From: Verrucomicrobiia bacterium | GTDB lineage: Bacteria; Verrucomicrobiota; Verrucomicrobiia; Limisphaerales; Pedosphaeraceae | Assembly (NCBI GenBank): GCA_036268055.1 | Contig: DATAUW010000041.1 | Span: 124,001-188,000, forward strand | Length of the DNA: 64,000 bases | Reading direction: 5' to 3' | The notes under the pieces: model-generated | Told to the model about the DNA's origin: nothing | Database searches by the model: none | What the model saw: only the letters and a program-made list of their open reading frames with translations | Program-made: the position numbers and the translations under genes | Shown: piece by piece, positions 1 through 64,000 of the stretch | Position numbering within the stretch: position 1 is the stretch's first letter | Layout of the letters: each line of letters opens with the position of its first letter

Positions 1-1197
1 ACCGATGTGGATGCCACCACCCTCGACGGAAAAGTTCTTTGCGGTTATCAAGGCTGGTTCAACACGCCTTGCGACGGCACGCATTCGGGCTTCGGCCATT
101 GGGGCCGCGGACTCGAAGGACCGAATGGCAAATTCGTCGTGGATATGTGGCCGGATACGACCGAGTACGACCCGAATGACCTTTGCGAAATCCCGAATCT
201 CTCGATGCCCAACGGCTCCCCTGCCCGGCTCTACAGCGCTTATCTCAAGGGCCCGGTTTTGCTGCATTGCAAATGGATGCGCCAATACGGCATTGACGGG
301 GTTTTCCTGAGCCGCTTCGTTGGCGAAAGCACGAGCCCCGAACGCGCGCGCCATATCAATACCGTCCTCGCTAATGTCCGCGAAGGCGTGCATCGCGAAG
401 GCCGGGTGTGGGCGATGATGCTCGATCTCTCGATGGGCGGTCGTGACCGCGTCAACATCGTGGAGCGCGATTGGAAATTTCTTTGCGACGATGTGAAAAT
501 TCGCGAAGACTCACGCTACCTGCACAATCAAGGCAAGCCCGTCGTGCTGCTCTGGGGACTTGGACTTAAAGATCGCCCGTGGACGCCGGAGCAGGGCGAG
601 GAGTTGATTCATTTTTTCAAGGACGATCCAAAGTATGGCGGAGTGTATTTGATCGGCGGTGTGGACCCGTTCTGGCGGACGCTCAGTGGCGGTTCGCGCA
701 CGAACGCGGAATGGGCCAAGGTGTATCGCATGTTCGATTCCATCAGTCCGTGGGACGCGGGACGTTATCGCGACAATAACAGCATGGATCGCGTGCGGCG
801 CGATTCGTGGGAAGGCGATTTGGCAGAGCTGAAGGATTTGAAAATGGGTTATATGCCGACCGCATTTCCGGGATTCTCGTGGGATAACTTGCGCCAGTCG
901 CGGCCCGGAACCAGCGGCATCTCGCGGCGCAAAGGAGATTTTTATTGGCGTCAATTTGCGATCTTTAAGGAGTTGAATGTGCGCACGGTTTTCGTCGGCA
1001 TGTTCGACGAGGTAAACGAAGGCACGGCAATTTATAAAGTCGCCAATCAAACGCCCGTCGGCCAGCACTTCGTTACCAATGATGGTTTACCCAGTGATTG
1101 GTATCTTCGCCTGACGGGAGAAGCCACGCGTATGATCCGTAACGATGCCCCGTTGTCGGAACACGTTCCCGACAAAGTTTTGTCGCCGGTCCAATAA
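1..1197 (+). CDS. Glycoside hydrolase family 71/99-like protein, 5' end cut by window edge
   Basis: The reading frame is open from base 1 to the TAA at 1195-1197, so the true start and any signal peptide lie outside the window; a GTG at 7 is only the first in-frame start codon visible. The visible ~398 residues begin with a KVLCGYQGWFN motif typical of bacterial proteins annotated as GH71/GH99-like or 'xylosidase'. A late MFDEVNEGTA segment contains conserved acidic residues that could be catalytic. Such proteins are usually secreted and act on plant or microbial polysaccharides; the substrate cannot be read from sequence. It is followed by a stem-loop at 1230-1252 and has no operon partner in view. 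Confidence 0.7.
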   Translation, partial: TDVDATTLDGKVLCGYQGWFNTPCDGTHSGFGHWGRGLEGPNGKFVVDMWPDTTEYDPNDLCEIPNLSMPNGSPARLYSAYLKGPVLLHCKWMRQYGIDGVFLSRFVGESTSPERARHINTVLANVREGVHREGRVWAMMLDLSMGGRDRVNIVERDWKFLCDDVKIREDSRYLHNQGKPVVLLWGLGLKDRPWTPEQGEELIHFFKDDPKYGGVYLIGGVDPFWRTLSGGSRTNAEWAKVYRMFDSISPWDAGRYRDNNSMDRVRRDSWEGDLAELKDLKMGYMPTAFPGFSWDNLRQSRPGTSGISRRKGDFYWRQFAIFKELNVRTVFVGMFDEVNEGTAIYKVANQTPVGQHFVTNDGLPSDWYLRLTGEATRMIRNDAPLSEHVPDKVLSPVQ

Positions 1198-1229
1198 CTC
1201 GCCTTAAGGGATCGCACGCGTCTCGTGCA

Positions 1230-1252
1230 GTGGCTGGCATCTCGCCAGCCAC
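1230..1252 (+). terminator. Stem-loop after the GH71/99-like gene
   Basis: A perfect 9-bp stem (GTGGCTGGC / GCCAGCCAC) with a 5-nt loop lies 33 bp after the stop codon. The following bases contain only scattered T residues (CCCTTTTTCC about 10 nt later), so it may be a weak terminator, an mRNA 3' end protector, or one copy of a dispersed GGCTGGC hairpin repeat. Confidence 0.4.
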
Positions 1253-1391
1253 ATCTCTTAGTCCCTTTTTCCTGCACAAATCGGACTGATGGGTTAATTC
1301 TTGTCAGCCACGCAGGGGCGCTCTCATGCGAGCGTCAATAAAGGAGTTTTCCTTTTCCAAGGGTTTGTTACCATTATCGCAACAAAAAGAT

Positions 1392-4300
1392 ATGGGCGAA
1401 AAATCTACGATGGGGAAAAAGCCGGCCGCTTTCAAATGGCTTTTGGGGCTGGGAATTGTAGTGTTGATTTATACGGTCACGGGATTTTTTATCGTGCCCG
1501 CGATCATCAAGTCGCAGATGTTAAAACGGCTGCCCGCCTTGACCAAACGCCAGGTCAGCGTAGCCGAGGTCAAATGCAATCCCTACGTATTGTCTCTGAC
1601 GATCCGTGGACTAGCGCTGACGGAAACCAACGGCGACGTGTTCAGTTCCTTCGACGAATTCTACGGCAACTTCCAATTATTAGCGTCGCTCGCAAAACGC
1701 AGTTGGGTCTTTGACGAAGTCACACTCACGCGGCCTTTTGCGCAAGTCACTTATCAGGCCGACGGCAATTTTAATTTTGCCAATCTTCTCACCGATCTGC
1801 CCGCGAAGCCCAAGACAGCTTCTTCCGCGCCCCCGTCCCTGCCATCAATCCAGATTGATGTGCTAAGCATCACCAATGGCTCGGTCGCGATCACCGACTT
1901 GAAACGTGAAACGCCTTTTCACACGAAGTTCCTGCCGATTGATTTTTTCGTGACGAACCTCACGACTATCCGCGATAAGAACAGTCCCTACTCTTTCGTG
2001 GCGCGGGCCGGCACTGGCGAGACGTTTGCCTGGTCTGGAACCATCACCATCAATCCGCTTCGGTCGTCGGGAATTTTTCGCCTCGGCGCGCTCGCGTTGC
2101 CGCAGTTTGGAACTTACGCCCGCGACTATGCGAAATTTCAGATCGCCAATGGACTGCTCGATATCGCCGCGGATTATAATTACGATTCCAGCACCAACAT
2201 GCTCGACTTGAATGTTTCGAAGGCGGCAGTGTTTCTGACCCATCTCGAACTTAAGGCGCCCGACACCGGCGAAACCGTCGTTAATATTCCTGAACTCTCC
2301 GTGACCGACGCCGATGCCAGCGTGCTTCATCGCAGCGCACACGTCGGCAAAGTCAAATCCTCCGACGGCTCATTGCTCGTCCGGCAAAATCAGGATGGAA
2401 CCATCAATCTTTTATCGCTGCTGAATCTTCCCACCAACGCGCCCGCGACTGAGCCCAAAGCGGCATCAACCGGCACGCCGCCGCTCACCGCGAAAATTGA
2501 CGAAATTATTTTCACCAATTATTCAATCAAAGCCGAAGACAAAAAACTCGAGAAGCCCGCCAGCTTTGACATTGATCAACTCACGTTTGATTTGAAAGGT
2601 GTGTCGAATGCCAGTAATGCGCCGGTAACTGCTTCGGCTTCGCTGCTGTTCCAAAAGACCGGGATGATCAACGTGGATGGTACGGCCACACTTTTGCCGC
2701 CGTCGGCGGATTTGCAGGTCGCGATCACGAATTTGGATTTGCGCGCGATCCAACCTTACGTTGAGCAACAAATCAAATTGGCGATCACGAGCGGCACTGT
2801 GGATGTCAACGGTCACGCCAAATATGCCTCTCCTGAACCGGGCGCGCCTATGGTCACCTTCACTGGTGATGTCACGGTCGCAAAATTCGATACTGCCGAC
2901 GACGTCTTGTTTAAGGACTTCGCCAAATGGGATTCACTCAACGTGACTGGCATTCATTTTCAAATGCAGCCGATTAAAGTCGAAGTGGACCGCGTCAAAT
3001 TCAGTGGGCTCAATACCAGCGTCATCGTCGGCCCGGATCGTCGTCTCAATCTCGAAACCGTTTTGCGCAACCAAATCAGCACCGCAAAAGCTAATGCGGC
3101 TCCAAAAGAAAAGCTGGACCTCAAACTCGGCGCGTTGGAATTGGAAAATGCCTCGCTTCATTTTGCCGACGATTCCATCGAGCCGCATTGCAGTTTTGAC
3201 GTACAACAATTTGATGGAACTATCACCGGCCTTTCTTCGCAGGAAAACACGACTGCAACGGTGGATTTTAAAGGCAAGATAGATTCCCATTCGCCGTTCG
3301 GCGTTTCGGGCAAGATCAATCCGCTCGTGAATGATATTTATGCGGACATTTCGGTGGCGATCACCAACACCGAACTGACGGCTTTCACACCCTACACGGA
3401 AAAATTCGCCGGCCGGCCGCTGTCGAAAGGCAAGTTGTCTTTCGCCGTGCATTACTTGATTGATAAAAAAGCGTTGAAGTCGGAAAACGGTTTTTATGTG
3501 GATCAGTTGACCCTCGGCGCGAAAAACAATAGTCCCAACGCGACGACCTTGCCGGTGAAACTCGCAGTGGCTTTGCTTAAAGATCGTCATGGGCGCATCC
3601 AACTGGACGTGCCCGTTTCCGGCCGGCTCGATGATCCGAAATTCAAGCTCGGCCCTATCATTTGGCAAGTGGTCGAGAATCTTATCGCCAAGGCCGCGAC
3701 GTCACCGTTTTCGCTTTTGGGCGCCGTCTTCGGCGGCGGTGAAGAAATGAGTTACGTGAATTTTGCGCCCGGCCAGGCTGCGATTCCCGATACCGAAACC
3801 AACAAGCTCAATACGCTCAGCAAGGCATTGTATGAGCGGCCCGAATTGACGGTCGAGATCAATGGTTCCGCCGATCCCGATCAGGATCGCGCGCCGCTCG
3901 CGCAAATGAAATTGCAGCAGCAGATCAAATCGCTTTGGGTGAAGGAATTGACTGATGCCGGCAAACCCGCCGTGTCGGTGGATGAAGTGAAACTCGATCC
4001 CAAGGATTACGAACGTCTTTTGCTCGTGGATTATAAGACGACCATTGGCAATTACAAACCGAGCGAAGTGGGGACGAACACGGCTGTGGTATCCACCAAT
4101 TCGCCTCTCGCCAAATCGAAAGCGCCGTCCGAACTTTATGTCAGCCCTGAAGTGCGCGCATTGCTCGCGGGTCAAAGTTCCGATACGCAACGCGGGGCGG
4201 CGTTGTTACTTCGTCCCGGCAAGCCCGAGAAAATTTCCACTCCCAAGCCGATGCTGGCATCGAACATATCGAAGGCTTCGGCATCAAATCCAACTTCCAC

Positions 4301-4553
4301 TACCACCACTGAATCTACTGCGGCGGCGACTGACGCGGAACCCCAGCTTGCCGACATGGAGGCGCAGCTTCTCCAAAAGATCACGGTCACGGATGATGAT
4401 TTGCGCGACTTGATGAAGCAACGCGCCGCCGCCGTGCAGACGTACATGCTGAAAAGCGGCAAGGTCACTGGCGACCGCCTCTTCATCACCGCGCCGAAAC
4501 CCGTCACCCTCTCGCTCAAAGGCGAAGACCGCGTGATTCTCAGCCTTGATTGA
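1392..4553 (+). CDS. DUF748 (AsmA-like) domain protein, membrane anchored
   Basis: About 1050 residues. One N-terminal transmembrane helix (LGLGIVVLIYTVTGFFIVPA) is followed by a long beta-rich region with repeats of the DUF748/AsmA type (for example ITNGSVAITDL and LELENASLHFADDS). The C-terminal part (YVNFAPGQAAIPDTETNKL, VEINGSADPDQDR) matches the conserved end of DUF748 proteins. The family belongs to the AsmA/TamB-like group, thought to span the periplasm and help lipid or envelope transport; this is family knowledge, not proven here. Residues ~975-1010 are a Ser/Thr/Ala-rich linker. The frame is open from ATG 1326; I chose ATG 1392 (next ATG 1410) because it puts the helix close to the N terminus. 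None of these starts has a convincing ribosome binding site. Confidence 0.8.
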   Translation: MGEKSTMGKKPAAFKWLLGLGIVVLIYTVTGFFIVPAIIKSQMLKRLPALTKRQVSVAEVKCNPYVLSLTIRGLALTETNGDVFSSFDEFYGNFQLLASLAKRSWVFDEVTLTRPFAQVTYQADGNFNFANLLTDLPAKPKTASSAPPSLPSIQIDVLSITNGSVAITDLKRETPFHTKFLPIDFFVTNLTTIRDKNSPYSFVARAGTGETFAWSGTITINPLRSSGIFRLGALALPQFGTYARDYAKFQIANGLLDIAADYNYDSSTNMLDLNVSKAAVFLTHLELKAPDTGETVVNIPELSVTDADASVLHRSAHVGKVKSSDGSLLVRQNQDGTINLLSLLNLPTNAPATEPKAASTGTPPLTAKIDEIIFTNYSIKAEDKKLEKPASFDIDQLTFDLKGVSNASNAPVTASASLLFQKTGMINVDGTATLLPPSADLQVAITNLDLRAIQPYVEQQIKLAITSGTVDVNGHAKYASPEPGAPMVTFTGDVTVAKFDTADDVLFKDFAKWDSLNVTGIHFQMQPIKVEVDRVKFSGLNTSVIVGPDRRLNLETVLRNQISTAKANAAPKEKLDLKLGALELENASLHFADDSIEPHCSFDVQQFDGTITGLSSQENTTATVDFKGKIDSHSPFGVSGKINPLVNDIYADISVAITNTELTAFTPYTEKFAGRPLSKGKLSFAVHYLIDKKALKSENGFYVDQLTLGAKNNSPNATTLPVKLAVALLKDRHGRIQLDVPVSGRLDDPKFKLGPIIWQVVENLIAKAATSPFSLLGAVFGGGEEMSYVNFAPGQAAIPDTETNKLNTLSKALYERPELTVEINGSADPDQDRAPLAQMKLQQQIKSLWVKELTDAGKPAVSVDEVKLDPKDYERLLLVDYKTTIGNYKPSEVGTNTAVVSTNSPLAKSKAPSELYVSPEVRALLAGQSSDTQRGAALLLRPGKPEKISTPKPMLASNISKASASNPTSTTTTESTAAATDAEPQLADMEAQLLQKITVTDDDLRDLMKQRAAAVQTYMLKSGKVTGDRLFITAPKPVTLSLKGEDRVILSLD

Positions 4554-4607
4554 CGTGATCTATCAATCATAAACTCTGTCTTCGCACACTCAGCGGCAAC
4601 CAATCAC

Positions 4608-5372
4608 ATGTTCAAACTCACCAATAAAATCGCCCTCGTCACCGGTGCCGGTTCGGGCATCGGCGCTTCCATCGCGGAAACTTTTGCTAGCGCCGGTGCG
4701 CACGTCATCGTCACCGATTTCAATGAGGCCAGCGGCGAGGCGATCGCAAAAAAAATTCAGTCCTACGGCAAAGCGGAATTTCTCCGGCTGGATGTCAGCC
4801 AGGAAACCGATTGCCAGCGCGTCACCGAAAAAGTTTTGGCCGCGCACGGACAGCTGGATATTTTGGTCAACAACGCGGGCATCGGTTGTGTCGGCACGCT
4901 GCTGCAAACCAAAGTCGAGGACATGGACCGCCTCTACTCCGTGAACGTCCGCGGCGTGTTCAATGTCAGCAAGGCTTTTTTGCCCTCGATGATCGAACGC
5001 AAGCAAGGCGCGATCGTGAATCTCGCTTCCATCGGTGGCGTCGTTGGCATTCGTGATCGGCTCGCTTATTGCACGACGAAATTCGCCGTCGTCGGCCTGA
5101 CCAAAAGCATGGCGCTCGATCATTCCCATCAAGGCGTCCGCGTGAATTGCATCTGCCCGGGTCGCGTCGAAACACCGTTCGTCAAGGCGCGCCTCGCCGA
5201 ATATCCCGACCCGGAAAAAGCCTACCGCGAAATGTCCGCCACCCAACTCACCGGGCGCATGCTCCAGCCGGAAGAAGTCGCCGCCGCCGCCTTGTATCTC
5301 GCCAGCGACGAAGCCTCCAGCGTCGCCGGCACGACCATGATGGTGGACGGCGCCTGGAGTGCAGGCAAATAG
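4608..5372 (+). CDS. SDR family NAD-dependent oxidoreductase
   Basis: Classical short-chain dehydrogenase of 254 residues. The cofactor motif TGAGSGIG is at residues 12-19, NNAG at 88-91, and the catalytic Ser141, Tyr154 and Lys158 (YCTTK) are present. Asp37 at the end of the second strand favours NAD(H) over NADP(H). The C-terminal VAGTTMMVDGAW is typical of the family. The substrate is unknown; close relatives are annotated as sugar, diol or 3-oxoacyl reductases. It lies 54 bp after the DUF748 gene on the same strand, but nothing in either protein links their functions. Confidence 0.85.
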   Translation: MFKLTNKIALVTGAGSGIGASIAETFASAGAHVIVTDFNEASGEAIAKKIQSYGKAEFLRLDVSQETDCQRVTEKVLAAHGQLDILVNNAGIGCVGTLLQTKVEDMDRLYSVNVRGVFNVSKAFLPSMIERKQGAIVNLASIGGVVGIRDRLAYCTTKFAVVGLTKSMALDHSHQGVRVNCICPGRVETPFVKARLAEYPDPEKAYREMSATQLTGRMLQPEEVAAAALYLASDEASSVAGTTMMVDGAWSAGK

Positions 5373-5514
5373 CCGCGAATTCGCGCGCATTCCCCCGCAA
5401 CCGCGCAAAAAATTACGTACACGTAACATTTATGCGCCATTATTTTACTATACAAGCCCCTGAATTTATGCTTGGTATTAACAGCTAATAACCTGCAAAG
5501 AAGAAAGGCTGATT

Positions 5515-5814
5515 ATGTCCAAATCCGGCAAAGGTTCTCAGGGGCCGTCCATTGAAGAAATCGCGGCTTACGCTTACAACATTTACGAGCAGGAAGGCCG
5601 CCCCGAAGGCAAGCACACCGAACATTGGCTTCAGGCCGAAGCCCACCTCAAGGCGGATCACCAGGCTCGCGCCGACGAACCTGCCCCCAAGGCCACCGCC
5701 AAATCCGACCCTGCCCCCGCCGCCGCGCCCAAGGGCAAATCGCGCAATGCCGCTGGTTGGCAAGCTGGTTCTTCCGCCCCCGCGCAATCCGCGCCTCGCG
5801 CCAATTCGCGCTGA
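5515..5814 (+). CDS. DUF2934 domain protein
   Basis: A 99-residue protein. Residues ~9-44 (EEIAAYAYNIYEQEGRPEGK...EHWLQAEAHLKAD) match DUF2934, a short helical domain found in many soil bacteria. The C-terminal half is a disordered Ala/Pro/Lys-rich tail. A good ribosome binding site (AAGAAAGG) sits 7 nt before the ATG. The gene stands alone, with an AT-rich promoter-like stretch upstream (ATTTTACTATACAAG) and a strong terminator downstream. Family function is unknown. The basic low-complexity tail would suit nucleic-acid binding, but that is speculation. Confidence 0.8.
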   Translation: MSKSGKGSQGPSIEEIAAYAYNIYEQEGRPEGKHTEHWLQAEAHLKADHQARADEPAPKATAKSDPAPAAAPKGKSRNAAGWQAGSSAPAQSAPRANSR

Positions 5815-5831
5815 TCCTCAAACCCGTTTTC

Positions 5832-5896
5832 GCGCCGATTTCATCCGCCTTGCCGCTGTGGCAAACCGCGTGGGTGAAATCGGCGCTATTTTTTTC
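5832..5896 (+). terminator. Branched rho-independent terminator
   Basis: A perfect 12-bp stem (GCGCCGATTTCA at 5832-5843 with TGAAATCGGCGC at 5875-5886) is followed by TATTTTTTT. The 31-nt loop holds a second 5-bp hairpin (TTGCC at 5050+ offset, i.e. 5850-5854, with GGCAA at 5860-5864), giving a branched shape. It ends transcription of the DUF2934 gene before the ABC exporter operon. Confidence 0.8.
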
Positions 5897-5964
5897 CACC
5901 ATCGCGCAGCCACCGCCAACCAGTCCCAAGGACTTTGAACTCGCAATGAGTTCGCGCTCGCGTC

Positions 5965-7842
5965 ATGCTTTTTTTGACGATGACTCAAGTGCTTTCTCGT
6001 TCGCAAAATGACGAGCGTTATTCGACCGGTGAACTCACGCGGCGGCTGTTCGCGCTCGCCTGGCAATTTCGTAGGGATTGCCTGCTCTCGCTTTTTCTCA
6101 GCGTGCTCGTGCTCCTCCTCGGCCTCGCCGGCTTGCAGTTGCTCGGCACGATCATTGACGTCATCCGCCACGGGCTCGATCCCCAACTCGGCGCGCCCGC
6201 TTATCCCTTCGGCTGGAGACCGCCCCCGGCCTGGTTGCCCCTGCAAGTCGTCAGCGCGCTTTCCGCCACCATCGTTGTGCTCGCGCTGCTCCGCGCCGGC
6301 ATCACCTATCGTTACAACATGGTCACCGCGCGCCTCACCCAGGCGAAGATCGTCCCCGACATGCGCGACCGTCTTTACGCGAAATTGCAGCGCCTCAGCT
6401 TCCGTTTTTTTGAAGTCAACGGTTCCAGCTCCATCTTCAACCGCCTGACTGGCGACGTCCAAAACACCCGTCTCTTCGTGGACGGCGTCGTTTTGCAAGG
6501 CATCAATATGGTGCTCACGCTCGCCGCTTATTTTATTTTCATGTGGCACATCCATCCCTCGCTCACGGTCGCGTGCCTTTCCGTGACGCTCCCGCTCCTG
6601 CTCGTCACGCATTATTATTCGAAACGCCTCCGCCCCGGCTACCTTCGCAATCGCGAACTCACCGACGACCTCGTGCTGCTCTTCACCGAAAGCATTCTCG
6701 GCATTCAAACCGTCAAGGGCTTCGCCGCCGAACCCGGGCGCGTCGCGCGCTTTGAAACCGGCAATGACAATGTCTCCGCGCAACAACGCAAAATTTTCTG
6801 GGACTTGTCCATCTACACACCGCTCACTCAATTCCTTTCGCAACTCAGTCTCGTCATCCTGTTCGCGTACGGCGGCTGGCTTTATGTCGCGGGCGAAATT
6901 CCCCTCGGCAGCGGCCTCGTCGTGTTCGCCGGTTTGCTCCAGCAATTCACCGGGCAAATCGTCAACCTCTCGACCATCGCGAATTCCGTCCAGCAAAGTC
7001 TCACCGCCGCGCGCCGCGTTTTCGAAGTGCTCGATACCCCGCTCGATGTCCAAAACCAGCCCAACGCCATCGTGCCCGCGCGGCTCACGGGCCGCATCGT
7101 TTTCGAGAATGTCACGTTTGGCTATTTGAGCGGCACGCCCGTGTTGCAGGACATTTCGTTCGAGGCAAAACCCGGCCAGGTCATCGGCATTTTCGGCATG
7201 ACCGGCGCGGGCAAAACCTCTTTGCTCAGTCTCATCCCGCGATTTTACGATCCCCAAAAAGGCAGCATCCGCGCCGACGATATCGAACTCCGCCAACTCG
7301 ACTTGGACGCCTATCGCCGCCAGATCGGCATCGTTTATCAGGAAAGTTTTCTGTTCTCGAACACCGTCGCCGCGAACATCGCCTTCGGCAGTCCGCACGC
7401 CTCGCAAGCGCAGATCGAGCAAGCCGCGCGCGCCGCTTCCGCGCACGATTTCATCACTTCATTGTCGCAGGGATACAACACCGTTCTCGGCGAATCCGGC
7501 GTGGACCTCTCCGGCGGCCAGCGCCAGCGCTTGGCTCTCGCGCGCGCGTTGTTGTTGCAACCACCCATTCTGATTCTCGATGATCCCACCGCCTCCGTTG
7601 ACCCCAAGACCGAACACGAAATTGTCTCCGCCTTGCGCCACGCGATGGTTGGCCGCACCACCTTCGTTGTCGCCAATCGTCTAAGCTTATTGCGCCGCGC
7701 CGACGTCATTCTCGTGCTCGACGAGGGCCGTCTGGTTCAAAGCGGCACGCATTCGGAAATCGTCCGCTTGCCCGGACCATATCGCGAAGCCGCCATGCTT
7801 CAACTCGTGGATCTCGCGCTCGAGGAGGAAGCCGAAGCATGA
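5965..7842 (+). CDS. ABC exporter half-transporter, degenerate-site subunit
   Basis: 625 residues: an N-terminal exporter transmembrane domain with about six helices (residues ~30-330), then a nucleotide-binding domain. Walker A (GMTGAGKTS) is near residues 411-419 and the signature LSGGQ is canonical at 515-519. The residue after Walker B is Asp540 instead of the catalytic Glu (ILILDDPT), and the H-loop His is Asn571 (VVANRLS). These changes are typical of the degenerate site in heterodimeric exporters. The stop overlaps the next gene's start by 4 bp (ATGA), so both subunits are probably made together. An alternative start is ATG 5980. The substrate (lipid, drug or peptide) cannot be inferred. 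Confidence 0.9.
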   Translation: MLFLTMTQVLSRSQNDERYSTGELTRRLFALAWQFRRDCLLSLFLSVLVLLLGLAGLQLLGTIIDVIRHGLDPQLGAPAYPFGWRPPPAWLPLQVVSALSATIVVLALLRAGITYRYNMVTARLTQAKIVPDMRDRLYAKLQRLSFRFFEVNGSSSIFNRLTGDVQNTRLFVDGVVLQGINMVLTLAAYFIFMWHIHPSLTVACLSVTLPLLLVTHYYSKRLRPGYLRNRELTDDLVLLFTESILGIQTVKGFAAEPGRVARFETGNDNVSAQQRKIFWDLSIYTPLTQFLSQLSLVILFAYGGWLYVAGEIPLGSGLVVFAGLLQQFTGQIVNLSTIANSVQQSLTAARRVFEVLDTPLDVQNQPNAIVPARLTGRIVFENVTFGYLSGTPVLQDISFEAKPGQVIGIFGMTGAGKTSLLSLIPRFYDPQKGSIRADDIELRQLDLDAYRRQIGIVYQESFLFSNTVAANIAFGSPHASQAQIEQAARAASAHDFITSLSQGYNTVLGESGVDLSGGQRQRLALARALLLQPPILILDDPTASVDPKTEHEIVSALRHAMVGRTTFVVANRLSLLRRADVILVLDEGRLVQSGTHSEIVRLPGPYREAAMLQLVDLALEEEAEA

Positions 7843-9734
7843 GCACCCTCCCCTCACCCTCACCCGCGCCCGCGCCGAAAACTCCCGGCCGCAATCGCCG
7901 CGCCGCCCAACCCGATCCGCGCGAAGCCATCACCTTTTTCCTGCCGATGGACGACCGCGAAGCCGACCAGGCTCCGCTCAGTTGGAAATTGATTCGCCGC
8001 ATCTTTACTTACACGAACCCGTACGCGACCAAACGCAACTGGCTTTTCGTCCTCATCACGATTCGCGGCGCGCTGATTCCGACCATCGCCTGGATGATCG
8101 GCGCGACGATCAACGGCCCCATCGCGCACCAGGATCAGCACGGCATTCTCGTCTATGCCATCGCCTTTCTTCTGATCGTAATGGCGACCGTGGGCATGTT
8201 CCATTTTCGCCAGCGTTACGCGCTCGAACTCGGCGAAGCCGTCGTCCACGACATGCGCGCCGATTTGTTTCGCAAGTTGATGGCCATGCCCATGTCGTTT
8301 TTCAACCGCACGAAATTCGGCAGCATCATCAGCCGCATGACGTCGGATATTGATAACGTGCGCGTCGGTGTGCAGGACGTGGCCTTCGTCTGCACTGTGC
8401 AAACGCTCCAAATGACCGTCTGCGCCGGTATGATGGCGTGGGTCAACTGGAAGCTTTTTTCTGTGATGCTGCTGCTCGCGCCGTTGATTTGGATCGTCAA
8501 TGCCCGCTACCGGCGCGAAGCCACTCATCACCTGCGCAAAGTGCAGGAAAGCTGGAGCCGCCTCACCTCCACCCTCGCCGAATCCGTCAACGGCATCCGC
8601 GTCACCCAGGCCTTCGTGCGCCACGAAATCAACGCGGGCTTTTTCCGCAAACTGCTCGGCGTGCATGCGGAAAACAACATCGGTGCCGCGCGCGCCTCGG
8701 CGGTTTTCGTTCCTTTGCTGCAATTAAAGAGCCAGGTCTTTCTCGGCGTTATGGCTTTCCTCGGCGGCTATGGCGCATTGCGCTGGCACGGCTGGTTGCA
8801 CATGGATGTCGCGGATCTGGTGATGTTCTTCTTTCTCGCGAATCTTTTCTTCGACCCCATCCAGGTCATCGGCAATCAATGCAATCAGGCCCTCACCGCC
8901 ATGGCCGGGGCCGAGCGTTTCTTTCGCATGATGGATATGCAACCGGAATGGAAGGACGCCGCCTCCGCCAAGCCGATTCCTCACATCAATGGCCGTGTGG
9001 AATTTGATCGCGTTCATTTTGAATACGAAGCCGGGCGGCGCGTGCTCGACGATATTTCCTTCGCGGTCGAGCCCGGCCAAACCGTCGCTCTCGTCGGCCA
9101 CACCGGCAGCGGCAAAACCACCATCGCCGGCCTGTTACAAAAATTCTATCTGCCCACCAGCGGACGCGTTTTGGTGGACGGACACGACCTGCTCGCTGTC
9201 ACCAGCGCTTCGCTCCACGAGCAAATGGGCAGCGTGCAGCAAAATAATTTCCTCTTCGCCGGTACGGTGATCGAAAATGTCCGCCTCGCCCGGCCCCACG
9301 CCACCGTTGAAGAAGTTCGCAATGCCTTTCGCGCGCTTGATTGCCTCGACCTCATCGAATCGCTCGCGAACGGATTGGACACCAACATCGGCGACAAAAG
9401 TTCTTCGCTGTCACTGGGCCAGCGGCAGTTGGTCTGTTTCGCCCGCGCGCTGCTCGCCAACCCGCGCATCCTCGTGCTCGATGAAGCCACCAGCGCGATT
9501 GATACCGTCACTGAAACGCGTCTGCAAAAGGCGCTGGAAATTCTTCTCCGTGGCCGCACTTCCTTCGTCGTCGCCCATCGCTTGAGCACAATTCGCAAAG
9601 CCGACCTCGTGCTCGTTCTCGACAAAGGCCGCATCGTCGAGCGCGGCAACCACGAAAGCCTCCTCGCCGCCGGCGGCGTGTACGCGCGGTTGCACGCGGA
9701 ATTTATCGGCGGCGCGATGCACGAAAAAAGCTGA
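7839..9734 (+). CDS. ABC exporter half-transporter, catalytic-site subunit
   Basis: 631 residues with an extended, Pro-rich and charged N terminus (~60 residues), a six-helix exporter domain and a nucleotide-binding domain. Walker A (GHTGSGKT) is at 420-427, catalytic Glu549 follows Walker B (ILVLDEATSA), and the H-loop His580 is intact (VVAHRLST). The signature is LSLGQ (524-528) instead of LSGGQ. With the partner's intact LSGGQ this subunit builds the one competent ATP site; its own altered signature pairs with the partner's degenerate Walker B and H-loop. The gene converges on the helicase, whose stop lies 5 bp away. Confidence 0.9.
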   Translation: MSTLPSPSPAPAPKTPGRNRRAAQPDPREAITFFLPMDDREADQAPLSWKLIRRIFTYTNPYATKRNWLFVLITIRGALIPTIAWMIGATINGPIAHQDQHGILVYAIAFLLIVMATVGMFHFRQRYALELGEAVVHDMRADLFRKLMAMPMSFFNRTKFGSIISRMTSDIDNVRVGVQDVAFVCTVQTLQMTVCAGMMAWVNWKLFSVMLLLAPLIWIVNARYRREATHHLRKVQESWSRLTSTLAESVNGIRVTQAFVRHEINAGFFRKLLGVHAENNIGAARASAVFVPLLQLKSQVFLGVMAFLGGYGALRWHGWLHMDVADLVMFFFLANLFFDPIQVIGNQCNQALTAMAGAERFFRMMDMQPEWKDAASAKPIPHINGRVEFDRVHFEYEAGRRVLDDISFAVEPGQTVALVGHTGSGKTTIAGLLQKFYLPTSGRVLVDGHDLLAVTSASLHEQMGSVQQNNFLFAGTVIENVRLARPHATVEEVRNAFRALDCLDLIESLANGLDTNIGDKSSSLSLGQRQLVCFARALLANPRILVLDEATSAIDTVTETRLQKALEILLRGRTSFVVAHRLSTIRKADLVLVLDKGRIVERGNHESLLAAGGVYARLHAEFIGGAMHEKS

Positions 9735-9739
9735 CGTCC

Positions 9740-12328
9740 TCAAGCCGCCGTCAGCGGTCCGAACTTGCGCAATGAAATGACGGGTTGTTCCGCCGCGCGC
9801 GATTGCGCCAGGTCCACATTGAACTCCGCCACCCAATCGTTCAATTCTTCCGGGTCCACCAACATCTGCTGCACGCGCCAGGATTTCTTGTCCTCGGCGA
9901 CGGTCACGTAAGTGTGGCGCAGGTTCCGCGCATTGGGATTCAGGCAAAGGTCTTGATGCTCGATGTAATACGCATCCAGCGCCGCCCGCAGTGGGTCGGC
10001 ATTCCACGGCCCGCCGTCGGGATGCTCCGAACCGTCAAGGCTCGCCAGCGCCTGCTCAAAATCGCCGATGATCAGCCCGCGCAAAAAAGTAAATATGCGC
10101 ACGCGAATCGCCGCCGTGAACGCCTTCGTGTCGCGCGTGATGTCCTTGTCCGCTTCTTCGGCTCCGGGTGGCCGCACTTCCTTCGCCTCGCCGCGCGGCT
10201 GGTAATTCGGGTCGCGCATCTTTTCCCACTCGTCCATCAGGCTCGAGTCCACCTGCCGCAGCATCGTGCCGAGATACAATTCCATTTCCCGCACCGCGTC
10301 ATTCTTGGCCGCGTCGGGCACGGTTTGTTCCAGGACTTTATGAACGCTGGAAAGATGCCGCAGCAACAGGCCCTCCGCGCGTTGCAACTCATAATCCTTG
10401 ATGTAATCGCCGAACGACCGGAACTGCTCGAACATTTCCCGCGCGATGGATTTCGGCCGGATATTTTCCTGCCCCACCCACGGATGCCGGTCGGCAAACG
10501 CGTTGAACGTCGCATAAACAAATTCGCGATTCGGCTTCGGATGCTCAAGCTTCTCCAATTCCTCCATGCGCTGATCGTATTCCATCCCCTGCTGTTTCAT
10601 CTCCGCCATCTTCTGGTCTTTGACCCGGTCGAGTTGCTTGCGCAAAATCATCCCCGGATCTTCCAGAATGGATTCCACCAGCGTGATCAGTTCCAGCGCA
10701 TAATCCGGCGATTGCGGGTCGAGCAGCGGAATCGTTTCCAAAAGATAAAGCGACAGCGTCTGATCCATCGAAAAATCTTCCTGCAAATCCACGTTCACCC
10801 GCAGGTGCGCGCCGCTTGCCGTCCTCGGCATGAACTCCACGATCTTCCGGTCAACCAATGAACGAAATAATTGCCACGCCCGTTTGACATGCGCCTTCTT
10901 CGCCTTCGGCGTCTCATGCGAATGCGCGATCAATTCCTGCATCGCGCCGCAGCCGTCGCCGTCGCGGCTGAGCACATTCAATAACATCCCGTGCGAAACC
11001 TGGAATCGCGACACCAGCCGTTCCGGCAACGCGCTGATCAGCCGCGTGAAAGTATTTTTATCCCACGCGACAAAATTTTTCTCCGGTGGCTGGCGGCGCA
11101 CAAATTTCTTGCCCGCCTTCGAGGACTTTTCTTCCAGCCGCAAATTTTCCACGACATGTTCCGGCGCCTGCGCCACCACCCAGCCGCGGTCGTCGAACCC
11201 CTTCCGTCCCGCGCGCCCGCCGATCTGATGAAAATCCCGCGCGCTAAGAATGCCGGTTTTTTGCCCGTCGAACTTGCAGAGTTTCGTGAACAATACCGTG
11301 CGGATCGGCACATTGATTCCCACTCCCAGCGTGTCCGTCCCGCAAATGATCTTGAGCAAACCCTTTTGCGCGAGTTGCTCGACGAGCACGCGATACTTCG
11401 GCAACAAACCCGCGTGATGCAAGCCGATGCCGTGTCGCAGCCACTTCTTGATGTCCGGTCCGTACGGGCTCGTGAATTTAAAACCTTCGATCGCGCGCGC
11501 GATGGCTTCCTTTTCCTCGCGCGTGCAGACATTGATGCTCGTGAAATCCTGCGCGCTTTGCGACGCCTCAAGCTGCGTGAAATGCACCACGTAAATCGGA
11601 CTCTTGCCCTCGGCAGCCAAACTTTCGAGCGTTTGCGCCAGCGACAATTCCGAATAAGCATATTCCAGCGGCACGGGCCGATGCGTGGAATGGATGGTGA
11701 CAGTCTCGCGCCCATTGAGCCGCGTGAGTTCCTCCTCAAAAAAAGTGGTATCGCCCAGCGTCGCCGACATCAAAAGAAATCTCGATTGCGACAGCGTCAG
11801 CAACGGCACTTGCCACGCGACGCCGCGTTCACGGTCCGCGTAATAATGAAACTCATCCATGATGACATCTGCCACATCCGCGCGGTTGCCCTCGCGCAAA
11901 GCGATGTTCGCCAGAATTTCCGCAGTGCAGCAAAGGATCGGCGCGTCCCGATTGACCGACGCATCCCCCGTGCTCAGCCCGATATTGTCCGGCCCGAAAT
12001 CGCGGCAAAGGCTCAACCACTTTTCATTTACCAGCGCCTTGATCGGGCAGGTGTAGATCGAGCGCTTGCCTTGCGCGAGCGACTTGAAATGGAGCGCGGC
12101 GGCGACCAGCGATTTGCCCGACCCGGTCGGCGTGTTGAGGATGACATTTTTTTCCTCGAACAATTCCAGGATCGCGGCCTCTTGCGCGGGATAAAGCTGA
12201 AGCTTGCGCGACTCGACATAATCCAAAAACCGTCCCAGCAGGACATCATTCGCCGCGCCGCCGTCGCGCGGTATCAAGTCATAAAGCGTGGTTGCCACAA
12301 CGCCGATTCTACCACCCGCGCCCTCCAA
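9740..12328 (-). CDS. Ski2-like DEAD/DEAH-box helicase with DUF3516 C-terminal region
   Basis: About 862 residues. Superfamily 2 helicase motifs are all present: motif I TPTGSGKS (Lys72), motif II DEFH at 158-161, motif III SAT at 188-190, and motif [12 protein letters not shown]. The long C-terminal half matches the DUF3516 region of bacterial Ski2/Mtr4-like RNA helicases. The likely role is ATP-driven RNA (or DNA) unwinding, perhaps in RNA turnover. The frame opens with TTG at 12328; GTG 12298 is an alternative start. The gene begins 12 bp after panE on the same strand, so the two are probably co-transcribed, although no functional link is evident. Compare the second Ski2-like helicase at 40493. 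Confidence 0.85.
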
Positions 12329-12340
12329 TAAGAAGCGCCG

Positions 12341-13309
12341 TTATTGCGCGCGCTTCATTCGTTCGAGCCCCACCAGCACCTCGCACAACGCCGCCAATCG
12401 CGGCGTCGCCACACCCGCCTCCCGCGCCTGCCGCAACGGTTCGAGAAACAAACTCTCCAATTCCAGCGGCAACCCGTTTTCAAAATCCAGCAACGTCGAG
12501 GCCTTGTAAGCGCCCATCGCCCGCGTCCGCGCAATTTGCTTTTCCGCCGTCGCGACCGGCACATCCAATTTTTTCGCGTTCGCCACCGCGATCACTTCCA
12601 GCATCAATTCGCGCACTAATTGTTCCCAACGCGCCTCCCCCAGAAGTTTTTCGGTTGGAACACACGCCTCAAGCTTGCTCGGCAAAATTCCCGCCGCCAC
12701 CGCCTCATACCCCGCCGCGCCCGCCACCCCGAGCCCATTGAACGGAATATTCCACACCAATTTCTCCCAATGCGCCGTCTCCAAACTCTCCGCAACTTTG
12801 CAAGGCACGCCCGAATGACGAATCCTCCCGGCAATGTCATGTGTGCGCAACTCCGGCCCGCGCCCAAATTCCCCCATCACAACCGCCCCATGCACAATGT
12901 GCTGAATGACACCCGGCTCAATGCGATTCAAACACACAAAACACAACCCACCCAAAATCTTTTCCCCGCCAAAAAGTTTCGCCAGCCGCTCCTCATTCCC
13001 CAAACCATTTTGCAGCGTGAGAATCGCCGTCGAATCTCCCACCAACGGCTTCAGCAAATGTCCCAACTGATCATTCGCCGTGGTCTTCAGCCCGATCAAA
13101 ACCAAATCGCAAATCCCAATCTCTTTCGCCCCGCGCGCGCACTTCGGTTGAAAACTAAAATCCCCCTCCGCGCTGCGAATCAGCACGCCATTGCGGCTCA
13201 CCGCCTCATAATCCGAGCGCAACAGGAAATGCATTTCCTCGCCCGAATGCCCGAGCTTCGCGCCGTAATAACTGCCCACCGCGCCGCAGCCCACCACCGC
13301 AATTTTCAT
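12341..13309 (-). CDS. panE: 2-dehydropantoate 2-reductase (ketopantoate reductase)
   Basis: 322 residues. The N-terminal Rossmann motif VVGCGAVGSYYGAKL binds NADPH, and the C-terminal ApbA/PanE helical domain contains the NIPFNGLG segment expected around the active site. The enzyme reduces ketopantoate to pantoate in pantothenate/CoA synthesis. ApbA/PanE-like paralogues are common, so the exact substrate is probable rather than certain. It lies downstream of the HU terminator and just upstream of the Ski2-like helicase. Confidence 0.82.
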   Translation of the reverse strand: MKIAVVGCGAVGSYYGAKLGHSGEEMHFLLRSDYEAVSRNGVLIRSAEGDFSFQPKCARGAKEIGICDLVLIGLKTTANDQLGHLLKPLVGDSTAILTLQNGLGNEERLAKLFGGEKILGGLCFVCLNRIEPGVIQHIVHGAVVMGEFGRGPELRTHDIAGRIRHSGVPCKVAESLETAHWEKLVWNIPFNGLGVAGAAGYEAVAAGILPSKLEACVPTEKLLGEARWEQLVRELMLEVIAVANAKKLDVPVATAEKQIARTRAMGAYKASTLLDFENGLPLELESLFLEPLRQAREAGVATPRLAALCEVLVGLERMKRAQ

Positions 13310-13337
13310 AAGTCTCCGCTCATTGCTCGTCGTTGAA

Positions 13338-13370
13338 ATAAAAAAGGCACTCCGAAAAAATCAGAGTGCC
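13338..13370 (-). terminator. Rho-independent terminator of the HU gene
   Basis: Read on the minus strand, GGCACTCTGA pairs with TCGGAGTGCC (10 bp with one G-U pair, 5-nt loop, 13346-13370), followed by TTTTTTAT. It lies about 20 bp after the HU stop and separates HU from panE. Confidence 0.9.
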
Positions 13371-13389
13371 CTGAGAAAAACGCTTTATC

Positions 13390-13677
13390 TTACTTGGCGC
13401 CGAGGATCGCGTCCTTGGCCGCCTTCGCCACGCGGAACTTCACCACGCGCTTGGCGGGGATGTTGATGGATTCGCCGGTCGCAGGATTGCGGCCGATGCG
13501 CGCCTTGCGGTTCACGAGCACCAATTTGCCCAAACCAGGGAGAGTGAAAGTGTTCTTGGCATTCTTATACGCCAGCTCGGCGATTGAATCGAGGATTTCG
13601 GCCGCCTGCTTCTTGCTGAGAGAATTCTTCTCGGCGATCGCAGCGGCGACTTGGGACTTGGACAATGCTTTTGCCAT
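13390..13677 (-). CDS. HU-family DNA-binding protein
   Basis: 95 residues covering the full HU/IHF fold: the N-terminal dimerisation helices (LSKSQVAAAIAEKNSLSKKQ) and the DNA-binding arm GRNPATGESINIPAKRVVKF with its conserved RNPxTG and Pro. It is a nucleoid-architecture protein that bends and compacts DNA. It is a single-gene unit with its own terminator. A possible promoter (TTGCGC, 18-bp spacer, TAGATA on the minus strand) lies upstream. Confidence 0.95.
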   Translation of the reverse strand: MAKALSKSQVAAAIAEKNSLSKKQAAEILDSIAELAYKNAKNTFTLPGLGKLVLVNRKARIGRNPATGESINIPAKRVVKFRVAKAAKDAILGAK

Positions 13678-13856
13678 AGTGTGTTTTTTAGTTGTAGTTA
13701 TGTTTAATAAAGTCGTTTGACTTGGCCGTATCTAAAGCCGTTCACGACGGTGGCGCAAGTAGAAAATTATAATATTTATTGGAATTATTGAGGTTTTTTC
13801 ACACCGCTGGCAAAGCTCAGGCTTGACATCAACCCGCTTTTTAACACCATCCCAAC
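13678..13856. promoter_or_regulatory. Divergent intergenic region between HU and the Ser/Thr kinase
   Basis: 179 bp with AT-rich patches. On the minus strand a candidate -10 (TAGATA, 13729-13734) and -35 (TTGCGC, 13753-13758) have an 18-bp spacer and would drive HU. On the plus strand TTGACA occurs at about 13823 without a well-spaced -10. These are visual matches only. Confidence 0.35.
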
Positions 13857-14855
<999 letters not shown>

Positions 14856-14894
14856 TTTCGCGGATTACTCTGCCATCGCCTAAAAATTGGCGCT

Positions 14895-15788
14895 ATGAAA
14901 CGTCCTTCCTCCTCGATTGTAAATCTTGGCTTGCTCCAGACTTCGTGCTCGGCTGATCCCGCCGCGAACCTGAAGAAGGCCCTCGCTTTCGCTGAGCGCG
15001 CTGCGAAACAAGGCGCGCAAATCATCTGCACTCAGGAACTGTTTCGGTCGCAATATTTCTGCCAGTCGGAAGACCACAAATATTTTCAACTCGCCGAATC
15101 CATTCCCGGCCCCAGCACCGCGGCATTTCAAAAGCTCGCAAAGAAACATTCCGTCGTGATCATCGCGTCGTTGTTCGAGAAGCGCGCCGCTGGTCTTTAT
15201 CACAACACAGCCGCGATCATTGACGCCGATGGCTCGCTGCTGGGCATCTATCGCAAGATGCACATTCCCGATGATCCGTTGTTCTACGAAAAATTTTATT
15301 TCACTCCCGGCGACCTTGGTTTTCGCGCGTGGAAAACCCGTTACGGAAAAATCGGCGTGTTGATCTGCTGGGACCAATGGTATCCCGAAGGCGCACGGCT
15401 CACGGCGATGCAGGGCGCGGAAATTTTGTTTTACCCCACCGCGATCGGCTGGCATCCCGGCGAGAAAGCGGAGTACGGCGTCAATCAACATGGCGCATGG
15501 GAACTCATTCAACGCAGCCACGCCGTCGCCAACGGCTGCTACGTCGCGGTGACTAATCGCATCGGCACCGAAAAACCGATTGGCGGGGACGGCCTTGAAT
15601 TTTGGGGACAAAGTTTTGTCGCGGGAACCTCCGGCCAACTGCTCGCCAAAGCCAGCGTGGATAAAGAGGAAACGCTGATCGTCCCGATTGACCTTTCCAA
15701 AGTGGATGTCACCCGCACGCATTGGCCCTTTCTCCGCGACCGCCGCATTGATGCCTATGACGGTCTCACCCGGCGCTTGATTGATTGA
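14895..15788 (+). CDS. aguB: N-carbamoylputrescine amidase-like carbon-nitrogen hydrolase
   Basis: 297 residues, the usual length of the family. The nitrilase-superfamily triad is Glu48 (TQELF), Lys121 (YRKMHIPDD) and Cys158 (LICWDQWYPE). The segments YRKMHIPDDP, FYFTPGD and GWHPGEK match N-carbamoylputrescine amidases, which release putrescine, CO2 and ammonia in polyamine synthesis from agmatine. The partner agmatine deiminase (aguA) is not in the window, so the substrate is by similarity only. The gene starts 39 bp after the kinase gene and is followed 16 bp later by an SDR gene. Confidence 0.85.
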   Translation: MKRPSSSIVNLGLLQTSCSADPAANLKKALAFAERAAKQGAQIICTQELFRSQYFCQSEDHKYFQLAESIPGPSTAAFQKLAKKHSVVIIASLFEKRAAGLYHNTAAIIDADGSLLGIYRKMHIPDDPLFYEKFYFTPGDLGFRAWKTRYGKIGVLICWDQWYPEGARLTAMQGAEILFYPTAIGWHPGEKAEYGVNQHGAWELIQRSHAVANGCYVAVTNRIGTEKPIGGDGLEFWGQSFVAGTSGQLLAKASVDKEETLIVPIDLSKVDVTRTHWPFLRDRRIDAYDGLTRRLID

Positions 15789-15804
15789 CGCCTGCCGCGC
15801 CGCT

Positions 15805-16653
15805 ATGCGCACCACCTGGATCACCGGCGCTCAAGGCCTCATCGGAAATTATCTCGTGCAGTCGGCCGCTCAGTTTGCTCCCGGCGAACACGTCATCGGA
15901 CTGACTCGCGCGCAAGTTGACCTCACCGACTTCTCTGCCGTTCGCGAATTGTTTCGCAAACAAAAACCGCAACAAATCATTCATTGCGCCGCGCTCAGCC
16001 AAAGCCCCGCATGTCAGGCAAACCCAGCCCTCGCGCGAAAAGTAAATGTGGAAGCCACCGCGCTTCTCGCCGAACTCGCCGCCGCCATCCCCTTGATTTT
16101 TTTCTCCACCGATTTGGTTTTTGATGGCCGCCTTGGAAATTACACCGAGTCCGCTACGGTAAATCCTCTAAGCATTTATGCTGAAACCAAAGTTGCCGCC
16201 GAAAAAATCGTGCTCACGAATCCGCGTCACAGCGTGATTCGCACTTCCCTCAATGGCGGAATCTCGCCCGGCGGCAACCGCGGCTTCAACGAAGAATTGC
16301 GCCGTGCCTGGAAAGACGGACGCACCTTGCGGCTCTTCGACGACGAATATCGTTCGCCGATTCCAGCGGTCGCGACCGCCAGAGCCGTGTGGGAATTCGC
16401 GGCGCAAGATCAACCCGGGCTCTACCACGTCGCAGGCTGCGCTCGCCTTTCGCGCTGGCAAATCGGCCAACTCATCGCCGCGCGCTGGCCGCAACTGAAC
16501 CCAAAGATCGAAGCCGCGTCCTTGAAGGAATATTCCGGCGCGCCCCGTCCCCCCGATTCCTCACTAAATTGCTCAAAGATTCAAAAATTATTGAGTTTTC
16601 CCCTGCCGGGACTTGATGAATGGCTAGCCGCTCATCCGCAGGAAATTTTTTAG
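15805..16653 (+). CDS. RmlD-like SDR (dTDP-4-dehydrorhamnose reductase family)
   Basis: 282 residues from the ATG at 15805; a TTG at 15781 would overlap the previous gene. The Rossmann motif TGAQGLIG, the FFSTDLVFDG segment and the YAETK catalytic motif (YxxxK) are typical of the extended SDR/RmlD family, which reduces nucleotide sugars such as dTDP-4-dehydrorhamnose. No other rml gene is nearby, so the substrate is uncertain; a methionine adenosyltransferase beta-subunit-like relative is another possibility. It converges on the GH44 gene with 15 bp between stops. Confidence 0.75.
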   Translation: MRTTWITGAQGLIGNYLVQSAAQFAPGEHVIGLTRAQVDLTDFSAVRELFRKQKPQQIIHCAALSQSPACQANPALARKVNVEATALLAELAAAIPLIFFSTDLVFDGRLGNYTESATVNPLSIYAETKVAAEKIVLTNPRHSVIRTSLNGGISPGGNRGFNEELRRAWKDGRTLRLFDDEYRSPIPAVATARAVWEFAAQDQPGLYHVAGCARLSRWQIGQLIAARWPQLNPKIEAASLKEYSGAPRPPDSSLNCSKIQKLLSFPLPGLDEWLAAHPQEIF

Positions 16654-16668
16654 CCAATTCAAAATTCA

Positions 16669-18993
16669 CTATAACTGTTTGGCGCGAAAGAAAGCTTTTT
16701 GGTATCCCGCTGGAAAAAGAAAATTCGTCGGCGACGAGCCCATGATATTCGTCGAAAGCGAAACCCAATTATTGTTGTTCGTCGAGACTTGCAGCACGTA
16801 GGTCTGTCCCATCTGGCCATTGAGAGTCACGCTGATATTGCCATCTTCGCGTACGGGACCGGCCGCTAACGCAAAAGACTTCGCCGCCGCCAAAATAAAA
16901 AGCGTGACGCTTTGGCCGGGGACCACCGTCGTTAATTTGCCGCCGCTGTAGGCAGCATCGTTCAAGCGCGCGATGGTGTTGCTCGAATTAAGCTGCCACA
17001 CTTGCGCCAAACCGGTGCCCGTAAAATTCGTGACCGCTAGCGTCATCGGCGTGATGCCGGATAAATATTTGCTGATCACTATGACCGTCAATGCTCCATC
17101 ACTCGCGCGCTCGGCGGCAAAGGCCGCGACATTATCTGGATTCGGCCCGCTGGCGGAAACACTCGTATCTCCAAACGTGGATTTTGCGCCGTCATAATTG
17201 CGATACATTTTAACCGCGAGGTAAGTCGGAGTGCCGGCATCGGGAGTCGTCCAGCGCGTCGCGAGATCGAGGCTTTGCCGTCCGAAAATTCCCAGCAAAT
17301 CTGCCTGCGCCGTCGCTCCATTCATATACGGCTCGGCGCCCCAATTATATTCAGTGATGCCGATTTTCGTGCCCGGATAATAATTAGTCACCCAGCCTTG
17401 CATCCGCGGAATCAGATCAATGACGCTGTTGATATAACTGGGGTCCACATAATTGCTGTCCCAGAATTGGCGCGTCGTGCTGTTGCGCAACAACTGAGTC
17501 GCCGCGTCCACCGCCGTCTGCGAACTCACGCTGCCTTCCTGCGGATAACAATGCAAAGTGAAATAATCCAGCAGGCGCACGCCCGTGGCGACATCATGCT
17601 GATGCAACTGATTCAGCAGCCACGGCATGTAATCCCATCCGCCATTGGTTTTGCGATCAGGATAATCCGCCGAGTTGTAATCATTGTGCGCGCCCGACCA
17701 TTGTTGATCGTAACCGCTGTAAAGATAACCATTCCAACCCCATTCTTCCGGCCCCAACACCAGCGCATTTGAGTCCACGCTTTTCACCATCGTCGCGTAA
17801 TTGGTGAAGTCGTGAAAAATTTCCTGCATCGTCGTGCCAATGGGATGAATGTCGCGATGCGTCGAAAACCACAGCGTGTGCTCATTGTCCATGAGGTAAT
17901 AACCCACGCCGCCGTTCGTGGACAACCCCCACTTGTTCGTCAAATGTTGCAGCCAGCTTTTCTCAAAATTCACATCCACCGCCACGTTCGCGTCGGTGGG
18001 ATTATTCCACGTGATAAGCCGGCTGTTCGTCACGCTGATGCCATTGCCCGCGTCCGGCAGATATTGGTCGGTGCTCGTCTGCGGCCCATATTTGGCCACC
18101 GAATAACTTCCCAGCTTCCCGCGCCCTGGCCCAAGTATCGGCGCCCAGCCAATCATCGGAACCGTGATCAGCGGCTTCGCGCCCGCTGCTTTGGTCGAAC
18201 TGATGAAACTGTCGTCAGCCGCTCCCGGCGTGCCCGATGAAGAATCTTCGATGCTCTCGAAATAATAATCATTGGCGTGATTGTGAGCATCAATCTGCCA
18301 GTTGTAACGCGTCTCGGCATTGCCACCGGAACGGTTGATGGGAACATTCAAATCCGCAACTTGCGCCTGCGATGCGAATGCCACGCCGTAAATCAATGGA
18401 CTGATCGGATGCCGATTCGCATTCGCGTCCACCATAATATTTGCGGTCGCATTCGTCGGCATTTCGAAATTCGTATTTGCCAGAAGCGTGATGTCGTCCA
18501 CATAAAAAATCGGCTGCGCTGACGCCGATTGGCTTTGAATCCAAAACCCGTCCATGTTGGGCGCATCAGAAACTCCCAATGCGCTGAGCGGTACGCTGAC
18601 AAAGTTCCACTTTCCGGCAGTCAGCGATGGAATTTGATAAAAGCTGGTCTGGGACGTGCCGCTCAAAGTGCCGTTGACTTGCAACGCTTGAGCGCCACCC
18701 GTCGCGGGATAAATCCAAAACGTCAGATTGGTATAAAGGTCCGCGCTGAAAGCTGTGTGATGCAGATAAAGCGCCTGATACGCGCCGCAGTTGACACTGA
18801 TGGAATCGGCTCCGGTATGTATTTGATTCGTCGCGCTGAGATTCACCGTCGCCCAGGAATAGTCCGACCAGCCGTTTTGCAACGAATCTATAAAAACCGT
18901 TTGATCGCTCACCTGCGCGAACCCGCCGCGCGCATCTCCAAGCAGAAATGCGATGGCGCATGCAAAAACATAAAAACCGCGACTGGCTTTCAT
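16669..18993 (-). CDS. Glycoside hydrolase family 44 protein, secreted
   Basis: 774 residues. A signal peptide (residues 1-26, ending ARGGFAQ) is followed by an N-terminal beta-sandwich resembling a carbohydrate-binding module (~30-175), the GH44 catalytic domain (~190-660) and a C-terminal beta domain. NRSGGNAETRYNWQ is the GH44 signature. The acid/base Glu is expected in YYLMDNEHTLW and the nucleophile in GITEYNWGAE, by analogy with characterised GH44 endoglucanases. The family cleaves cellulose and xyloglucan. The gene is alone on the minus strand between plus-strand genes. Confidence 0.88.
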   Translation of the reverse strand: MKASRGFYVFACAIAFLLGDARGGFAQVSDQTVFIDSLQNGWSDYSWATVNLSATNQIHTGADSISVNCGAYQALYLHHTAFSADLYTNLTFWIYPATGGAQALQVNGTLSGTSQTSFYQIPSLTAGKWNFVSVPLSALGVSDAPNMDGFWIQSQSASAQPIFYVDDITLLANTNFEMPTNATANIMVDANANRHPISPLIYGVAFASQAQVADLNVPINRSGGNAETRYNWQIDAHNHANDYYFESIEDSSSGTPGAADDSFISSTKAAGAKPLITVPMIGWAPILGPGRGKLGSYSVAKYGPQTSTDQYLPDAGNGISVTNSRLITWNNPTDANVAVDVNFEKSWLQHLTNKWGLSTNGGVGYYLMDNEHTLWFSTHRDIHPIGTTMQEIFHDFTNYATMVKSVDSNALVLGPEEWGWNGYLYSGYDQQWSGAHNDYNSADYPDRKTNGGWDYMPWLLNQLHQHDVATGVRLLDYFTLHCYPQEGSVSSQTAVDAATQLLRNSTTRQFWDSNYVDPSYINSVIDLIPRMQGWVTNYYPGTKIGITEYNWGAEPYMNGATAQADLLGIFGRQSLDLATRWTTPDAGTPTYLAVKMYRNYDGAKSTFGDTSVSASGPNPDNVAAFAAERASDGALTVIVISKYLSGITPMTLAVTNFTGTGLAQVWQLNSSNTIARLNDAAYSGGKLTTVVPGQSVTLFILAAAKSFALAAGPVREDGNISVTLNGQMGQTYVLQVSTNNNNWVSLSTNIMGSSPTNFLFPAGYQKAFFRAKQL

Positions 18994-19113
18994 CCTCTTT
19001 CACTATCACACAAAATGCCCGTTCGCAAAGATTCAGCCTCCCATTCGTGTCCTCAAAACTGACGATACTCCCTCGCCTCTTTTCTGTTGCGAATTCCCTG
19101 CTAAGCTCGCCGC

Positions 19114-19983
19114 GTGACCGAAGTTCCTGTATCTCAACCCGCGCGCTATCGCGGCAGGCTCGCGCCTTCGCCGACCGGTTTTCTGCATCTCGGCCACGCG
19201 CGCACATTCTGGACCGCGCAACAACGCGCCCGCGAACAGGATGGCACGCTCATTCTTCGCAACGAAGATTTGGATACCACGCGCTCCCGGCCTGAGTTCG
19301 TCACGGCGATGCTCGAAGATTTGCGCTGGTTTGGTTTTGAATGGAGCGAAGGCCCGGACTGCGGTGGTCCATTCGCACCTTACTCTCAAAGCGAGCGAAT
19401 GGATTTTTACCGTACCGCATTTGAAAAATTACGCGGCGGAAATTTCATCTATCCCTGCACTTGTTCGCGGAAAGACCTCCAATCATCCGCCTCCGCGCCC
19501 CACGCTGCCGATGATGAACTCATTTATCCCGGCACTTGCCGTCCGCCGCACGAGTCGCCGACAAACGGCCAAAAAATTTCCTGGCGTTTTCTCGTGCCCG
19601 ATGGCGAAACCATTTCCTTCACCGATCAATATTTCGGCGCGCAACAATTTGTCGCCGGACGCGACTTTGGCGACTTCGTCGTGTGGCGGCCCGACGGCAT
19701 CCCCGCATATCAACTGGCCGTCGTGGTTGACGATGCCGCCATGCGTATCACCGAAGTTGTCCGCGGTGCCGACCTTTTACTCTCCACCGCGCGGCAAATT
19801 CTTCTCTACCGCGCGCTCAGTCTGGCGCTGCCGCAATTTTATCATTGCCCATTGCTGACTGACGAACAAGGCACGCGATTGGCGAAACGTCACGGCGCGC
19901 TCAGCTTGCAAAATTTGCGTGCACAAGGTTTATCGCCCGAAACGATTCGTGAACGCTTTTTCAAACGCGCCTCAGTCCAGTAA
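19114..19983 (+). CDS. gluQ: Glutamyl-Q tRNA(Asp) synthetase
   Basis: 289 residues, the length of a truncated GluRS-like protein without anticodon-binding domain. The class I motifs are GFLHLGHA (HIGH) and GTRLAKRHGA (KMSKS equivalent). Zinc-binding cysteines occur in YPCTCSRKDL and YPGTCRPP. The enzyme attaches glutamate to the queuosine base of tRNA(Asp). The start is GTG at 19114. It joins miaE and tsaD as a third tRNA-modification gene of the window. Confidence 0.92.
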   Translation: MTEVPVSQPARYRGRLAPSPTGFLHLGHARTFWTAQQRAREQDGTLILRNEDLDTTRSRPEFVTAMLEDLRWFGFEWSEGPDCGGPFAPYSQSERMDFYRTAFEKLRGGNFIYPCTCSRKDLQSSASAPHAADDELIYPGTCRPPHESPTNGQKISWRFLVPDGETISFTDQYFGAQQFVAGRDFGDFVVWRPDGIPAYQLAVVVDDAAMRITEVVRGADLLLSTARQILLYRALSLALPQFYHCPLLTDEQGTRLAKRHGALSLQNLRAQGLSPETIRERFFKRASVQ

Positions 19984-20176
19984 ATGTTTGCTGCCGATTG
20001 CCGATCAAACGAATTCATTAACAAAAGTTAATGATTTGGCCCGCTTTTTCATATTTCGCAATTACCCATGGCATTTCGCAATGAATTTTAACTGCTAGGT
20101 GAGACAATTTGCCCCAAAACTAGTCTAAAATCGCGCGAAACCAATTTGGCAGACTAATAGCTACCTATACTTTGCT

Positions 20177-20623
20177 ATGAAAATTACATCTATCGCATTC
20201 GGCGAGGGAAAGAGCATCCCGGATAAATTTTCTAAATATGGGGCGAACCGGATTCCGCCTTTGCACATCGAAGGCATCCCCCGGCAGGCGCGCAGTCTCG
20301 CGCTGATCATGGACGACCCCGACGCGCCCAATGGAACTTTCACCCACTGGCTCGTCGCCAATATTGCGCCCGAAACAACGGACATTGAGGAAAACACCGA
20401 GCCTTCGGGCATCGTGCAAGGCATCAATGACTACGGCAAAAACAGCTACGGCGGCCCGAAACCGCCGTCCGGAACGCACCGGTATTTTTTCAAATTTTAC
20501 GCGCTCGATACCGTGCTTGAACTTGCCGAAGGCTTTTCGCGTGTGGAACTGGAACGGCAAATTAACAAACATTGCATCGAATCCGGCACCTTAATGGCCA
20601 TGTACACCCACAGCGGCGACTAA
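20177..20623 (+). CDS. YbhB/YbcL-type Raf kinase inhibitor-like (PEBP) protein
   Basis: 148 residues with the PEBP signatures MDDPDAPNGTFTHWLVANI and YGGPKPPSGTHRYFFKFYAL, which form the anion-binding pocket. There is no signal peptide. Bacterial members are small, stable proteins of unclear physiological role. The gene stands between gluQ and a hypothetical gene without obvious operon structure. Confidence 0.92.
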   Translation: MKITSIAFGEGKSIPDKFSKYGANRIPPLHIEGIPRQARSLALIMDDPDAPNGTFTHWLVANIAPETTDIEENTEPSGIVQGINDYGKNSYGGPKPPSGTHRYFFKFYALDTVLELAEGFSRVELERQINKHCIESGTLMAMYTHSGD

Positions 20624-20682
20624 ACCGTGTTGGCTCTATCTCCTTGCGGGAAACTTAAACAGCAGATAGGTGTTGTCTTGCT

Positions 20683-21444
20683 GTGGATAAAGGCCCGCCG
20701 GGATATAAAAACAAAATACGCACTTATTGTGGAATCGCCCTCGCGGTTTTCATTTTTGCCGCGTTTTCTGTATTCCTCTTTCACGGGTCGCATTCATCGA
20801 AAATGGAATGGCTGAATCCCGCCTCCCTGGAAAAAAAGCCAAACCGGGTGTGGACAAAAATCAAGCGCAGCGTTTCGGTCGTCGCCGCACCCCTGGTACA
20901 ACGCTGGCGCAATTCACGCCCCCAAGTCCAAATTGCGGCCAGCATTTTCTGCATCTCAAATTCAACCCCTGAGACGATTGATCTTGGCCCGCCGGTTTCG
21001 ACGAATGACACGGGACTGCGCGCCTGGATTATCCCGTCCACAAATACTCTTACCGTCGAAAAACATATTGAAGGCCGTAATTTTTCAACCAGCAGTCAAA
21101 TGACGATGTCTTCCCTCAGCGGCGGGGAAGCAAAATTATTAACCATTGGAAATTTCAATCAAGGCCCCGGACTGGTATCCCTTGTTGCTTTCGATTTTTC
21201 ACCAACGGTCTTCGCGGATTCCGTCAGGTTCACCATGGAAACCACCATCACCGAATCCACCAACGTCTCAGGTCGCTCAACCGTGATTGATACAAACCTA
21301 ACTCTCGCCTTGCGCGCTACAATTCCTGATCACACGTCCCTGCTCATTGACGCCGGACCTCCCAAACCGCCCGCCACCGATCATTTTTGGTTCATCATTT
21401 CCATGCTTCCCCCAGACGCCAAAGGCCAGCCTCTAAAGCGCTAA
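20683..21444 (+). CDS. Hypothetical membrane-anchored protein
   Basis: 253 residues from GTG 20683. A single helix (residues ~16-34, CGIALAVFIFAAFSVFLFHG) anchors an otherwise extracytoplasmic beta-rich chain. The final segment (LRATIPDHTSLLIDAG...FWFIISM) resembles the last strands of secretin-like beta domains (dGxxllldGg...lLvfItP), a weak motif-level similarity only. It does not match a family I can name. It converges on the icd gene with a shared stem-loop between them. Confidence 0.55.
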   Translation: MDKGPPGYKNKIRTYCGIALAVFIFAAFSVFLFHGSHSSKMEWLNPASLEKKPNRVWTKIKRSVSVVAAPLVQRWRNSRPQVQIAASIFCISNSTPETIDLGPPVSTNDTGLRAWIIPSTNTLTVEKHIEGRNFSTSSQMTMSSLSGGEAKLLTIGNFNQGPGLVSLVAFDFSPTVFADSVRFTMETTITESTNVSGRSTVIDTNLTLALRATIPDHTSLLIDAGPPKPPATDHFWFIISMLPPDAKGQPLKR

Positions 21445-21459
21445 AAATCACGTTCGTTT

Positions 21460-21495
21460 GCGCAAAGAAAAAGCCGGGCAATAACGCCCGGCTTT
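21460..21495 (-). terminator. Terminator after icd
   Basis: AAAGCCGGGC (21470-21479) and GCCCGGCTTT (21486-21495) form a 10-bp stem with a 6-nt loop. On the minus strand it is followed by TTTCTTTGCG after the stem's own Ts, which fits termination of icd. On the plus strand only TTTATAT follows, so it could also weakly terminate the hypothetical gene. Confidence 0.82.
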
Positions 21496-21524
21496 ATATG
21501 AAACCGCTAATCAAACTCGCTCGC

Positions 21525-22886
21525 TTACATGTGCGAAATAATATTCTCGCCGAATTCCGAGCACTTGATTTCCTTGCCGCCGTCCATCATGCGCGCGAAA
21601 TCGTAAGTCACGCGCTTTGAACCGATGGCCCCATTGAGCCCCTTGATGATCAAGTCAGCCACTTCCGTCCAGCCGAGATAACGGAACATCATTTCGCCGC
21701 TCAACACGACGCTGCCCGGATTGACCCGGTCCAGATTCGCATACTTCGGCGCCGTGCCATGCGTCGCCTCAAAAATCGCATGCCCCGTAACATAATTGAT
21801 GTTGCCGCCCGGCGCGATGCCAATGCCCCCGACCTGCGCCGCGAGCGCATCCGAAAGATAATCCCCGTTCAAGTTCAACGTCGCGATGACATCAAAATCC
21901 TCAGGCCGCGTCAGCACCTGCTGTAACGCGATGTCCGCGATGGCGTCCTTGATCAGGATCGCGCCGCCCTTGAGCGCCGCCTTCTGCTCGTCATTCGCCG
22001 CCGCCTCGCCCTTTTCCTTCTTGGTCTTTTCCCACTTCGCCCAGGTGTAAACCTTGTCGCCGAAAACGCGTTCCGCCGCCGAGTAACCCCAATCACGAAA
22101 TGCCCCCTCGGTATATTTCATGATGTTACCCTTGTGAACAATCGTCACGCTCTTGCGCTTCTCGCGCAACGCATACTCAATCGCCGATTTGATCAGCCGA
22201 ATCGTCCCGACATTCGAGACCGGCTTGATGCCCAGCCCGACTTGAATCGGAATGTGCGACGCATCATGATCCGGCGCCGCGAGCTTCATGTAACCGGCAA
22301 TCGCTTCCTTCGTCCCGAAACGGATCTTCGCGAAATCCTTCGGAAAATTTTGCGCGAGGAAATCCAAAATCTTTTGCGCCTCGGGCGTGCCACCCGCGTA
22401 TTCGATGCCTGCATAAATATCCTCCGTGTTTTCACGGAAGATGATCATATCCACTTTTTCGGGATGCTTCACCGGCGAAGGCACACCGGCAAAATATTGC
22501 ACCGGCCGCAGGCAAACATACAAATCCAGCATCTGCCGCAACGCCACATTGAGCGAGCGGATGCCCCCGCCCACCGGCGTGGTCAACGGCCCCTTGATGC
22601 CGACGAGAAACTCCTTGAACGCCTCAACCGTTTCGTCCGGCAGCCAATTATCGAATTTATTCTTGGCCGTCTCACCAGCAAAAACCTCGAACCAAGCGAC
22701 TTTGCGTTTGCCGCCATAAGCCTTTTCCACCGCCGCGTCAAACACGCGCTCGCTCGCAGCCCAGATGTCCGGGCCCGTACCATCACCGCGAATAAAAGGC
22801 AGGATGGGATTGTTAGGTACGTTTAATTTTCCGTTGCTGATCGAAATTTTCCCGCCAGCGGGCGGAGTAATATCTTTGTATGCCAT
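21525..22886 (-). CDS. icd: NADP-dependent isocitrate dehydrogenase
   Basis: 453 residues. [12 protein letters not shown], the substrate motif [32 protein letters not shown] and the cofactor segment [17 protein letters not shown] match E. coli-type Icd; the Lys-Tyr in the last motif indicates NADP preference. The enzyme converts isocitrate to 2-oxoglutarate in the TCA cycle. It is longer than the E. coli protein (416) partly because of a charged insert ([14 protein letters not shown]) before the dinucleotide region. It is the last gene of the xseB-dxs-icd run, 29 bp after dxs, with a terminator downstream. Confidence 0.93.
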
Positions 22887-22915
22887 GTTGTTTAAATTTT
22901 CTGTTGCGCGCGTGA

Positions 22916-24904
22916 TTACGCCATCTCCGCCAGTTTCCGCGCCGCCACGGGAGCCTCGGCCAAAACCGTCTTCACTTGCGCCACGGTATTCGCGGCCGTC
23001 AAGCCGTGCTTCTCGCGCAGATACTCCACGGTCGTCGCATGCTCAATGAATTTATCCGGCCAGCCGATGCGAACCACCTGCGCCGTGATTTGTTTCTCAC
23101 TGAACAATTCGAGCACGCTGCTGCCGTAACCGCCCGGCAAAACGTGATCTTCCAGCGTCACGACCACATCCGCCGCGCGCCCGTAAAATTCCGTCGTGCC
23201 CGCGTCAATCGGCTTCGTGAAACGCGGATTGATGATCGCCACGTCACAGCCTTGCGCGCTCAATTCCTTCGCCGCCTGCTTCGCCACGCTCAACATATTG
23301 CCGAGGCCGAACAGCGCGACTTTGCGCCCGCCGTTTTGCGAAAAGTTCTGGATCACTTCCGCGCGTCCGATGTCGAGAATCTTCGGCTGGTCCTTGATCG
23401 GCACGCCTTCCGCCGCGCCGCGGGGATAACGGATGAACGTCGGCTGTTTCAGATGCGTCGCCGTGAACATCATGTCCTGCAATTCGTCTTCGTCCTTCGG
23501 CGCCATGCAAACAATGTTCGGCACGCAGCGCAGATAGGAAATATCGAACAGGCCGTGATGCGTCGGGCCGTCCTGCGGCGAAAGTCCCGCGCGATCCATG
23601 CAGAAAATCACCGGCAGATTTTGCAACGCGACATCGTGAATGATGCAATCATACGAGCGTTGCAGGAACGTCGAGTAAATCGCCACGACCGGATGAAATC
23701 CCATCGTCGCCATGCCCGCCGCGAACAATACCGCGTGCTCTTCGGCAATGCCCACATCATAATATCTTTGCGGCATCGCTTTTTCGAGCGCCTTAAGGCC
23801 GGTGCCGCTGGGCATCGCCGCCGTGATGCCCACGACATGATTGTCCTTCTGGCAAAGCTTCACCATCGTCGAGCCAAACACATCCTGCCAGGCCGGAGCC
23901 GTGCCGGGTTTCGGCGAAGGCGAAGCGCCGGTCTGAACGTCGTACGGCCCGGTGCCGTGAAATTTCTCCGGCTGCTCGATCGCCACGTCGTAGCCCTTGC
24001 CCTTCTTCGTGAGCACATGCAACACGACCGGCTGCTCGCAAGCCTTCGCGAATTCAAGCGAGTTGATCAGCAGCGGCAAATCATGGCCGTCAATCGGCCC
24101 GAGATAGCGCAAGCCCATTTCTTCAAAAATCAAACTGCTGCCGAAACCGCCGCGGCCGTCCGACTCCGGGCTGCTCGGATTATGTTCCAGCGTCACTTCA
24201 TTCATCGCGCCCTTGAACGCCTCCTCCGCCTTATGGCCGAGCTTCAGGGCGATGTCGCCCTTCGGCATCTTGCGCATGAACCGCTCGAAATCTTTTTGCA
24301 AACGATTGTAGCGCGGGTTCGTGATCAGCTTGTTCAGGTAACTCGCAATCGCCCCGACGTTCTTCGCGATGCTCCATTCGTTGTCGTTGAGGATGCCGAT
24401 GAACTTCTTCGTCGTGTGGCTGATGTTGTTGAGGGCTTCAAACGAGATGCCGTTCGTCAACGCCGCGTCGCCGAAAATCGCGACGACATTTTCGTCCGTC
24501 TTGAGTTGGTCGCGCGCTGCCGCCATGCCGAGCGCCGCCGACAACGCCGTGCCCGCGTGGCCCGCGCCGTAGCAATCATGGATGCTCTCGCTGCGCAGCG
24601 AAAAACCATTCAAGCCGTTAGTCGTGCGAATCGTGTGAAAGCGGTCTTTGCGGCCCGTCAAAAGTTTGTGCACATAACTCTGGTGGCTGACGTCCCAGAC
24701 AAATTTGTCCTTGGGCGTGTTGAAGACAGCGTGAAGCGCGATGGTCAATTCCACCACGCCCAGATTCGGCCCCAGGTGGCCGCCGTTCTTCGAGAGCTTG
24801 GTGATCAGTTCGTGCCGGATTTCTTCCGCGAGCGAAAGTAATTGCGGTTGCGTCAATTTTTTGACATGCGCCGGTTCGTCCACCATATCGAGGTATCTGC
24901 TCAT
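22916..24904 (-). CDS. dxs: 1-deoxy-D-xylulose-5-phosphate synthase
   Basis: 662 residues with the three transketolase-like domains. The thiamine diphosphate motif is [42 protein letters not shown] and [21 protein letters not shown] are typical Dxs segments. It condenses pyruvate and glyceraldehyde 3-phosphate in the first step of the MEP pathway; ispD of the same pathway is at 62530. It starts 5 bp after xseB, an arrangement seen in many bacteria. Confidence 0.95.
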
Positions 24905-24909
24905 AGTTG

Positions 24910-25185
24910 TTATTGTTCGTCTTCAACGAGATCGGGTGAGAGCGGCTTCAACACCGTCTGCCCCGCGTTGTTCTTTTCCAGCTTCTGTATCTTCAACTCT
25001 GCATCCGCCAGTTTGGCCTGGCATAGTTTTGCCAGCGTCGTCCCTTCTTCGAAACGCGCCAGCAATGTCTCCAGCGGCAATTCCTCGGACTCCATCGTTT
25101 CTACGATGGTTTCCAATCGCTGCAAGGCCTCTTCAAACGGCACGTTCTCCGTTTTGGCCTCTGCGCCTCTGACTGCCTTCGACAT
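24910..25185 (-). CDS. xseB: Exodeoxyribonuclease VII small subunit
   Basis: 91 residues from ATG 25185. The coiled-coil segment FEEALQRLETIVETMESEELPLE and TLAKLCQAKLADAELKIQKL match XseB, which binds XseA in the nuclease that degrades single-stranded DNA. The frame is open upstream to 25359, but that extension lacks family similarity and covers the leader, so I chose the ATG preceded by TAAGG with 9-nt spacing. xseA is not in the window. First gene of xseB-dxs-icd. Confidence 0.9.
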   Translation of the reverse strand: MSKAVRGAEAKTENVPFEEALQRLETIVETMESEELPLETLLARFEEGTTLAKLCQAKLADAELKIQKLEKNNAGQTVLKPLSPDLVEDEQ

Positions 25186-25636
25186 ATTTACGTACCTTAA
25201 AGGAGAACCCGCCGGTCGTAAAGTACTGACTCGCCTTCCATAACCCGGCGACCATCCAACCCTGGACCACAGGCAAGGCGGAGGCACCGCTCCACTGAGG
25301 CAAGCCAGTCTGCTGCCGGCCCATAAATTTTTCCTGCCCTTACGCGCACTTATCCGCACTTACGCGCATCTACGGGCTTTTTGAGCTTGCTGAGCTTGTT
25401 ACTATCCCCATTTGTCCTATTGCAGTTGTCCCAAAGAACTGCCCCCACCATGACACATTCTCCAAACACAATCCACCCTTCCATAGGATACAAATTTAAA
25501 GACATTTGTAATACGTATGCGTAATTTATTTTCTAAACTTTTTGCATTCTCGCAACCCACTTCCCATTTACATTTTGTCACGCCGCTGTCATTGTCTTTC
25601 GCGAACAATCAAAAAATTTCGACGACCAAATAACTC
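25186..25636. promoter_or_regulatory. Divergent intergenic region between xseB and prpB
   Basis: 451 bp without a convincing gene. Next to xseB (25200-25320) is a GC-rich stretch with several complementary segments (for example GGCGGAGGCACCGC), possibly a structured leader or repeat. At 25339-25377 there are about four 10-bp tandem units (see separate entry). From 25490 to 25600 it is AT-rich, with an 8-bp palindrome ATACGTAT at 25511-25518, a plausible place for the prpB promoter and operator. No PrpR-type regulator gene is present nearby. Confidence 0.4.
25339..25377. repeat. 10-bp tandem repeat upstream of xseB/prpB
   Basis: Four adjacent decamers: CTTACGCGCA, CTTATCCGCA, CTTACGCGCA and the partial TCTACGGGC. 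The period equals about one DNA helical turn, so all units face the same side of the helix. Confidence 0.7.
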
Positions 25637-26551
25637 GTGGACAAACATTTCTTCCGCGCCAACACCACCCCGGCCATCGCCTCGCCCGGCGCTCGTCTTC
25701 GCGCCGCGCTGGCCGCCGAGCAACCCCTTCAACTCGCCGGGGTCATCAATGCCTACGCCGCCATCCTTGCCGAAAAATCTGGCTTTCGCGCGCTTTACCT
25801 GTCCGGCTCCGGCGTCGCCGTTTCTTCGTACGGCCTGCCCGACCTCGGCGTGACCACGCTTTCCGATGTACTCATTGATGTCAAACGCATCACCGCCACC
25901 ACCACCCTCCCCCTCCTCGTGGATGCCGACACCGGCTGGGATGACCCGCGCGGAACCGTCCGCAAAATGATCAAGGCCGGCGCCGCTGGAATTCATCTCG
26001 AAGACCAGGTGCCCGCCAAACGCTGCGGCCATCGCCCCAACAAGCAAATCGTCACGGCGAAAGAAATGGTCGGCCGCATCAAAGCCGCCGTGAAAGGGAA
26101 AACCGACCGCAATTTCGTCATCATGGCCCGCACCGATGCCGTCGCCGGTGAAGGTCTCGCCGCGGGCATCAAACGCGCCTGCCAATATCGCGACGCTGGC
26201 GCCGATATGATTTTTGCCGAAGCCTTGGGCGGTCTCGATCAATATCGCCAATTCGTCAAAGCCGTTCGCGTGCCCGTCCTCGCGAACATCACCGAATTCG
26301 GCAAGACCCCGCTTTACACCGTCGAAGAACTTCGCTCCGCGGGCATCGCGCTCGCCCTTTATCCATTGTCAGCCTTTCGCGCCATGAGTGCGGCTGCGTT
26401 GAACGTCTATAAAACCATCCGCGCCGAAGGCACGCAAAAGGCGGTCCTGCCTGCGATGCAAACGCGCGCCGACCTCTACGAATTTTTGAATTACCACGCC
26501 TACGAACAACGCATGGACGAACTGTTCAAAAAGAAAAAAAGAAAGAGCTAA
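25637..26551 (+). CDS. prpB: 2-methylisocitrate lyase
   Basis: 304 residues from GTG 25637. [24 protein letters not shown] and the KRCGH catalytic motif identify a PEP mutase/isocitrate lyase-superfamily enzyme of the PrpB type. It splits 2-methylisocitrate into pyruvate and succinate, the last step of the methylcitrate cycle. prpC starts one base after its stop and prpD follows, which supports the assignment. A Lys/Arg-rich C terminus (KKKKRKS) is unusual but harmless. Confidence 0.93.
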
Positions 26552-26552
26552 T

Positions 26553-27674
26553 ATGAGCGCAGAGAAAAAAACCGGCGGCCTCGCCGGCATCACCGCGGGC
26601 GAAACCGCCATTTGCACCGTCGGCAAGGAAGGTCTTGGCCTCACCTACCGCGGCTATTCCATTAACGACCTTGCCGAACAATCCACCTTTGAAGAAGTCG
26701 CATATCTTTTGATTCACGGACAACTTCCCACGCGCGAGGAACTCGCCGCCTACCAAAAAAAACTCGCAAGCCTTCGCGGTCTGCCCGCGCCGCTCAAAAC
26801 CGTCCTCGAGCAACTCCCCGCGCATACGCACCCGATGGATGTCCTGCGCACCGGCTGTTCCACGCTTGGCTGCCTCGAACCCGAAGGTCCCGGCCGCGAC
26901 CAATATTATATAGCCGACCGCCTGCTCGCCGCGTTCCCTTCGATGCTCCTTTACTGGCATCACTTCGCCAAAAACGGCCAGCGCATCGAAACGCAGACCA
27001 GCGACCCAAACATCGCCTCGCATTTCCTCCATCTGCTGCAAGGCAAACCCGCGAGCGATCTCCACAATCGCGCGATGGATTGTTCACTCATCCTCTACGC
27101 CGAACACGAATTCAACGCCTCGACCTTCGCTACGCGCGTCACGACTTCCACCCTGGCCGACTTTTATTCCGCCATCACGTCCGGCATCGGCACTCTACGC
27201 GGCGCGCTTCACGGCGGGGCGAACGAGGAAGCCATGGCCCTCGTCGAGCGATTCAAAACTCCCGACCAGGCAGAAACCGGCCTCATGGCGAGTCTCGAGA
27301 AAAAAGAACTCATCATGGGCTTCGGCCACCGCGTCTATCGCACCTCCGACCCACGCTCCGCGTCTATCAAGGCGTGGTCACAAAAACTTGCCACCACGCC
27401 CGCCGATCGCGAACTCCTCGCCATCTTCGAGCGCATCGAGTCCGTCATGTGGCGCGAGAAAAAACTTTTCCCCAACCTCGATTTCTACAGCGCTGCCGCC
27501 TATCATTTCTGCGGCATCCCGACCAACCTGTTTACCCCGATCTTCGTCATCGCCCGCACCTCCGGCTGGTCCGCGCACATCATGGAACAACGCGCCCGCA
27601 ACCGCCTCATCCGCCCCACCGCCGAATACACCGGCCCCGCCCCGCGCGCGTTCGTGCCGATTGACAAACGATAA
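26553..27674 (+). CDS. prpC: 2-methylcitrate synthase (citrate synthase family)
   Basis: 373 residues, the length of the short type of citrate synthase. GLTYRGYSINDLAEQ, LHGGANEEAM and GFGHRVYRTSDPR are family motifs containing catalytic His and substrate-binding Arg. Sequence alone does not separate citrate from methylcitrate synthase well; its position directly between prpB and prpD argues for condensation of propionyl-CoA with oxaloacetate. Separated from prpB by one base. Confidence 0.92.
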   Translation: MSAEKKTGGLAGITAGETAICTVGKEGLGLTYRGYSINDLAEQSTFEEVAYLLIHGQLPTREELAAYQKKLASLRGLPAPLKTVLEQLPAHTHPMDVLRTGCSTLGCLEPEGPGRDQYYIADRLLAAFPSMLLYWHHFAKNGQRIETQTSDPNIASHFLHLLQGKPASDLHNRAMDCSLILYAEHEFNASTFATRVTTSTLADFYSAITSGIGTLRGALHGGANEEAMALVERFKTPDQAETGLMASLEKKELIMGFGHRVYRTSDPRSASIKAWSQKLATTPADRELLAIFERIESVMWREKKLFPNLDFYSAAAYHFCGIPTNLFTPIFVIARTSGWSAHIMEQRARNRLIRPTAEYTGPAPRAFVPIDKR

Positions 27675-27862
27675 CCACGCGCGACCGTAATTCAAAATGG
27701 GGAGGGCGAGCGTCAACGCGAGCCGTAATATTATTTTGGCAAAATTCATTTCATATCGGAAAAATAAGACGCCGTTGACTTCTTCACTTCCGGTACAATC
27801 CTCTTTTATCGTTGCCCTTCCGTAAAACCATCGCCAAAGTTTTCCTAATATTTTTTTGATTA

Positions 27863-29305
27863 ATGAGTGCCTATATAAGTAACAACCGTCCCGCCCCCGA
27901 CGAACTCCTCGTTCAAATCGCCGACTACGCCGCGAATTACAAAATCAAAAGCACCGAAGCCTACGACACCGCCCGCTATTGTCTCATGGACACCCTCGGC
28001 TGCGGTCTCCTCGCGCTGCACTATCCCGCCTGCACGCGCTTGCTCGGGCCGGTCGTGTTGGGAACCGTCGTGCCGAATGGCGCGCGCGTTCCGGGCACGC
28101 GCTTTGAACTCGATCCCATCGCCGCCGCGTGGAACATCGGTTGCATCATCCGCTGGCTCGATTTCAACGACACCTGGCTCGCCGCCGAATGGGGCCATCC
28201 CTCGGACAATCTCGGCGCCATTCTCGCCATCACCGATTTCCTGAGCCGCCGCCACGCCGCTGAAGGCAAAAAGCCCTTCACCATCCGTGACATCCTTACC
28301 GCGATGATCAAGGCCCACGAAATTCAAGGCGTGCTCGCGCTGGAAAACAGTTTCAACCGCGTCGGACTCGATCATGTGCTCCTCGTTCGCATCGCTTCAA
28401 CCGCCGTCGCCACGCAACTGCTCGGCGGCACACGCGAACAAATCATCAACGCCGTTTCCAATGCCTGGGTGGACGGCGGCGCCTTGCGCACCTACCGTCA
28501 CGCGCCCAACACCGGCTCGCGCAAATCCTGGGCCGCCGGCGACGCCACCAGCCGCGCCGTGCAACACGCTTTCATGGCGCTCAAAGGCGAAATGGGTTAT
28601 CCCTCCGCGCTCTCCGCGAAGACCTGGGGCTTCAGCGACGTCCTTTTCAAAGGCAAACCCATCAAGCTCGCGCGCCCCTTCGCCTCCTATGTCATGGAGC
28701 ATGTGCTCTTCAAGATTTCGTTCCCCGCCGAGTTCCACGCGCAAACCGCCGTCGAGGCCGCGATCAAATTGCATCCGCAAATCAAAGACCGCCTCGACGA
28801 AATCGAATCCATCGCCCTCACCACCCACGAGTCCGCGCTCCGCATCATTGACAAGACCGGCCCGCTCCATAATCCCGCCGACCGCGATCACTGCCTGCAA
28901 TACATGGTCGCCATCGGTTTGCTTTTCGGAAAACTCGACGCGGATCACTACGAAGATGCCACCGCCAAAGACCCGCGCGTGGACGCCTTGCGCTCAAAAA
29001 TGAAAACGCAGGAAGACGTCCGTTACAGCCGCGAATATTTGGAAGCCGACAAACGCTCCATCGCCAACGCCGTGCAAATCTTTTTCAAGGACGGCTCCCA
29101 CACCGACAAAATCGAAGTCGAATATCCCGTGGGCCACCGCCGCCGCCGCGCCGAAGGCATTCCGCTGCTGATGAAAAAATACAAATCCAGCCTCGCCTCG
29201 CGCCTGCCCGCCCATCGCGTCGAAAACATTCTCAACCTCTGCAACGACCCCGCGAAATTCGAATCCCTGCCCGTCCACGAATTCATGGAACACTTCGTGA
29301 TCTAA
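27863..29305 (+). CDS. prpD: 2-methylcitrate dehydratase, MmgE/PrpD family
   Basis: 480 residues. [30 protein letters not shown] and GWTHGGALR-like [15 protein letters not shown] are PrpD segments. It dehydrates 2-methylcitrate without an iron-sulfur cluster. It completes the prpBCD set, but sits 188 bp beyond prpC in AT-richer DNA, so it may also have its own promoter. No acnD/prpF pair is present; hydration of 2-methylaconitate would fall to an aconitase elsewhere. Confidence 0.93.
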
Positions 29306-29611
29306 AATCTCGCGGACAATCCGCCCGAAAACACAGATTGGCTTCAAACCACTTATCGAAAAATGCAAAGCGGTAAATAAGTGCAAAGCGCTTCGGCGAT
29401 TTTGAAGATTTGTTCGATACAGATTGTTGTCATAAGTATCCAACGCTATCTCCTTATTTACTATTTAACTCAGTGCAAAAATCACCCATCACTTCTCATT
29501 AACCCCCAACTTCAGTTGGGGGAAACCGCTTCAGCGGTTTCCTCCGAGCGCCTTCCAAACGACCTCCACTTGACATCTCTCCCGCACTGGCGAACGCTGC
29601 TAAATACATTT
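29306..29611. other. Intergenic stretch with two hairpins
   Basis: 306 bp between prpD and the YdfG-like SDR gene. The first 180 bp are AT-rich with no recognisable gene. The rest contains the double-hairpin repeat at 29491-29552. The SDR frame is open through this stretch but the extension shows no SDR similarity. Confidence 0.6.
29491..29552. repeat. Dispersed double-hairpin repeat, copy 1
   Basis: ACTTCTCATTAACCCCC leads into CCCCCAAC-TTCA-GTTGGGGG and then GAAACCGCT-TC-AGCGGTTTC, two near-perfect hairpins in series. A related copy, with the same ACTTCTCATTAACCCC lead and a CTTCAGCG loop, is at 34303-34350. Confidence 0.75.
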
Positions 29612-30412
29612 ATGAAAACAAATCTCGCAGGCAAATGGATCCTCATCACCGGCGCATCGAGTGGTTTCGGTGCCGCCGCCGCGCGCGCGTTCGGCGCTGA
29701 AGGCGCAAAACTTCTCTTGGGCGCGCGGCGCGTTGGCCGTTTGAAAACTGTCGCCGCCGAAGCCCTCAAAGCGGGCGCTGCCGAAGCCCATTTTCACGCG
29801 CTCGACGTCGCCAAAACTTCCAGCGTCGAAAAATTCACCGCCTGGTCGAAAAAACAAATTGTCCGCAACGCCAAATCCGCTCCCGCCATTGACGTCCTCA
29901 TCAATAACGCCGGTGGCGCGCACGGCCTCGACCCTGTCGCCATCGCCAAGGACGCCGATTGGGAAGCGATGTTCGAGAGCAATGTCCTCGGCATCCTGCG
30001 CATGACCCGCGCCGTGCTGCCGTTGATGGTTCACAACCCGGGCAGTTCTATCCTCAACGTCGGCTCCTACGCCGCGCGCGTCGCTTACGAAGGCGGAGCC
30101 GCTTATTGCGCCGCGAAAGCCGGTGAACTTCAAATTTCCCGCGCATTGCGCCTTGAATTATCCGGCACCGGCGTGCGCGTGAGTTCGATTGATCCCGGTC
30201 TCGCCAAAACCGAATTCGCAAACGTGCGTTTCAAAGGTGATGAAGAACGCGCGCGCAAACTTTACGAAGGCACTCATCCCCTCGTCGCCGAAGACATTGC
30301 CGAAATCATGGTCTGGGTCGCCAGCCGCCCCGCCCACGTGAACATTGACGAAATGCTCATCAAACCCACCGACCAGGCCGCGATGCACAAAGTCTATCGC
30401 CGAAAAACCTAA
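29612..30412 (+). CDS. YdfG-like NADP-dependent SDR (3-hydroxy acid dehydrogenase type)
   Basis: 266 residues from ATG 29612. Cofactor motif ITGASSGFG, Arg residues after strand 2 (GARRVGR) favouring NADP(H), NNAGG, and the catalytic GSYA...YCAAK. The C-terminal part (DPGLAKTEFANVRFKGDEE and PAHVNIDEML) closely resembles E. coli YdfG, which oxidises L-allo-threonine, serine and 3-hydroxy acids and reduces malonic semialdehyde. The physiological substrate here is inferred. It converges on the sialate esterase gene, 19 bp between stops. Confidence 0.85.
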   Translation: MKTNLAGKWILITGASSGFGAAAARAFGAEGAKLLLGARRVGRLKTVAAEALKAGAAEAHFHALDVAKTSSVEKFTAWSKKQIVRNAKSAPAIDVLINNAGGAHGLDPVAIAKDADWEAMFESNVLGILRMTRAVLPLMVHNPGSSILNVGSYAARVAYEGGAAYCAAKAGELQISRALRLELSGTGVRVSSIDPGLAKTEFANVRFKGDEERARKLYEGTHPLVAEDIAEIMVWVASRPAHVNIDEMLIKPTDQAAMHKVYRRKT

Positions 30413-30431
30413 CCTTGGCGGCGCCGTCCCT

Positions 30432-31949
30432 TTATTTCCCCGCCGTAACCATCGGAAAATTATCCGTGCGAAACGGCGTCGCCGGCAACCCATCGCGATT
30501 CCACAAATTCACCACCGGACAATCCGCCCATCCATAACGCACCGCGACCGGATGCGCCACCTCCGGCGAACTCACAATCACTTTGTCTTTTCCATCAATA
30601 ACTGCGTTCGCCCAAACGAATTTGTGGTCCTCACCACAAATCGCGAACCCTTTCAGTTCCCCATCGCGCGTTTCCAATCCATGCCCCGCGCTTGTGAAAC
30701 TCACGATGGCCTTGTCTCCCCGCACCTTTAGCTTCTGGTAAATCGGCCCCGAATAAACGATTCGTTCGCCATACGCAATTCCCTGCGCCGCCAGCGCCAG
30801 CCGATCACCGACCGGTTCTTTCTTCGTCGGATGAATATTATCCGGGTTGCCGACATCGGTGATGACCACCTCGCCCACCTTCGGCAAAATTTGAGTCGAA
30901 TAAAGTTGCGCCTCGCGCAATTCCGCCCAGGCACTCTCCGCAGGCTCGTTTTTAATCCGCTGAAACGGCGCCAGCTGCACCAGCAGAAATGGAAAATTGC
31001 CCTCACGCCAATCCGCGCGCCAGTTGCGGATCATGTCGGGAAACAAAGTCCGGTATTGTTCCGCGCGACCGGCATTCGCCTCGCCCTGATACCACAACGC
31101 CCCGCGAATCGTATAGTTCGTCAGCGGCGCGATCATGCCGTTGTAAAGCTCCGCCGGTTTCCACGGCTGGCCCGGGGGCCGCTTTTCAAATGTGACCTGA
31201 TTCTTTTCCGCCTCGGCCTTCTCAGTTTTATATTTTGCCAGGGCCACTTCGTACCGTTTTCCTTGCGGCGTATAAGTATCCAAAATCTCCTTCTTATAAC
31301 GCGGATTATTCTCCAACATATCCTGCCGCATCCAAACTTCCGCCGGCGAACCACCCCAGTAAGTTCCGATCAATCCCACCGGCACTTTTCGCGCCCTCTG
31401 CAAATCCCGCCCGAAATAATAGGCGACCGCGCTGAACCATTGCGCCGAATTCGGACTGCAAACCTGCCACGAACCTTTGACATCATTCGTCGGCTCATCC
31501 AGCCGGCTCTTGGCCACCAGGAAAAGCCGGATCTGCGTGTTCGTCGCGGCGATAATATCGTTCGTGACTTCATAGGAATTCCTCAACGCGAATTCCATAT
31601 TCGATTGGCCGCTGCAAACCCAAACCTCTCCCACCACCACGTCGTCGAACTGAATCGAATTCTTGCCCGCGACCGTCAACACGCCCGGACCGCCCGCCTT
31701 CATCTTTTTCAGCGATACCATCCACTTCCCATCCTTCGCGACCGTTGTCGCTTTCTGCCCGCGAAACGTCACCGTCACCTTCTCGCCGTCATCCGCCCAG
31801 CCCCAGATATTGACCCTTTCACCCGCCTGCAAAACCATGTGATCGCCAAAGATCGCCGGCATTCGCACCTCCGCGCGCGCGAGCGTTGCCGTCAAAATTC
31901 CAATCGCCAGGCACAGCCAGGCCTTCAAGGACTTTTTATTTTGGATCAT
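30432..31949 (-). CDS. Sialate O-acetylesterase, secreted
   Basis: 505 residues with a signal peptide (1-26, ending TLARA). An N-terminal beta-sandwich is followed by an SGNH-type esterase domain with the nucleophile in CSGQSNMEFAL and a C-terminal Asp/His in DVGNPDNIHPTKK. The family removes acetyl groups from sialic acid or, in plant-polymer degraders, from other sugars. Lies 34 bp after an LptF/LptG permease gene on the same strand and may be co-transcribed with it. Confidence 0.9.
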   Translation of the reverse strand: MIQNKKSLKAWLCLAIGILTATLARAEVRMPAIFGDHMVLQAGERVNIWGWADDGEKVTVTFRGQKATTVAKDGKWMVSLKKMKAGGPGVLTVAGKNSIQFDDVVVGEVWVCSGQSNMEFALRNSYEVTNDIIAATNTQIRLFLVAKSRLDEPTNDVKGSWQVCSPNSAQWFSAVAYYFGRDLQRARKVPVGLIGTYWGGSPAEVWMRQDMLENNPRYKKEILDTYTPQGKRYEVALAKYKTEKAEAEKNQVTFEKRPPGQPWKPAELYNGMIAPLTNYTIRGALWYQGEANAGRAEQYRTLFPDMIRNWRADWREGNFPFLLVQLAPFQRIKNEPAESAWAELREAQLYSTQILPKVGEVVITDVGNPDNIHPTKKEPVGDRLALAAQGIAYGERIVYSGPIYQKLKVRGDKAIVSFTSAGHGLETRDGELKGFAICGEDHKFVWANAVIDGKDKVIVSSPEVAHPVAVRYGWADCPVVNLWNRDGLPATPFRTDNFPMVTAGK

Positions 31950-31983
31950 GCCTCAGGGTTGCATAAAAAAATTTGTCTGCCAA

Positions 31984-33141
31984 TCAAATCCCTTTGTTCG
32001 CCCGCCAAAGCATCACCGCCCCGGCCGTCTGGAAAATAAAATTCGGCAGCCACATGATCAAGTATGGCGCAAACTCCGCGTGCGTTTGCAGCGATTGGCC
32101 AAGAATCAAAAAACTGTAATAAACCAGTACCAACAATAGCGCCATTGCGATGCCAATATTCGTCTCCCGCCGATGTGCGCGAATCCCCAGTGGAATCCCC
32201 ACCAGCGTAAATCCAAAACACGCGAACGCGCTCGCCACTTGCCGATGAATTTGCACGCGCACTGGCATCGTGACATCCTGCCGCATCTGTTCCAATTCAT
32301 GTTTCTGTTTGCGCAGCGAATCCACATCGCGATTCGTCACCGTACCGATGCTGAACCGCTGTTCCAGCTCGCGCAACTCCGCTTGCAGTTGCTCAAACGT
32401 CATGTCACTGACACGAATATCGTTGTTCTTATTGGTTGAACCGATGTTCATGGTCATCGTGACTTTTCCCGGTTCGCCCGGACTCCAGACATTATTCAGC
32501 AACTGAAGATAATGCGGATTAAGCAGGTTCACGATGATTTGCTGGTTGGTCGTCTCGACCGTGCCGCGCTCCGCCTTGATCGTCATGTCGGTGTTGCCAT
32601 TCGTATTCGCGCGGGAGACATAGACATCCTCAAGATGTTGCCCGTCGTTGCGTCCGATGAAAAACATGTAAGGCGGAAAATCCTTTACGTAGCGTCCTTC
32701 CGGCAGGATTGCGGACGTCACCTTCAATCCCATGTCGCGCAGCAAAGTCTTATAAGCAATGCGGCATTCCGGCGCGATCTCCATGTTGATCCACGCGCTC
32801 AACCCGCACAACAGCAAGCTCAATATAAGTATCGGCGTGACCAGCGCCACGAGGCTGATGCCACTCGAGCGCACCGCCGTCAATTCCTGGTCCGCGCTGA
32901 ATCGCCCGAACACTAGTAACGCCGCCGTCAACATCCCCATCGGCAGCGCGAACACCAGCACGAACGGAATCAACAGCACAATCGCCTCGCCCACACCCGC
33001 GAGCGTGGCCTGCCGATTGATCAGCAGCGCCATGATTTCCTTCAAGACATTGCCGAGCAGCAACACGAACGTGAACACCACCACCGTCATCAACAGCGTG
33101 GCCATGACCTGTCGCAAAAGATACCAATGCAACGTCTTCAT
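31984..33141 (-). CDS. LptF/LptG-family permease
   Basis: 385 residues. Several transmembrane helices at the N terminus (MATLLMTVVVFTFVLLLG and VLLIPFVLVFALPMGMLTA) and C terminus flank a periplasmic beta-jellyroll (~residues 130-270), the LptF/LptG layout. SADQELTAVRSSGIS is the conserved cytoplasmic coupling loop. The protein should be the membrane part of the LptBFG exporter that extracts lipopolysaccharide from the inner membrane, which implies an outer membrane. Only one of the two paralogues is in the window, so F and G cannot be told apart. Promoter side contains repeats. Confidence 0.9.
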   Translation of the reverse strand: MKTLHWYLLRQVMATLLMTVVVFTFVLLLGNVLKEIMALLINRQATLAGVGEAIVLLIPFVLVFALPMGMLTAALLVFGRFSADQELTAVRSSGISLVALVTPILILSLLLCGLSAWINMEIAPECRIAYKTLLRDMGLKVTSAILPEGRYVKDFPPYMFFIGRNDGQHLEDVYVSRANTNGNTDMTIKAERGTVETTNQQIIVNLLNPHYLQLLNNVWSPGEPGKVTMTMNIGSTNKNNDIRVSDMTFEQLQAELRELEQRFSIGTVTNRDVDSLRKQKHELEQMRQDVTMPVRVQIHRQVASAFACFGFTLVGIPLGIRAHRRETNIGIAMALLLVLVYYSFLILGQSLQTHAEFAPYLIMWLPNFIFQTAGAVMLWRANKGI

Positions 33142-33172
33142 GTGCTGAACATACCCGCGTGAACACTCGTGT

Positions 33173-33206
33173 GGAAGTGCGGAGTGCGGAACGCGAAATG
33201 CGGAAA
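33173..33206 (-). repeat. ATTCCGCACTCCGC-type dispersed repeat, intergenic copy
   Basis: Read on the minus strand it shows CCGCATTTCGCGTTCCGCAC then TCCGCACTTCC. The same repeat type appears within the helicase coding sequence at 41951-41990. Confidence 0.55.
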
Positions 33207-33246
33207 TTTTCCGGAGGCGATGACTGTGATTAATGTCATCGCGCCA

Positions 33247-33340
33247 AGTCCCGCAGGGACGGCAGATCTTAGCCCAGCAATTTATTGCTGGGTTGAATTC
33301 GCTTCAAACCAAGTCCCATCGGGACGAAAGAAATTCCCGA
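33247..33340. repeat. Three-hairpin REP-like element, copy 1
   Basis: Order: GTCCC-GCA-GGGAC, then GGCAGATCTTAG, then CCCAGCAAT-TT-ATTGCTGGG, a ~20-bp spacer, and GTCCC-ATC-GGGAC followed by GAAAGAAATTCC. A second copy at 39402-39492 shares nearly every position. Repeated short hairpins in intergenic DNA are typical of REP/BIME elements mobilised by RAYT transposases; no such gene is in the window. Confidence 0.85.
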
Positions 33341-33391
33341 GATGAAAGCGCGGGTGAGACGCCCATCGTAATTAACGCGGGCGCGAAGTTT

Positions 33392-33802
33392 TTACCCGCG
33401 CAAAGACTTCCACGGTTCTTCGTCAAAAACATCCACCGTCGCGGGACCTTCGCTTTGCGCCGGCGAAAGAATGGCGAGAAAATCTAAAGTGTCCGGCCCG
33501 ATATTATAAGTGCCGTGAACGATATCCGCCGCCAGATACACAGAATCACCCGGCTTGAGGATGCGCTTTTCCTTATCCACCCATTGCTCCGCCGTGCCCG
33601 ACAAAATGTAGAGAATCTCCTCCATGCGCGGGTGCCGATGAAATTTGTGCGCCTGTCCCGGCGGCATTTGGACCCGCACCATCAGCAGATTCGTGTCCTT
33701 CACCAGGTCGGGACGGCAATGCCAAAGATGCGCGCCACGATCCAGTTTCTCCACCACGGTTTCCTGCGACGAAACAAATTTCCACACCGGATTCGGATTC
33801 AT
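33392..33802 (-). CDS. Cupin-domain protein
   Basis: 136 residues, single cupin barrel. Metal-binding residues are in the first motif (HKFHRHPRMEEILYILSG) and second motif (GDSVYLAADIVHGTYN). Many such small cupins bind metal ions or small acids; the function is not predictable. It lies on the minus strand 83 bp after a small membrane protein gene and upstream of the repeat-containing leader of lptF. Confidence 0.85.
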   Translation of the reverse strand: MNPNPVWKFVSSQETVVEKLDRGAHLWHCRPDLVKDTNLLMVRVQMPPGQAHKFHRHPRMEEILYILSGTAEQWVDKEKRILKPGDSVYLAADIVHGTYNIGPDTLDFLAILSPAQSEGPATVDVFDEEPWKSLRG

Positions 33803-33885
33803 AATCAGATTTAACGGCCAGAAAATTAATCGAACACTTGCGGAAAGTAAATTCTCCTGAATCGAAAACCCCTATTGGAACCCAC

Positions 33886-34041
33886 TCATTTCCCCGAGCG
33901 GTTTGGCTCCTCGTCTTTCACCGGCTTGACCAATCCCCGCCGCTCCAACTCCTGCCTCCGCGCGTGAGCTTCCCTATAGCGAAGCCCAACAAAGAGCACC
34001 GCCAGCGCCACCCCGATCATCAATACGATCAAAAATGCCAT
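33886..34041 (-). CDS. Small single-pass membrane protein, 51 residues
   Basis: Too short for usual ORF lists. The frame encodes MAFLIVLMIGVALAVLFVGL (one hydrophobic helix) followed by a basic, charged tail rich in Arg/Glu (RYREAHARRQELERRGLVK) and ends with TGA. The helix-then-positive tail follows the expected membrane topology. An alternative start is ATG 34047, two codons upstream. No clear ribosome binding site. It is on the cupin gene's strand and may share its transcript. No family recognised. Confidence 0.5.
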   Translation of the reverse strand: MAFLIVLMIGVALAVLFVGLRYREAHARRQELERRGLVKPVKDEEPNRSGK

Positions 34042-34157
34042 AGGCATCAAACCGAAGAGATACGATTATTTTGAGTCGAGAGCGCATTCCTGTATAAATC
34101 TAGGATGCCCCAAAATCTGAAATTGTTCCACACAAATTCAGCGCAGTCTGACCGCCT

Positions 34158-34179
34158 CTTAAAGCACCACGCACAGTCG
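34158..34179. repeat. 22-bp direct repeat, left copy
   Basis: CTTAAAGCACCACGCACAGT plus CG, repeated exactly at 34271-34292 (start-to-start distance 113 bp). Confidence 0.85.
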
Positions 34180-34270
34180 GAAGGGCGCCTCTTGACACTA
34201 CCCCGAGATAAAGCTCTGCCAACGCCACCTTGCCATTCGGAGGCAGTGCGCGGATGCGCCCCGACCACCC

Positions 34271-34292
34271 CTTAAAGCACCACGCACAGTCG
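34271..34292. repeat. 22-bp direct repeat, right copy
   Basis: Exact copy of 34158-34179, placed 10 bp before the hairpin repeat at 34303. Confidence 0.85.
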
Positions 34293-34302
34293 AAACCCAC
34301 GC

Positions 34303-34350
34303 ACTTCTCATTAACCCCACGCTTCAGCGCGGGGATTCCGCCGTTCCTCA
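34303..34350. repeat. Dispersed hairpin repeat, copy 2
   Basis: ACTTCTCATTAACCCC then CCCCACGC-TTCA-GCGCGGGG, and a degenerate second half (ATTCCGCCGTTCC). It shares the lead sequence and TTCA loop with 29491-29552, while the stem sequence differs in a compensated way. Confidence 0.7.
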
Positions 34351-34501
34351 ACCATCACTATATAGAGCGAAGCGAGTCTCGCCCCAGGGCGAGCTACCGC
34401 CTTGCCCCTGCACCTGATACCTCTCGAAAACACCCTTATCAAAAAACCCTCTCCTTCAAATTCATAACCTACCGCCGTTTTAACAAAACGCCTCCGCTTC
34501 T

Positions 34502-34540
34502 GAATCCGTGCTCAATCGGTGTTCCATCCGTGGCCAAAAT
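34502..34540. repeat. ATCCGTG-type dispersed repeat, copy 1
   Basis: Three imperfect ~12-bp units: ATCCGTGCTCA, ATCGGTGTTCC and ATCCGTGGCCAAAA. A related copy ends at 60030. Confidence 0.6.
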
Positions 34541-34662
34541 TCCTCTCCACATTTTCCATTGGTCAGCCTTGCTCTGGTTAGGTAATTTCCCCTGCGCCGT
34601 TTGAACTCACGACTCACGCACAGTTGCGATTCCGAGCGGCGCCGAACGAAAGTTGATTAACA

Positions 34663-35919
34663 ATGGAACAGTCCGCGATTCCTGGTTTTAGATTTGTCCC
34701 GCGCACCGGCGTCATTTATGTGATGCACGAAGCCGCGCAATTTGGCTTTCATTACGACGATCCCCAATGGGCCAATCTCGGCCAGGGCTCGCCCGAAACC
34801 GGCGCACTGCCCGATGCCCCCGCGCGCCTCCAAACGCTCACCATCCCCGCGAACACGCTACAATATTCTCCCGTCGCCGGGCATCGCGACTTGCGCCAGG
34901 CCGTCGCCGACTTTTACAACACCACTTTTCGCCAGGGCAAAAAATCCCTCTACACCTGCGATAACGTCAGCATCGCCAGTGGCGGACGCCTTGCGCTCAC
35001 CCGCCTCGCCAGCGCGCTTGGCAATATCAACATGGGCCACTTCATCCCCGACTACACCGCGTATGAAGAATTGCTCAGCGTCTTTCGCGCCTTCACGCCG
35101 ATTCCCATTTTGCTCGATGCCGAGTCCGGTTACAAAATTCCGCTCGCCACGTTAAAAAAAGAAATTCTTGGCCGCGGTTTAAGCGCGCTGCTCGTGAGCA
35201 ATCCCAGCAATCCGACCGGCCAATTAATTGAAGCGGAAGAATTGCGCGCCTGGTGCGGCCTCGCGCGCGAGTGCCAATGCTCCTTCATCATTGACGAATT
35301 TTATTCGCATTATCTTTATCATCGCACCGCCGAAAAATCACACATGGTTTCCGCCGCCGCGTATGTCGAGGATGTCGAAACCGACCCGGTCATCATCGTG
35401 GATGGATTGACAAAAAATTGGCGCTATCCCGGCCTGCGCATCAGTTGGACGCTTGGGCCGAAAATCGTGATCGAAGCCATTGCCAGCGCGGGCTCATTCC
35501 TCGACGGCGGCGCAAACCATCCGTTCCAGGGCATCGCCGCCTCGCTGCTCGACCCGAAATTGGCCGAGCAGGAAACCGCCGCCATCCAAAAACATTTTTC
35601 GGTCAAACGCGATTTCATGCTCGCGCGCCTCAAAGCGATGGGCATCACCGTCGAAGCCGAACCCGCCGGCGCATTCTACGTCTGGGCAAACCTTTCCAAC
35701 CTCCCCAAACCGCTCAACGACGGCATGACTTTCTTCCGCGAAGCGCTCAAAGAAAAAATCATCATCGTGCCCGGCGTTTTCTTCGACGTAAACCCTGGCA
35801 ACCGCCGCATGCACGGACGCTACACAAATTATTGCCGCATCAGCTTCGGCCCCGAAATGAAGCGTCTGGAAACCGGCATCACCGGCCTCGAACGAGTCAT
35901 CGCCAAGTTTCGTAAGTAA
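34663..35919 (+). CDS. PLP-dependent aminotransferase (fold type I, class I/II)
   Basis: 418 residues. NLGQGSPETGALP at the N terminus, the pyridoxal-phosphate-binding segment SNPSNPTGQ, the Asp/Tyr pair in IIDEFYSHYLYH and the Schiff-base lysine in GLTKNWRYPGLR identify an aspartate-aminotransferase-fold enzyme. The C-terminal Arg (YCRISF) would bind the substrate carboxylate. The donor amino acid cannot be inferred. The repeat region precedes it and the AT-rich ankyrin gene follows 35 bp later. Confidence 0.9.
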   Translation: MEQSAIPGFRFVPRTGVIYVMHEAAQFGFHYDDPQWANLGQGSPETGALPDAPARLQTLTIPANTLQYSPVAGHRDLRQAVADFYNTTFRQGKKSLYTCDNVSIASGGRLALTRLASALGNINMGHFIPDYTAYEELLSVFRAFTPIPILLDAESGYKIPLATLKKEILGRGLSALLVSNPSNPTGQLIEAEELRAWCGLARECQCSFIIDEFYSHYLYHRTAEKSHMVSAAAYVEDVETDPVIIVDGLTKNWRYPGLRISWTLGPKIVIEAIASAGSFLDGGANHPFQGIAASLLDPKLAEQETAAIQKHFSVKRDFMLARLKAMGITVEAEPAGAFYVWANLSNLPKPLNDGMTFFREALKEKIIIVPGVFFDVNPGNRRMHGRYTNYCRISFGPEMKRLETGITGLERVIAKFRK

Positions 35920-35954
35920 GAGACTCAATTTTTGGTTGCCGGTAGAGTATCGCT

Positions 35955-36467
35955 ATGCCTATTGAAAATAAAAACGAAAACCTTTTTTACGCAATCTCAC
36001 ATTTGGATAAAAATGAAGCGATTAGACTTATAGAAGATCGCGCGGAAATCAATGGGCTCACTGATGCGGGAGACAGTGTTTGGTCAATCATAATATCGAG
36101 TGGAATTGACGCTGTGAAACTAGCATTAGACCTCGGTGCCAATATTAACAAATTGGACAATAACTCACATGGCCCTTTGTATTGGACAATATTTTCACCA
36201 GAAAGCGCTGGGGTGGCAGAATTTTTATTCTCGAAGGGTGTAAAATTTGAAGAACCTTCGCGTGCAGATAAATTCAATCTTTTTCACACAGCAGCACAAG
36301 CGGGCAACAAAAATATTTTAGAAGTATTTTTAAGGAATGGTCCAGCCGATTTATTGATGCAACCTAACTGTATGGGCAAAAACCCTTCAGAAGAAGCCCT
36401 TCATGCCGGGAAAATAGATTGTGCTCGGCTGATCGGAAAACATCTCAGTTTGATGTCCAACTGCTGA
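35955..36467 (+). CDS. Ankyrin-repeat protein, AT-rich gene
   Basis: 170 residues made of about four ankyrin-like units, for example VKLALDLGANINKLDNNSHG and FNLFHTAAQAGNKNILEVFL. There is no signal peptide, so it is probably a cytoplasmic protein-interaction module; the partner is unknown. Codon use is much more A/T-ending than in the neighbours (AATATTAACAAATTGG and similar), suggesting recent acquisition or low expression. Such small ankyrin proteins often serve as immunity or adaptor proteins, but no toxin gene is adjacent. Confidence 0.8.
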   Translation: MPIENKNENLFYAISHLDKNEAIRLIEDRAEINGLTDAGDSVWSIIISSGIDAVKLALDLGANINKLDNNSHGPLYWTIFSPESAGVAEFLFSKGVKFEEPSRADKFNLFHTAAQAGNKNILEVFLRNGPADLLMQPNCMGKNPSEEALHAGKIDCARLIGKHLSLMSNC

Positions 36468-36704
36468 CTTTTTTTTAATAATGAATTACTATTACGACAG
36501 CGCGGTCATTGAAAAAAGTTTGAAAGTCTGATCGAAAAGATCGTCCTTAGAGAGAATGAAACTGTATCCTCCTCGTATTGCTTTCTTGTAAGAAAGTATG
36601 CAAAAGCCAACAGTGCTTAGAGCCAGTTGAAAGGCTTTAACTGAAAAAAGTGCGACGCACCTTCTTCTGACCTTCTTTGCTTTTCATCCGCACTCACTCC
36701 AAAT
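36468..36704. other. AT-rich intergenic stretch, no gene seen
   Basis: About 240 bp of AT-rich DNA between the ankyrin gene and the glnA terminator. No open frame with recognisable content, no repeat shared with other parts of the window. Confidence 0.5.
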
Positions 36705-36744
36705 TGAAAAACAAAAACGGCGCGGACCATTAAGTCCGCGCCGT
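36705..36744 (-). terminator. Terminator of the glutamine synthetase gene
   Basis: Minus-strand ACGGCGCGGAC pairs with GTCCGCGCCGT (11 bp, 6-nt loop, 36717-36744), followed by TTTTTGTTTTTC. It lies about 20 bp after the stop codon. Confidence 0.92.
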
Positions 36745-36765
36745 CATGTTTAAAATCTCTGGCGA

Positions 36766-37791
36766 TTACTTGGTCGGAACCGTCGCAATCGTCTGCAGGA
36801 TGCGGCTGGCGATCTTGTACGGATCACCCTGCGAGTTCGGACGGCGATCTTCCAAGTAACCCCGGTAATCATTATTGACAAAGCTGTGCGGCACACGCAC
36901 CGACGCGCCACGGTTGGCGATGCCATAGTTGAACTTGTCAATGGACTGCGTTTCATGCAGGCCCGTCAGGCGCAGATGATTGTCCGGCCCGTAAACGGCG
37001 ATGTGTTCGTTCTTGTACTTGTCGAACGCCGCCATCAGTTTCTCGAAATATTTCTTGCCGCCTTTTTCGCGCATGTAAGTCGTCGAGAAATTGCTGTGCA
37101 TGCCCGAGCCGTTCCAATCCACGTCCACGCCCAGCGGTTTGCAATGCCAGTTGACATCCACGCCGTAGGTTTCGCACAGGCGCATCAACAGGTAGCGCGC
37201 CATCCACATCTGGTCGGCCGCGGTCTTGGAACCCTTGCCGAAGATCTGGAATTCCCACTGGCCCTTGGCCACTTCGGAATTGATGCCTTCATGATTGATG
37301 CCGGCGTCCAGGCAGACTTCCAAATGCTTTTCGACAATTTCGCGGGCGATGCAGCCCACGTTCTTGTAACCCACGCCGGTATAATATTCACCCTGGGGCG
37401 GAGGGAAACCGCCGCCTTTGGGGAAGCCCAGGGGAGCGCCGTCCTTGTAAAGGAAATATTCCTGCTCATAGCCGAACCAGGCGCCGGGATCGTCCAAAAT
37501 GGTCGCGCGGCTGTTGCTCGGATGCGGGGTCTTGCAATCGGGCATCATGACTTCGCACATGACGAGCACGCCGTTCTTGCGCGTGGAATCGGGATAAACC
37601 GCGACGGGCTTGAGCATGCAATCAGAACTGCGGCCTTCGGCCTGGCGGGTCGAACTTCCGTCAAAGCCCCAGAACGGCAACATTTCGAGCGTGGGAAAAG
37701 TATCAAATTCCTTGATTTGAGTTTTGCCGCGGAGGTTGGGCACGGGTTGATAGCCGTCGAGCCAGATATATTCTAATTTGTATTTCGCCAT
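36766..37791 (-). CDS. glnII: Type II (eukaryote-like) glutamine synthetase
   Basis: 341 residues, the length of GSII; GSI would be ~470. [36 protein letters not shown] and [13 protein letters not shown] are GSII segments with metal, ATP and ammonia-site residues. It makes glutamine from glutamate and ammonia. There is no adenylylation-site loop of the GSI type, so regulation should differ. It is a single-gene unit with a strong terminator. Type II enzymes occur in eukaryotes and in some bacteria such as rhizobia, actinomycetes and PVC-group members. Confidence 0.94.
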
Positions 37792-38141
37792 GTGCGTAAT
37801 TTTGTTTTTGATTTAGCTTCGTATCACGAGAGTAAAAACAAGCAGCCGCTTGTATTGCAATCGGATGTTTCCATCATCAGCAGAGACGATGCCAAATTGC
37901 AAGCGCTTTGCTTTCGCCAATTCAAAAAAAAATGTATTAATGCTTGGCCATCAAATATTTCGACAATCATGGATTTTACACATCGAAGACTTTCTTCCGG
38001 TAAATTTTCTGTTCACATTTGCCCATGCTGTTCAAAAATAATCTTTGAAAATGTCGTCACACATTTCCTCGCTGCAAACCAGCTTTTCAATTCACTTCGG
38101 ATGCGCCATGCTCCGGCGTCGCGCGGCTCGCGGCTATTATT
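37792..38141. promoter_or_regulatory. Divergent intergenic region between glnII and the kinase-like gene
   Basis: 350 bp, AT-rich near glnII (TTTTGTTTTTGATTTAG), where the glnII promoter should lie. A plus-strand open frame crosses the region but its product resembles nothing. On the minus strand TTGGCGAAAGCAAAGCG has GG and GC at sigma-54 spacing but a poor -12 half, so I do not call a promoter. Confidence 0.4.
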
Positions 38142-38528
38142 ATGTTGAAAGTCAAAGACACTCTGCGCTCGACCGTGAATCTCACCTTCGATGGCCGCGT
38201 AATCAAAGCCTACCACGGACCCGACGCTGAAAAGCGCTTCACGCATGAAGTCGAAGTGTTGCGCTTTCTCGAGGCGAAGGGCTGCACTTTCGTCCCGCGC
38301 TTGCTCGAAGCGGACGAAAAACGCCTGCGCATCATCACGACGAATTGCGGCACGCGCGTCGAGCATCTCGATGAAAAACGCACGAAGGAATTATTCGCCG
38401 AACTGGAAACCTTCGGCGTTCGCCACGACGATCCCGATGTCCGCAACGTCACCTATCGCCAATCCGATGGCCGCTTCTGTCTCGTGGATTTCGAGTTCGC
38501 CACCTTGCTGCCAAAACATCACTCATGA
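38142..38528 (+). CDS. Minimal kinase-fold protein (128 residues), overlaps PP2C gene
   Basis: A very short protein that still shows kinase landmarks in order: Lys22 in GRVIKAYHG (ATP lysine), Glu36/Glu38 in FTHEVEVLRFL (alphaC), hinge-like RIITTNCG (63-70), catalytic loop H95-x-D97 with Asn102 (HDDPDVRN, matching HxDxxxxN) and metal-binding D116-F-E in CLVDFEFA. It resembles APH/Kdo-kinase/Bud32-type small kinases, but only ~25 residues separate hinge and catalytic loop, and almost nothing follows DFE, so most of the C lobe is missing. The stop overlaps the PP2C start by 4 bp (ATGA), indicating coupled translation. Activity is untested; it may be a pseudokinase or regulator. Confidence 0.65.
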   Translation: MLKVKDTLRSTVNLTFDGRVIKAYHGPDAEKRFTHEVEVLRFLEAKGCTFVPRLLEADEKRLRIITTNCGTRVEHLDEKRTKELFAELETFGVRHDDPDVRNVTYRQSDGRFCLVDFEFATLLPKHHS

Positions 38529-39367
38529 AATCGCCCACCCCCGCCAATCCCGCAACTTCCCTGAAATGGTTCGGCTGGACGGACCGTGGCAAAGTCCGCG
38601 CGAACAATGAGGACGCTTTTCTCGGCCTGCAATTCGACGCCCGCGAAACGCATCGCCTCGGCAAGGTCGGCGAAGCCGCCGTGCAAAATCACGATTACGT
38701 TTTCGCCGTCAGCGATGGCATGGGCGGCGCGCTCGCAGGCGAATATGCTAGCAAGATCGCCGTGGATAAAATCACCACGCTCCTCCCAAAGGCATTTCGA
38801 CATTCCGCTTTGGGGATGGAGGCCGGCTTCAGCGATTTGCTCACCGAACTTTTTACCGAAACGCATCGCGCCCTCGCCTACCTCGGCAGTTCCTACGAGG
38901 AATGTGCCGGCATGGAAGCCACATTGACGCTCGGCTGGTTCACACCGTTATGGCTTTACTTCGGTCACATCGGCGACAGCCGCCTTTATTACCTGCCCGC
39001 CGCCACCGGCCAGATTCGCCAGGTGACTCATGACGATACTCATGTCGGCTGGCTTTTTCGCAACGGCCAAATCAACGAGCGCGAAGCCCGCACGCATCCG
39101 CGCCGCAACGTCCTTCAAAAAGCGCTCGGCGGCGCTAATCAATTCGTGGACCCGCAAGTCGGCGCAATCGGCTGCGAAGCGGGAGACGTTTTTCTCATTT
39201 GCAGCGATGGCTTGATTGACGGCCTGTACGATCACCAAATTGCCGACCTCATAAAACCTTCCAGGCGCCGAAAAAAAGAAATCAATCCCGCCCAACAACT
39301 CGTCCAGGCCGCCCTCGAAACCGGTGGCCGCGACAACATCACCGCCCTCGTCATCCAAGTGCATTAA
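38525..39367 (+). CDS. PP2C-family Ser/Thr protein phosphatase
   Basis: 280 residues with all core PP2C motifs: GKVRANNEDAF, the metal-binding SDGMGG, GHIGDSRLYYL, ICSDGL and GGRDNITALVI. It is soluble, with no sensor domain, as in Stp/PrpC-type phosphatases that reverse Hanks-kinase phosphorylation. An insert with REARTHPRRNVLQKALG corresponds to the flap region. It overlaps the minimal kinase-like gene by 4 bp, suggesting a kinase-phosphatase pair. A REP-like element lies just downstream. Confidence 0.92.
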   Translation: MKSPTPANPATSLKWFGWTDRGKVRANNEDAFLGLQFDARETHRLGKVGEAAVQNHDYVFAVSDGMGGALAGEYASKIAVDKITTLLPKAFRHSALGMEAGFSDLLTELFTETHRALAYLGSSYEECAGMEATLTLGWFTPLWLYFGHIGDSRLYYLPAATGQIRQVTHDDTHVGWLFRNGQINEREARTHPRRNVLQKALGGANQFVDPQVGAIGCEAGDVFLICSDGLIDGLYDHQIADLIKPSRRRKKEINPAQQLVQAALETGGRDNITALVIQVH

Positions 39368-39401
39368 TGTACCTCGGCACCTTCCCCGGTAGAGACTCCG
39401 C

Positions 39402-39492
39402 AGTCCCGTAGGGACGACAGATCTTTGCCCAGCAATTTATTGCTGGGTTTAAATCCATTGCAAGCCAAGTCCCGCAGGGACGAAAGAATTCC
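39402..39492. repeat. Three-hairpin REP-like element, copy 2
   Basis: GTCCC-GTA-GGGAC, ACAGATCTTTG, CCCAGCAAT-TT-ATTGCTGGG, a spacer, then GTCCC-GCA-GGGAC and GAAAGAATTCC. Same layout and near-identical sequence as 33247-33340; the 3-nt loops vary while the stems are kept. Confidence 0.85.
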
Positions 39493-39581
39493 TTTATGAA
39501 ACCTGCGACCACCACTCATCCCACTCTTCCGCAAAAAAATTTCCCGCTTGAATCGCGTCCCGCGCCCATCACAATCCCGTC

Positions 39582-40382
39582 ATGACTATCAAAGACCCCG
39601 AGATTGTGGACATCTCCACCCCCACCGGCCCGATGCGCACGCACATCTATCGCCCGGCAGCCGCGGGACGTTATCCCGGCGTCGTTTTTTTCTCTGAAAT
39701 ATTTCAAATCACCGGCCCCATCCGCCGCACCGCCGCGATGCTCGCCGGGCACGGTTTCGTCGTCGCCGTTCCAGAAATTTATCACGAACTCGAACCATCC
39801 GGCACCGTCCTTGCGTATGACACCGCCGGCGCCGAACGCGGCAACGCCGACAAGACCGCCAAGGAACTTTCCAGCTACGATGCCGACGCCCGCGCCGCTC
39901 TCGATCATCTCAAGTCACTTCCCTATTGCACTGGCAAATTAGGTTCGATGGGCATTTGCATCGGCGGCCATCTTTCATTTCGCGCCGCGATGAATTCCGA
40001 CGTGCAAGCCGGCGCTTGCTTTTACGCCACCGATATTCACAAGCGCAGCCTCGGCAAAGGCATGAACGATAATTCGCTCGATCGCATGAAGGAAATCAAA
40101 GGCGAGATGCTCATGGTCTGGGGACGCCAGGACCCGCACATTCCCACCGAAGGCCGCGCTCTCGTTTATCAGGCGATGACCGCCGCCGGGGTCAATTTCA
40201 CCTGGCACGAATTCAACGGCCAGCATGCCTTCCTCCGCGATGAAGGCGCACGCTACGATCCCGAACTCGCGCTCATTTCCTACGGTCTCGTCTTCGACCT
40301 CTTCAAACGCAAACTCAACGAAGGCGACGTCTCCCCATCATCAACTGATTCATCAAAATCCTCAAAAATTTCGACTCATTAA
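39582..40382 (+). CDS. Dienelactone hydrolase family protein
   Basis: 266 residues, alpha/beta-hydrolase fold. The nucleophile is Cys126 in MGICIGGH (GxCxGG, as in dienelactone hydrolase), the acid Asp is in WGRQDPHIP and the His in NGQHAFLRDEG. The catalytic Cys favours a true DLH-type enzyme acting on lactones or esters, but no aromatic-degradation genes are nearby, so the substrate is unknown. No signal peptide; the tail is Ser-rich. Confidence 0.9.
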   Translation: MTIKDPEIVDISTPTGPMRTHIYRPAAAGRYPGVVFFSEIFQITGPIRRTAAMLAGHGFVVAVPEIYHELEPSGTVLAYDTAGAERGNADKTAKELSSYDADARAALDHLKSLPYCTGKLGSMGICIGGHLSFRAAMNSDVQAGACFYATDIHKRSLGKGMNDNSLDRMKEIKGEMLMVWGRQDPHIPTEGRALVYQAMTAAGVNFTWHEFNGQHAFLRDEGARYDPELALISYGLVFDLFKRKLNEGDVSPSSTDSSKSSKISTH

Positions 40383-40408
40383 CTTTTCTCTCTGATTCAT
40401 TTCCTCCA

Positions 40409-40440
40409 CTCTGCGCCTCTGCGTCTCTGCGCCTCTGCGT
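40409..40440. repeat. 8-bp tandem repeat, four units
   Basis: CTCTGCGC, CTCTGCGT, CTCTGCGC and CTCTGCGT in a row, followed by CAAAAAATC. Related arrays with CTCCGCGN units occur at 58273-58296 (same strand) and 59892-59915 (opposite strand). Confidence 0.85.
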
Positions 40441-40492
40441 CAAAAAATCTATTTCCATTTCCCGCGCCACCGACTTCGGTTATGCTTAAACC

Positions 40493-43006
40493 GTGTCGTT
40501 CGCCGAACAACTCGCATCGCATCCCGCGCTGAACCAAGTCACCGTCCCTGATCTTTGGCAGCAGCAAGCCGTGGCAGCATTGCGCGACGGAAAAAATGTC
40601 GTCGTTCAGGCCCCCACCGGTGCCGGCAAGACGCTGATCTTCGAGCTTTGGTCTAACGCCGGAAAAAATCGCGGCCAGGCAATTTACACCGTCCCCACTC
40701 GCGCGCTCGCCAACGACAAACTTGCCGAATGGCGCGCCCGCGGCTGGGATGTCGGCATCGCTACCGGCGATCTTGCCGAAAATCTTCACGCGCCGATTTT
40801 GGTCGCCACTCTTGAGACCCAAAAAAATCGCCTCATCCAGGGCGATGGCCCCGCCCTGCTCGTCGTGGACGAATATCAAATGATCGGCGACGCTGATCGC
40901 GGCCTCAACTATGAACTCGCCCTCGCGCTCGCGCCCCCGCACACGCAATTTCTCCTGCTCAGCGGCAGCGTCGCCAATCCCAATGACGTCGTGAAATGGC
41001 TGCAACGCCTTGGCCGTTCCGCCGTGCTCATCCGCCACGATCATCGCCCGGTTCCGCTGGAAGAAGTTCTCGCGAACAATATCAGTTATCATTTGCCCAG
41101 CGACATTCGCGGTTACTGGCCGCGCCTCGCCGCCAAATGCCTCGCCGAAGACCTTGGGCCGATTTTGATTTTCGCGCCGCGGCGTCAGGCGGCGGAATCC
41201 ATGGCCGCCGAACTCGCGCGCAATTTGCCCACGCCCAATCCGCTTCAACTCAGCGCCGAACAAAAACTGATCGTCGGCGATCATCTCGCCAAGCTTTTAA
41301 AAAGCCGCATCGCTTATCATCACAGCGGTCTAAGTTATGGCGCGCGGGCGGGCGTCATCGAACCACTCGCGAAGGCAGGCCAACTGCGCATTGTCGTCGC
41401 CACGATGGGTCTTGCCGCCGGAATTAATTTTTCCCTGCGCAGCGTCGCGCTCGCGGGCGCGTCCTATCGCCGCGATCAACTCGAGCAACCGCTCAAGGCG
41501 GACGAAATTCTTCAGATGTTCGGCCGCGCGGGACGGCGTGGGCTCGACGAAACCGGTTTCGCGCTCGTGACCGCGAATGAACTGCGCCTGCTCGATGCGC
41601 ATCCCGCGCATCTCGCGCGCAGCGCCGCCGTGGATTGGAGCGCGCTGCTCGGCCTGATGACCCTCGCCGCGCAACATCAGCGCGACCCTTTCCGCGAAGC
41701 CGTCCGCATCCAGGAACGCCTGTTCACCACCAAGCCTATTTTCCTCGGCGTCGAAGAATCTCTAAAACATCCCGACGTTCCCTGCGGCCTGAAAACCGAC
41801 GCCGAGCGCGCCCGCCACGTCCGCAAACATTACCGCGAAATGTTCAACACGCGCGGCGAATGGCAACCCATTCCCGATCCCGTCGAAAAACCCTTGCGCG
41901 AAATTTTCTCACTTCCCGCACAAACCACCCCCGATGCATCCGCTTCCCCTAATTCCGCACTCCGCATTCCGCACTCCGCACTCGGAATTCCTGCTGCCTT
42001 AGAAAAAGTGGGCATCGGAAATCTCTGCATCCTCTCCGAACCCGGCGCGCCAAAAATTTATGGCCGGGCCATGACCGTCGCCGACAAATTGAACGATGAC
42101 CGCGTCATCATCGCCAAGTGGGTTCGACGATTGCTCGATTGGAATGGACGCCAGGCGCCGCTCGCCGTGTGGACGGAAAAAATTGCGCCACTGCTCACGG
42201 AAAAATTGGCGCAACAAAAAACTCCCGTCGTTCGCATCGTGACCCAAGGCCATCGCATCATGGCGCAAGTGAGTCTTGCCGAACTCACCTTGCGCGTGCC
42301 GGTGGACGCTCACGGCGTCGCGCTGTGGCGGCCCGTCGAACGTGACGTTCTGCCGCCCGACTGCGCGCGTTGCTCCCTGGTTCCCGTGTGCCGCGAATTA
42401 CCCACGAACACCGGCACGGCATTGCTGTGGCGCCGTCTCGGTTTGGTGGATGCCGCCGGCGTGCCGACGTTGCGCGGCCAGGTCGTCAGTTTTTTTTCGC
42501 AAGGCGATGGACTCGCCATCGCTGCCGCGCTCGAAGACCTGAATTATCCGCTCGACGAAATGATTTACGACCTGGCGAATTTGGACGCCGGTTTTCGTTT
42601 TTGCGGTGAAGACAATCGCTGGGCCGGCCGCCTCGCCATCGCCTGCCACCAGATTTTTGGGCTGCAATCCGTCACTGGATATTTGGAAAACGGTATGCCA
42701 CCGAAATACGGCGCGGGCGCGGAGCAAGTCGTCGCCGCCGTCCATAAAAATCCCGCCAACAAACACGCTTACATCACCGACCTGCTCGGCGCGGGTGACA
42801 TTGACCGCATCATTATCGAGTGGCGGAGCCTGTTGCGCCAGATCATCCACGCGCCCGATCTGGATTGGCCGCGCTGGCGTGACCTTAAGAATGTTGCGCG
42901 CGCGACCCTGCAGGAAACCGAATCGCCCACGCTGACAACCTTGCCGCCCTTGGAATATCACCAAACCAAACGCGTTGACCACCGCCTAATTCTTCGCCGC
43001 CATTAA
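40493..43006 (+). CDS. Second Ski2-like DEAD/DEAH-box helicase, with C-terminal Cys cluster
   Basis: 837 residues from GTG 40493. Helicase motifs: APTGAGKT (I), DEYQ (II), LSGSV (III), QMFGRAGRRG (VI), with the winged-helix region after. The C-terminal ~350 residues are not a family I recognise; they contain Cys624, Cys627 and Cys633 (DCARCSLVPVCRELP, Cx2Cx5C), which may hold zinc or an Fe-S cluster. Residues ~487-500 (NSALRIPHSALGIP) come from an in-frame copy of an intergenic repeat. The acetyltransferase gene begins one base after the stop, so the two are probably co-transcribed. Nucleic acid target unknown. Confidence 0.82.
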   Translation: MSFAEQLASHPALNQVTVPDLWQQQAVAALRDGKNVVVQAPTGAGKTLIFELWSNAGKNRGQAIYTVPTRALANDKLAEWRARGWDVGIATGDLAENLHAPILVATLETQKNRLIQGDGPALLVVDEYQMIGDADRGLNYELALALAPPHTQFLLLSGSVANPNDVVKWLQRLGRSAVLIRHDHRPVPLEEVLANNISYHLPSDIRGYWPRLAAKCLAEDLGPILIFAPRRQAAESMAAELARNLPTPNPLQLSAEQKLIVGDHLAKLLKSRIAYHHSGLSYGARAGVIEPLAKAGQLRIVVATMGLAAGINFSLRSVALAGASYRRDQLEQPLKADEILQMFGRAGRRGLDETGFALVTANELRLLDAHPAHLARSAAVDWSALLGLMTLAAQHQRDPFREAVRIQERLFTTKPIFLGVEESLKHPDVPCGLKTDAERARHVRKHYREMFNTRGEWQPIPDPVEKPLREIFSLPAQTTPDASASPNSALRIPHSALGIPAALEKVGIGNLCILSEPGAPKIYGRAMTVADKLNDDRVIIAKWVRRLLDWNGRQAPLAVWTEKIAPLLTEKLAQQKTPVVRIVTQGHRIMAQVSLAELTLRVPVDAHGVALWRPVERDVLPPDCARCSLVPVCRELPTNTGTALLWRRLGLVDAAGVPTLRGQVVSFFSQGDGLAIAAALEDLNYPLDEMIYDLANLDAGFRFCGEDNRWAGRLAIACHQIFGLQSVTGYLENGMPPKYGAGAEQVVAAVHKNPANKHAYITDLLGAGDIDRIIIEWRSLLRQIIHAPDLDWPRWRDLKNVARATLQETESPTLTTLPPLEYHQTKRVDHRLILRRH
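41951..41990 (+). repeat. ATTCCGCACTCCGC-type repeat inside the helicase coding sequence
   Basis: AATTCCGCACTCCGCATTCC continues with GCACTCCGCACTCGGAATTC. The units alternate ATTCCGC and ACTCCGC. The insertion keeps the reading frame and lies between conserved helicase domains. Compare 33173-33206. Confidence 0.7.
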
Positions 43007-43007
43007 T

Positions 43008-43517
43008 ATGTCACGATCAATGGACAAAAAATTTAATATCCGTCCCGCAACGGTCGAAGACGTTCCCGCCATTCTCAAATTCATCCGGGCCTTGGCCGAT
43101 TACGAAAAACTTTCCCATCAAGTCACCGCGACTGAAGAACTGCTGCGGCACACGCTCTTCGAAAAAAAATCCGCCGAAGTGCTTCTCGCCAGCGAAGGCG
43201 ATGTCCCGGTGGGTTTCGCTGTTTTCTTTCATAACTTCTCGACGTTTCTCGGCAAGCCGGGAATTTATCTCGAAGATGTTTTCGTGCTGCCGGAATTTCG
43301 CGGACGCGGTTATGGCAAAGCGTTGATGGTCTATCTTGCCCGGCTCGCTTGCGAACGTGATTGCGGGCGTTTCGAATGGTCCGTCCTCGATTGGAACCAG
43401 CCCTCGATTGATTTCTACAGATCCATCGGCGCAAATCCGCTGAGCGAATGGATCATCCAGCGCATGACAGGCGATGTGATCAAAAATCTCGCCGCCCAAA
43501 AATTGCCGCACGAATAG
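43008..43517 (+). CDS. GNAT-family N-acetyltransferase
   Basis: 169 residues. RPATVEDVPAILKFIRALADYEK and the acetyl-CoA motif PEFRGRGYGKALM match GNAT enzymes of the diamine/spermidine acetyltransferase (SSAT)-like group; WNQPSIDFYRSIGA is the C-terminal motif. Starts one base after the helicase gene (TAATATG); ATG 43020 is an alternative. The acceptor molecule is unknown. Confidence 0.88.
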   Translation: MSRSMDKKFNIRPATVEDVPAILKFIRALADYEKLSHQVTATEELLRHTLFEKKSAEVLLASEGDVPVGFAVFFHNFSTFLGKPGIYLEDVFVLPEFRGRGYGKALMVYLARLACERDCGRFEWSVLDWNQPSIDFYRSIGANPLSEWIIQRMTGDVIKNLAAQKLPHE

Positions 43518-43518
43518 T

Positions 43519-43698
43519 AGAGCATTGACAGAAATTATGTAGCGGTGTGAAGCGAGGATTTTTGGCTTTTGGCGAGGCTTTGGCGAAGGAAGCAGGCCCG
43601 CAGTGGCCTGTGACTGAGCCAAAACGAAGCCAAAAGCCAAAAAGACCGCTTCCTTTCAGGGCACTACCACACCGCTACATAATTTGTGGAGATGCTCT
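43519..43698. mobile_element. 180-bp MITE-like imperfect palindrome
   Basis: The ends are inverted: AGAGCAT at 43519-43525 with ATGCTCT at 43692-43698, then AAATTATGTAGCGGTGTG (43532-43549) with its exact complement at 43668-43685 (18 bp). Further inside, TTTTTGGCTTTTGGC on the left matches GCCAAAAGCCAAAAA on the right, and AGGCC/GGCCT occurs at the centre. The whole unit could fold into one long hairpin. It encodes no transposase and lies between the convergent acetyltransferase and pnp genes. Confidence 0.75.
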
Positions 43699-43707
43699 AA
43701 GCGATGA

Positions 43708-43741
43708 GAAAATAAAAAAGGCGGACTGTTTCCAGTCCGCC
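43708..43741 (-). terminator. Terminator of the rpsO-pnp operon
   Basis: Minus-strand GGCGGACT pairs with AGTCCGCC (8 bp, 6-nt loop GGAAAC), followed by TTTTTTATTTTC. It lies about 35 bp after the pnp stop and abuts the palindromic element. Confidence 0.92.
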
Positions 43742-43775
43742 TCGTGTAAATAATTAATTCAGCCTAACCGCGCTA

Positions 43776-46088
43776 TCAGCGGGCAGGACGCGGCCCGCTA
43801 CGGCGGTCATCGCGCGGAGGACGATTGTCCCGGCGTCCACCACGATCGCCACCCCGGCCACGATCATCACCGCGGCCATCGCGAGGCTGCTGCTCTTCGT
43901 CCGAACCACGGCCCACATCGGCCGGCTGTCCGTCGGCACCGGCAGCGCCTTCTGGAGGAGGTGTGCCCCCGCCCATTTCGGCATCGCGGTCGGCCATGGC
44001 GGCGCGGCGCGAAAGTTTTACGCGGCCTTTTTCATCCACGCCCAGGCACTTGACCCAGATTTCGTCACCGATCTTGACGATGTCTTCGGTCTGCTTGACG
44101 CGGAAATTCGCCAGTTCGCTGATGTGAACCAAGCCGTCCTTGCCCGGCAGGAATTCCACGAACGCGCCGAATTCCTTGATGGTCACGACCCGTCCGCGAT
44201 AGATCTTGCCGATCTCCGCTTCCGCCGTCATGCCCTCGATGGATTCGCGCGCAATCTTCATGCCTTCGGACGACACGGAATAAATATTCACCGTGCCATC
44301 GTCTTCGATGTTGATTTCGCAACCAGATTCTTCGACCAGGCGTTTGATGTTCTTACCGCCAGGTCCGATCAGCGCACCAATCTTTTCCGGATTGATCTTC
44401 AGGGTGATGATGCGCGGAGCGTACTTGCTCAATTCGGCGCGCGGCGCGGACAGCGTCTTGGCCATTTCGCCCAGCACGAACAAACGAGCCACGCGGGCGC
44501 GCTCAACGGCTTCCGACATCAATTCATGCGAAATACCGCGGAGCTTCAAGTCCAACTGAAAACCGGTGATGCCCTTTTCCGTGCCGGCGATTTTGCAATC
44601 CATGTCGCAGAAACCGTCTTCCCAACCGATGATGTCGGTGAGCAGTTTATAGCGGGAAATATTGTCGAGATCATCATGATCAGTGCAGATGCCGATGCTG
44701 ATGCCCGCGACCGGGCGAATCATCGGAACACCTGCGTCGAGCAATGCCAGCGTGCCGCCGCAGACCGACGCCATCGAAGTGGAACCATTCGATTCCATGA
44801 TTTCGCTCACCACGCGCACCGCATAGGGATATTCCGCGGGCAACATGGATTCGAGCGAGCGTTCCGCCAACGCGCCGTGGCCAATCTCGCGGCGTCCGGG
44901 ACCGCTAATGCGGCCGGTTTCGCCAACCGAGAAATTCGGGAAGTTATAATGGAGGAGAAACTTCTTCTCGTTTTTGCCGCCAGTGTAGGAATCAAATTCC
45001 TGAGCGTCTTCGCCGGTGCCAAGCGTGACGAGCGTGACGGCTTGGGTTTCACCGCGAGCGAAGATCGCCGAACCGTGAGCGCGAGGGAGAATGCCCGCCT
45101 CAGTCGAGATGGCGCGCACGGTGTCCATCGCGCGACCATCCAAACGCTTGCCGTGATCCAGCACGAGCGCGCGGACATTTTCCTTTTGCAGATAGTATGC
45201 GACGTCTTTCAACATGAAGTCCGTCACTTTTTCTGCCCCGAATTTTTCCACGAGTTTCTTACCGACTTCGGCAAAGATCGCGCTGACCGCAGCTTCGCGC
45301 GCGAGTTTTCCCGGAGTCAACAATGCCGGAATAATGCGATCGCCCGCGAGCGACTTCGCTTCCTTCAAAACTTCTTCCGGAACAATCGTCGTCGTGATCG
45401 TCCGCTTCTTTTTGCCGGCGGCGGCGGCCAATTTTTTCTGCGCTTCGATCAGCGGCTGGCAGGCTTCATGGCCGAATTTCAAAGCGGCGTTGAAGTCAGC
45501 CTCGGAAATTTCCTTGGCCGCGCCTTCATACATGACGATGTCTTTGGAGTTGCCGACATACACGAGGTCGAGATCGCTCTCGGCCATTTCGACATGCGTC
45601 GGGTTCGCAACAAACTTGCCGCCGATGCGGCCGATGCGCAACGCGCCCAGCGGACCGTCCCACGGAATATCACTCACCGACAACGCCGCCGAAGCGCCGA
45701 TGATACTGAGAATGTCAGGATCGTTTTCACCGTCGGCGCTGAGCACTACGGTTTGCACTTGGACTTCGTTATACCAGCCTTTGGGGAACAACGGACGAAT
45801 CGGGCGATCGGTCAAACGGCAGGTGAGAATTTCTTTTTCCGTCGGGCGGCCTTCGCGCTTGAAGTAACCGCCGGGGAATTTTCCGGCAGCGGCGGCTTTT
45901 TCACGGTAATCCACCGTGAGGGGGAAAAATTCCTGGCCGGGCTTGGCCTTCACCGCGGCAACGGCGGCCACGAGGACGATGGTTTCACCGAGTTGGACGG
46001 TTACAGCGCCGTCCGCCTGCTTGGCAAGTTTCCCGGTTTCGATGTGAATCTGCTTGTCGCCTAACGAGGCGCTAATTTTTTCTGGCAT
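43776..46088 (-). CDS. pnp: Polyribonucleotide nucleotidyltransferase (PNPase)
   Basis: 770 residues: two RNase PH domains, a KH domain (LIGPGGKNIKRLVEESG, ~565-625), an S1 domain (GRVVTIKEFGAFVEFLPGKDG, ~632-700) and a C-terminal tail. The enzyme degrades RNA 3'-to-5' with phosphate. The last ~70 residues are unusually rich in Arg, Gly and Asp (GRGGDRGGRRDNRPPRDDRR), similar to RGG-type RNA-binding tails. It follows rpsO, the common bacterial arrangement, after a 214-bp gap. Confidence 0.96.
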   Translation of the reverse strand: MPEKISASLGDKQIHIETGKLAKQADGAVTVQLGETIVLVAAVAAVKAKPGQEFFPLTVDYREKAAAAGKFPGGYFKREGRPTEKEILTCRLTDRPIRPLFPKGWYNEVQVQTVVLSADGENDPDILSIIGASAALSVSDIPWDGPLGALRIGRIGGKFVANPTHVEMAESDLDLVYVGNSKDIVMYEGAAKEISEADFNAALKFGHEACQPLIEAQKKLAAAAGKKKRTITTTIVPEEVLKEAKSLAGDRIIPALLTPGKLAREAAVSAIFAEVGKKLVEKFGAEKVTDFMLKDVAYYLQKENVRALVLDHGKRLDGRAMDTVRAISTEAGILPRAHGSAIFARGETQAVTLVTLGTGEDAQEFDSYTGGKNEKKFLLHYNFPNFSVGETGRISGPGRREIGHGALAERSLESMLPAEYPYAVRVVSEIMESNGSTSMASVCGGTLALLDAGVPMIRPVAGISIGICTDHDDLDNISRYKLLTDIIGWEDGFCDMDCKIAGTEKGITGFQLDLKLRGISHELMSEAVERARVARLFVLGEMAKTLSAPRAELSKYAPRIITLKINPEKIGALIGPGGKNIKRLVEESGCEINIEDDGTVNIYSVSSEGMKIARESIEGMTAEAEIGKIYRGRVVTIKEFGAFVEFLPGKDGLVHISELANFRVKQTEDIVKIGDEIWVKCLGVDEKGRVKLSRRAAMADRDAEMGGGTPPPEGAAGADGQPADVGRGSDEEQQPRDGRGDDRGRGGDRGGRRDNRPPRDDRRSGPRPAR

Positions 46089-46302
46089 AGAGTTTATTTC
46101 TACCCGCTGCCACGAGAAACTTCAGTGAACACCTGTAGCGCAGGTGCTGATTGAAATTACCCAGGAGCGGAGTTGTTAAAACGTGCGGTCGTTGAGGTGA
46201 AAATCGGTCCGGCCACGTTCCCCGTCCCGATTAAATGAAAATAAATGGCGAAGGCCCGCCCTCCATGTGAACCACGGTGAAGCGCCCCCTGCCCCATACC
46301 GA
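46089..46302 (-). promoter_or_regulatory. Leader between rpsO and pnp
   Basis: 214 bp. It contains a small hairpin CACCTG-TAGCG-CAGGTG (46130-46146) about 45 bp before the pnp ATG. In E. coli this interval carries an RNase III-processed stem-loop through which PNPase represses itself; whether that applies here is unknown. No strong terminator is seen, so read-through from rpsO is likely. Confidence 0.4.
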
Positions 46303-46560
46303 TTACTTGCGCAACTTGAGCTTCTTCGTCACCGCCGTGTAGCGGCTGACGTCGGTGTTGTGCAGATAATCCAGCAAACGGCGGCGTTGGCCGACCATCA
46401 CCAGCAACCCGCGGCGCGAGCTGTGGTCTTTCAAATTCTTTTGCAGATGCTCAGTCAAATGGTTGATCCGCTGCGTCAATAACGCGATCTGCACATCCGC
46501 CGAGCCGGTGTCGCGCTCGTGCAATTTAAATCCGTCAATCGTCTTCACTTTTGCTTCCAT
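46303..46560 (-). CDS. rpsO: 30S ribosomal protein S15
   Basis: 85 residues with the S15 core: [40 protein letters not shown] and a C-terminal KKLKLRK. It binds 16S rRNA helices early in small-subunit assembly. First gene of the rpsO-pnp unit. The N terminus ([11 protein letters not shown]) is slightly shorter than in E. coli. Confidence 0.97.
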
Positions 46561-46700
46561 AATTAACTCGTAAATGTTTCTTTAAAATTAAAGGTCTGTA
46601 ACATTAAGTGGATTTCAAAAGGCTGTAAAGCACTTTCCCACCCGTTTTAACTGCTCTGCCAGCGGGACTTCCACGCCGACCATGCTGGAATAAAGTGACA

Positions 46701-47552
46701 TCAGACCACGAACTCCAGTTCCTGCCGATGCCCCAGCAACCCCTGTTCAAAACCCCGGCCTAAAAATCGCCGGATGGATTTCCGCCCCTTTTCACCATAG
46801 TCAAGTGTCCAATGGTTCACATACATGCCGACAAATTTGTCGGCCAAGTCGCGGCCCATGTCGCGCGCATATTGAAGCGCGTGCTGCACCGCTTCTGCGC
46901 GATGGTCCAAACTGAACTGAATGCTCGCGGTGAGCACGTCCGAAATCTGCTTGCGCACCGCTGGCGCAAAACGCTTGTGGATCACATTTCCGCCCAGCGG
47001 CAATGGCAACCCCTCATTTTCCCTGCCCCACCAGACTCCCAAATCCTCGCACACGACCAGTCCCTCATTGCGATACGTCAGTTGACCTTCGTGAATGATC
47101 AGGCCGACTTCGGCTGCGCCGCTGCGCACGGCCTCAAAAATTTTATCGAATGGCACGACAATGTAATTGAAATCCTTCGCCGGTTTGCCGAGCCATAATT
47201 GCAACGCAAGAAACGCGCTCGTCATCGTGCCGGGAACTGCGATTTTTTTTCGCGCCACTTCCTCTTTGGAAAATGTTTGTTTCGCCACGAGCATCGGGCC
47301 ATAGCCATCGCCCATGCTCGCGCCGCTCGGCAGCAGCGCGTATTGTTCGCTCACGTAGGCATAGGCGTGGATGCTGATCGCGGAAATGTCCAGTTCGCCG
47401 CGCGTGGCGCGTTCATTCAGCGTCTGGATGTCCTGCAAAATGTGTTCGAATCTAAAACCGTGGCTGGGAATCAATTCCTTCGCCAGCCCGTAAAACATAA
47501 AGGCATCGTCTGGGTCCGGCGAATGTCCCAGCGTCAAAATCTTATTGTCCAT
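46701..47552 (-). CDS. mqnD: 1,4-dihydroxy-6-naphthoate synthase (futalosine menaquinone pathway)
   Basis: 283 residues. HSPDPDDAFMFYGLA at the N terminus, ISIHAYAYV, GDGYGPMLVAK and EVGLIIHEGQLTY are characteristic of MqnD, a periplasmic-binding-protein-like fold without signal peptide. It converts cyclic de-hypoxanthine futalosine to 1,4-dihydroxy-6-naphthoate. Its presence indicates the futalosine route to menaquinone rather than the MenFDHCEB route; the other mqn genes are not in the window. Confidence 0.93.
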   Translation of the reverse strand: MDNKILTLGHSPDPDDAFMFYGLAKELIPSHGFRFEHILQDIQTLNERATRGELDISAISIHAYAYVSEQYALLPSGASMGDGYGPMLVAKQTFSKEEVARKKIAVPGTMTSAFLALQLWLGKPAKDFNYIVVPFDKIFEAVRSGAAEVGLIIHEGQLTYRNEGLVVCEDLGVWWGRENEGLPLPLGGNVIHKRFAPAVRKQISDVLTASIQFSLDHRAEAVQHALQYARDMGRDLADKFVGMYVNHWTLDYGEKGRKSIRRFLGRGFEQGLLGHRQELEFVV

Positions 47553-47635
47553 GCGTCATTCTTCCGTGGCAAACGGCGATGTGTCGAATAAAAATGTTCA
47601 TTGAGCGCGCAACCGAGTGCGGATATTTTCCGGGA

Positions 47636-48520
47636 ATGCTGCGGTTGATGACGCTCATTTGCCTGGGCCTGCTCGTGGGTTGCGCCTCCAACCCGCCGCA
47701 ACCCACGAAAGATTCCTTCGAGCCCGACCTGATGATCCTGAAATCGCGCGTCGAATTGCCGATGACGCCCGTCGGCAATCACCAATGGCAAGTGAGCGCC
47801 GAGCTTGGCGGCGTGCGGGGAATTTTCGCCTTGGACACCGGCTCCGAAACCACCGTCATCACGCCGCAATTCGCGGAAAAGATCGGCCTGTTAAAAACCG
47901 CCACGCGCGGGAAATTCGGCGGACCCAATCCACTGCATCAGCAAGTGCGCTACGCAAAATTGAATTCTGCCTGGTTCGACGGATTGCTCTTCGCCAATTT
48001 CTACGTGCCGATTCTCAGCCTCGACCATCTGAATCGAGCGACGCACACGCATTTGGACGGCATCTTGGGAAATAATATTTTGAGCAAGGTTGTCTGCAGC
48101 TTCGATTGGAAAAAACATCTATTGACGCTCGATCCCGAACCAGCTCCCAAACCACCCAACGCAATACCGATTGTCTCACGAAAACGTCGAATTTTTCTAA
48201 ACGCTACTGTGAACGGTTCACCGGTCGAATTTGCCGTGGATACCGGCGCTTACAGTTCTTCGATCACCGAAAATGAATTGCGCCGATTGTACATTCCTGC
48301 CGCCAAAATTTCCCAAGTCAAAATTCCGCGCGCGGACATCGCCGAAATCAGCCCGCTACAACAAACCCAGGCCAGCCTGGATATTTTTCAACTCGGCCCA
48401 ATCAGTCGTACCAATTTTCCTATATTAACGTGGCACGACAACGTCATCGGCATGGATCTACTCGAAGGCGGACGGCTTATATTGAATGCGAATGCCGGAT
48501 GGATGTCGCTCGGCGAATAG
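47636..48520 (+). CDS. Two-domain retropepsin-like aspartic protease lipoprotein
   Basis: 294 residues from ATG 47636 (the frame opens at 47579). The N terminus MLRLMTLICLGLLVGCAS is a lipoprotein signal with Cys16 in an LVGC lipobox. Two retropepsin-like domains follow: the first with FALDTGSETTVIT (Asp67) and the flap-side ILGNNIL, the second with FAVDTGAYSSSIT (Asp202) and IGMDLL. Both catalytic DTG triplets are intact, so the chain could form an intramolecular pseudo-dimer like pepsin. Probably membrane-anchored in the periplasm; substrate unknown. Divergent from mqnD. Confidence 0.82.
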   Translation: MLRLMTLICLGLLVGCASNPPQPTKDSFEPDLMILKSRVELPMTPVGNHQWQVSAELGGVRGIFALDTGSETTVITPQFAEKIGLLKTATRGKFGGPNPLHQQVRYAKLNSAWFDGLLFANFYVPILSLDHLNRATHTHLDGILGNNILSKVVCSFDWKKHLLTLDPEPAPKPPNAIPIVSRKRRIFLNATVNGSPVEFAVDTGAYSSSITENELRRLYIPAAKISQVKIPRADIAEISPLQQTQASLDIFQLGPISRTNFPILTWHDNVIGMDLLEGGRLILNANAGWMSLGE

Positions 48521-48527
48521 ACTGCAA

Positions 48528-48962
48528 TTATTTTTTCCGCCCCGTGAATACCTGCATCATCCGAAGCTCATTTCGGATTTCCCAGCCGAGATGTTTCCAG
48601 AACGCTTTGCCGCCGGCATTATTCGCATAGACGAAGATATTGCATTTAACGATCCCAAGCCGATTTAACTTTTCGAGACAGCGCAGCACGATCTGAGTGC
48701 CAATGCCCTGCCCGCGAAAATCTTTTGCAACCGCCAAATGATGCAAATATCCCCGGCGGCCATCGTGCCCGCACAACATTGCGCCCACGAGTTTTCCATT
48801 CTCAAGCCGCGCCACCTGGCTCAAGCCCCGATTATGCTTCAGATAAATCACCGTGTTTTCGTGGCTGTCGGACTCGCTCAACCCCACGCCCTCAGTCGCC
48901 CGCCAAAGCGCAGTAACCTCATCAAAATCCTTAATCGTCATCGGCTTGATCACGTAACTCAT
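48528..48962 (-). CDS. GNAT-family N-acetyltransferase (YpeA-like)
   Basis: 144 residues from ATG 48962; the frame extends to 49046 but the extension has no similarity. PMTIKDFDEVTALWRATEG, the acetyl-CoA loop DFRGQGIGTQIV and FVYANNAGGKAFWKHLGW resemble the small YpeA-type GNAT proteins. Acceptor unknown. Convergent with the protease gene (7 bp between stops) and 100 bp downstream of recJ. Confidence 0.85.
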   Translation of the reverse strand: MSYVIKPMTIKDFDEVTALWRATEGVGLSESDSHENTVIYLKHNRGLSQVARLENGKLVGAMLCGHDGRRGYLHHLAVAKDFRGQGIGTQIVLRCLEKLNRLGIVKCNIFVYANNAGGKAFWKHLGWEIRNELRMMQVFTGRKK

Positions 48963-49062
48963 AATTTTGAAAACCCATTTTGTTCTCGTGCAGTTAAAGA
49001 TTTTCGTCACCACCTTAACATTCCCTTGGCGCGTCCATTCGCCCAAACCCTGGCTACTCCCA

Positions 49063-50772
49063 TCAAACCGCCCGCCAATCCAGCATCTTCAACTGCACCG
49101 TCCGCCGCCCATTAAATTCATTGATCTGCGGCACGAATGCCACGTCGAAATGTCCCACCGGCAGCGACGCCTCCTTGCCCGCGCCCCACCAAACGGTTTC
49201 ATGCGTCACCGCGCCATCAGTCAACCACAACTTGACATGTTGTTTCTGCGGCCCCATGCGCATGAGCGGACGCGCTTGCGTTAAGTTGCGCGCAACGAAT
49301 TGCACAGCAGGATTCCCCTGCCCCATCGGTTGCAATCGCTCCAATTCCTCGACCAGGTCCACCGTGATTTCTTTCAGGCCAAGTTCGCCGTCGAGGCGCA
49401 ACAGCGGTTGCAGCATTTCACCTTTCAATGAATGCCGTGCTAAATCATTCAGTCGCTCGCGCAACGCCACCAGATTATCCGGCTGAATCGTCAAACCCGC
49501 CGCCATCGCGTGCCCGCCGTGGCGCACGAGCAGATCATTGCACTCGCGCAACGCCGCCGCCAAATCGAATCCGGCGATGCTTCGCCCCGAACCACGCCAT
49601 TCGCTGCCCTCCCCGCCGACAATGATGGTTGGCCGGTAAAATTGTTGCAGCACGCGCGACGCCACGATGCCCACCACGCCAATGTGCCAAAGCAATTCGC
49701 CTTCCACGATCACAAAATCCGTCTCGGGGTTGAACCGCGAACGCACCGCGCCGATGACTTGCTCCGCGATGCCGCGCTCGATTTTTTGGCGCTCACGATT
49801 TCGCAAGTCAAGGTCTTGTGCCATCAGTTCCGCCGCCGCGAGATCGGATACCATCAATAACTGCAACGACTCCTCGGCGGTTTCCAGACGTCCCGCCGCG
49901 TTCAGGCGCGGAGCGAGTTGAAAACCAACTTCATAAACTCCCGGCGTGCCTGTCACCGCCGCAACCTTTTTCAACGCCACCAAACCCGGCCGCGGTGTCA
50001 CGCCCAGTCGCTCCAATCCCATCCTCACCAGAATGCGATTCTCATTCGTCAACGGCGCAAGGTCGGCGATGGTTCCGAGCGCGACGAGGTCAAGCAGTGT
50101 GCGCACGTCAAAATTATTCGCCGCCGGCCAATTCAATTCGCGGCCGCGTTTGACGAGCGCGTGCGCCAGTTTGAAGACCAACCCAACCGAACAAAATTCG
50201 TGGTACAGGCCTTCGCAAATATGCGGATTGACCAGCGCAACCGCCGCGGGTGGAGGCGAAGAAATCTGGTGATGATCGAACACCAAAACCTCCACGCCTT
50301 GTTGACCGAGCCATTCGATCGAGGCATTCGCCGTCGAGCCGCAATCCACCGCGACCATCAGCGTGCAGGGAAATTTTCGCAGACAATTTTCCACTCCGTC
50401 CTGGCTGAGCCCGTAGCCCTCGTCCATGCGATGCGGCAGATAAAAATTCACACGCCAGCCGAGCGCGCGCAACGTCTCGGTGAGCAACGCCGTCGAAGTC
50501 ACGCCGTCCACGTCGTAATCGCCGAAAATGACCAGCGATTCATTTTTCTCACGGGCGCGAAGCAATCGCTCGACCGCTGTACTCATATTCGGCAACAGAA
50601 AAGGATCGGTCAAATGCTTGAGACGCGGTTCGAGAAAAGCGGCAATGGATGAAGGTTCGCTGAAGCCGCGATTGATCAGGCATTGCACGAGCCACGGCGA
50701 AAGTTTCAATCCGGTGGCGAGCGTGTTGGCGAGCAACGGCTGGGCGGGCGCGACTGACCAGCGGTATTTCAT
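49063..50772 (-). CDS. recJ: Single-stranded-DNA-specific exonuclease RecJ
   Basis: 569 residues. DHH-family motifs: VIFGDYDVDGVTSTALL, MVAVDCGSTANA and VLVFDHHQIS coordinate the metal ions; the DHHA1 domain ends with the GGHAMAAGLTI motif, followed by an OB-fold region. It degrades single-stranded DNA 5'-to-3' in recombination and mismatch repair. Its start overlaps the terC stop by 4 bp, making it the last gene of yajC-secDF-terC-recJ. Confidence 0.95.
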   Translation of the reverse strand: MKYRWSVAPAQPLLANTLATGLKLSPWLVQCLINRGFSEPSSIAAFLEPRLKHLTDPFLLPNMSTAVERLLRAREKNESLVIFGDYDVDGVTSTALLTETLRALGWRVNFYLPHRMDEGYGLSQDGVENCLRKFPCTLMVAVDCGSTANASIEWLGQQGVEVLVFDHHQISSPPPAAVALVNPHICEGLYHEFCSVGLVFKLAHALVKRGRELNWPAANNFDVRTLLDLVALGTIADLAPLTNENRILVRMGLERLGVTPRPGLVALKKVAAVTGTPGVYEVGFQLAPRLNAAGRLETAEESLQLLMVSDLAAAELMAQDLDLRNRERQKIERGIAEQVIGAVRSRFNPETDFVIVEGELLWHIGVVGIVASRVLQQFYRPTIIVGGEGSEWRGSGRSIAGFDLAAALRECNDLLVRHGGHAMAAGLTIQPDNLVALRERLNDLARHSLKGEMLQPLLRLDGELGLKEITVDLVEELERLQPMGQGNPAVQFVARNLTQARPLMRMGPQKQHVKLWLTDGAVTHETVWWGAGKEASLPVGHFDVAFVPQINEFNGRRTVQLKMLDWRAV

Positions 50773-51746
50773 GCGCCGGATCCGCCGCCCGAAGCTGGTT
50801 TGCGTTCCGCCACCAATTTTGACGCCACGATGGAAACGCCGATGATCAAAACCACCACGACCAGCGCCAGCGAATCGGGGATGTCCACTTGAAACCAGCG
50901 CGGCGGATCGTCATGCGGGTCGAGCAGCATCTTCGCGCCGATGAAAACGAGGACGATGGACAAACCGGTTTTGAGAAAACGAAATAATCCGATCGCGCCC
51001 GCCAAAATAAAATAAAGCGTCCGCAATCCCAGGATCGCAAAAACATTCGACGTGAAAACAATGAAGGAACGCCGGGTCACGCCAAAGATTGCGGGAATCG
51101 AATCCACGGCAAAAAGCAAATCCGTCGTCTCGACCAGCAGCAGCACCAGGAACAACGGCGTCATCGCCCGGCGGCCATTGGCCCAGGTGAAAAATTTTTG
51201 GCCGTCAAAATCCGGCGCGACCGGAAATAATTTTCGCACGCCGCTAACGACAAAACTGGTTTCCGGATCCACGCCGGTGTCTTTGCCGAAAAGCATTTTC
51301 AGGCCGGTGATGACGATGAATGCGCCGAACACGTAGAGAACCCATTCAAAGCGTGAAATGAGTTCCACCCCGACCCAGATCATCATGCCGCGCATGACCA
51401 GCGCGCCAAGGATTCCCCAGAACAAAACGCGATGCTGATACAAAACCGGCACGCGAAAAAAGGTGAAGATGAGCGCGATGATGAAGACATTGTCCATGGA
51501 CAACGAAAGTTCGATAAAATAGCCGGTGAAAAATTCCACCGCCTCCTTGCGGCTGCGCAAGAGCGCCAGACCACCCGCGAACAACACCGCGAGGGAAAAC
51601 CACAAAATCGTCCAGACCAGCGCTTCCTTGTATTTGACTTCGCGCGGTTCCCGATGGAACACGCCCAAATCTAACGCGAGAAAAATGAGGACACAAACGA
51701 TGAAAGCTCCCCAGTACCACGGGGAGATTTCAGCCAGTGCCAGCAT
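50769..51746 (-). CDS. terC: TerC/Alx-family integral membrane protein
   Basis: 325 residues with about eight transmembrane helices. The conserved acidic membrane motifs LSMDNVFIIALIF and LLFAVDSIPAIFGVTRRSF, which bind metal in this family, are intact. TerC/Alx proteins export or handle Mn2+, and in Bacillus have been linked to metal loading of secreted enzymes. Starts 11 bp after secDF and overlaps recJ, so it is firmly within the Sec operon. Confidence 0.93.
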   Translation of the reverse strand: MLALAEISPWYWGAFIVCVLIFLALDLGVFHREPREVKYKEALVWTILWFSLAVLFAGGLALLRSRKEAVEFFTGYFIELSLSMDNVFIIALIFTFFRVPVLYQHRVLFWGILGALVMRGMMIWVGVELISRFEWVLYVFGAFIVITGLKMLFGKDTGVDPETSFVVSGVRKLFPVAPDFDGQKFFTWANGRRAMTPLFLVLLLVETTDLLFAVDSIPAIFGVTRRSFIVFTSNVFAILGLRTLYFILAGAIGLFRFLKTGLSIVLVFIGAKMLLDPHDDPPRWFQVDIPDSLALVVVVLIIGVSIVASKLVAERKPASGGGSGA

Positions 51747-51757
51747 GGCGATTTAGT

Positions 51758-54295
51758 TTAGCCGCGCGCGGTGGAAACCCGATTCTCCACCACCACGACT
51801 TGCGAACCGGTCTTTGGCCGCGCCCCTTTATGCCACCAGAGGACGAGCGCGCTGGCGATGTAAATACTGGAGTAAGTGCCGGTGATGATACCGACGAGGA
51901 AGGTGAACGCGAAGTCGTTGATCGCGCCGCCGCCGAAAATATAAAGTGAAAGCGTGGCAATCAACACCGTGCCGGAAGTGATGAGCGTTCGGCTCAGCGT
52001 CTGGTTCAACGCCTGGTTGATCAGCTCCTTGAAACTGCCGCGCACGCCCAATTTCAAGTCTTCGCGAATACGGTCGAAGATAACGATCGTATCGTTGATG
52101 GAAAAACCGATGATCGTGAGAACCGCCGCCACCATGGTCGCGTTGAATTCGCGGCCGTGGCCGAATAAACCGGTCAGGCAATAGCAGCCGATGGTCATCA
52201 GCACATCGTGAATCACCGCCAGCACCGCGCCGACCGCGAACGAAAATTCATAGCGGAACGCCACGTAAATCAATATGCCGAACAGCGACGCCAAACTCGC
52301 CAGAATGGCCGTCGTTTGAATCTCCTTGCCGATGGTCGGCCCGACATTTTCTGAACCTTTGCGAATAAATCCAGCCTCGGGAAAATCTTTCTTCAAGACA
52401 GATTCCACCTTGGGAGATGTGCCATTTTCAGAAGTGATGGAGAGCGTCTCAGCCCCGCCACCGACGATGTCCTGCTGGTATTGCACGACTGGATCGAATA
52501 CTCCTGCTTCCTTGGTCAGCGCCGTGCGAATTTTTTCCGCATCTACTTTTTGCGTAAAACCCATGATCAGGTTATCGCCGCCCTTGAAAGAAATACCCAT
52601 CATCTTGTCCCCGCGCACGAAAATGCCGTAAGCGAGGCCGACGATGATGATCGTCCAGGAAAGCGCGAAGGCTGGCTTGGCCAGTTTCATGAAATCCAAT
52701 TTCAAGGTCGCCGGAATCAAATGCAACATGCGGATTTTCGTGATCATCCCCCTCGCGATCAGGAAGTCGAAAATCAAGCGCGTCACGACCAGCGCCGTGA
52801 ACAAACTCGCGGCGACACCGATGGTCAGCGTCACACCGAAGCCCTTGATGGGACCGGTTCCCATGTAAATCAGGATGACCGACGAAATCAGCGTCGTAAC
52901 GTGCGAATCGAAAATCGTGCCGAACGCGCGGTCATAGCCCGCTTGCAACGCGCCGCGCAAAGATTTGCCCTTCGCCGATTCCTCGCGGATACGCTCGAAG
53001 ATCAGCACGTTCGCGTCCACCGCCATACCGATGGTCAGCACCACACCCGCGATGCCAGGCAGCGTCAGCGTTGTGCCAATCGAGCACATCACGCCAAGGA
53101 GAATGATAATATTTGTGATGAGCGCAATGTCCGCCACCGCGCCGGCGAACATATAATAAATCATCATGAACGCCGCAACGAAGACCGTGCCGAGCACCGC
53201 CGAAGTCACACCGCTTTTCACCGTGTCACTGCCGAGCGTCGGGTCCACACTGTTTTCGGCGATGATTTTCACCGGCGCTTGCAACGGATTTTCGAGCACG
53301 TTGGCAAGCTGTTGCGCCTGCGCGTCGGTGAAATGGCCCGTGATGACGCCGCTGCCGTTTTCAATCGCGCTATTGATGCGTGGCGCGGATTGCAATTCGC
53401 CGTCGAGCACGATGGCCAGCAAGCGGCCAATGTTATCGCGCGTGACCTGTCCAAAAATATCCGCCCCCTGCGAGTTGAGTGTGAAATTGATTTCCGGCCG
53501 TCCCATCTCATCGCGGGACATGAAGGCGCTGGTGATATAGGCGCCCGTCAATTCCGGCTTCTTCTTCACAAGATACGGAGTGATGCGTGAAGTGCCGTCC
53601 GGCTCCGTGTCTTTTTCTTTCAGGATTTCATAGCCGGGTTCAACCAGGCCGTCCTTGAGTAATTGGTCGCTGTTTTCATGAACGATGCGCAATTCCAGGT
53701 ACGCCGCCTCCTGGATGGATGCCCGCGCCGCATCCTTGTCGGCTTCGGAAAGACCGGGCAACTGGATCAGGATGCGATTATCGCCCTGCGGCTGGATCAC
53801 GGGCTCGGCGACGCCAAACTTATCCACGCGTTTGCGCAATACTTCCGCCGCCTGGGAAAGCGCCGCTTCCTTGCCCTCTTGCGCAATGATGCTGTTGGTC
53901 GCGTTTTCAAGGCGATTGGTCTGCATCTCGACCAGGAACGAAGTGCCGCCCTGAAGGTCGAGGCCCAAACGGATTTTTCCCGCGCCCTCGCGCTGCAAAC
54001 GATTCAACACCGCGCGATTGGGATTCAACTCGCCCTTGACGTCGTAGAACGGAAAGTAGTGCGACAGATCATTCGTGCCTACGGATTCCATCAGATTGGA
54101 AAACTCGCGTTGCGGATGGGCCGCCTGCAATTCCTTGAAATGCGTCATGATCTGCGTGAAGGCCGGGTCTTTGCGCACGGCTTTTTCCTCGAAAGAAACA
54201 GCCAGGTCCCGGCTCACCGGCGGATACATTTCGTAAAACGACCAGACGACTACGAGGACAACAAAGATAAATTTCCCAAGATTATTTCGATTCAT
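51758..54295 (-). CDS. secDF: Fused SecD/SecF protein-export membrane protein
   Basis: 845 residues joining SecD (~1-500) and SecF (~530-845) in one chain. SecD landmarks: a first membrane helix, GLDLQGGTSFLVEM, and the membrane motif GMAVDANVLIFERIREE. SecF landmarks: FKGGDNLIMGF and FSINDTIVIFDRIREDL. About twelve membrane helices in total. The protein uses the proton gradient to pull exported chains through SecYEG. Begins 15 bp after yajC and is followed by terC after 11 bp. Confidence 0.95.
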   Translation of the reverse strand: MNRNNLGKFIFVVLVVVWSFYEMYPPVSRDLAVSFEEKAVRKDPAFTQIMTHFKELQAAHPQREFSNLMESVGTNDLSHYFPFYDVKGELNPNRAVLNRLQREGAGKIRLGLDLQGGTSFLVEMQTNRLENATNSIIAQEGKEAALSQAAEVLRKRVDKFGVAEPVIQPQGDNRILIQLPGLSEADKDAARASIQEAAYLELRIVHENSDQLLKDGLVEPGYEILKEKDTEPDGTSRITPYLVKKKPELTGAYITSAFMSRDEMGRPEINFTLNSQGADIFGQVTRDNIGRLLAIVLDGELQSAPRINSAIENGSGVITGHFTDAQAQQLANVLENPLQAPVKIIAENSVDPTLGSDTVKSGVTSAVLGTVFVAAFMMIYYMFAGAVADIALITNIIILLGVMCSIGTTLTLPGIAGVVLTIGMAVDANVLIFERIREESAKGKSLRGALQAGYDRAFGTIFDSHVTTLISSVILIYMGTGPIKGFGVTLTIGVAASLFTALVVTRLIFDFLIARGMITKIRMLHLIPATLKLDFMKLAKPAFALSWTIIIVGLAYGIFVRGDKMMGISFKGGDNLIMGFTQKVDAEKIRTALTKEAGVFDPVVQYQQDIVGGGAETLSITSENGTSPKVESVLKKDFPEAGFIRKGSENVGPTIGKEIQTTAILASLASLFGILIYVAFRYEFSFAVGAVLAVIHDVLMTIGCYCLTGLFGHGREFNATMVAAVLTIIGFSINDTIVIFDRIREDLKLGVRGSFKELINQALNQTLSRTLITSGTVLIATLSLYIFGGGAINDFAFTFLVGIITGTYSSIYIASALVLWWHKGARPKTGSQVVVVENRVSTARG

Positions 54296-54310
54296 GACAT
54301 TGCTTTTAAA

Positions 54311-54649
54311 TTAAGATTCGGTGGCGGCCGCTTCGCCGGAGCGCTCGGTGATTTCTGTGACCGCAGACTTGAGCACCTCGAGTTTGGTTTCTGCCGAGCG
54401 GATGGCCAGGGAGCGTTCCTTGACGCTGACGACGATGCCGATCAATCCCCCGCTGGTGACGATCTTGTCGCCCGGCCGGACGGCTTTGAGCATCTCGGCG
54501 TGTTGCTTGGCCTTTTTCGATTGGGGCCGGATCATCACGAAATACAATGCGACAAACATCAAGGCGAATGGAACCAGCGTCATCCACGTCGGTGGCTGCT
54601 GCTGGGCGGCGGCCGGGGCCGCGTCGGCCAAAAACAATTTCAAACTCAT
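54311..54649 (-). CDS. yajC: Preprotein translocase subunit YajC
   Basis: 112 residues with one N-terminal transmembrane helix (TLVPFALMFVALYFVMIRPQSKK, split by the conserved IRPQ) and the PGDKIVTSGGLIGIV beta domain. It belongs to the SecDF-YajC accessory complex. First gene of the operon. Its N terminus is longer than usual, with an Ala/Gln-rich stretch (ADAAPAAAQQQPP). Confidence 0.95.
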   Translation of the reverse strand: MSLKLFLADAAPAAAQQQPPTWMTLVPFALMFVALYFVMIRPQSKKAKQHAEMLKAVRPGDKIVTSGGLIGIVVSVKERSLAIRSAETKLEVLKSAVTEITERSGEAAATES

Positions 54650-54782
54650 AGCTATAAATAAAGTGAGCCGTTTAATCTAAGGAAGCCGCAAAATTTGGCA
54701 AGCGTTATAAGCGAAAATAAAATAGTTTTGCCCCCTTGCGCAAACCCGCTAATATCACGCCGTTGGCCCTCTTTTACATGCC

Positions 54783-57095
54783 ATGAACCGATTTTCGAGT
54801 CTTCGGGTTCGCATGGTCGGGATTGTTTTTCTGGCCATGATTCCGGCTTTGGCCGTGCTGGCGTATGCAAAGTTAAGCTGGCTCTGGCCGGGTTTTTGCA
54901 TCGGTTTGTTCGCGCTCGGGGCCGCGTGGCTCGGCGGCGAACTCTTTATCCTCCGTCAACTCAAGTCCATACAAATTGCCGCGCGCAAACTCGCCGCCGG
55001 CGATCTTTCGACCCGCACCGGCCTGCGCGATGAACCCACCGAACTTGGCGAACTCGCCCATTCGCTCGACAGCATGGCCGAAATGCTGCAACGCCAAACT
55101 GAGGAACACGAACGCTCGGAGGAATCGCTGCTCGATCGCGCCCACCAGCAAACCGCCATCGCCGCGCTGGGCCAACTGGCGCTGGTCACCTCGGATTTGC
55201 CCACGCTTCTCAATCAGGCGGTTATCCTCGTCGCGCAAGCGCTGGCGGTTGAATACTGCCAGGTGTTGCAACTCCTTCCCGACCGAAAGGAACTGCTGCT
55301 GCTCGCCGGAACGGGCTGGCGGGAAGACGCCGTCGGCATGGTTCGCGAAGCTGCCGATACCGGTTCGCAAGCTGGTTTTAGCATAACGTCTGGTGAACCG
55401 GTCGTGATTGCGGACTTGCGCAGCGAGACGCGGTTTCAGCCCGATAAATTATTACTGGATCATGGCATAGTCAGCGGCGTCACCATTATTATTCAGGGAC
55501 ACCAAAGGCCGTTTGGCGTGCTCGGAGTCTTCACGACGCAGCCGCGCGTGTTCAGCGAGGAGGAAGTTCATTTTCTCCACACCATCGGTACGTTGCTGGC
55601 GATGACTCTCGAACGACAGCGCACGGAACCCGAAATCCAAAAACTCGCCGCGTTCGCCAAGTTCAATCCCAATCCAGTGCTGGAATTTTCGAGCGACGGC
55701 AAACTCACCTACTTCAACGACGCCGCGCAAAAAATGGCCGAGTTGCTCGACCGCGAACATCCCGAGTCGTTGCTGCCGCCGAATACCGTGGACATCGTGC
55801 AAACGTGCCTCGCCACCGGCGAAAAACATCTGCAAGTCGAAACGCGCCCCGGCACCCGCATTTTGTCGTGGTCATTTTTCCCCGTCACTGCGAGCCACGC
55901 GGTTCATTGTTACGTGGAAGATAATACCGACCGCGCGAGCCTCGAAGAACAGTTGCGCCAGGTGCAAAAGATGGAATCGGTCGGGCAACTCGCGGCGGGC
56001 GTCGCGCATGACTTCAATAATATTCTCACCATCATCCAGGGGCATTCGGGATTGTTGATGTCGCGGCCCAATCTTTCCCCGGCAATGACCACATCCATTC
56101 AAGCCGTTTCCTTTGCCGCCGAACGCGCCGCGAGTCTCACGCGCCAGCTCCTCATGTTCAGCCGCAAACAGGTCATGCAGACCAAACCGATTGACCTCAA
56201 AGAAATCGTCACGAACATGAGCAAGATGCTCCAGCGGCTCATCGGCGAAACTATCGTGCTCCATTGCGAATATCCGCCGCATCTCCCTCCCATCAAAGGC
56301 GACGCCGGCATGATGGAACAAATCCTCATGAACCTCGCGGTCAATGCGCGCGATGCCATGCCCCGGGGCGGCGACCTCACGATCAAGACCGAGCCCGCCG
56401 TCATCAATGAAACGCATGCCAAGCTGCACGCAAATGCGCGCGTCGGAAATTTCGTTTGCCTGAATGTGCAGGATACCGGCACTGGCATGGACGCCGCCAC
56501 GATGAAACGCATCTTCGAGCCGTTTTTCACGACGAAGGAAGCTGGTCGCGGCACGGGTCTTGGCCTCGCGACGGTTTATGGCATCGTCAAACAACACGCC
56601 GGTTGGATCGAGGTGCAAAGCCAGGTCGGTCGCGGCACGACTTTCAAAATCTTCTTTCCCATATCCGAACGTGTCGCCGAATCGCAAACGGAATTTATCG
56701 TGCCCACCACGCAAGTCCGTGGCGGCGGCGAAACGATTTTGGTGGTCGAAGACGAACCGGTCTTGCGCGACCTGGCGAAAGTCATTCTTCAGGATTGCGG
56801 TTACACCGTTATCCCCGCCGCGTCGGGCGTGGAGGCGCTCACCGTTTGGCAAAAACATCAGGCGGCGGTTGACCTGCTGCTCACGGACATGATCATGCCC
56901 GACGGCCTCTCCGGCAAAGACCTCGCCGAATCTTTGCTCGGCCATAAGCCCAGCCTCAAAGTCATCTTCACCAGCGGCTACAACGTGGACGACCTCGGCG
57001 CCGACCTCGTCAAAAACAACGGCGCGCAATTTTTGCAAAAACCCTACAGCCGGATCACACTGGCGCAGGCGGTAAGAAATTGTTTGGACGCGTAA
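54783..57095 (+). CDS. Hybrid sensor histidine kinase with C-terminal receiver
   Basis: 770 residues: two close N-terminal transmembrane helices (~11-30, 36-52) with almost no periplasmic loop, HAMP (~55-108), GAF (~130-280), PAS (~290-385), HisKA with His409 in GVAHDFNNILTII, HATPase (NLAVNARDAM, DTGTGMD, GTGLGLATVYGIV) and a receiver domain (ILVVEDEP, phospho-acceptor Asp702 in LLTDMIMP). The His-Asp relay within one chain suggests hand-off to another regulator. The stimulus is probably internal, sensed through GAF or PAS. No partner gene is adjacent; it converges on the oxidoreductase gene. Confidence 0.92.
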   Translation: MNRFSSLRVRMVGIVFLAMIPALAVLAYAKLSWLWPGFCIGLFALGAAWLGGELFILRQLKSIQIAARKLAAGDLSTRTGLRDEPTELGELAHSLDSMAEMLQRQTEEHERSEESLLDRAHQQTAIAALGQLALVTSDLPTLLNQAVILVAQALAVEYCQVLQLLPDRKELLLLAGTGWREDAVGMVREAADTGSQAGFSITSGEPVVIADLRSETRFQPDKLLLDHGIVSGVTIIIQGHQRPFGVLGVFTTQPRVFSEEEVHFLHTIGTLLAMTLERQRTEPEIQKLAAFAKFNPNPVLEFSSDGKLTYFNDAAQKMAELLDREHPESLLPPNTVDIVQTCLATGEKHLQVETRPGTRILSWSFFPVTASHAVHCYVEDNTDRASLEEQLRQVQKMESVGQLAAGVAHDFNNILTIIQGHSGLLMSRPNLSPAMTTSIQAVSFAAERAASLTRQLLMFSRKQVMQTKPIDLKEIVTNMSKMLQRLIGETIVLHCEYPPHLPPIKGDAGMMEQILMNLAVNARDAMPRGGDLTIKTEPAVINETHAKLHANARVGNFVCLNVQDTGTGMDAATMKRIFEPFFTTKEAGRGTGLGLATVYGIVKQHAGWIEVQSQVGRGTTFKIFFPISERVAESQTEFIVPTTQVRGGGETILVVEDEPVLRDLAKVILQDCGYTVIPAASGVEALTVWQKHQAAVDLLLTDMIMPDGLSGKDLAESLLGHKPSLKVIFTSGYNVDDLGADLVKNNGAQFLQKPYSRITLAQAVRNCLDA

Positions 57096-57109
57096 TCAAA
57101 GGGGCATCG

Positions 57110-58132
57110 TCACGCGACAGATGCAAAAATCGCATCCAAATATTCCTGCGTCTTTAGCGAGGCATTGACATACTCGGCGCGCTTCTGAGCATTTCCGCTC
57201 GCGGCAAGTTCAGCAAAATCTTCAATCATCGAAACTTCCTGCGCTACGTTTGCCGGTGTGGAAATAAATTTCGCATCCTTGCGCGTGTCCATGCCCGTGC
57301 GATGGGTGTAACCAATCGGCACGTTCGGTTTTCCAAACGCAAAACTTCCCGGCCAATCCAAAACGAAATCGTCCATCGTGATAAAACCGCTGGTGCCGAG
57401 CAGTTCCAAATCCATCACCACCGTCCCCGCCGTATAACCGATGTCAAAAGTCGAAATCTCACCGCTGTCGAATGCAATGAGCCCCGACGCGCGGATGATC
57501 GCGCCGTTTTTTGGATCAAGTTCCGGCACGGTCAACGCTTTCGTCACGCGCCCTTGCGGACGCAGATATTCCACCAGCGCGCGAATCGAGTACCACGCCA
57601 TGTCGCCCAGCGCGGTCATTGGCTCCTGCTTTTTGTCGAACCGGATATTATTCCGGTTCGTGATCGGGAAATAAAAAATCGTGTGCAACGATTTCGGTGA
57701 ACCGATTTTCTCCGCGCTCGCGGCGCGAATGGCCGCCGTTCGCGGATGATGCACAAAATGGGTCGCGTCCATGAACACCACGTCCTTCGCTTCCGCCGCC
57801 TTCGTCATGCGCAACACCGACGCCGTATTCGCAAATGGCTTGTCCACCAGCACGTGCTTGCCCGCAGCAATCGCCGCCAGCGCAATCTCCTCCTTCGCCA
57901 CCGTTGGCGTCGCGACATAAATCGCGCCGACATCTGCACGTTTCAGCAACGCCTCCCAACCTTCCACCGCGACGGCGCCCTCGCGCTTGGCGATAAAATT
58001 CTTCGCATTCTCCAGGCGACGGCTGGACACCGCCGTTAATTTTGCATTCTTCGATTTCGCAATCGCATCCGCCACCACCGCCGCGATCGCTCCGGGTCCC
58101 ACAATCCCAAATCCAAGCTCAGAAGTTTCCAT
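57110..58132 (-). CDS. Gfo/Idh/MocA-family oxidoreductase
   Basis: 340 residues from ATG 58132. The N-terminal Rossmann motif GFGIVGPGAIAAVVADAIA and the HVLVDKPFANT segment, with its active-site Lys-Pro, identify the family; the C-terminal half is the beta-sheet substrate domain. These enzymes act on sugars, inositols or related polyols with NAD(P). The frame stays open to 58345, but that part is made of repeat DNA (58273-58296) and lacks similarity. Cytoplasmic; no carbohydrate operon nearby. Confidence 0.88.
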   Translation of the reverse strand: METSELGFGIVGPGAIAAVVADAIAKSKNAKLTAVSSRRLENAKNFIAKREGAVAVEGWEALLKRADVGAIYVATPTVAKEEIALAAIAAGKHVLVDKPFANTASVLRMTKAAEAKDVVFMDATHFVHHPRTAAIRAASAEKIGSPKSLHTIFYFPITNRNNIRFDKKQEPMTALGDMAWYSIRALVEYLRPQGRVTKALTVPELDPKNGAIIRASGLIAFDSGEISTFDIGYTAGTVVMDLELLGTSGFITMDDFVLDWPGSFAFGKPNVPIGYTHRTGMDTRKDAKFISTPANVAQEVSMIEDFAELAASGNAQKRAEYVNASLKTQEYLDAIFASVA

Positions 58133-58272
58133 AAATTTATGTGAGCAAGAAAATAATCCTTCACCACGCCAGCTGTATATCAAATTGTGCGCGCCGAAAG
58201 TTTGTGGAACATCGCCTACTTCCGCAAAATTTTCTCTCCAACTTGCCTGCCATTGGTCTTCTCGCATCAGTC

Positions 58273-58296
58273 CTCCGCGCCTCCGCGTCTCCGCGG
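58273..58296. repeat. 8-bp tandem repeat, three units
   Basis: CTCCGCGC, CTCCGCGT and CTCCGCGG in a row, followed by TTAAATGATG. Same unit type as 40409-40440 and 59892-59915. Confidence 0.8.
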
Positions 58297-58372
58297 TTAA
58301 ATGATGTGTGTCCTGCGTTCTCACGACACACTTCCCACTTGCCAATCGCTCTTAAAACCTTCTAATCACCGC

Positions 58373-59872
58373 ATGAACCACCGCTCCATTTTTCTGGCGA
58401 TTGCCGCCGCAGGATTTACCGCTATTTCCACTTGCGCACAAAACAGCGATGCCTCGCTCGGCATTTTCAGCGGCCAAAATGACATTGGCGATACCGCCCT
58501 GATCGGCTCGGGAAAGTTCGATGCCGCCAAAGGCACTTACCAAGTCACCGGCGGCGGCGGCAATATGTGGTTCACCAACGATGCTTTTCATTTCGTCTGG
58601 AAAAAAGTTTCCGGCGATGCCTCGCTCGCCGCTGATATTTCGTTCGTCGGCACGGAGGGCAATCCGCATCGCAAAGCCTGTCTGCTCATCCGCCAAAATC
58701 TGAACACCGATTCTCCTTACGCCGACGCCGCCGTTCACGGCAGCGGCCTCACGTCTCTGCAATGTCGCGAGACCGGCAACGCCACAACGCGCGAAATCCA
58801 GGCGAATATCATCGGCCCAACGCGCTTGCGCATCGAGAAACACGGTAATTATGCGACAATTTCCGTCGCGGAAAAAAACGGGCAGCTTCATCCCGCCGGT
58901 GGCGCTTTTGAACTGCATCTCGACGGTCCCTATTACATCGGCCTCGGCGTTTGCGCCCATGATAACGCGACGAACTGCCAGGCTATTTTTAGCAACGTCC
59001 AGTTCGCCGAGGAAAAACCGCCCGTTGCCTCAACCAAGCTCACCACTTACAGTACGCTCGAAACGGTCGCGATTCCTTCCTTCGATCGCCGCGCCATTTA
59101 TTTCACGACCAATCATATCGAAGCGCCGAATTGGTCGCGCGATGGCTCTTACTTTTTGTTCAACGGCGGCGGCCATATCTACCGCCTGCCAGTTGAAGGC
59201 GGCGAACCGATCAAGCTCGACACCGGCTTCGCGATTCATTGCAACAATGATCACGGCATTTCGCCCGACGGAAAATTTCTCGCCATCAGCGATGGGACGA
59301 AGGAAAAAAAATCGCTGGTTTACATCGTGCCCATTGACGGCGGCACGCCCCGGCAAATCACCAAACTTGGGCCGTCGTATTGGCATGGCTGGTCCACGGA
59401 TGGCGACACGCTGGTTTTCTGTGGCCAGCGAAATGATGAATTCGATGTCTATTCCATTCCCGCCGCCGGTGGCGAAGAGAAGCGCCTCACAACCGCGCCC
59501 GGCCTGGACGATGGCCCGGAATTTTCACCGGACACGCAATATGTTTATTTCAATTCCGAGCGCACCGGCCAAATGCAGATCTGGCGCATGGCTCCCGACG
59601 GCTCGCACCCCGAGCAAATCACGTCTGACGAATATAATAATTGGTTCCCGCACCTTTCGCCGAACGGCAAATGGCTGGCGTTTCTTTCCTATGATAAAAC
59701 GGTCACCGGCCATCCCGAAAACAAAACCGTCCTGCTGCGCCTGATGCCCGCCGAAGGCGGAAAAATCCAAGTCATCGCAAAACTCTTCGGCGGCCAGGGC
59801 ACGATCAACGTCCCTTCGTGGTCGCCCGATAGCACGAAGCTCGCGTTCATGAGTTACCAGATTGCGCCTTAA
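58373..59872 (+). CDS. Secreted TolB-like (PD40) beta-propeller protein
   Basis: 499 residues from ATG 58373 with a signal peptide (MNHRSIFLAIAAAGFTAIST, cleaved near CAQ). The first half (~25-225) resembles a DUF1349/concanavalin-like beta-sandwich (DISFVGTEGNPHRKACLLIR). The second half carries PD40/WD40-like blades (GWSTDGDTLVFCGQRNDEFDVYS, EFSPDTQYVYFNSERTG, HLSPNGKWLAFLSYD) like those of TolB. Similar proteins are often mislabelled as TolB or 'biopolymer transporter'; no tol/pal genes are nearby. Probably periplasmic or extracellular; function unknown. Confidence 0.8.
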   Translation: MNHRSIFLAIAAAGFTAISTCAQNSDASLGIFSGQNDIGDTALIGSGKFDAAKGTYQVTGGGGNMWFTNDAFHFVWKKVSGDASLAADISFVGTEGNPHRKACLLIRQNLNTDSPYADAAVHGSGLTSLQCRETGNATTREIQANIIGPTRLRIEKHGNYATISVAEKNGQLHPAGGAFELHLDGPYYIGLGVCAHDNATNCQAIFSNVQFAEEKPPVASTKLTTYSTLETVAIPSFDRRAIYFTTNHIEAPNWSRDGSYFLFNGGGHIYRLPVEGGEPIKLDTGFAIHCNNDHGISPDGKFLAISDGTKEKKSLVYIVPIDGGTPRQITKLGPSYWHGWSTDGDTLVFCGQRNDEFDVYSIPAAGGEEKRLTTAPGLDDGPEFSPDTQYVYFNSERTGQMQIWRMAPDGSHPEQITSDEYNNWFPHLSPNGKWLAFLSYDKTVTGHPENKTVLLRLMPAEGGKIQVIAKLFGGQGTINVPSWSPDSTKLAFMSYQIAP

Positions 59873-59891
59873 AAAGAAAAGCCGAGTTGAA

Positions 59892-59915
59892 CCGCGGAGA
59901 TACGGAGGCGCGGAG
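59892..59915. repeat. 8-bp tandem repeat, three units, opposite orientation
   Basis: Reading the minus strand: CTCCGCGC, CTCCGTAT, CTCCGCGG, then TTCAA. It lies just after the propeller gene. Confidence 0.78.
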
Positions 59916-59961
59916 GTCCTTGCGGACGGCCAAAGGGAGAAAGACTTACAGGTACGGATTG

Positions 59962-60030
59962 AACACTGAAAAAGCCTAACTTCAGAATCTCATCCGTGTT
60001 TCTTCAGTGTTCCATCCGTGGCTAAAAAAT
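59962..60030. repeat. ATCCGTG-type repeat with flanking inverted repeat
   Basis: GAACACTGAA at 59962-59971 is the exact inverse of TTCAGTGTTC at 60004-60013; within and after it lie ATCCGTGTTTC and ATCCGTGGCTAAAAAA, related to the repeat at 34502-34540. It sits between convergent genes and may also act as a weak transcription stop for tsaD. Confidence 0.6.
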
Positions 60031-60034
60031 TATC

Positions 60035-61057
60035 CTATTGCAACATCCATCCGGGTTTAATTTCTCCGTCAAGATCGGTAGATTGTGCGCCGTGCAAAAA
60101 TTTTCGTTCGGCCAGGATGCCGATCATTGCAGCGTTGTCGGTGCATAAATCGCGCGCGGCCAGGCGAAGTTTTAATTTCTTGCGAGCGCAGGCATCTTCG
60201 AGTTCTTTGCGTAATGCCCGGTTGCACGTCACCCCGCCGGATGCCGTCACGCACTTCACTCCCAGCCGTTCAGCCGCGCGCATGGTTTTTGTCACCAGCA
60301 CTTCCACAATCGCAGCCTGTACGCTCGCGCATAAATCATTTAGCTGGCCCGCATTTTCGAGCGTTGCCGGATGATCACGGATGAAATAGCGCGCCGAAGT
60401 TTTCAATCCGCTGAAACTGAAATCGTCGCTGGCATCCTTCAACATCGGACGCGGAAAATCGAAAGCCGGCTTGCCTAACGCGGCCAGCCGGTCAATCTCC
60501 GGCCCGCCGGGATACGGCAGCCCGATCATTTTCGCGACTTTGTCAAAACATTCCCCGGCGGCATCGTCAATGGTCGAGCCCAACACGTGATGTTCCAACT
60601 CCGACTTCACATGCACGAGCATCGTGTGACCGCCGCTGACGATCAGCGAGATGTTCGGCTCAAAGGCGTCGAAATCCGCAACGGGCGGTTCGCCGGAAAT
60701 CCATGGGGAATACAAATGCGCTTCGTGATGATGAATTCCAAGAAACGGTTTGCGCAAAACGAAAGCCAGCGATTGCGCGGCCTTGAGTCCAAGCAGCAAT
60801 GCGTTCGGCAAACCCGGCCCCTGCGTTGCGGCGACCGCGTCCAAATCCTTCGCCGAAATATTCGCGTCCCCCATCGTCGCGCGCGCGATGGGCAGCAGAT
60901 TTCTCAAGTGCTCACGCGCCGCCAGTTCCGGCACCACGCCGCCGTATTCGGCATGGAGTTCGATTTGCGAAGCCACCAAGCTCGCCAGCACCCTGCCCTC
61001 GCGAATCACCGCGACGCTGGTTTCGTCGCAGGAGGTTTCAATCGCAAGCAGGGTCAT
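60035..61057 (-). CDS. tsaD: tRNA N6-adenosine threonylcarbamoyltransferase
   Basis: 340 residues. LAIETSCDETSVAVI at the N terminus, the metal-binding FLGIHHHEAHLYSP and VSGGHTMLVH are TsaD (Kae1/YgjD) signatures in an ASKHA fold. With TsaB, TsaE and TsaC-type enzymes it makes t6A37 in ANN-decoding tRNAs. Last gene of the miaE-ispD-ctpA-tsaD run, 45 bp after ctpA. Confidence 0.96.
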   Translation of the reverse strand: MTLLAIETSCDETSVAVIREGRVLASLVASQIELHAEYGGVVPELAAREHLRNLLPIARATMGDANISAKDLDAVAATQGPGLPNALLLGLKAAQSLAFVLRKPFLGIHHHEAHLYSPWISGEPPVADFDAFEPNISLIVSGGHTMLVHVKSELEHHVLGSTIDDAAGECFDKVAKMIGLPYPGGPEIDRLAALGKPAFDFPRPMLKDASDDFSFSGLKTSARYFIRDHPATLENAGQLNDLCASVQAAIVEVLVTKTMRAAERLGVKCVTASGGVTCNRALRKELEDACARKKLKLRLAARDLCTDNAAMIGILAERKFLHGAQSTDLDGEIKPGWMLQ

Positions 61058-61102
61058 GAAAATGTGCGGCGCACAGATGGACGCTCGCGATGACGAAACA
61101 TT

Positions 61103-62419
61103 TTACTTCTCGTTCGCCGCCATTTTCTCCGGCTGCTTCGCGGAGTGATGCGTGTAGAACAAAATGCCGCGCAGCAAATCCGTCGCACGTTCCAACTGCA
61201 CATCATGGGAATTACGCAATTCCTCCTGCTGCTTGTCCGTCAAAGTTTCCAATCCCGGACGGCTCTTCATCCGCACGGCAAGCTCTTCGTCATCCGACAT
61301 CGGCACGATGGAATCCGGCGTGATACCCTGCCCGTGAATGACCTTGTGGCTCGGCGTATAGTACTTGGCCGTCGTCAACCGCAGCGCCGAACCGTCTTCC
61401 AGTGGCAGGATGCTTTGCACGGAACCCTTGCCGAAAGTTCTTTCGCCCAAAATTTCCGCGCGATGATAATCCTGCAAACAACCGGCGACGATTTCCGACG
61501 CGCTCGCGCTGTTCACATTGACCAAAATCACCATCGGCATGCCGTTCAATTCATCGCCGTGGCCGGTGGAAAAACGCTTCGAGTCCTGCGAATGATTTTG
61601 GCCCTCGGTCGAAACGATGAGCGAGCCGCGCGGCAAGAATTTTTGGCAAACATCCACCGCCTGATCCAGCAACCCGCCCGGATTCCAACGCAAGTCCAGC
61701 ACGAGACCCTGCATGCCTTCCTCTTTTAATTTGCGCAACGCCTTCTCCAAATCATCGCTGGTTTTTTCACCGAATTGCACGAGGCGCACGTAACCGATCT
61801 TGTTTTCGCCCAGCGGAAATTCTTTTTTGTTATTGATGTCCTTGACCATGTCCACCTTGATGATGGCGCGCTTGAGCGTGAGGTCTTTTGTCACGCCAGT
61901 GGACGGACGGAAAGTCGTGATCGTCACTTCCGTGCCCGGCTCGCCGCGAAGATGCTGCACGGCTTCCTGCAATCCCAATTCCTCGGCGCTCTTGCCGTCA
62001 ATTTTCACGATGCGATCGCCGGGCTGGATGCCCGCCTTGTAACCTGGCGTGTCTTCCATCGGCGCGAGCACGGTCACATATTTTTCCTTCATCTCGACCA
62101 TGATGCCCAGCCCACCGAATGCGCCCTGGGTGTCTTTCTGCAAATCCTCATACTTGGACGGTTCCATGAATTCGCTGTGCGGGTCGAGCGTATTAATCAT
62201 TCCTTTCAACGCGCCATAGACGAGTTCCTGGTAAGTCAATTTTTTGCCGTCCACATAATCTTTGCGAACCTTCTCGAGCACGTAGGAAAAAAGTTGGAGA
62301 CTGGGATAGGCCGAATCCTTTTCCGCCGCCCCGGCGGAACGCACGTAAATGCGCGCGCCAATCATCAGATTCGTTGCCAATAAAATTACAATCAGACCGT
62401 AAATCAACCGTTTCTTCAT
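61103..62419 (-). CDS. ctpA: S41-family C-terminal processing protease (CtpA/Prc-like)
   Basis: 438 residues from ATG 62419. A signal-anchor (MKKRLIYGLIVILLATNLMI) leads into a PDZ domain (~95-165) and the S41 protease domain with nucleophile Ser in VNSASASEIVAG and Lys in GERTFGKGSVQ. It should trim or degrade periplasmic proteins. A GTG at 62461 with AGGAG 12 nt upstream is a possible earlier start. It lies between ispD and tsaD in a same-strand run. Confidence 0.92.
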   Translation of the reverse strand: MKKRLIYGLIVILLATNLMIGARIYVRSAGAAEKDSAYPSLQLFSYVLEKVRKDYVDGKKLTYQELVYGALKGMINTLDPHSEFMEPSKYEDLQKDTQGAFGGLGIMVEMKEKYVTVLAPMEDTPGYKAGIQPGDRIVKIDGKSAEELGLQEAVQHLRGEPGTEVTITTFRPSTGVTKDLTLKRAIIKVDMVKDINNKKEFPLGENKIGYVRLVQFGEKTSDDLEKALRKLKEEGMQGLVLDLRWNPGGLLDQAVDVCQKFLPRGSLIVSTEGQNHSQDSKRFSTGHGDELNGMPMVILVNVNSASASEIVAGCLQDYHRAEILGERTFGKGSVQSILPLEDGSALRLTTAKYYTPSHKVIHGQGITPDSIVPMSDDEELAVRMKSRPGLETLTDKQQEELRNSHDVQLERATDLLRGILFYTHHSAKQPEKMAANEK

Positions 62420-62529
62420 AAAATTCGCAAATGCCTTCCGCACACAGTAAATCTCGCCCACCCAATTTGCAAACTCCTTATCCTTTCACGAATGTAATAG
62501 ACCGCGCGCCACGCGGGTTGGCCACACGA

Positions 62530-63210
62530 TTACGCCGTCTTCAAAAGCAGTTCTATATAAGCCAAATCTGCGGGCACGGTCACTTTGGGATTTGGGCCAG
62601 TCGTTGGCACGAGCCGGACTGGTTGCCCGATTAATTCGCACGCGGCGGTGTCATCGGTCACTTGTAATCCGCGTTCGCGAACCGCCGTCAATGCGCGTCG
62701 AATGACTTCGATTTGGAATGTCTGCGGGGTTTGCACCGCCCAAAGCCGCGAGCGATCGAGCGTGCGGCTGATGACTTTTCCATCGGCACTTTCCTTGATG
62801 GTATCGCTCACGGGCTGGCCGGTGACGGCTGCGCCCATTTCTCGCGCGGCGATAATCGTCGCTGTGATCAATGCCTCGCTCGTGCACGGACGTGCGCCGT
62901 CCTGGATTGCTACGATTTTGGCTTGTGGTGAGACGGCTTGCAAACCATTCCAAACCGAGTCCTGCCGTTCCGCGCCGCCCGCGACGAATCGCAACGGCTT
63001 TCGCCAGCCATATTCTTTCGCCAAATCTTCAAATGCGCTTTGCATCCCTTCGCGCACGACAACCACCACTTCGTCCACTTCATGGGCGCGGACGAATCGT
63101 TCAATCGTATGCCCCACCACCGGCCGGCCGGCGACTTCCAAAAATAGTTTGTCAATATTCGGCCCCATGCGGGTGCCTTTGCCGGCGGCGACGATAATGG
63201 CGGATACCAT
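62530..63210 (-). CDS. ispD: 2-C-methyl-D-erythritol 4-phosphate cytidylyltransferase
   Basis: 226 residues. The nucleotide-binding IIVAAGKGTRMG, VAIQDGARPCTS and LDRSRLWAVQTPQTF are IspD motifs. It adds CMP to methylerythritol phosphate in the third step of the MEP pathway, whose first enzyme, Dxs, is encoded at 22916-24904. No ispF is fused or adjacent. Confidence 0.95.
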   Translation of the reverse strand: MVSAIIVAAGKGTRMGPNIDKLFLEVAGRPVVGHTIERFVRAHEVDEVVVVVREGMQSAFEDLAKEYGWRKPLRFVAGGAERQDSVWNGLQAVSPQAKIVAIQDGARPCTSEALITATIIAAREMGAAVTGQPVSDTIKESADGKVISRTLDRSRLWAVQTPQTFQIEVIRRALTAVRERGLQVTDDTAACELIGQPVRLVPTTGPNPKVTVPADLAYIELLLKTA

Positions 63211-63274
63211 GCTGGTGATTTAGCGTCTCAAACGCGCGTCGTCGAATGAAATAAAAGGCCGAGGCTCGGCATCG

Positions 63275-63847
63275 CTAATGCAATAGCGGCAGCGGATTGG
63301 GTTCCCGCATGAGCTTCGCATCCAGATCGAGATAAAAATCCATGCGCTGCTCCGTTTCGCGGGGATCTACTTCCCGCGCCATTAATATATAGGTCGCGTA
63401 ATGATTGCCTTCCGATTCGACCAGGCTGGCGTAGAAATCGGCCAGCTTCGAATCTATCGGTTTGAGCGCGCTTGCGAGAAATTGAAATTTCTCACAACTG
63501 CGGCCTTCGATGAACGCGCAGCAAATCAAATGATCAATCACCTGATGGCGCTGGCCGTTACGCACCGAGCGCATCAAACCGGTGATCCAGGGACTTGGAA
63601 ACGGCTGCCCAAAAGAAATCCCCCGCTCTTTCAACAACGCGAGCACCAGTTGAAAATGCTGCAACTCCTCGATGGCAATCGCGTTCAACTCGCCGACGCG
63701 CGGATAAAGGTCGCGATACTTTTCAAGATTCAAAGCCGTCGTCGCTGCTTTGCGTTCCAGATGCGCGTGATCCACCAATACGGCCGGCAAGTTTGCCAGC
63801 ACCTTGGGCATCCAATCTGCGGGAACTTTTTCACGAAACAAAAGCAT
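63275..63847 (-). CDS. miaE: tRNA-(ms2io6A37) hydroxylase
   Basis: 190 residues. A ferritin-like four-helix bundle with di-iron ligands in DHAHLERKA, AIEELQHF and ESEGNHY. MiaE hydroxylates the isopentenyl chain of ms2i6A37 in tRNA. Its substrate needs MiaA and MiaB, which are not in the window. First gene of the miaE-ispD-ctpA-tsaD run, 64 bp upstream of ispD. Confidence 0.92.
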   Translation of the reverse strand: MLLFREKVPADWMPKVLANLPAVLVDHAHLERKAATTALNLEKYRDLYPRVGELNAIAIEELQHFQLVLALLKERGISFGQPFPSPWITGLMRSVRNGQRHQVIDHLICCAFIEGRSCEKFQFLASALKPIDSKLADFYASLVESEGNHYATYILMAREVDPRETEQRMDFYLDLDAKLMREPNPLPLLH

Positions 63848-64000
63848 GGGAGACTTTTAGCTTTCGCCTGCGTGGCCGCAAGCGCGAAAAATAAACCGCA
63901 AAGCAAAAGAAGTTTGAATGCGCGTGCGCATTGACATCGGGCAATATTGCGTCAAAGTTGGTGATTATACGATTTGCGGGAAGATGTACATATGTTGAAA
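63848..64000. other. Window end, probable promoter region
   Basis: 153 bp upstream of miaE. An ATG at 63992 preceded by GGGAAG (8-nt spacing) could be the start of a plus-strand gene that continues past the window, but only three codons are visible. Confidence 0.3.

Follow-up and report, generated by a model that had tools for sequence, protein, structure and literature searches.

A predicted minimal kinase coupled to a PP2C phosphatase and associated with type II glutamine synthetase in Verrucomicrobiota

The mini-kinase and PP2C genes

The window, a stretch of 64,000 nucleotides from a Verrucomicrobiia contig (DATAUW010000041.1, assembly GCA_036268055.1), contains a gene for a mini-kinase of 128 residues (38142-38528, + strand), which comprises an N lobe, αE, the catalytic loop HDDPDVRN and a DFE motif, followed by a gene for a PP2C/PPM serine/threonine phosphatase of 280 residues (38525-39367, + strand). 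Divergent from the mini-kinase is a gene for a type II glutamine synthetase (GSII, GlnII) of 341 residues (36766-37791, - strand). The 350-bp intergenic region between the two divergent genes (37792-38141) is presumably a control region shared by GSII and mini-kinase, and sigma54-like sites are found in 8 of 58 such divergent regions, where base shuffles give a mean of 4. The glutamine synthetase of the window matches PF00120 and PF03951 above cut-off and PDB entry 4bax as its best structure (E 1.6e-88), and its best NCBIfam model is NF041605, GlnII (E 4.6e-108), with 361 bits and the cut-off of 500 unreached; on these matches it is assigned to type II.

The kinase features named in the preliminary description are all present as it gave them: K22 (codon 38205-38207), the αC glutamate E36 (38247-38249), the HxDxxxxN residues H95 (38424-38426), D97 (38430-38432) and N102 (38445-38447), and D116 of DFE (38487-38489). 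As it had also noted, the chain ends 10 residues after DFE. The overlap with an intact PP2C gene is likewise as it described, with the TGA of the mini-kinase lying inside the ATGA that starts the 280-residue reading frame. The PP2C matches PF13672 (E 1.7e-13, 51 bits against a cut-off of 24) and PF00481 (28.2 against 20.3) and, below the curated cut-off, NF033484 of NCBIfam (E 7.6e-54), and the PP2C motifs DGMGG, GDSR, DG and DN are read in its frame. An Acido-Lenti-1 RNA (RF01687) is found in the gap downstream of the PP2C (39402-39447, - strand; 46.6 bits, above the gathering score).

Mini-kinase orthologues occur in 26 of 58 genomes, which are the window's own genome and 57 relatives, and the other 25 are 53-79% identical to the window protein. 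An orthologous PP2C (E<1e-60, the next best match being 1e-19) is present in exactly the same 26 genomes, so the gene pair is kept in relatives, as a survey proposed in the preliminary description was meant to establish. A phylum sample of 288 genomes, which also includes the window's own, has the mini-kinase in 52 genomes, that is 54 matches minus two weak ones (1.7e-9 and 3e-4). These two were rejected as orthologues: G263 is a methyltransferase with a C-terminal kinase-like stretch, and G324 is a longer protein that is APH-like by reading of its sequence. In the methyltransferase (L142, 633-2000; E 1.7e-9) the C-terminal part that resembles the mini-kinase spans roughly 100 residues, and WbdD-like proteins are methyltransferase-kinases. 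Several MAG records (L030, L071, L027 and others) have public titles that seem unfitting (Akkermansia muciniphila, Klebsiella pneumoniae, Proteobacteria); the loci of L030, L071 and L027 resemble verrucomicrobial ones and perhaps come from mislabelled bins.

In 124 distinct mini-kinases, aligned in 125 rows with the window sequence present twice, the residues K22, E36, H95, D97, R101, N102, Y105, D116 and E118 are invariant, and the loss of K22, D97, N102 or D116 that would have spoken against a kinase is found in none of them. Eight of the 124 are PP2C fusions; the remaining 116 have 124-171 residues, 94 of them 127-139, when lengths are counted from the start of the match, the start codons being unproven. 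Judged from its sequences, the mini-kinase is a real conserved family, far beyond chance, and the same short length and conservation across the family mean that it is not the product of a frameshift or an assembly error.

The coupling of the two genes is also conserved. Among 80 named loci, which are the best 80 of at least 528 confirmed and whose frequencies are not those of a random sample, the PP2C lies downstream of the mini-kinase in 78, the exceptions being L029, which is at a contig end, and L071, which by reading has an Amt gene instead. The two genes overlap by the -4 arrangement in 34 of these loci and in another way in 8, are separated by 0-50 bases in 24 and by a larger gap, with a mechanically assigned start, in 7, and form a single fusion protein in 4; no PP2C start is found in the remaining 3 (L029 and L080 at contig ends, L071 with no PP2C downstream). 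Kinase-PP2C fusions are known from ten loci and eight distinct proteins, some in close relatives of the window's genome (L006/L051, L053/L059 and L054) and others elsewhere (L112, L117, L122 and L124 in one genus of family f55, and L159 in family f53). These natural fusions fit a kinase-phosphatase couple.

Predicted fold and relation to known kinases

AlphaFold2, run with an alignment of 76 sequences (the window and 75 of the 80 named loci, with four fused loci and L031 omitted), predicts for the mini-kinase a kinase fold with pLDDT 93.1 and pTM 0.86, in keeping with the preliminary description, which would have been contradicted by any other fold. The model is built of three strands, a long αC, two strands, αE, the catalytic loop, two further strands and DFE, where it ends. 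It contains the β3 lysine, the αC glutamate, the HxDxxxxN loop and the metal-binding aspartate of the DF(G/E) motif, and lacks the activation segment and the C-lobe helices from αF onwards that belong to a complete kinase domain, no helix of at least four residues being present beyond residue 89. The predicted fold is therefore described here as that of a kinase cut off after the metal-binding aspartate. A model of a natural kinase-PP2C fusion (pLDDT 80, pTM 0.65) came from a poorly built alignment with PP2C rows over kinase columns, and therefore says nothing on the interface of the two domains.

The truncation bears on what the protein does. A mini-kinase without activation segment and later C lobe, tightly coupled and at times fused to PP2C in a way that suggests a physical complex, could be a nucleotide-binding regulatory subunit of the phosphatase that senses ATP/ADP and transfers no phosphate. 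Pseudokinases often lose the equivalents of D97 and N102, whereas both are invariant in the 124 sequences, and in L071 and G308 no PP2C stands beside the mini-kinase gene, which makes such a subunit unlikely. The invariant catalytic residues argue for phosphotransfer, and the mini-kinase is probably an active minimal kinase. Of the two possibilities raised in the preliminary description, a kinase-phosphatase switch or a kinase-derived regulator, the couple itself is borne out by the pairing and the eight fusions, and the invariant residues favour an active kinase over a degenerate regulator.

Foldseek places first the archaeal RNA kinase Ark1 (171 residues, E 2.5e-7, TMq 0.71), and below it CMGC kinases, Bud32, Rio2, CK2 and PRPK. 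In VIA-align, many kinases align over 111-126 residues with nearly tied Z scores of 10.5-12.9, ALK2 and PRPK leading (PRPK 12.8; Ark1 12.2). Bud32/PRPK, RIO and Ark1 have a kinase fold with a reduced C lobe, and the mini-kinase has the HxDxxxxN loop in common with them, but it is about 40 residues shorter than OspG (169) and Ark1 (171), the shortest kinase chains among the 50 best rows of each structure list. It also differs in ending right after DFE and in being paired with a PP2C, the partner of Bud32 being Kae1.

In profile searches, the comparison with APH, Kdo-kinase and Bud32 families suggested in the preliminary description yields a weak match to each. The window protein reaches 20.9 bits over 47 residues with Pfam APH (PF01636; cut-off 23.2) and 17.8 bits with Bud32 (TIGR03724; NCBIfam cut-off 125), both below the curated score, and the Pfam matches also include Kdo, ABC1 and EF-hand models and the NCBIfam matches a lanthionine-synthetase model, all weak. 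The APH model matches 26 of 26 aligned orthologues at E<=0.01 (best 6.4e-9), and the Bud32 model weakly matches 69 of the 76 mini-kinases in the larger alignment (best 3e-6). Pkinase (PF00069) is absent from the four Pfam families matched at E<=1, in a search where HMMER filters drop many weak matches. Searches of PDB sequences gave one match for the single protein (E 1.1) and three for the 76-sequence profile (best E 0.059), none of them a convincing relative, and a library of defence genes gave no match for the mini-kinase and one weak match for the PP2C. The mini-kinase protein sits close to Bud32, RIO, Ark1 and APH, while missing the cut-offs of both models tested, APH and Bud32. Hanks-type kinases such as PrkC and PknB also have adjacent PP2C genes (PrpC and PstP, respectively), but they have a full catalytic domain, in contrast to the 128 residues and the lack of a PF00069 match at E<=1 seen here.

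The top rank of Ark1, together with the weak profile matches to APH, Kdo, Bud32 and lanthionine-synthetase models, would suit a mini-kinase whose substrate, like those of Ark1 and the APH/Kdo kinases, is an RNA or small molecule, with a PP2C whose substrate is unrelated. This is quite improbable, as the partner to which the mini-kinase is coupled, and at times fused, is a serine/threonine protein phosphatase, and a protein kinase is found upstream of other GSII genes, as described below.

Association with type II glutamine synthetase

A strong GSII match is present in 26 of 26 mini-kinase carriers and in 3 of 32 non-carriers (Fisher 3e-13, in a test that, like the other Fisher tests here, treats genomes as independent, which they are not). 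In the sample of 288 genomes, the mini-kinase and a GSII of 71% identity or more occur in one and the same set of 52 genomes; GSII was counted at E<=1e-30, and these genomes, which belong to the taxonomic class of the window, were split from six with a GSII of 57-60%, which lie outside the class and have no mini-kinase. Of the three non-carriers with GSII, two have a protein of the 59-62% type, and the third, G030, has a GSII of 86% in an apparent glnK-amt-GSII cluster (annotated by reading) from which the mini-kinase/PP2C pair is missing. On a PNPase tree of 55 genomes (G006, G037 and G049 have no usable PNPase and were left out), presence of the mini-kinase requires 14 changes, against a mean of 18.5 and a minimum of 11 with random labels, and that of GSII 13 changes, against 18.8 and 12; both are therefore patchy, the figures being rough for a single-gene tree of genomes that are often fragmented.

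The association survives rearrangement. Among the 52 carriers the two genes are divergent within 1 kb in 38, and in five they share a strand at a distance of about 1 kb, the PP2C lying between mini-kinase and GSII in the two that were read (L158 and L159). They are on different contigs in seven carriers, some perhaps through contig breaks, 25 kb apart in one and 1.1 Mb apart in another; in the last of these (G308) the mini-kinase is 1.1 Mb from both GSII and PP2C, and the PP2C is still divergent to GSII. GSII is present at 63 of the 80 named loci, always in divergent orientation, and in 58 it lies within 520 bp of the mini-kinase. At 11 of the remaining 17 loci it is missing from an upstream sequence longer than 1.6 kb, and the link is thus often not one of position. 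The 38 close neighbours are what would be seen if the pair were an ordinary housekeeping unit travelling with the GSII locus; the nine carriers with the genes on separate contigs or 25 kb or more from each other, and the five with another arrangement, make such a bystander role hardly credible. From co-occurrence, GSII is not distinguishable from other members of its regulon, and the genes would also be linked if the locus were transferred as a unit.

The standard example of reversible covalent regulation is bacterial glutamine synthetase, type I of which is controlled through GlnE. Of 26 carriers, 18 lack GlnE and 8 retain it, and it is absent from 5 of 32 non-carriers (Fisher 4e-5), three of which have GSII. 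GlnE was called at E<1e-15 with the direct GlnE model, since GlnD matches this model weakly; an alternative count through extra PF08335 matches leaves 6 of the 32 non-carriers lacking GlnE (p 1.5e-4), the direct model adding a fragment in G053. Type I glutamine synthetase is found above cut-off in 9 of the 26 carriers, as against 21 of the 32 non-carriers (Fisher 0.03). From these distributions, each type of glutamine synthetase tends to travel with its own candidate modifier. The likeness to the GlnE system is that of a proposed dedicated reversible modifier that tends to follow one glutamine synthetase type; the proteins, however, are unrelated, and phosphate would here be added by one protein and removed by another. 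By analogy, the couple may work like the GlnE system, of which it is not a member.

Another possible target is the PII/GlnK-Amt branch, in which the mini-kinase would phosphorylate the T-loop threonine of PII, or another site, and the PP2C would reverse it. Amt clusters are found in 44 and PII clusters in 40 of the 80 loci, on the other strand and at median distances downstream of 1.4 and 3.0 kb; these families were confirmed on one member each, and contig ends limit both counts. The PP2C PphA is described as a phospho-PII phosphatase in the nitrogen signalling of the cyanobacterium Synechocystis, where the PII kinase is called elusive, with SpkB as a candidate, and PII is phosphorylated at Ser49; the relevant passages mention no mini-kinase (PMC10651672). 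The five PII genes in the window's genome (L137-L141), several of which stand by reading beside apparent ammonium transporter genes, encode T-loops that keep Tyr51 and have Thr49, not Ser49. A GlnD-type match apart from GlnE is present in 55 of 58 genomes, among them all 26 carriers; PF08335 itself occurs in 58 of 58, but GlnE also carries this domain, and in G011, G022 and G050 both matches fall in one GlnE frame. With Tyr51 kept and a GlnD-type match in 55 genomes, a PII pathway already exists, and phospho-PII control as in cyanobacteria was set aside as weakened by the same observations. GlnD-type matches are found with or without the mini-kinase, whereas GSII tracks it, and in the window the genes adjoining the mini-kinase/PP2C pair are neither Amt nor PII, so that PII is a rather unlikely target.

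A possible phosphorylation switch on nitrogen assimilation

An even chance is given here to the reading in which an active mini-kinase and the PP2C together make up a dedicated switch that controls nitrogen assimilation by reversible phosphorylation and most likely has GSII as its target. The mini-kinase would add phosphate to GSII or a partner and the PP2C would remove it, with the balance of the two responding to nitrogen or energy status, and GSII would thereby be given a counterpart of the GlnE adenylylation of type I glutamine synthetase. Since the mini-kinase is without the C lobe on which substrates usually bind, a docking surface would have to come from GSII or the PP2C. That the mini-kinase is paired with a PP2C, and at times fused to it, points to a protein substrate and to reversibility, and the GSII association and frequent lack of GlnE argue for glutamine synthetase, or something acting with it, as the target; from the association with GSII, a nitrogen-assimilation protein is likelier to be that target than the PP2C itself. 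The analysis shows the gene structure, the predicted fold, the conserved catalytic residues, the pairing and fusion of the genes, and an association with GSII in distribution and position; catalysis, substrate, direction of control and signal of the couple are inferred.

Plant glutamine synthetase is of the same type as GSII. Its modification by phosphorylation and 14-3-3 binding is reported in PMC3430217, and rhizobial GSII is described as primarily transcriptionally regulated in PMC5127829. Among the literature matches listed by title, no description of a mini-kinase/PP2C couple was found.

Outside the class, each of the six GSII genes (L144-L149) is directly preceded on its own strand by the gene of a Hanks-type kinase; five of these kinases were scanned and match PF00069 at E 4e-41 to 1e-36, and the sixth (G214) was read from DNA. 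The six genomes belong to two families and represent at most two independent cases. For GSII in G008 and G054, which have the window gene order, no kinase was found within about 2 kb among the neighbours, part of which were scanned. A bolder reading is that in the class GSII has its own covalent-modification cycle, in which a kinase of about 125 residues is completed by docking on GSII or PP2C and replaces GlnE adenylylation, and that a tie between GSII and a kinase has arisen at least twice with unrelated kinases, the others lying elsewhere in the phylum. This is a tentative proposal and more doubtful than not, and less likely still is its variant in which AMP is transferred, as by SelO-type proteins, and the transfer is reversed by a PP2C fold. 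If the GSII cycle were real, it would be a second solution, for GSII, to reversible covalent control of glutamine synthetase, and it would show how small a working kinase can be when the substrate-binding C lobe is missing.

Fifteen GSII positions of all residue kinds separate 98 carrier sequences from 8 others, a separation confounded by lineage, so the six Ser/Thr/Tyr positions that separate the same sequences are only candidate sites: S188, T237, Y248, S303, Y309 and Y312.
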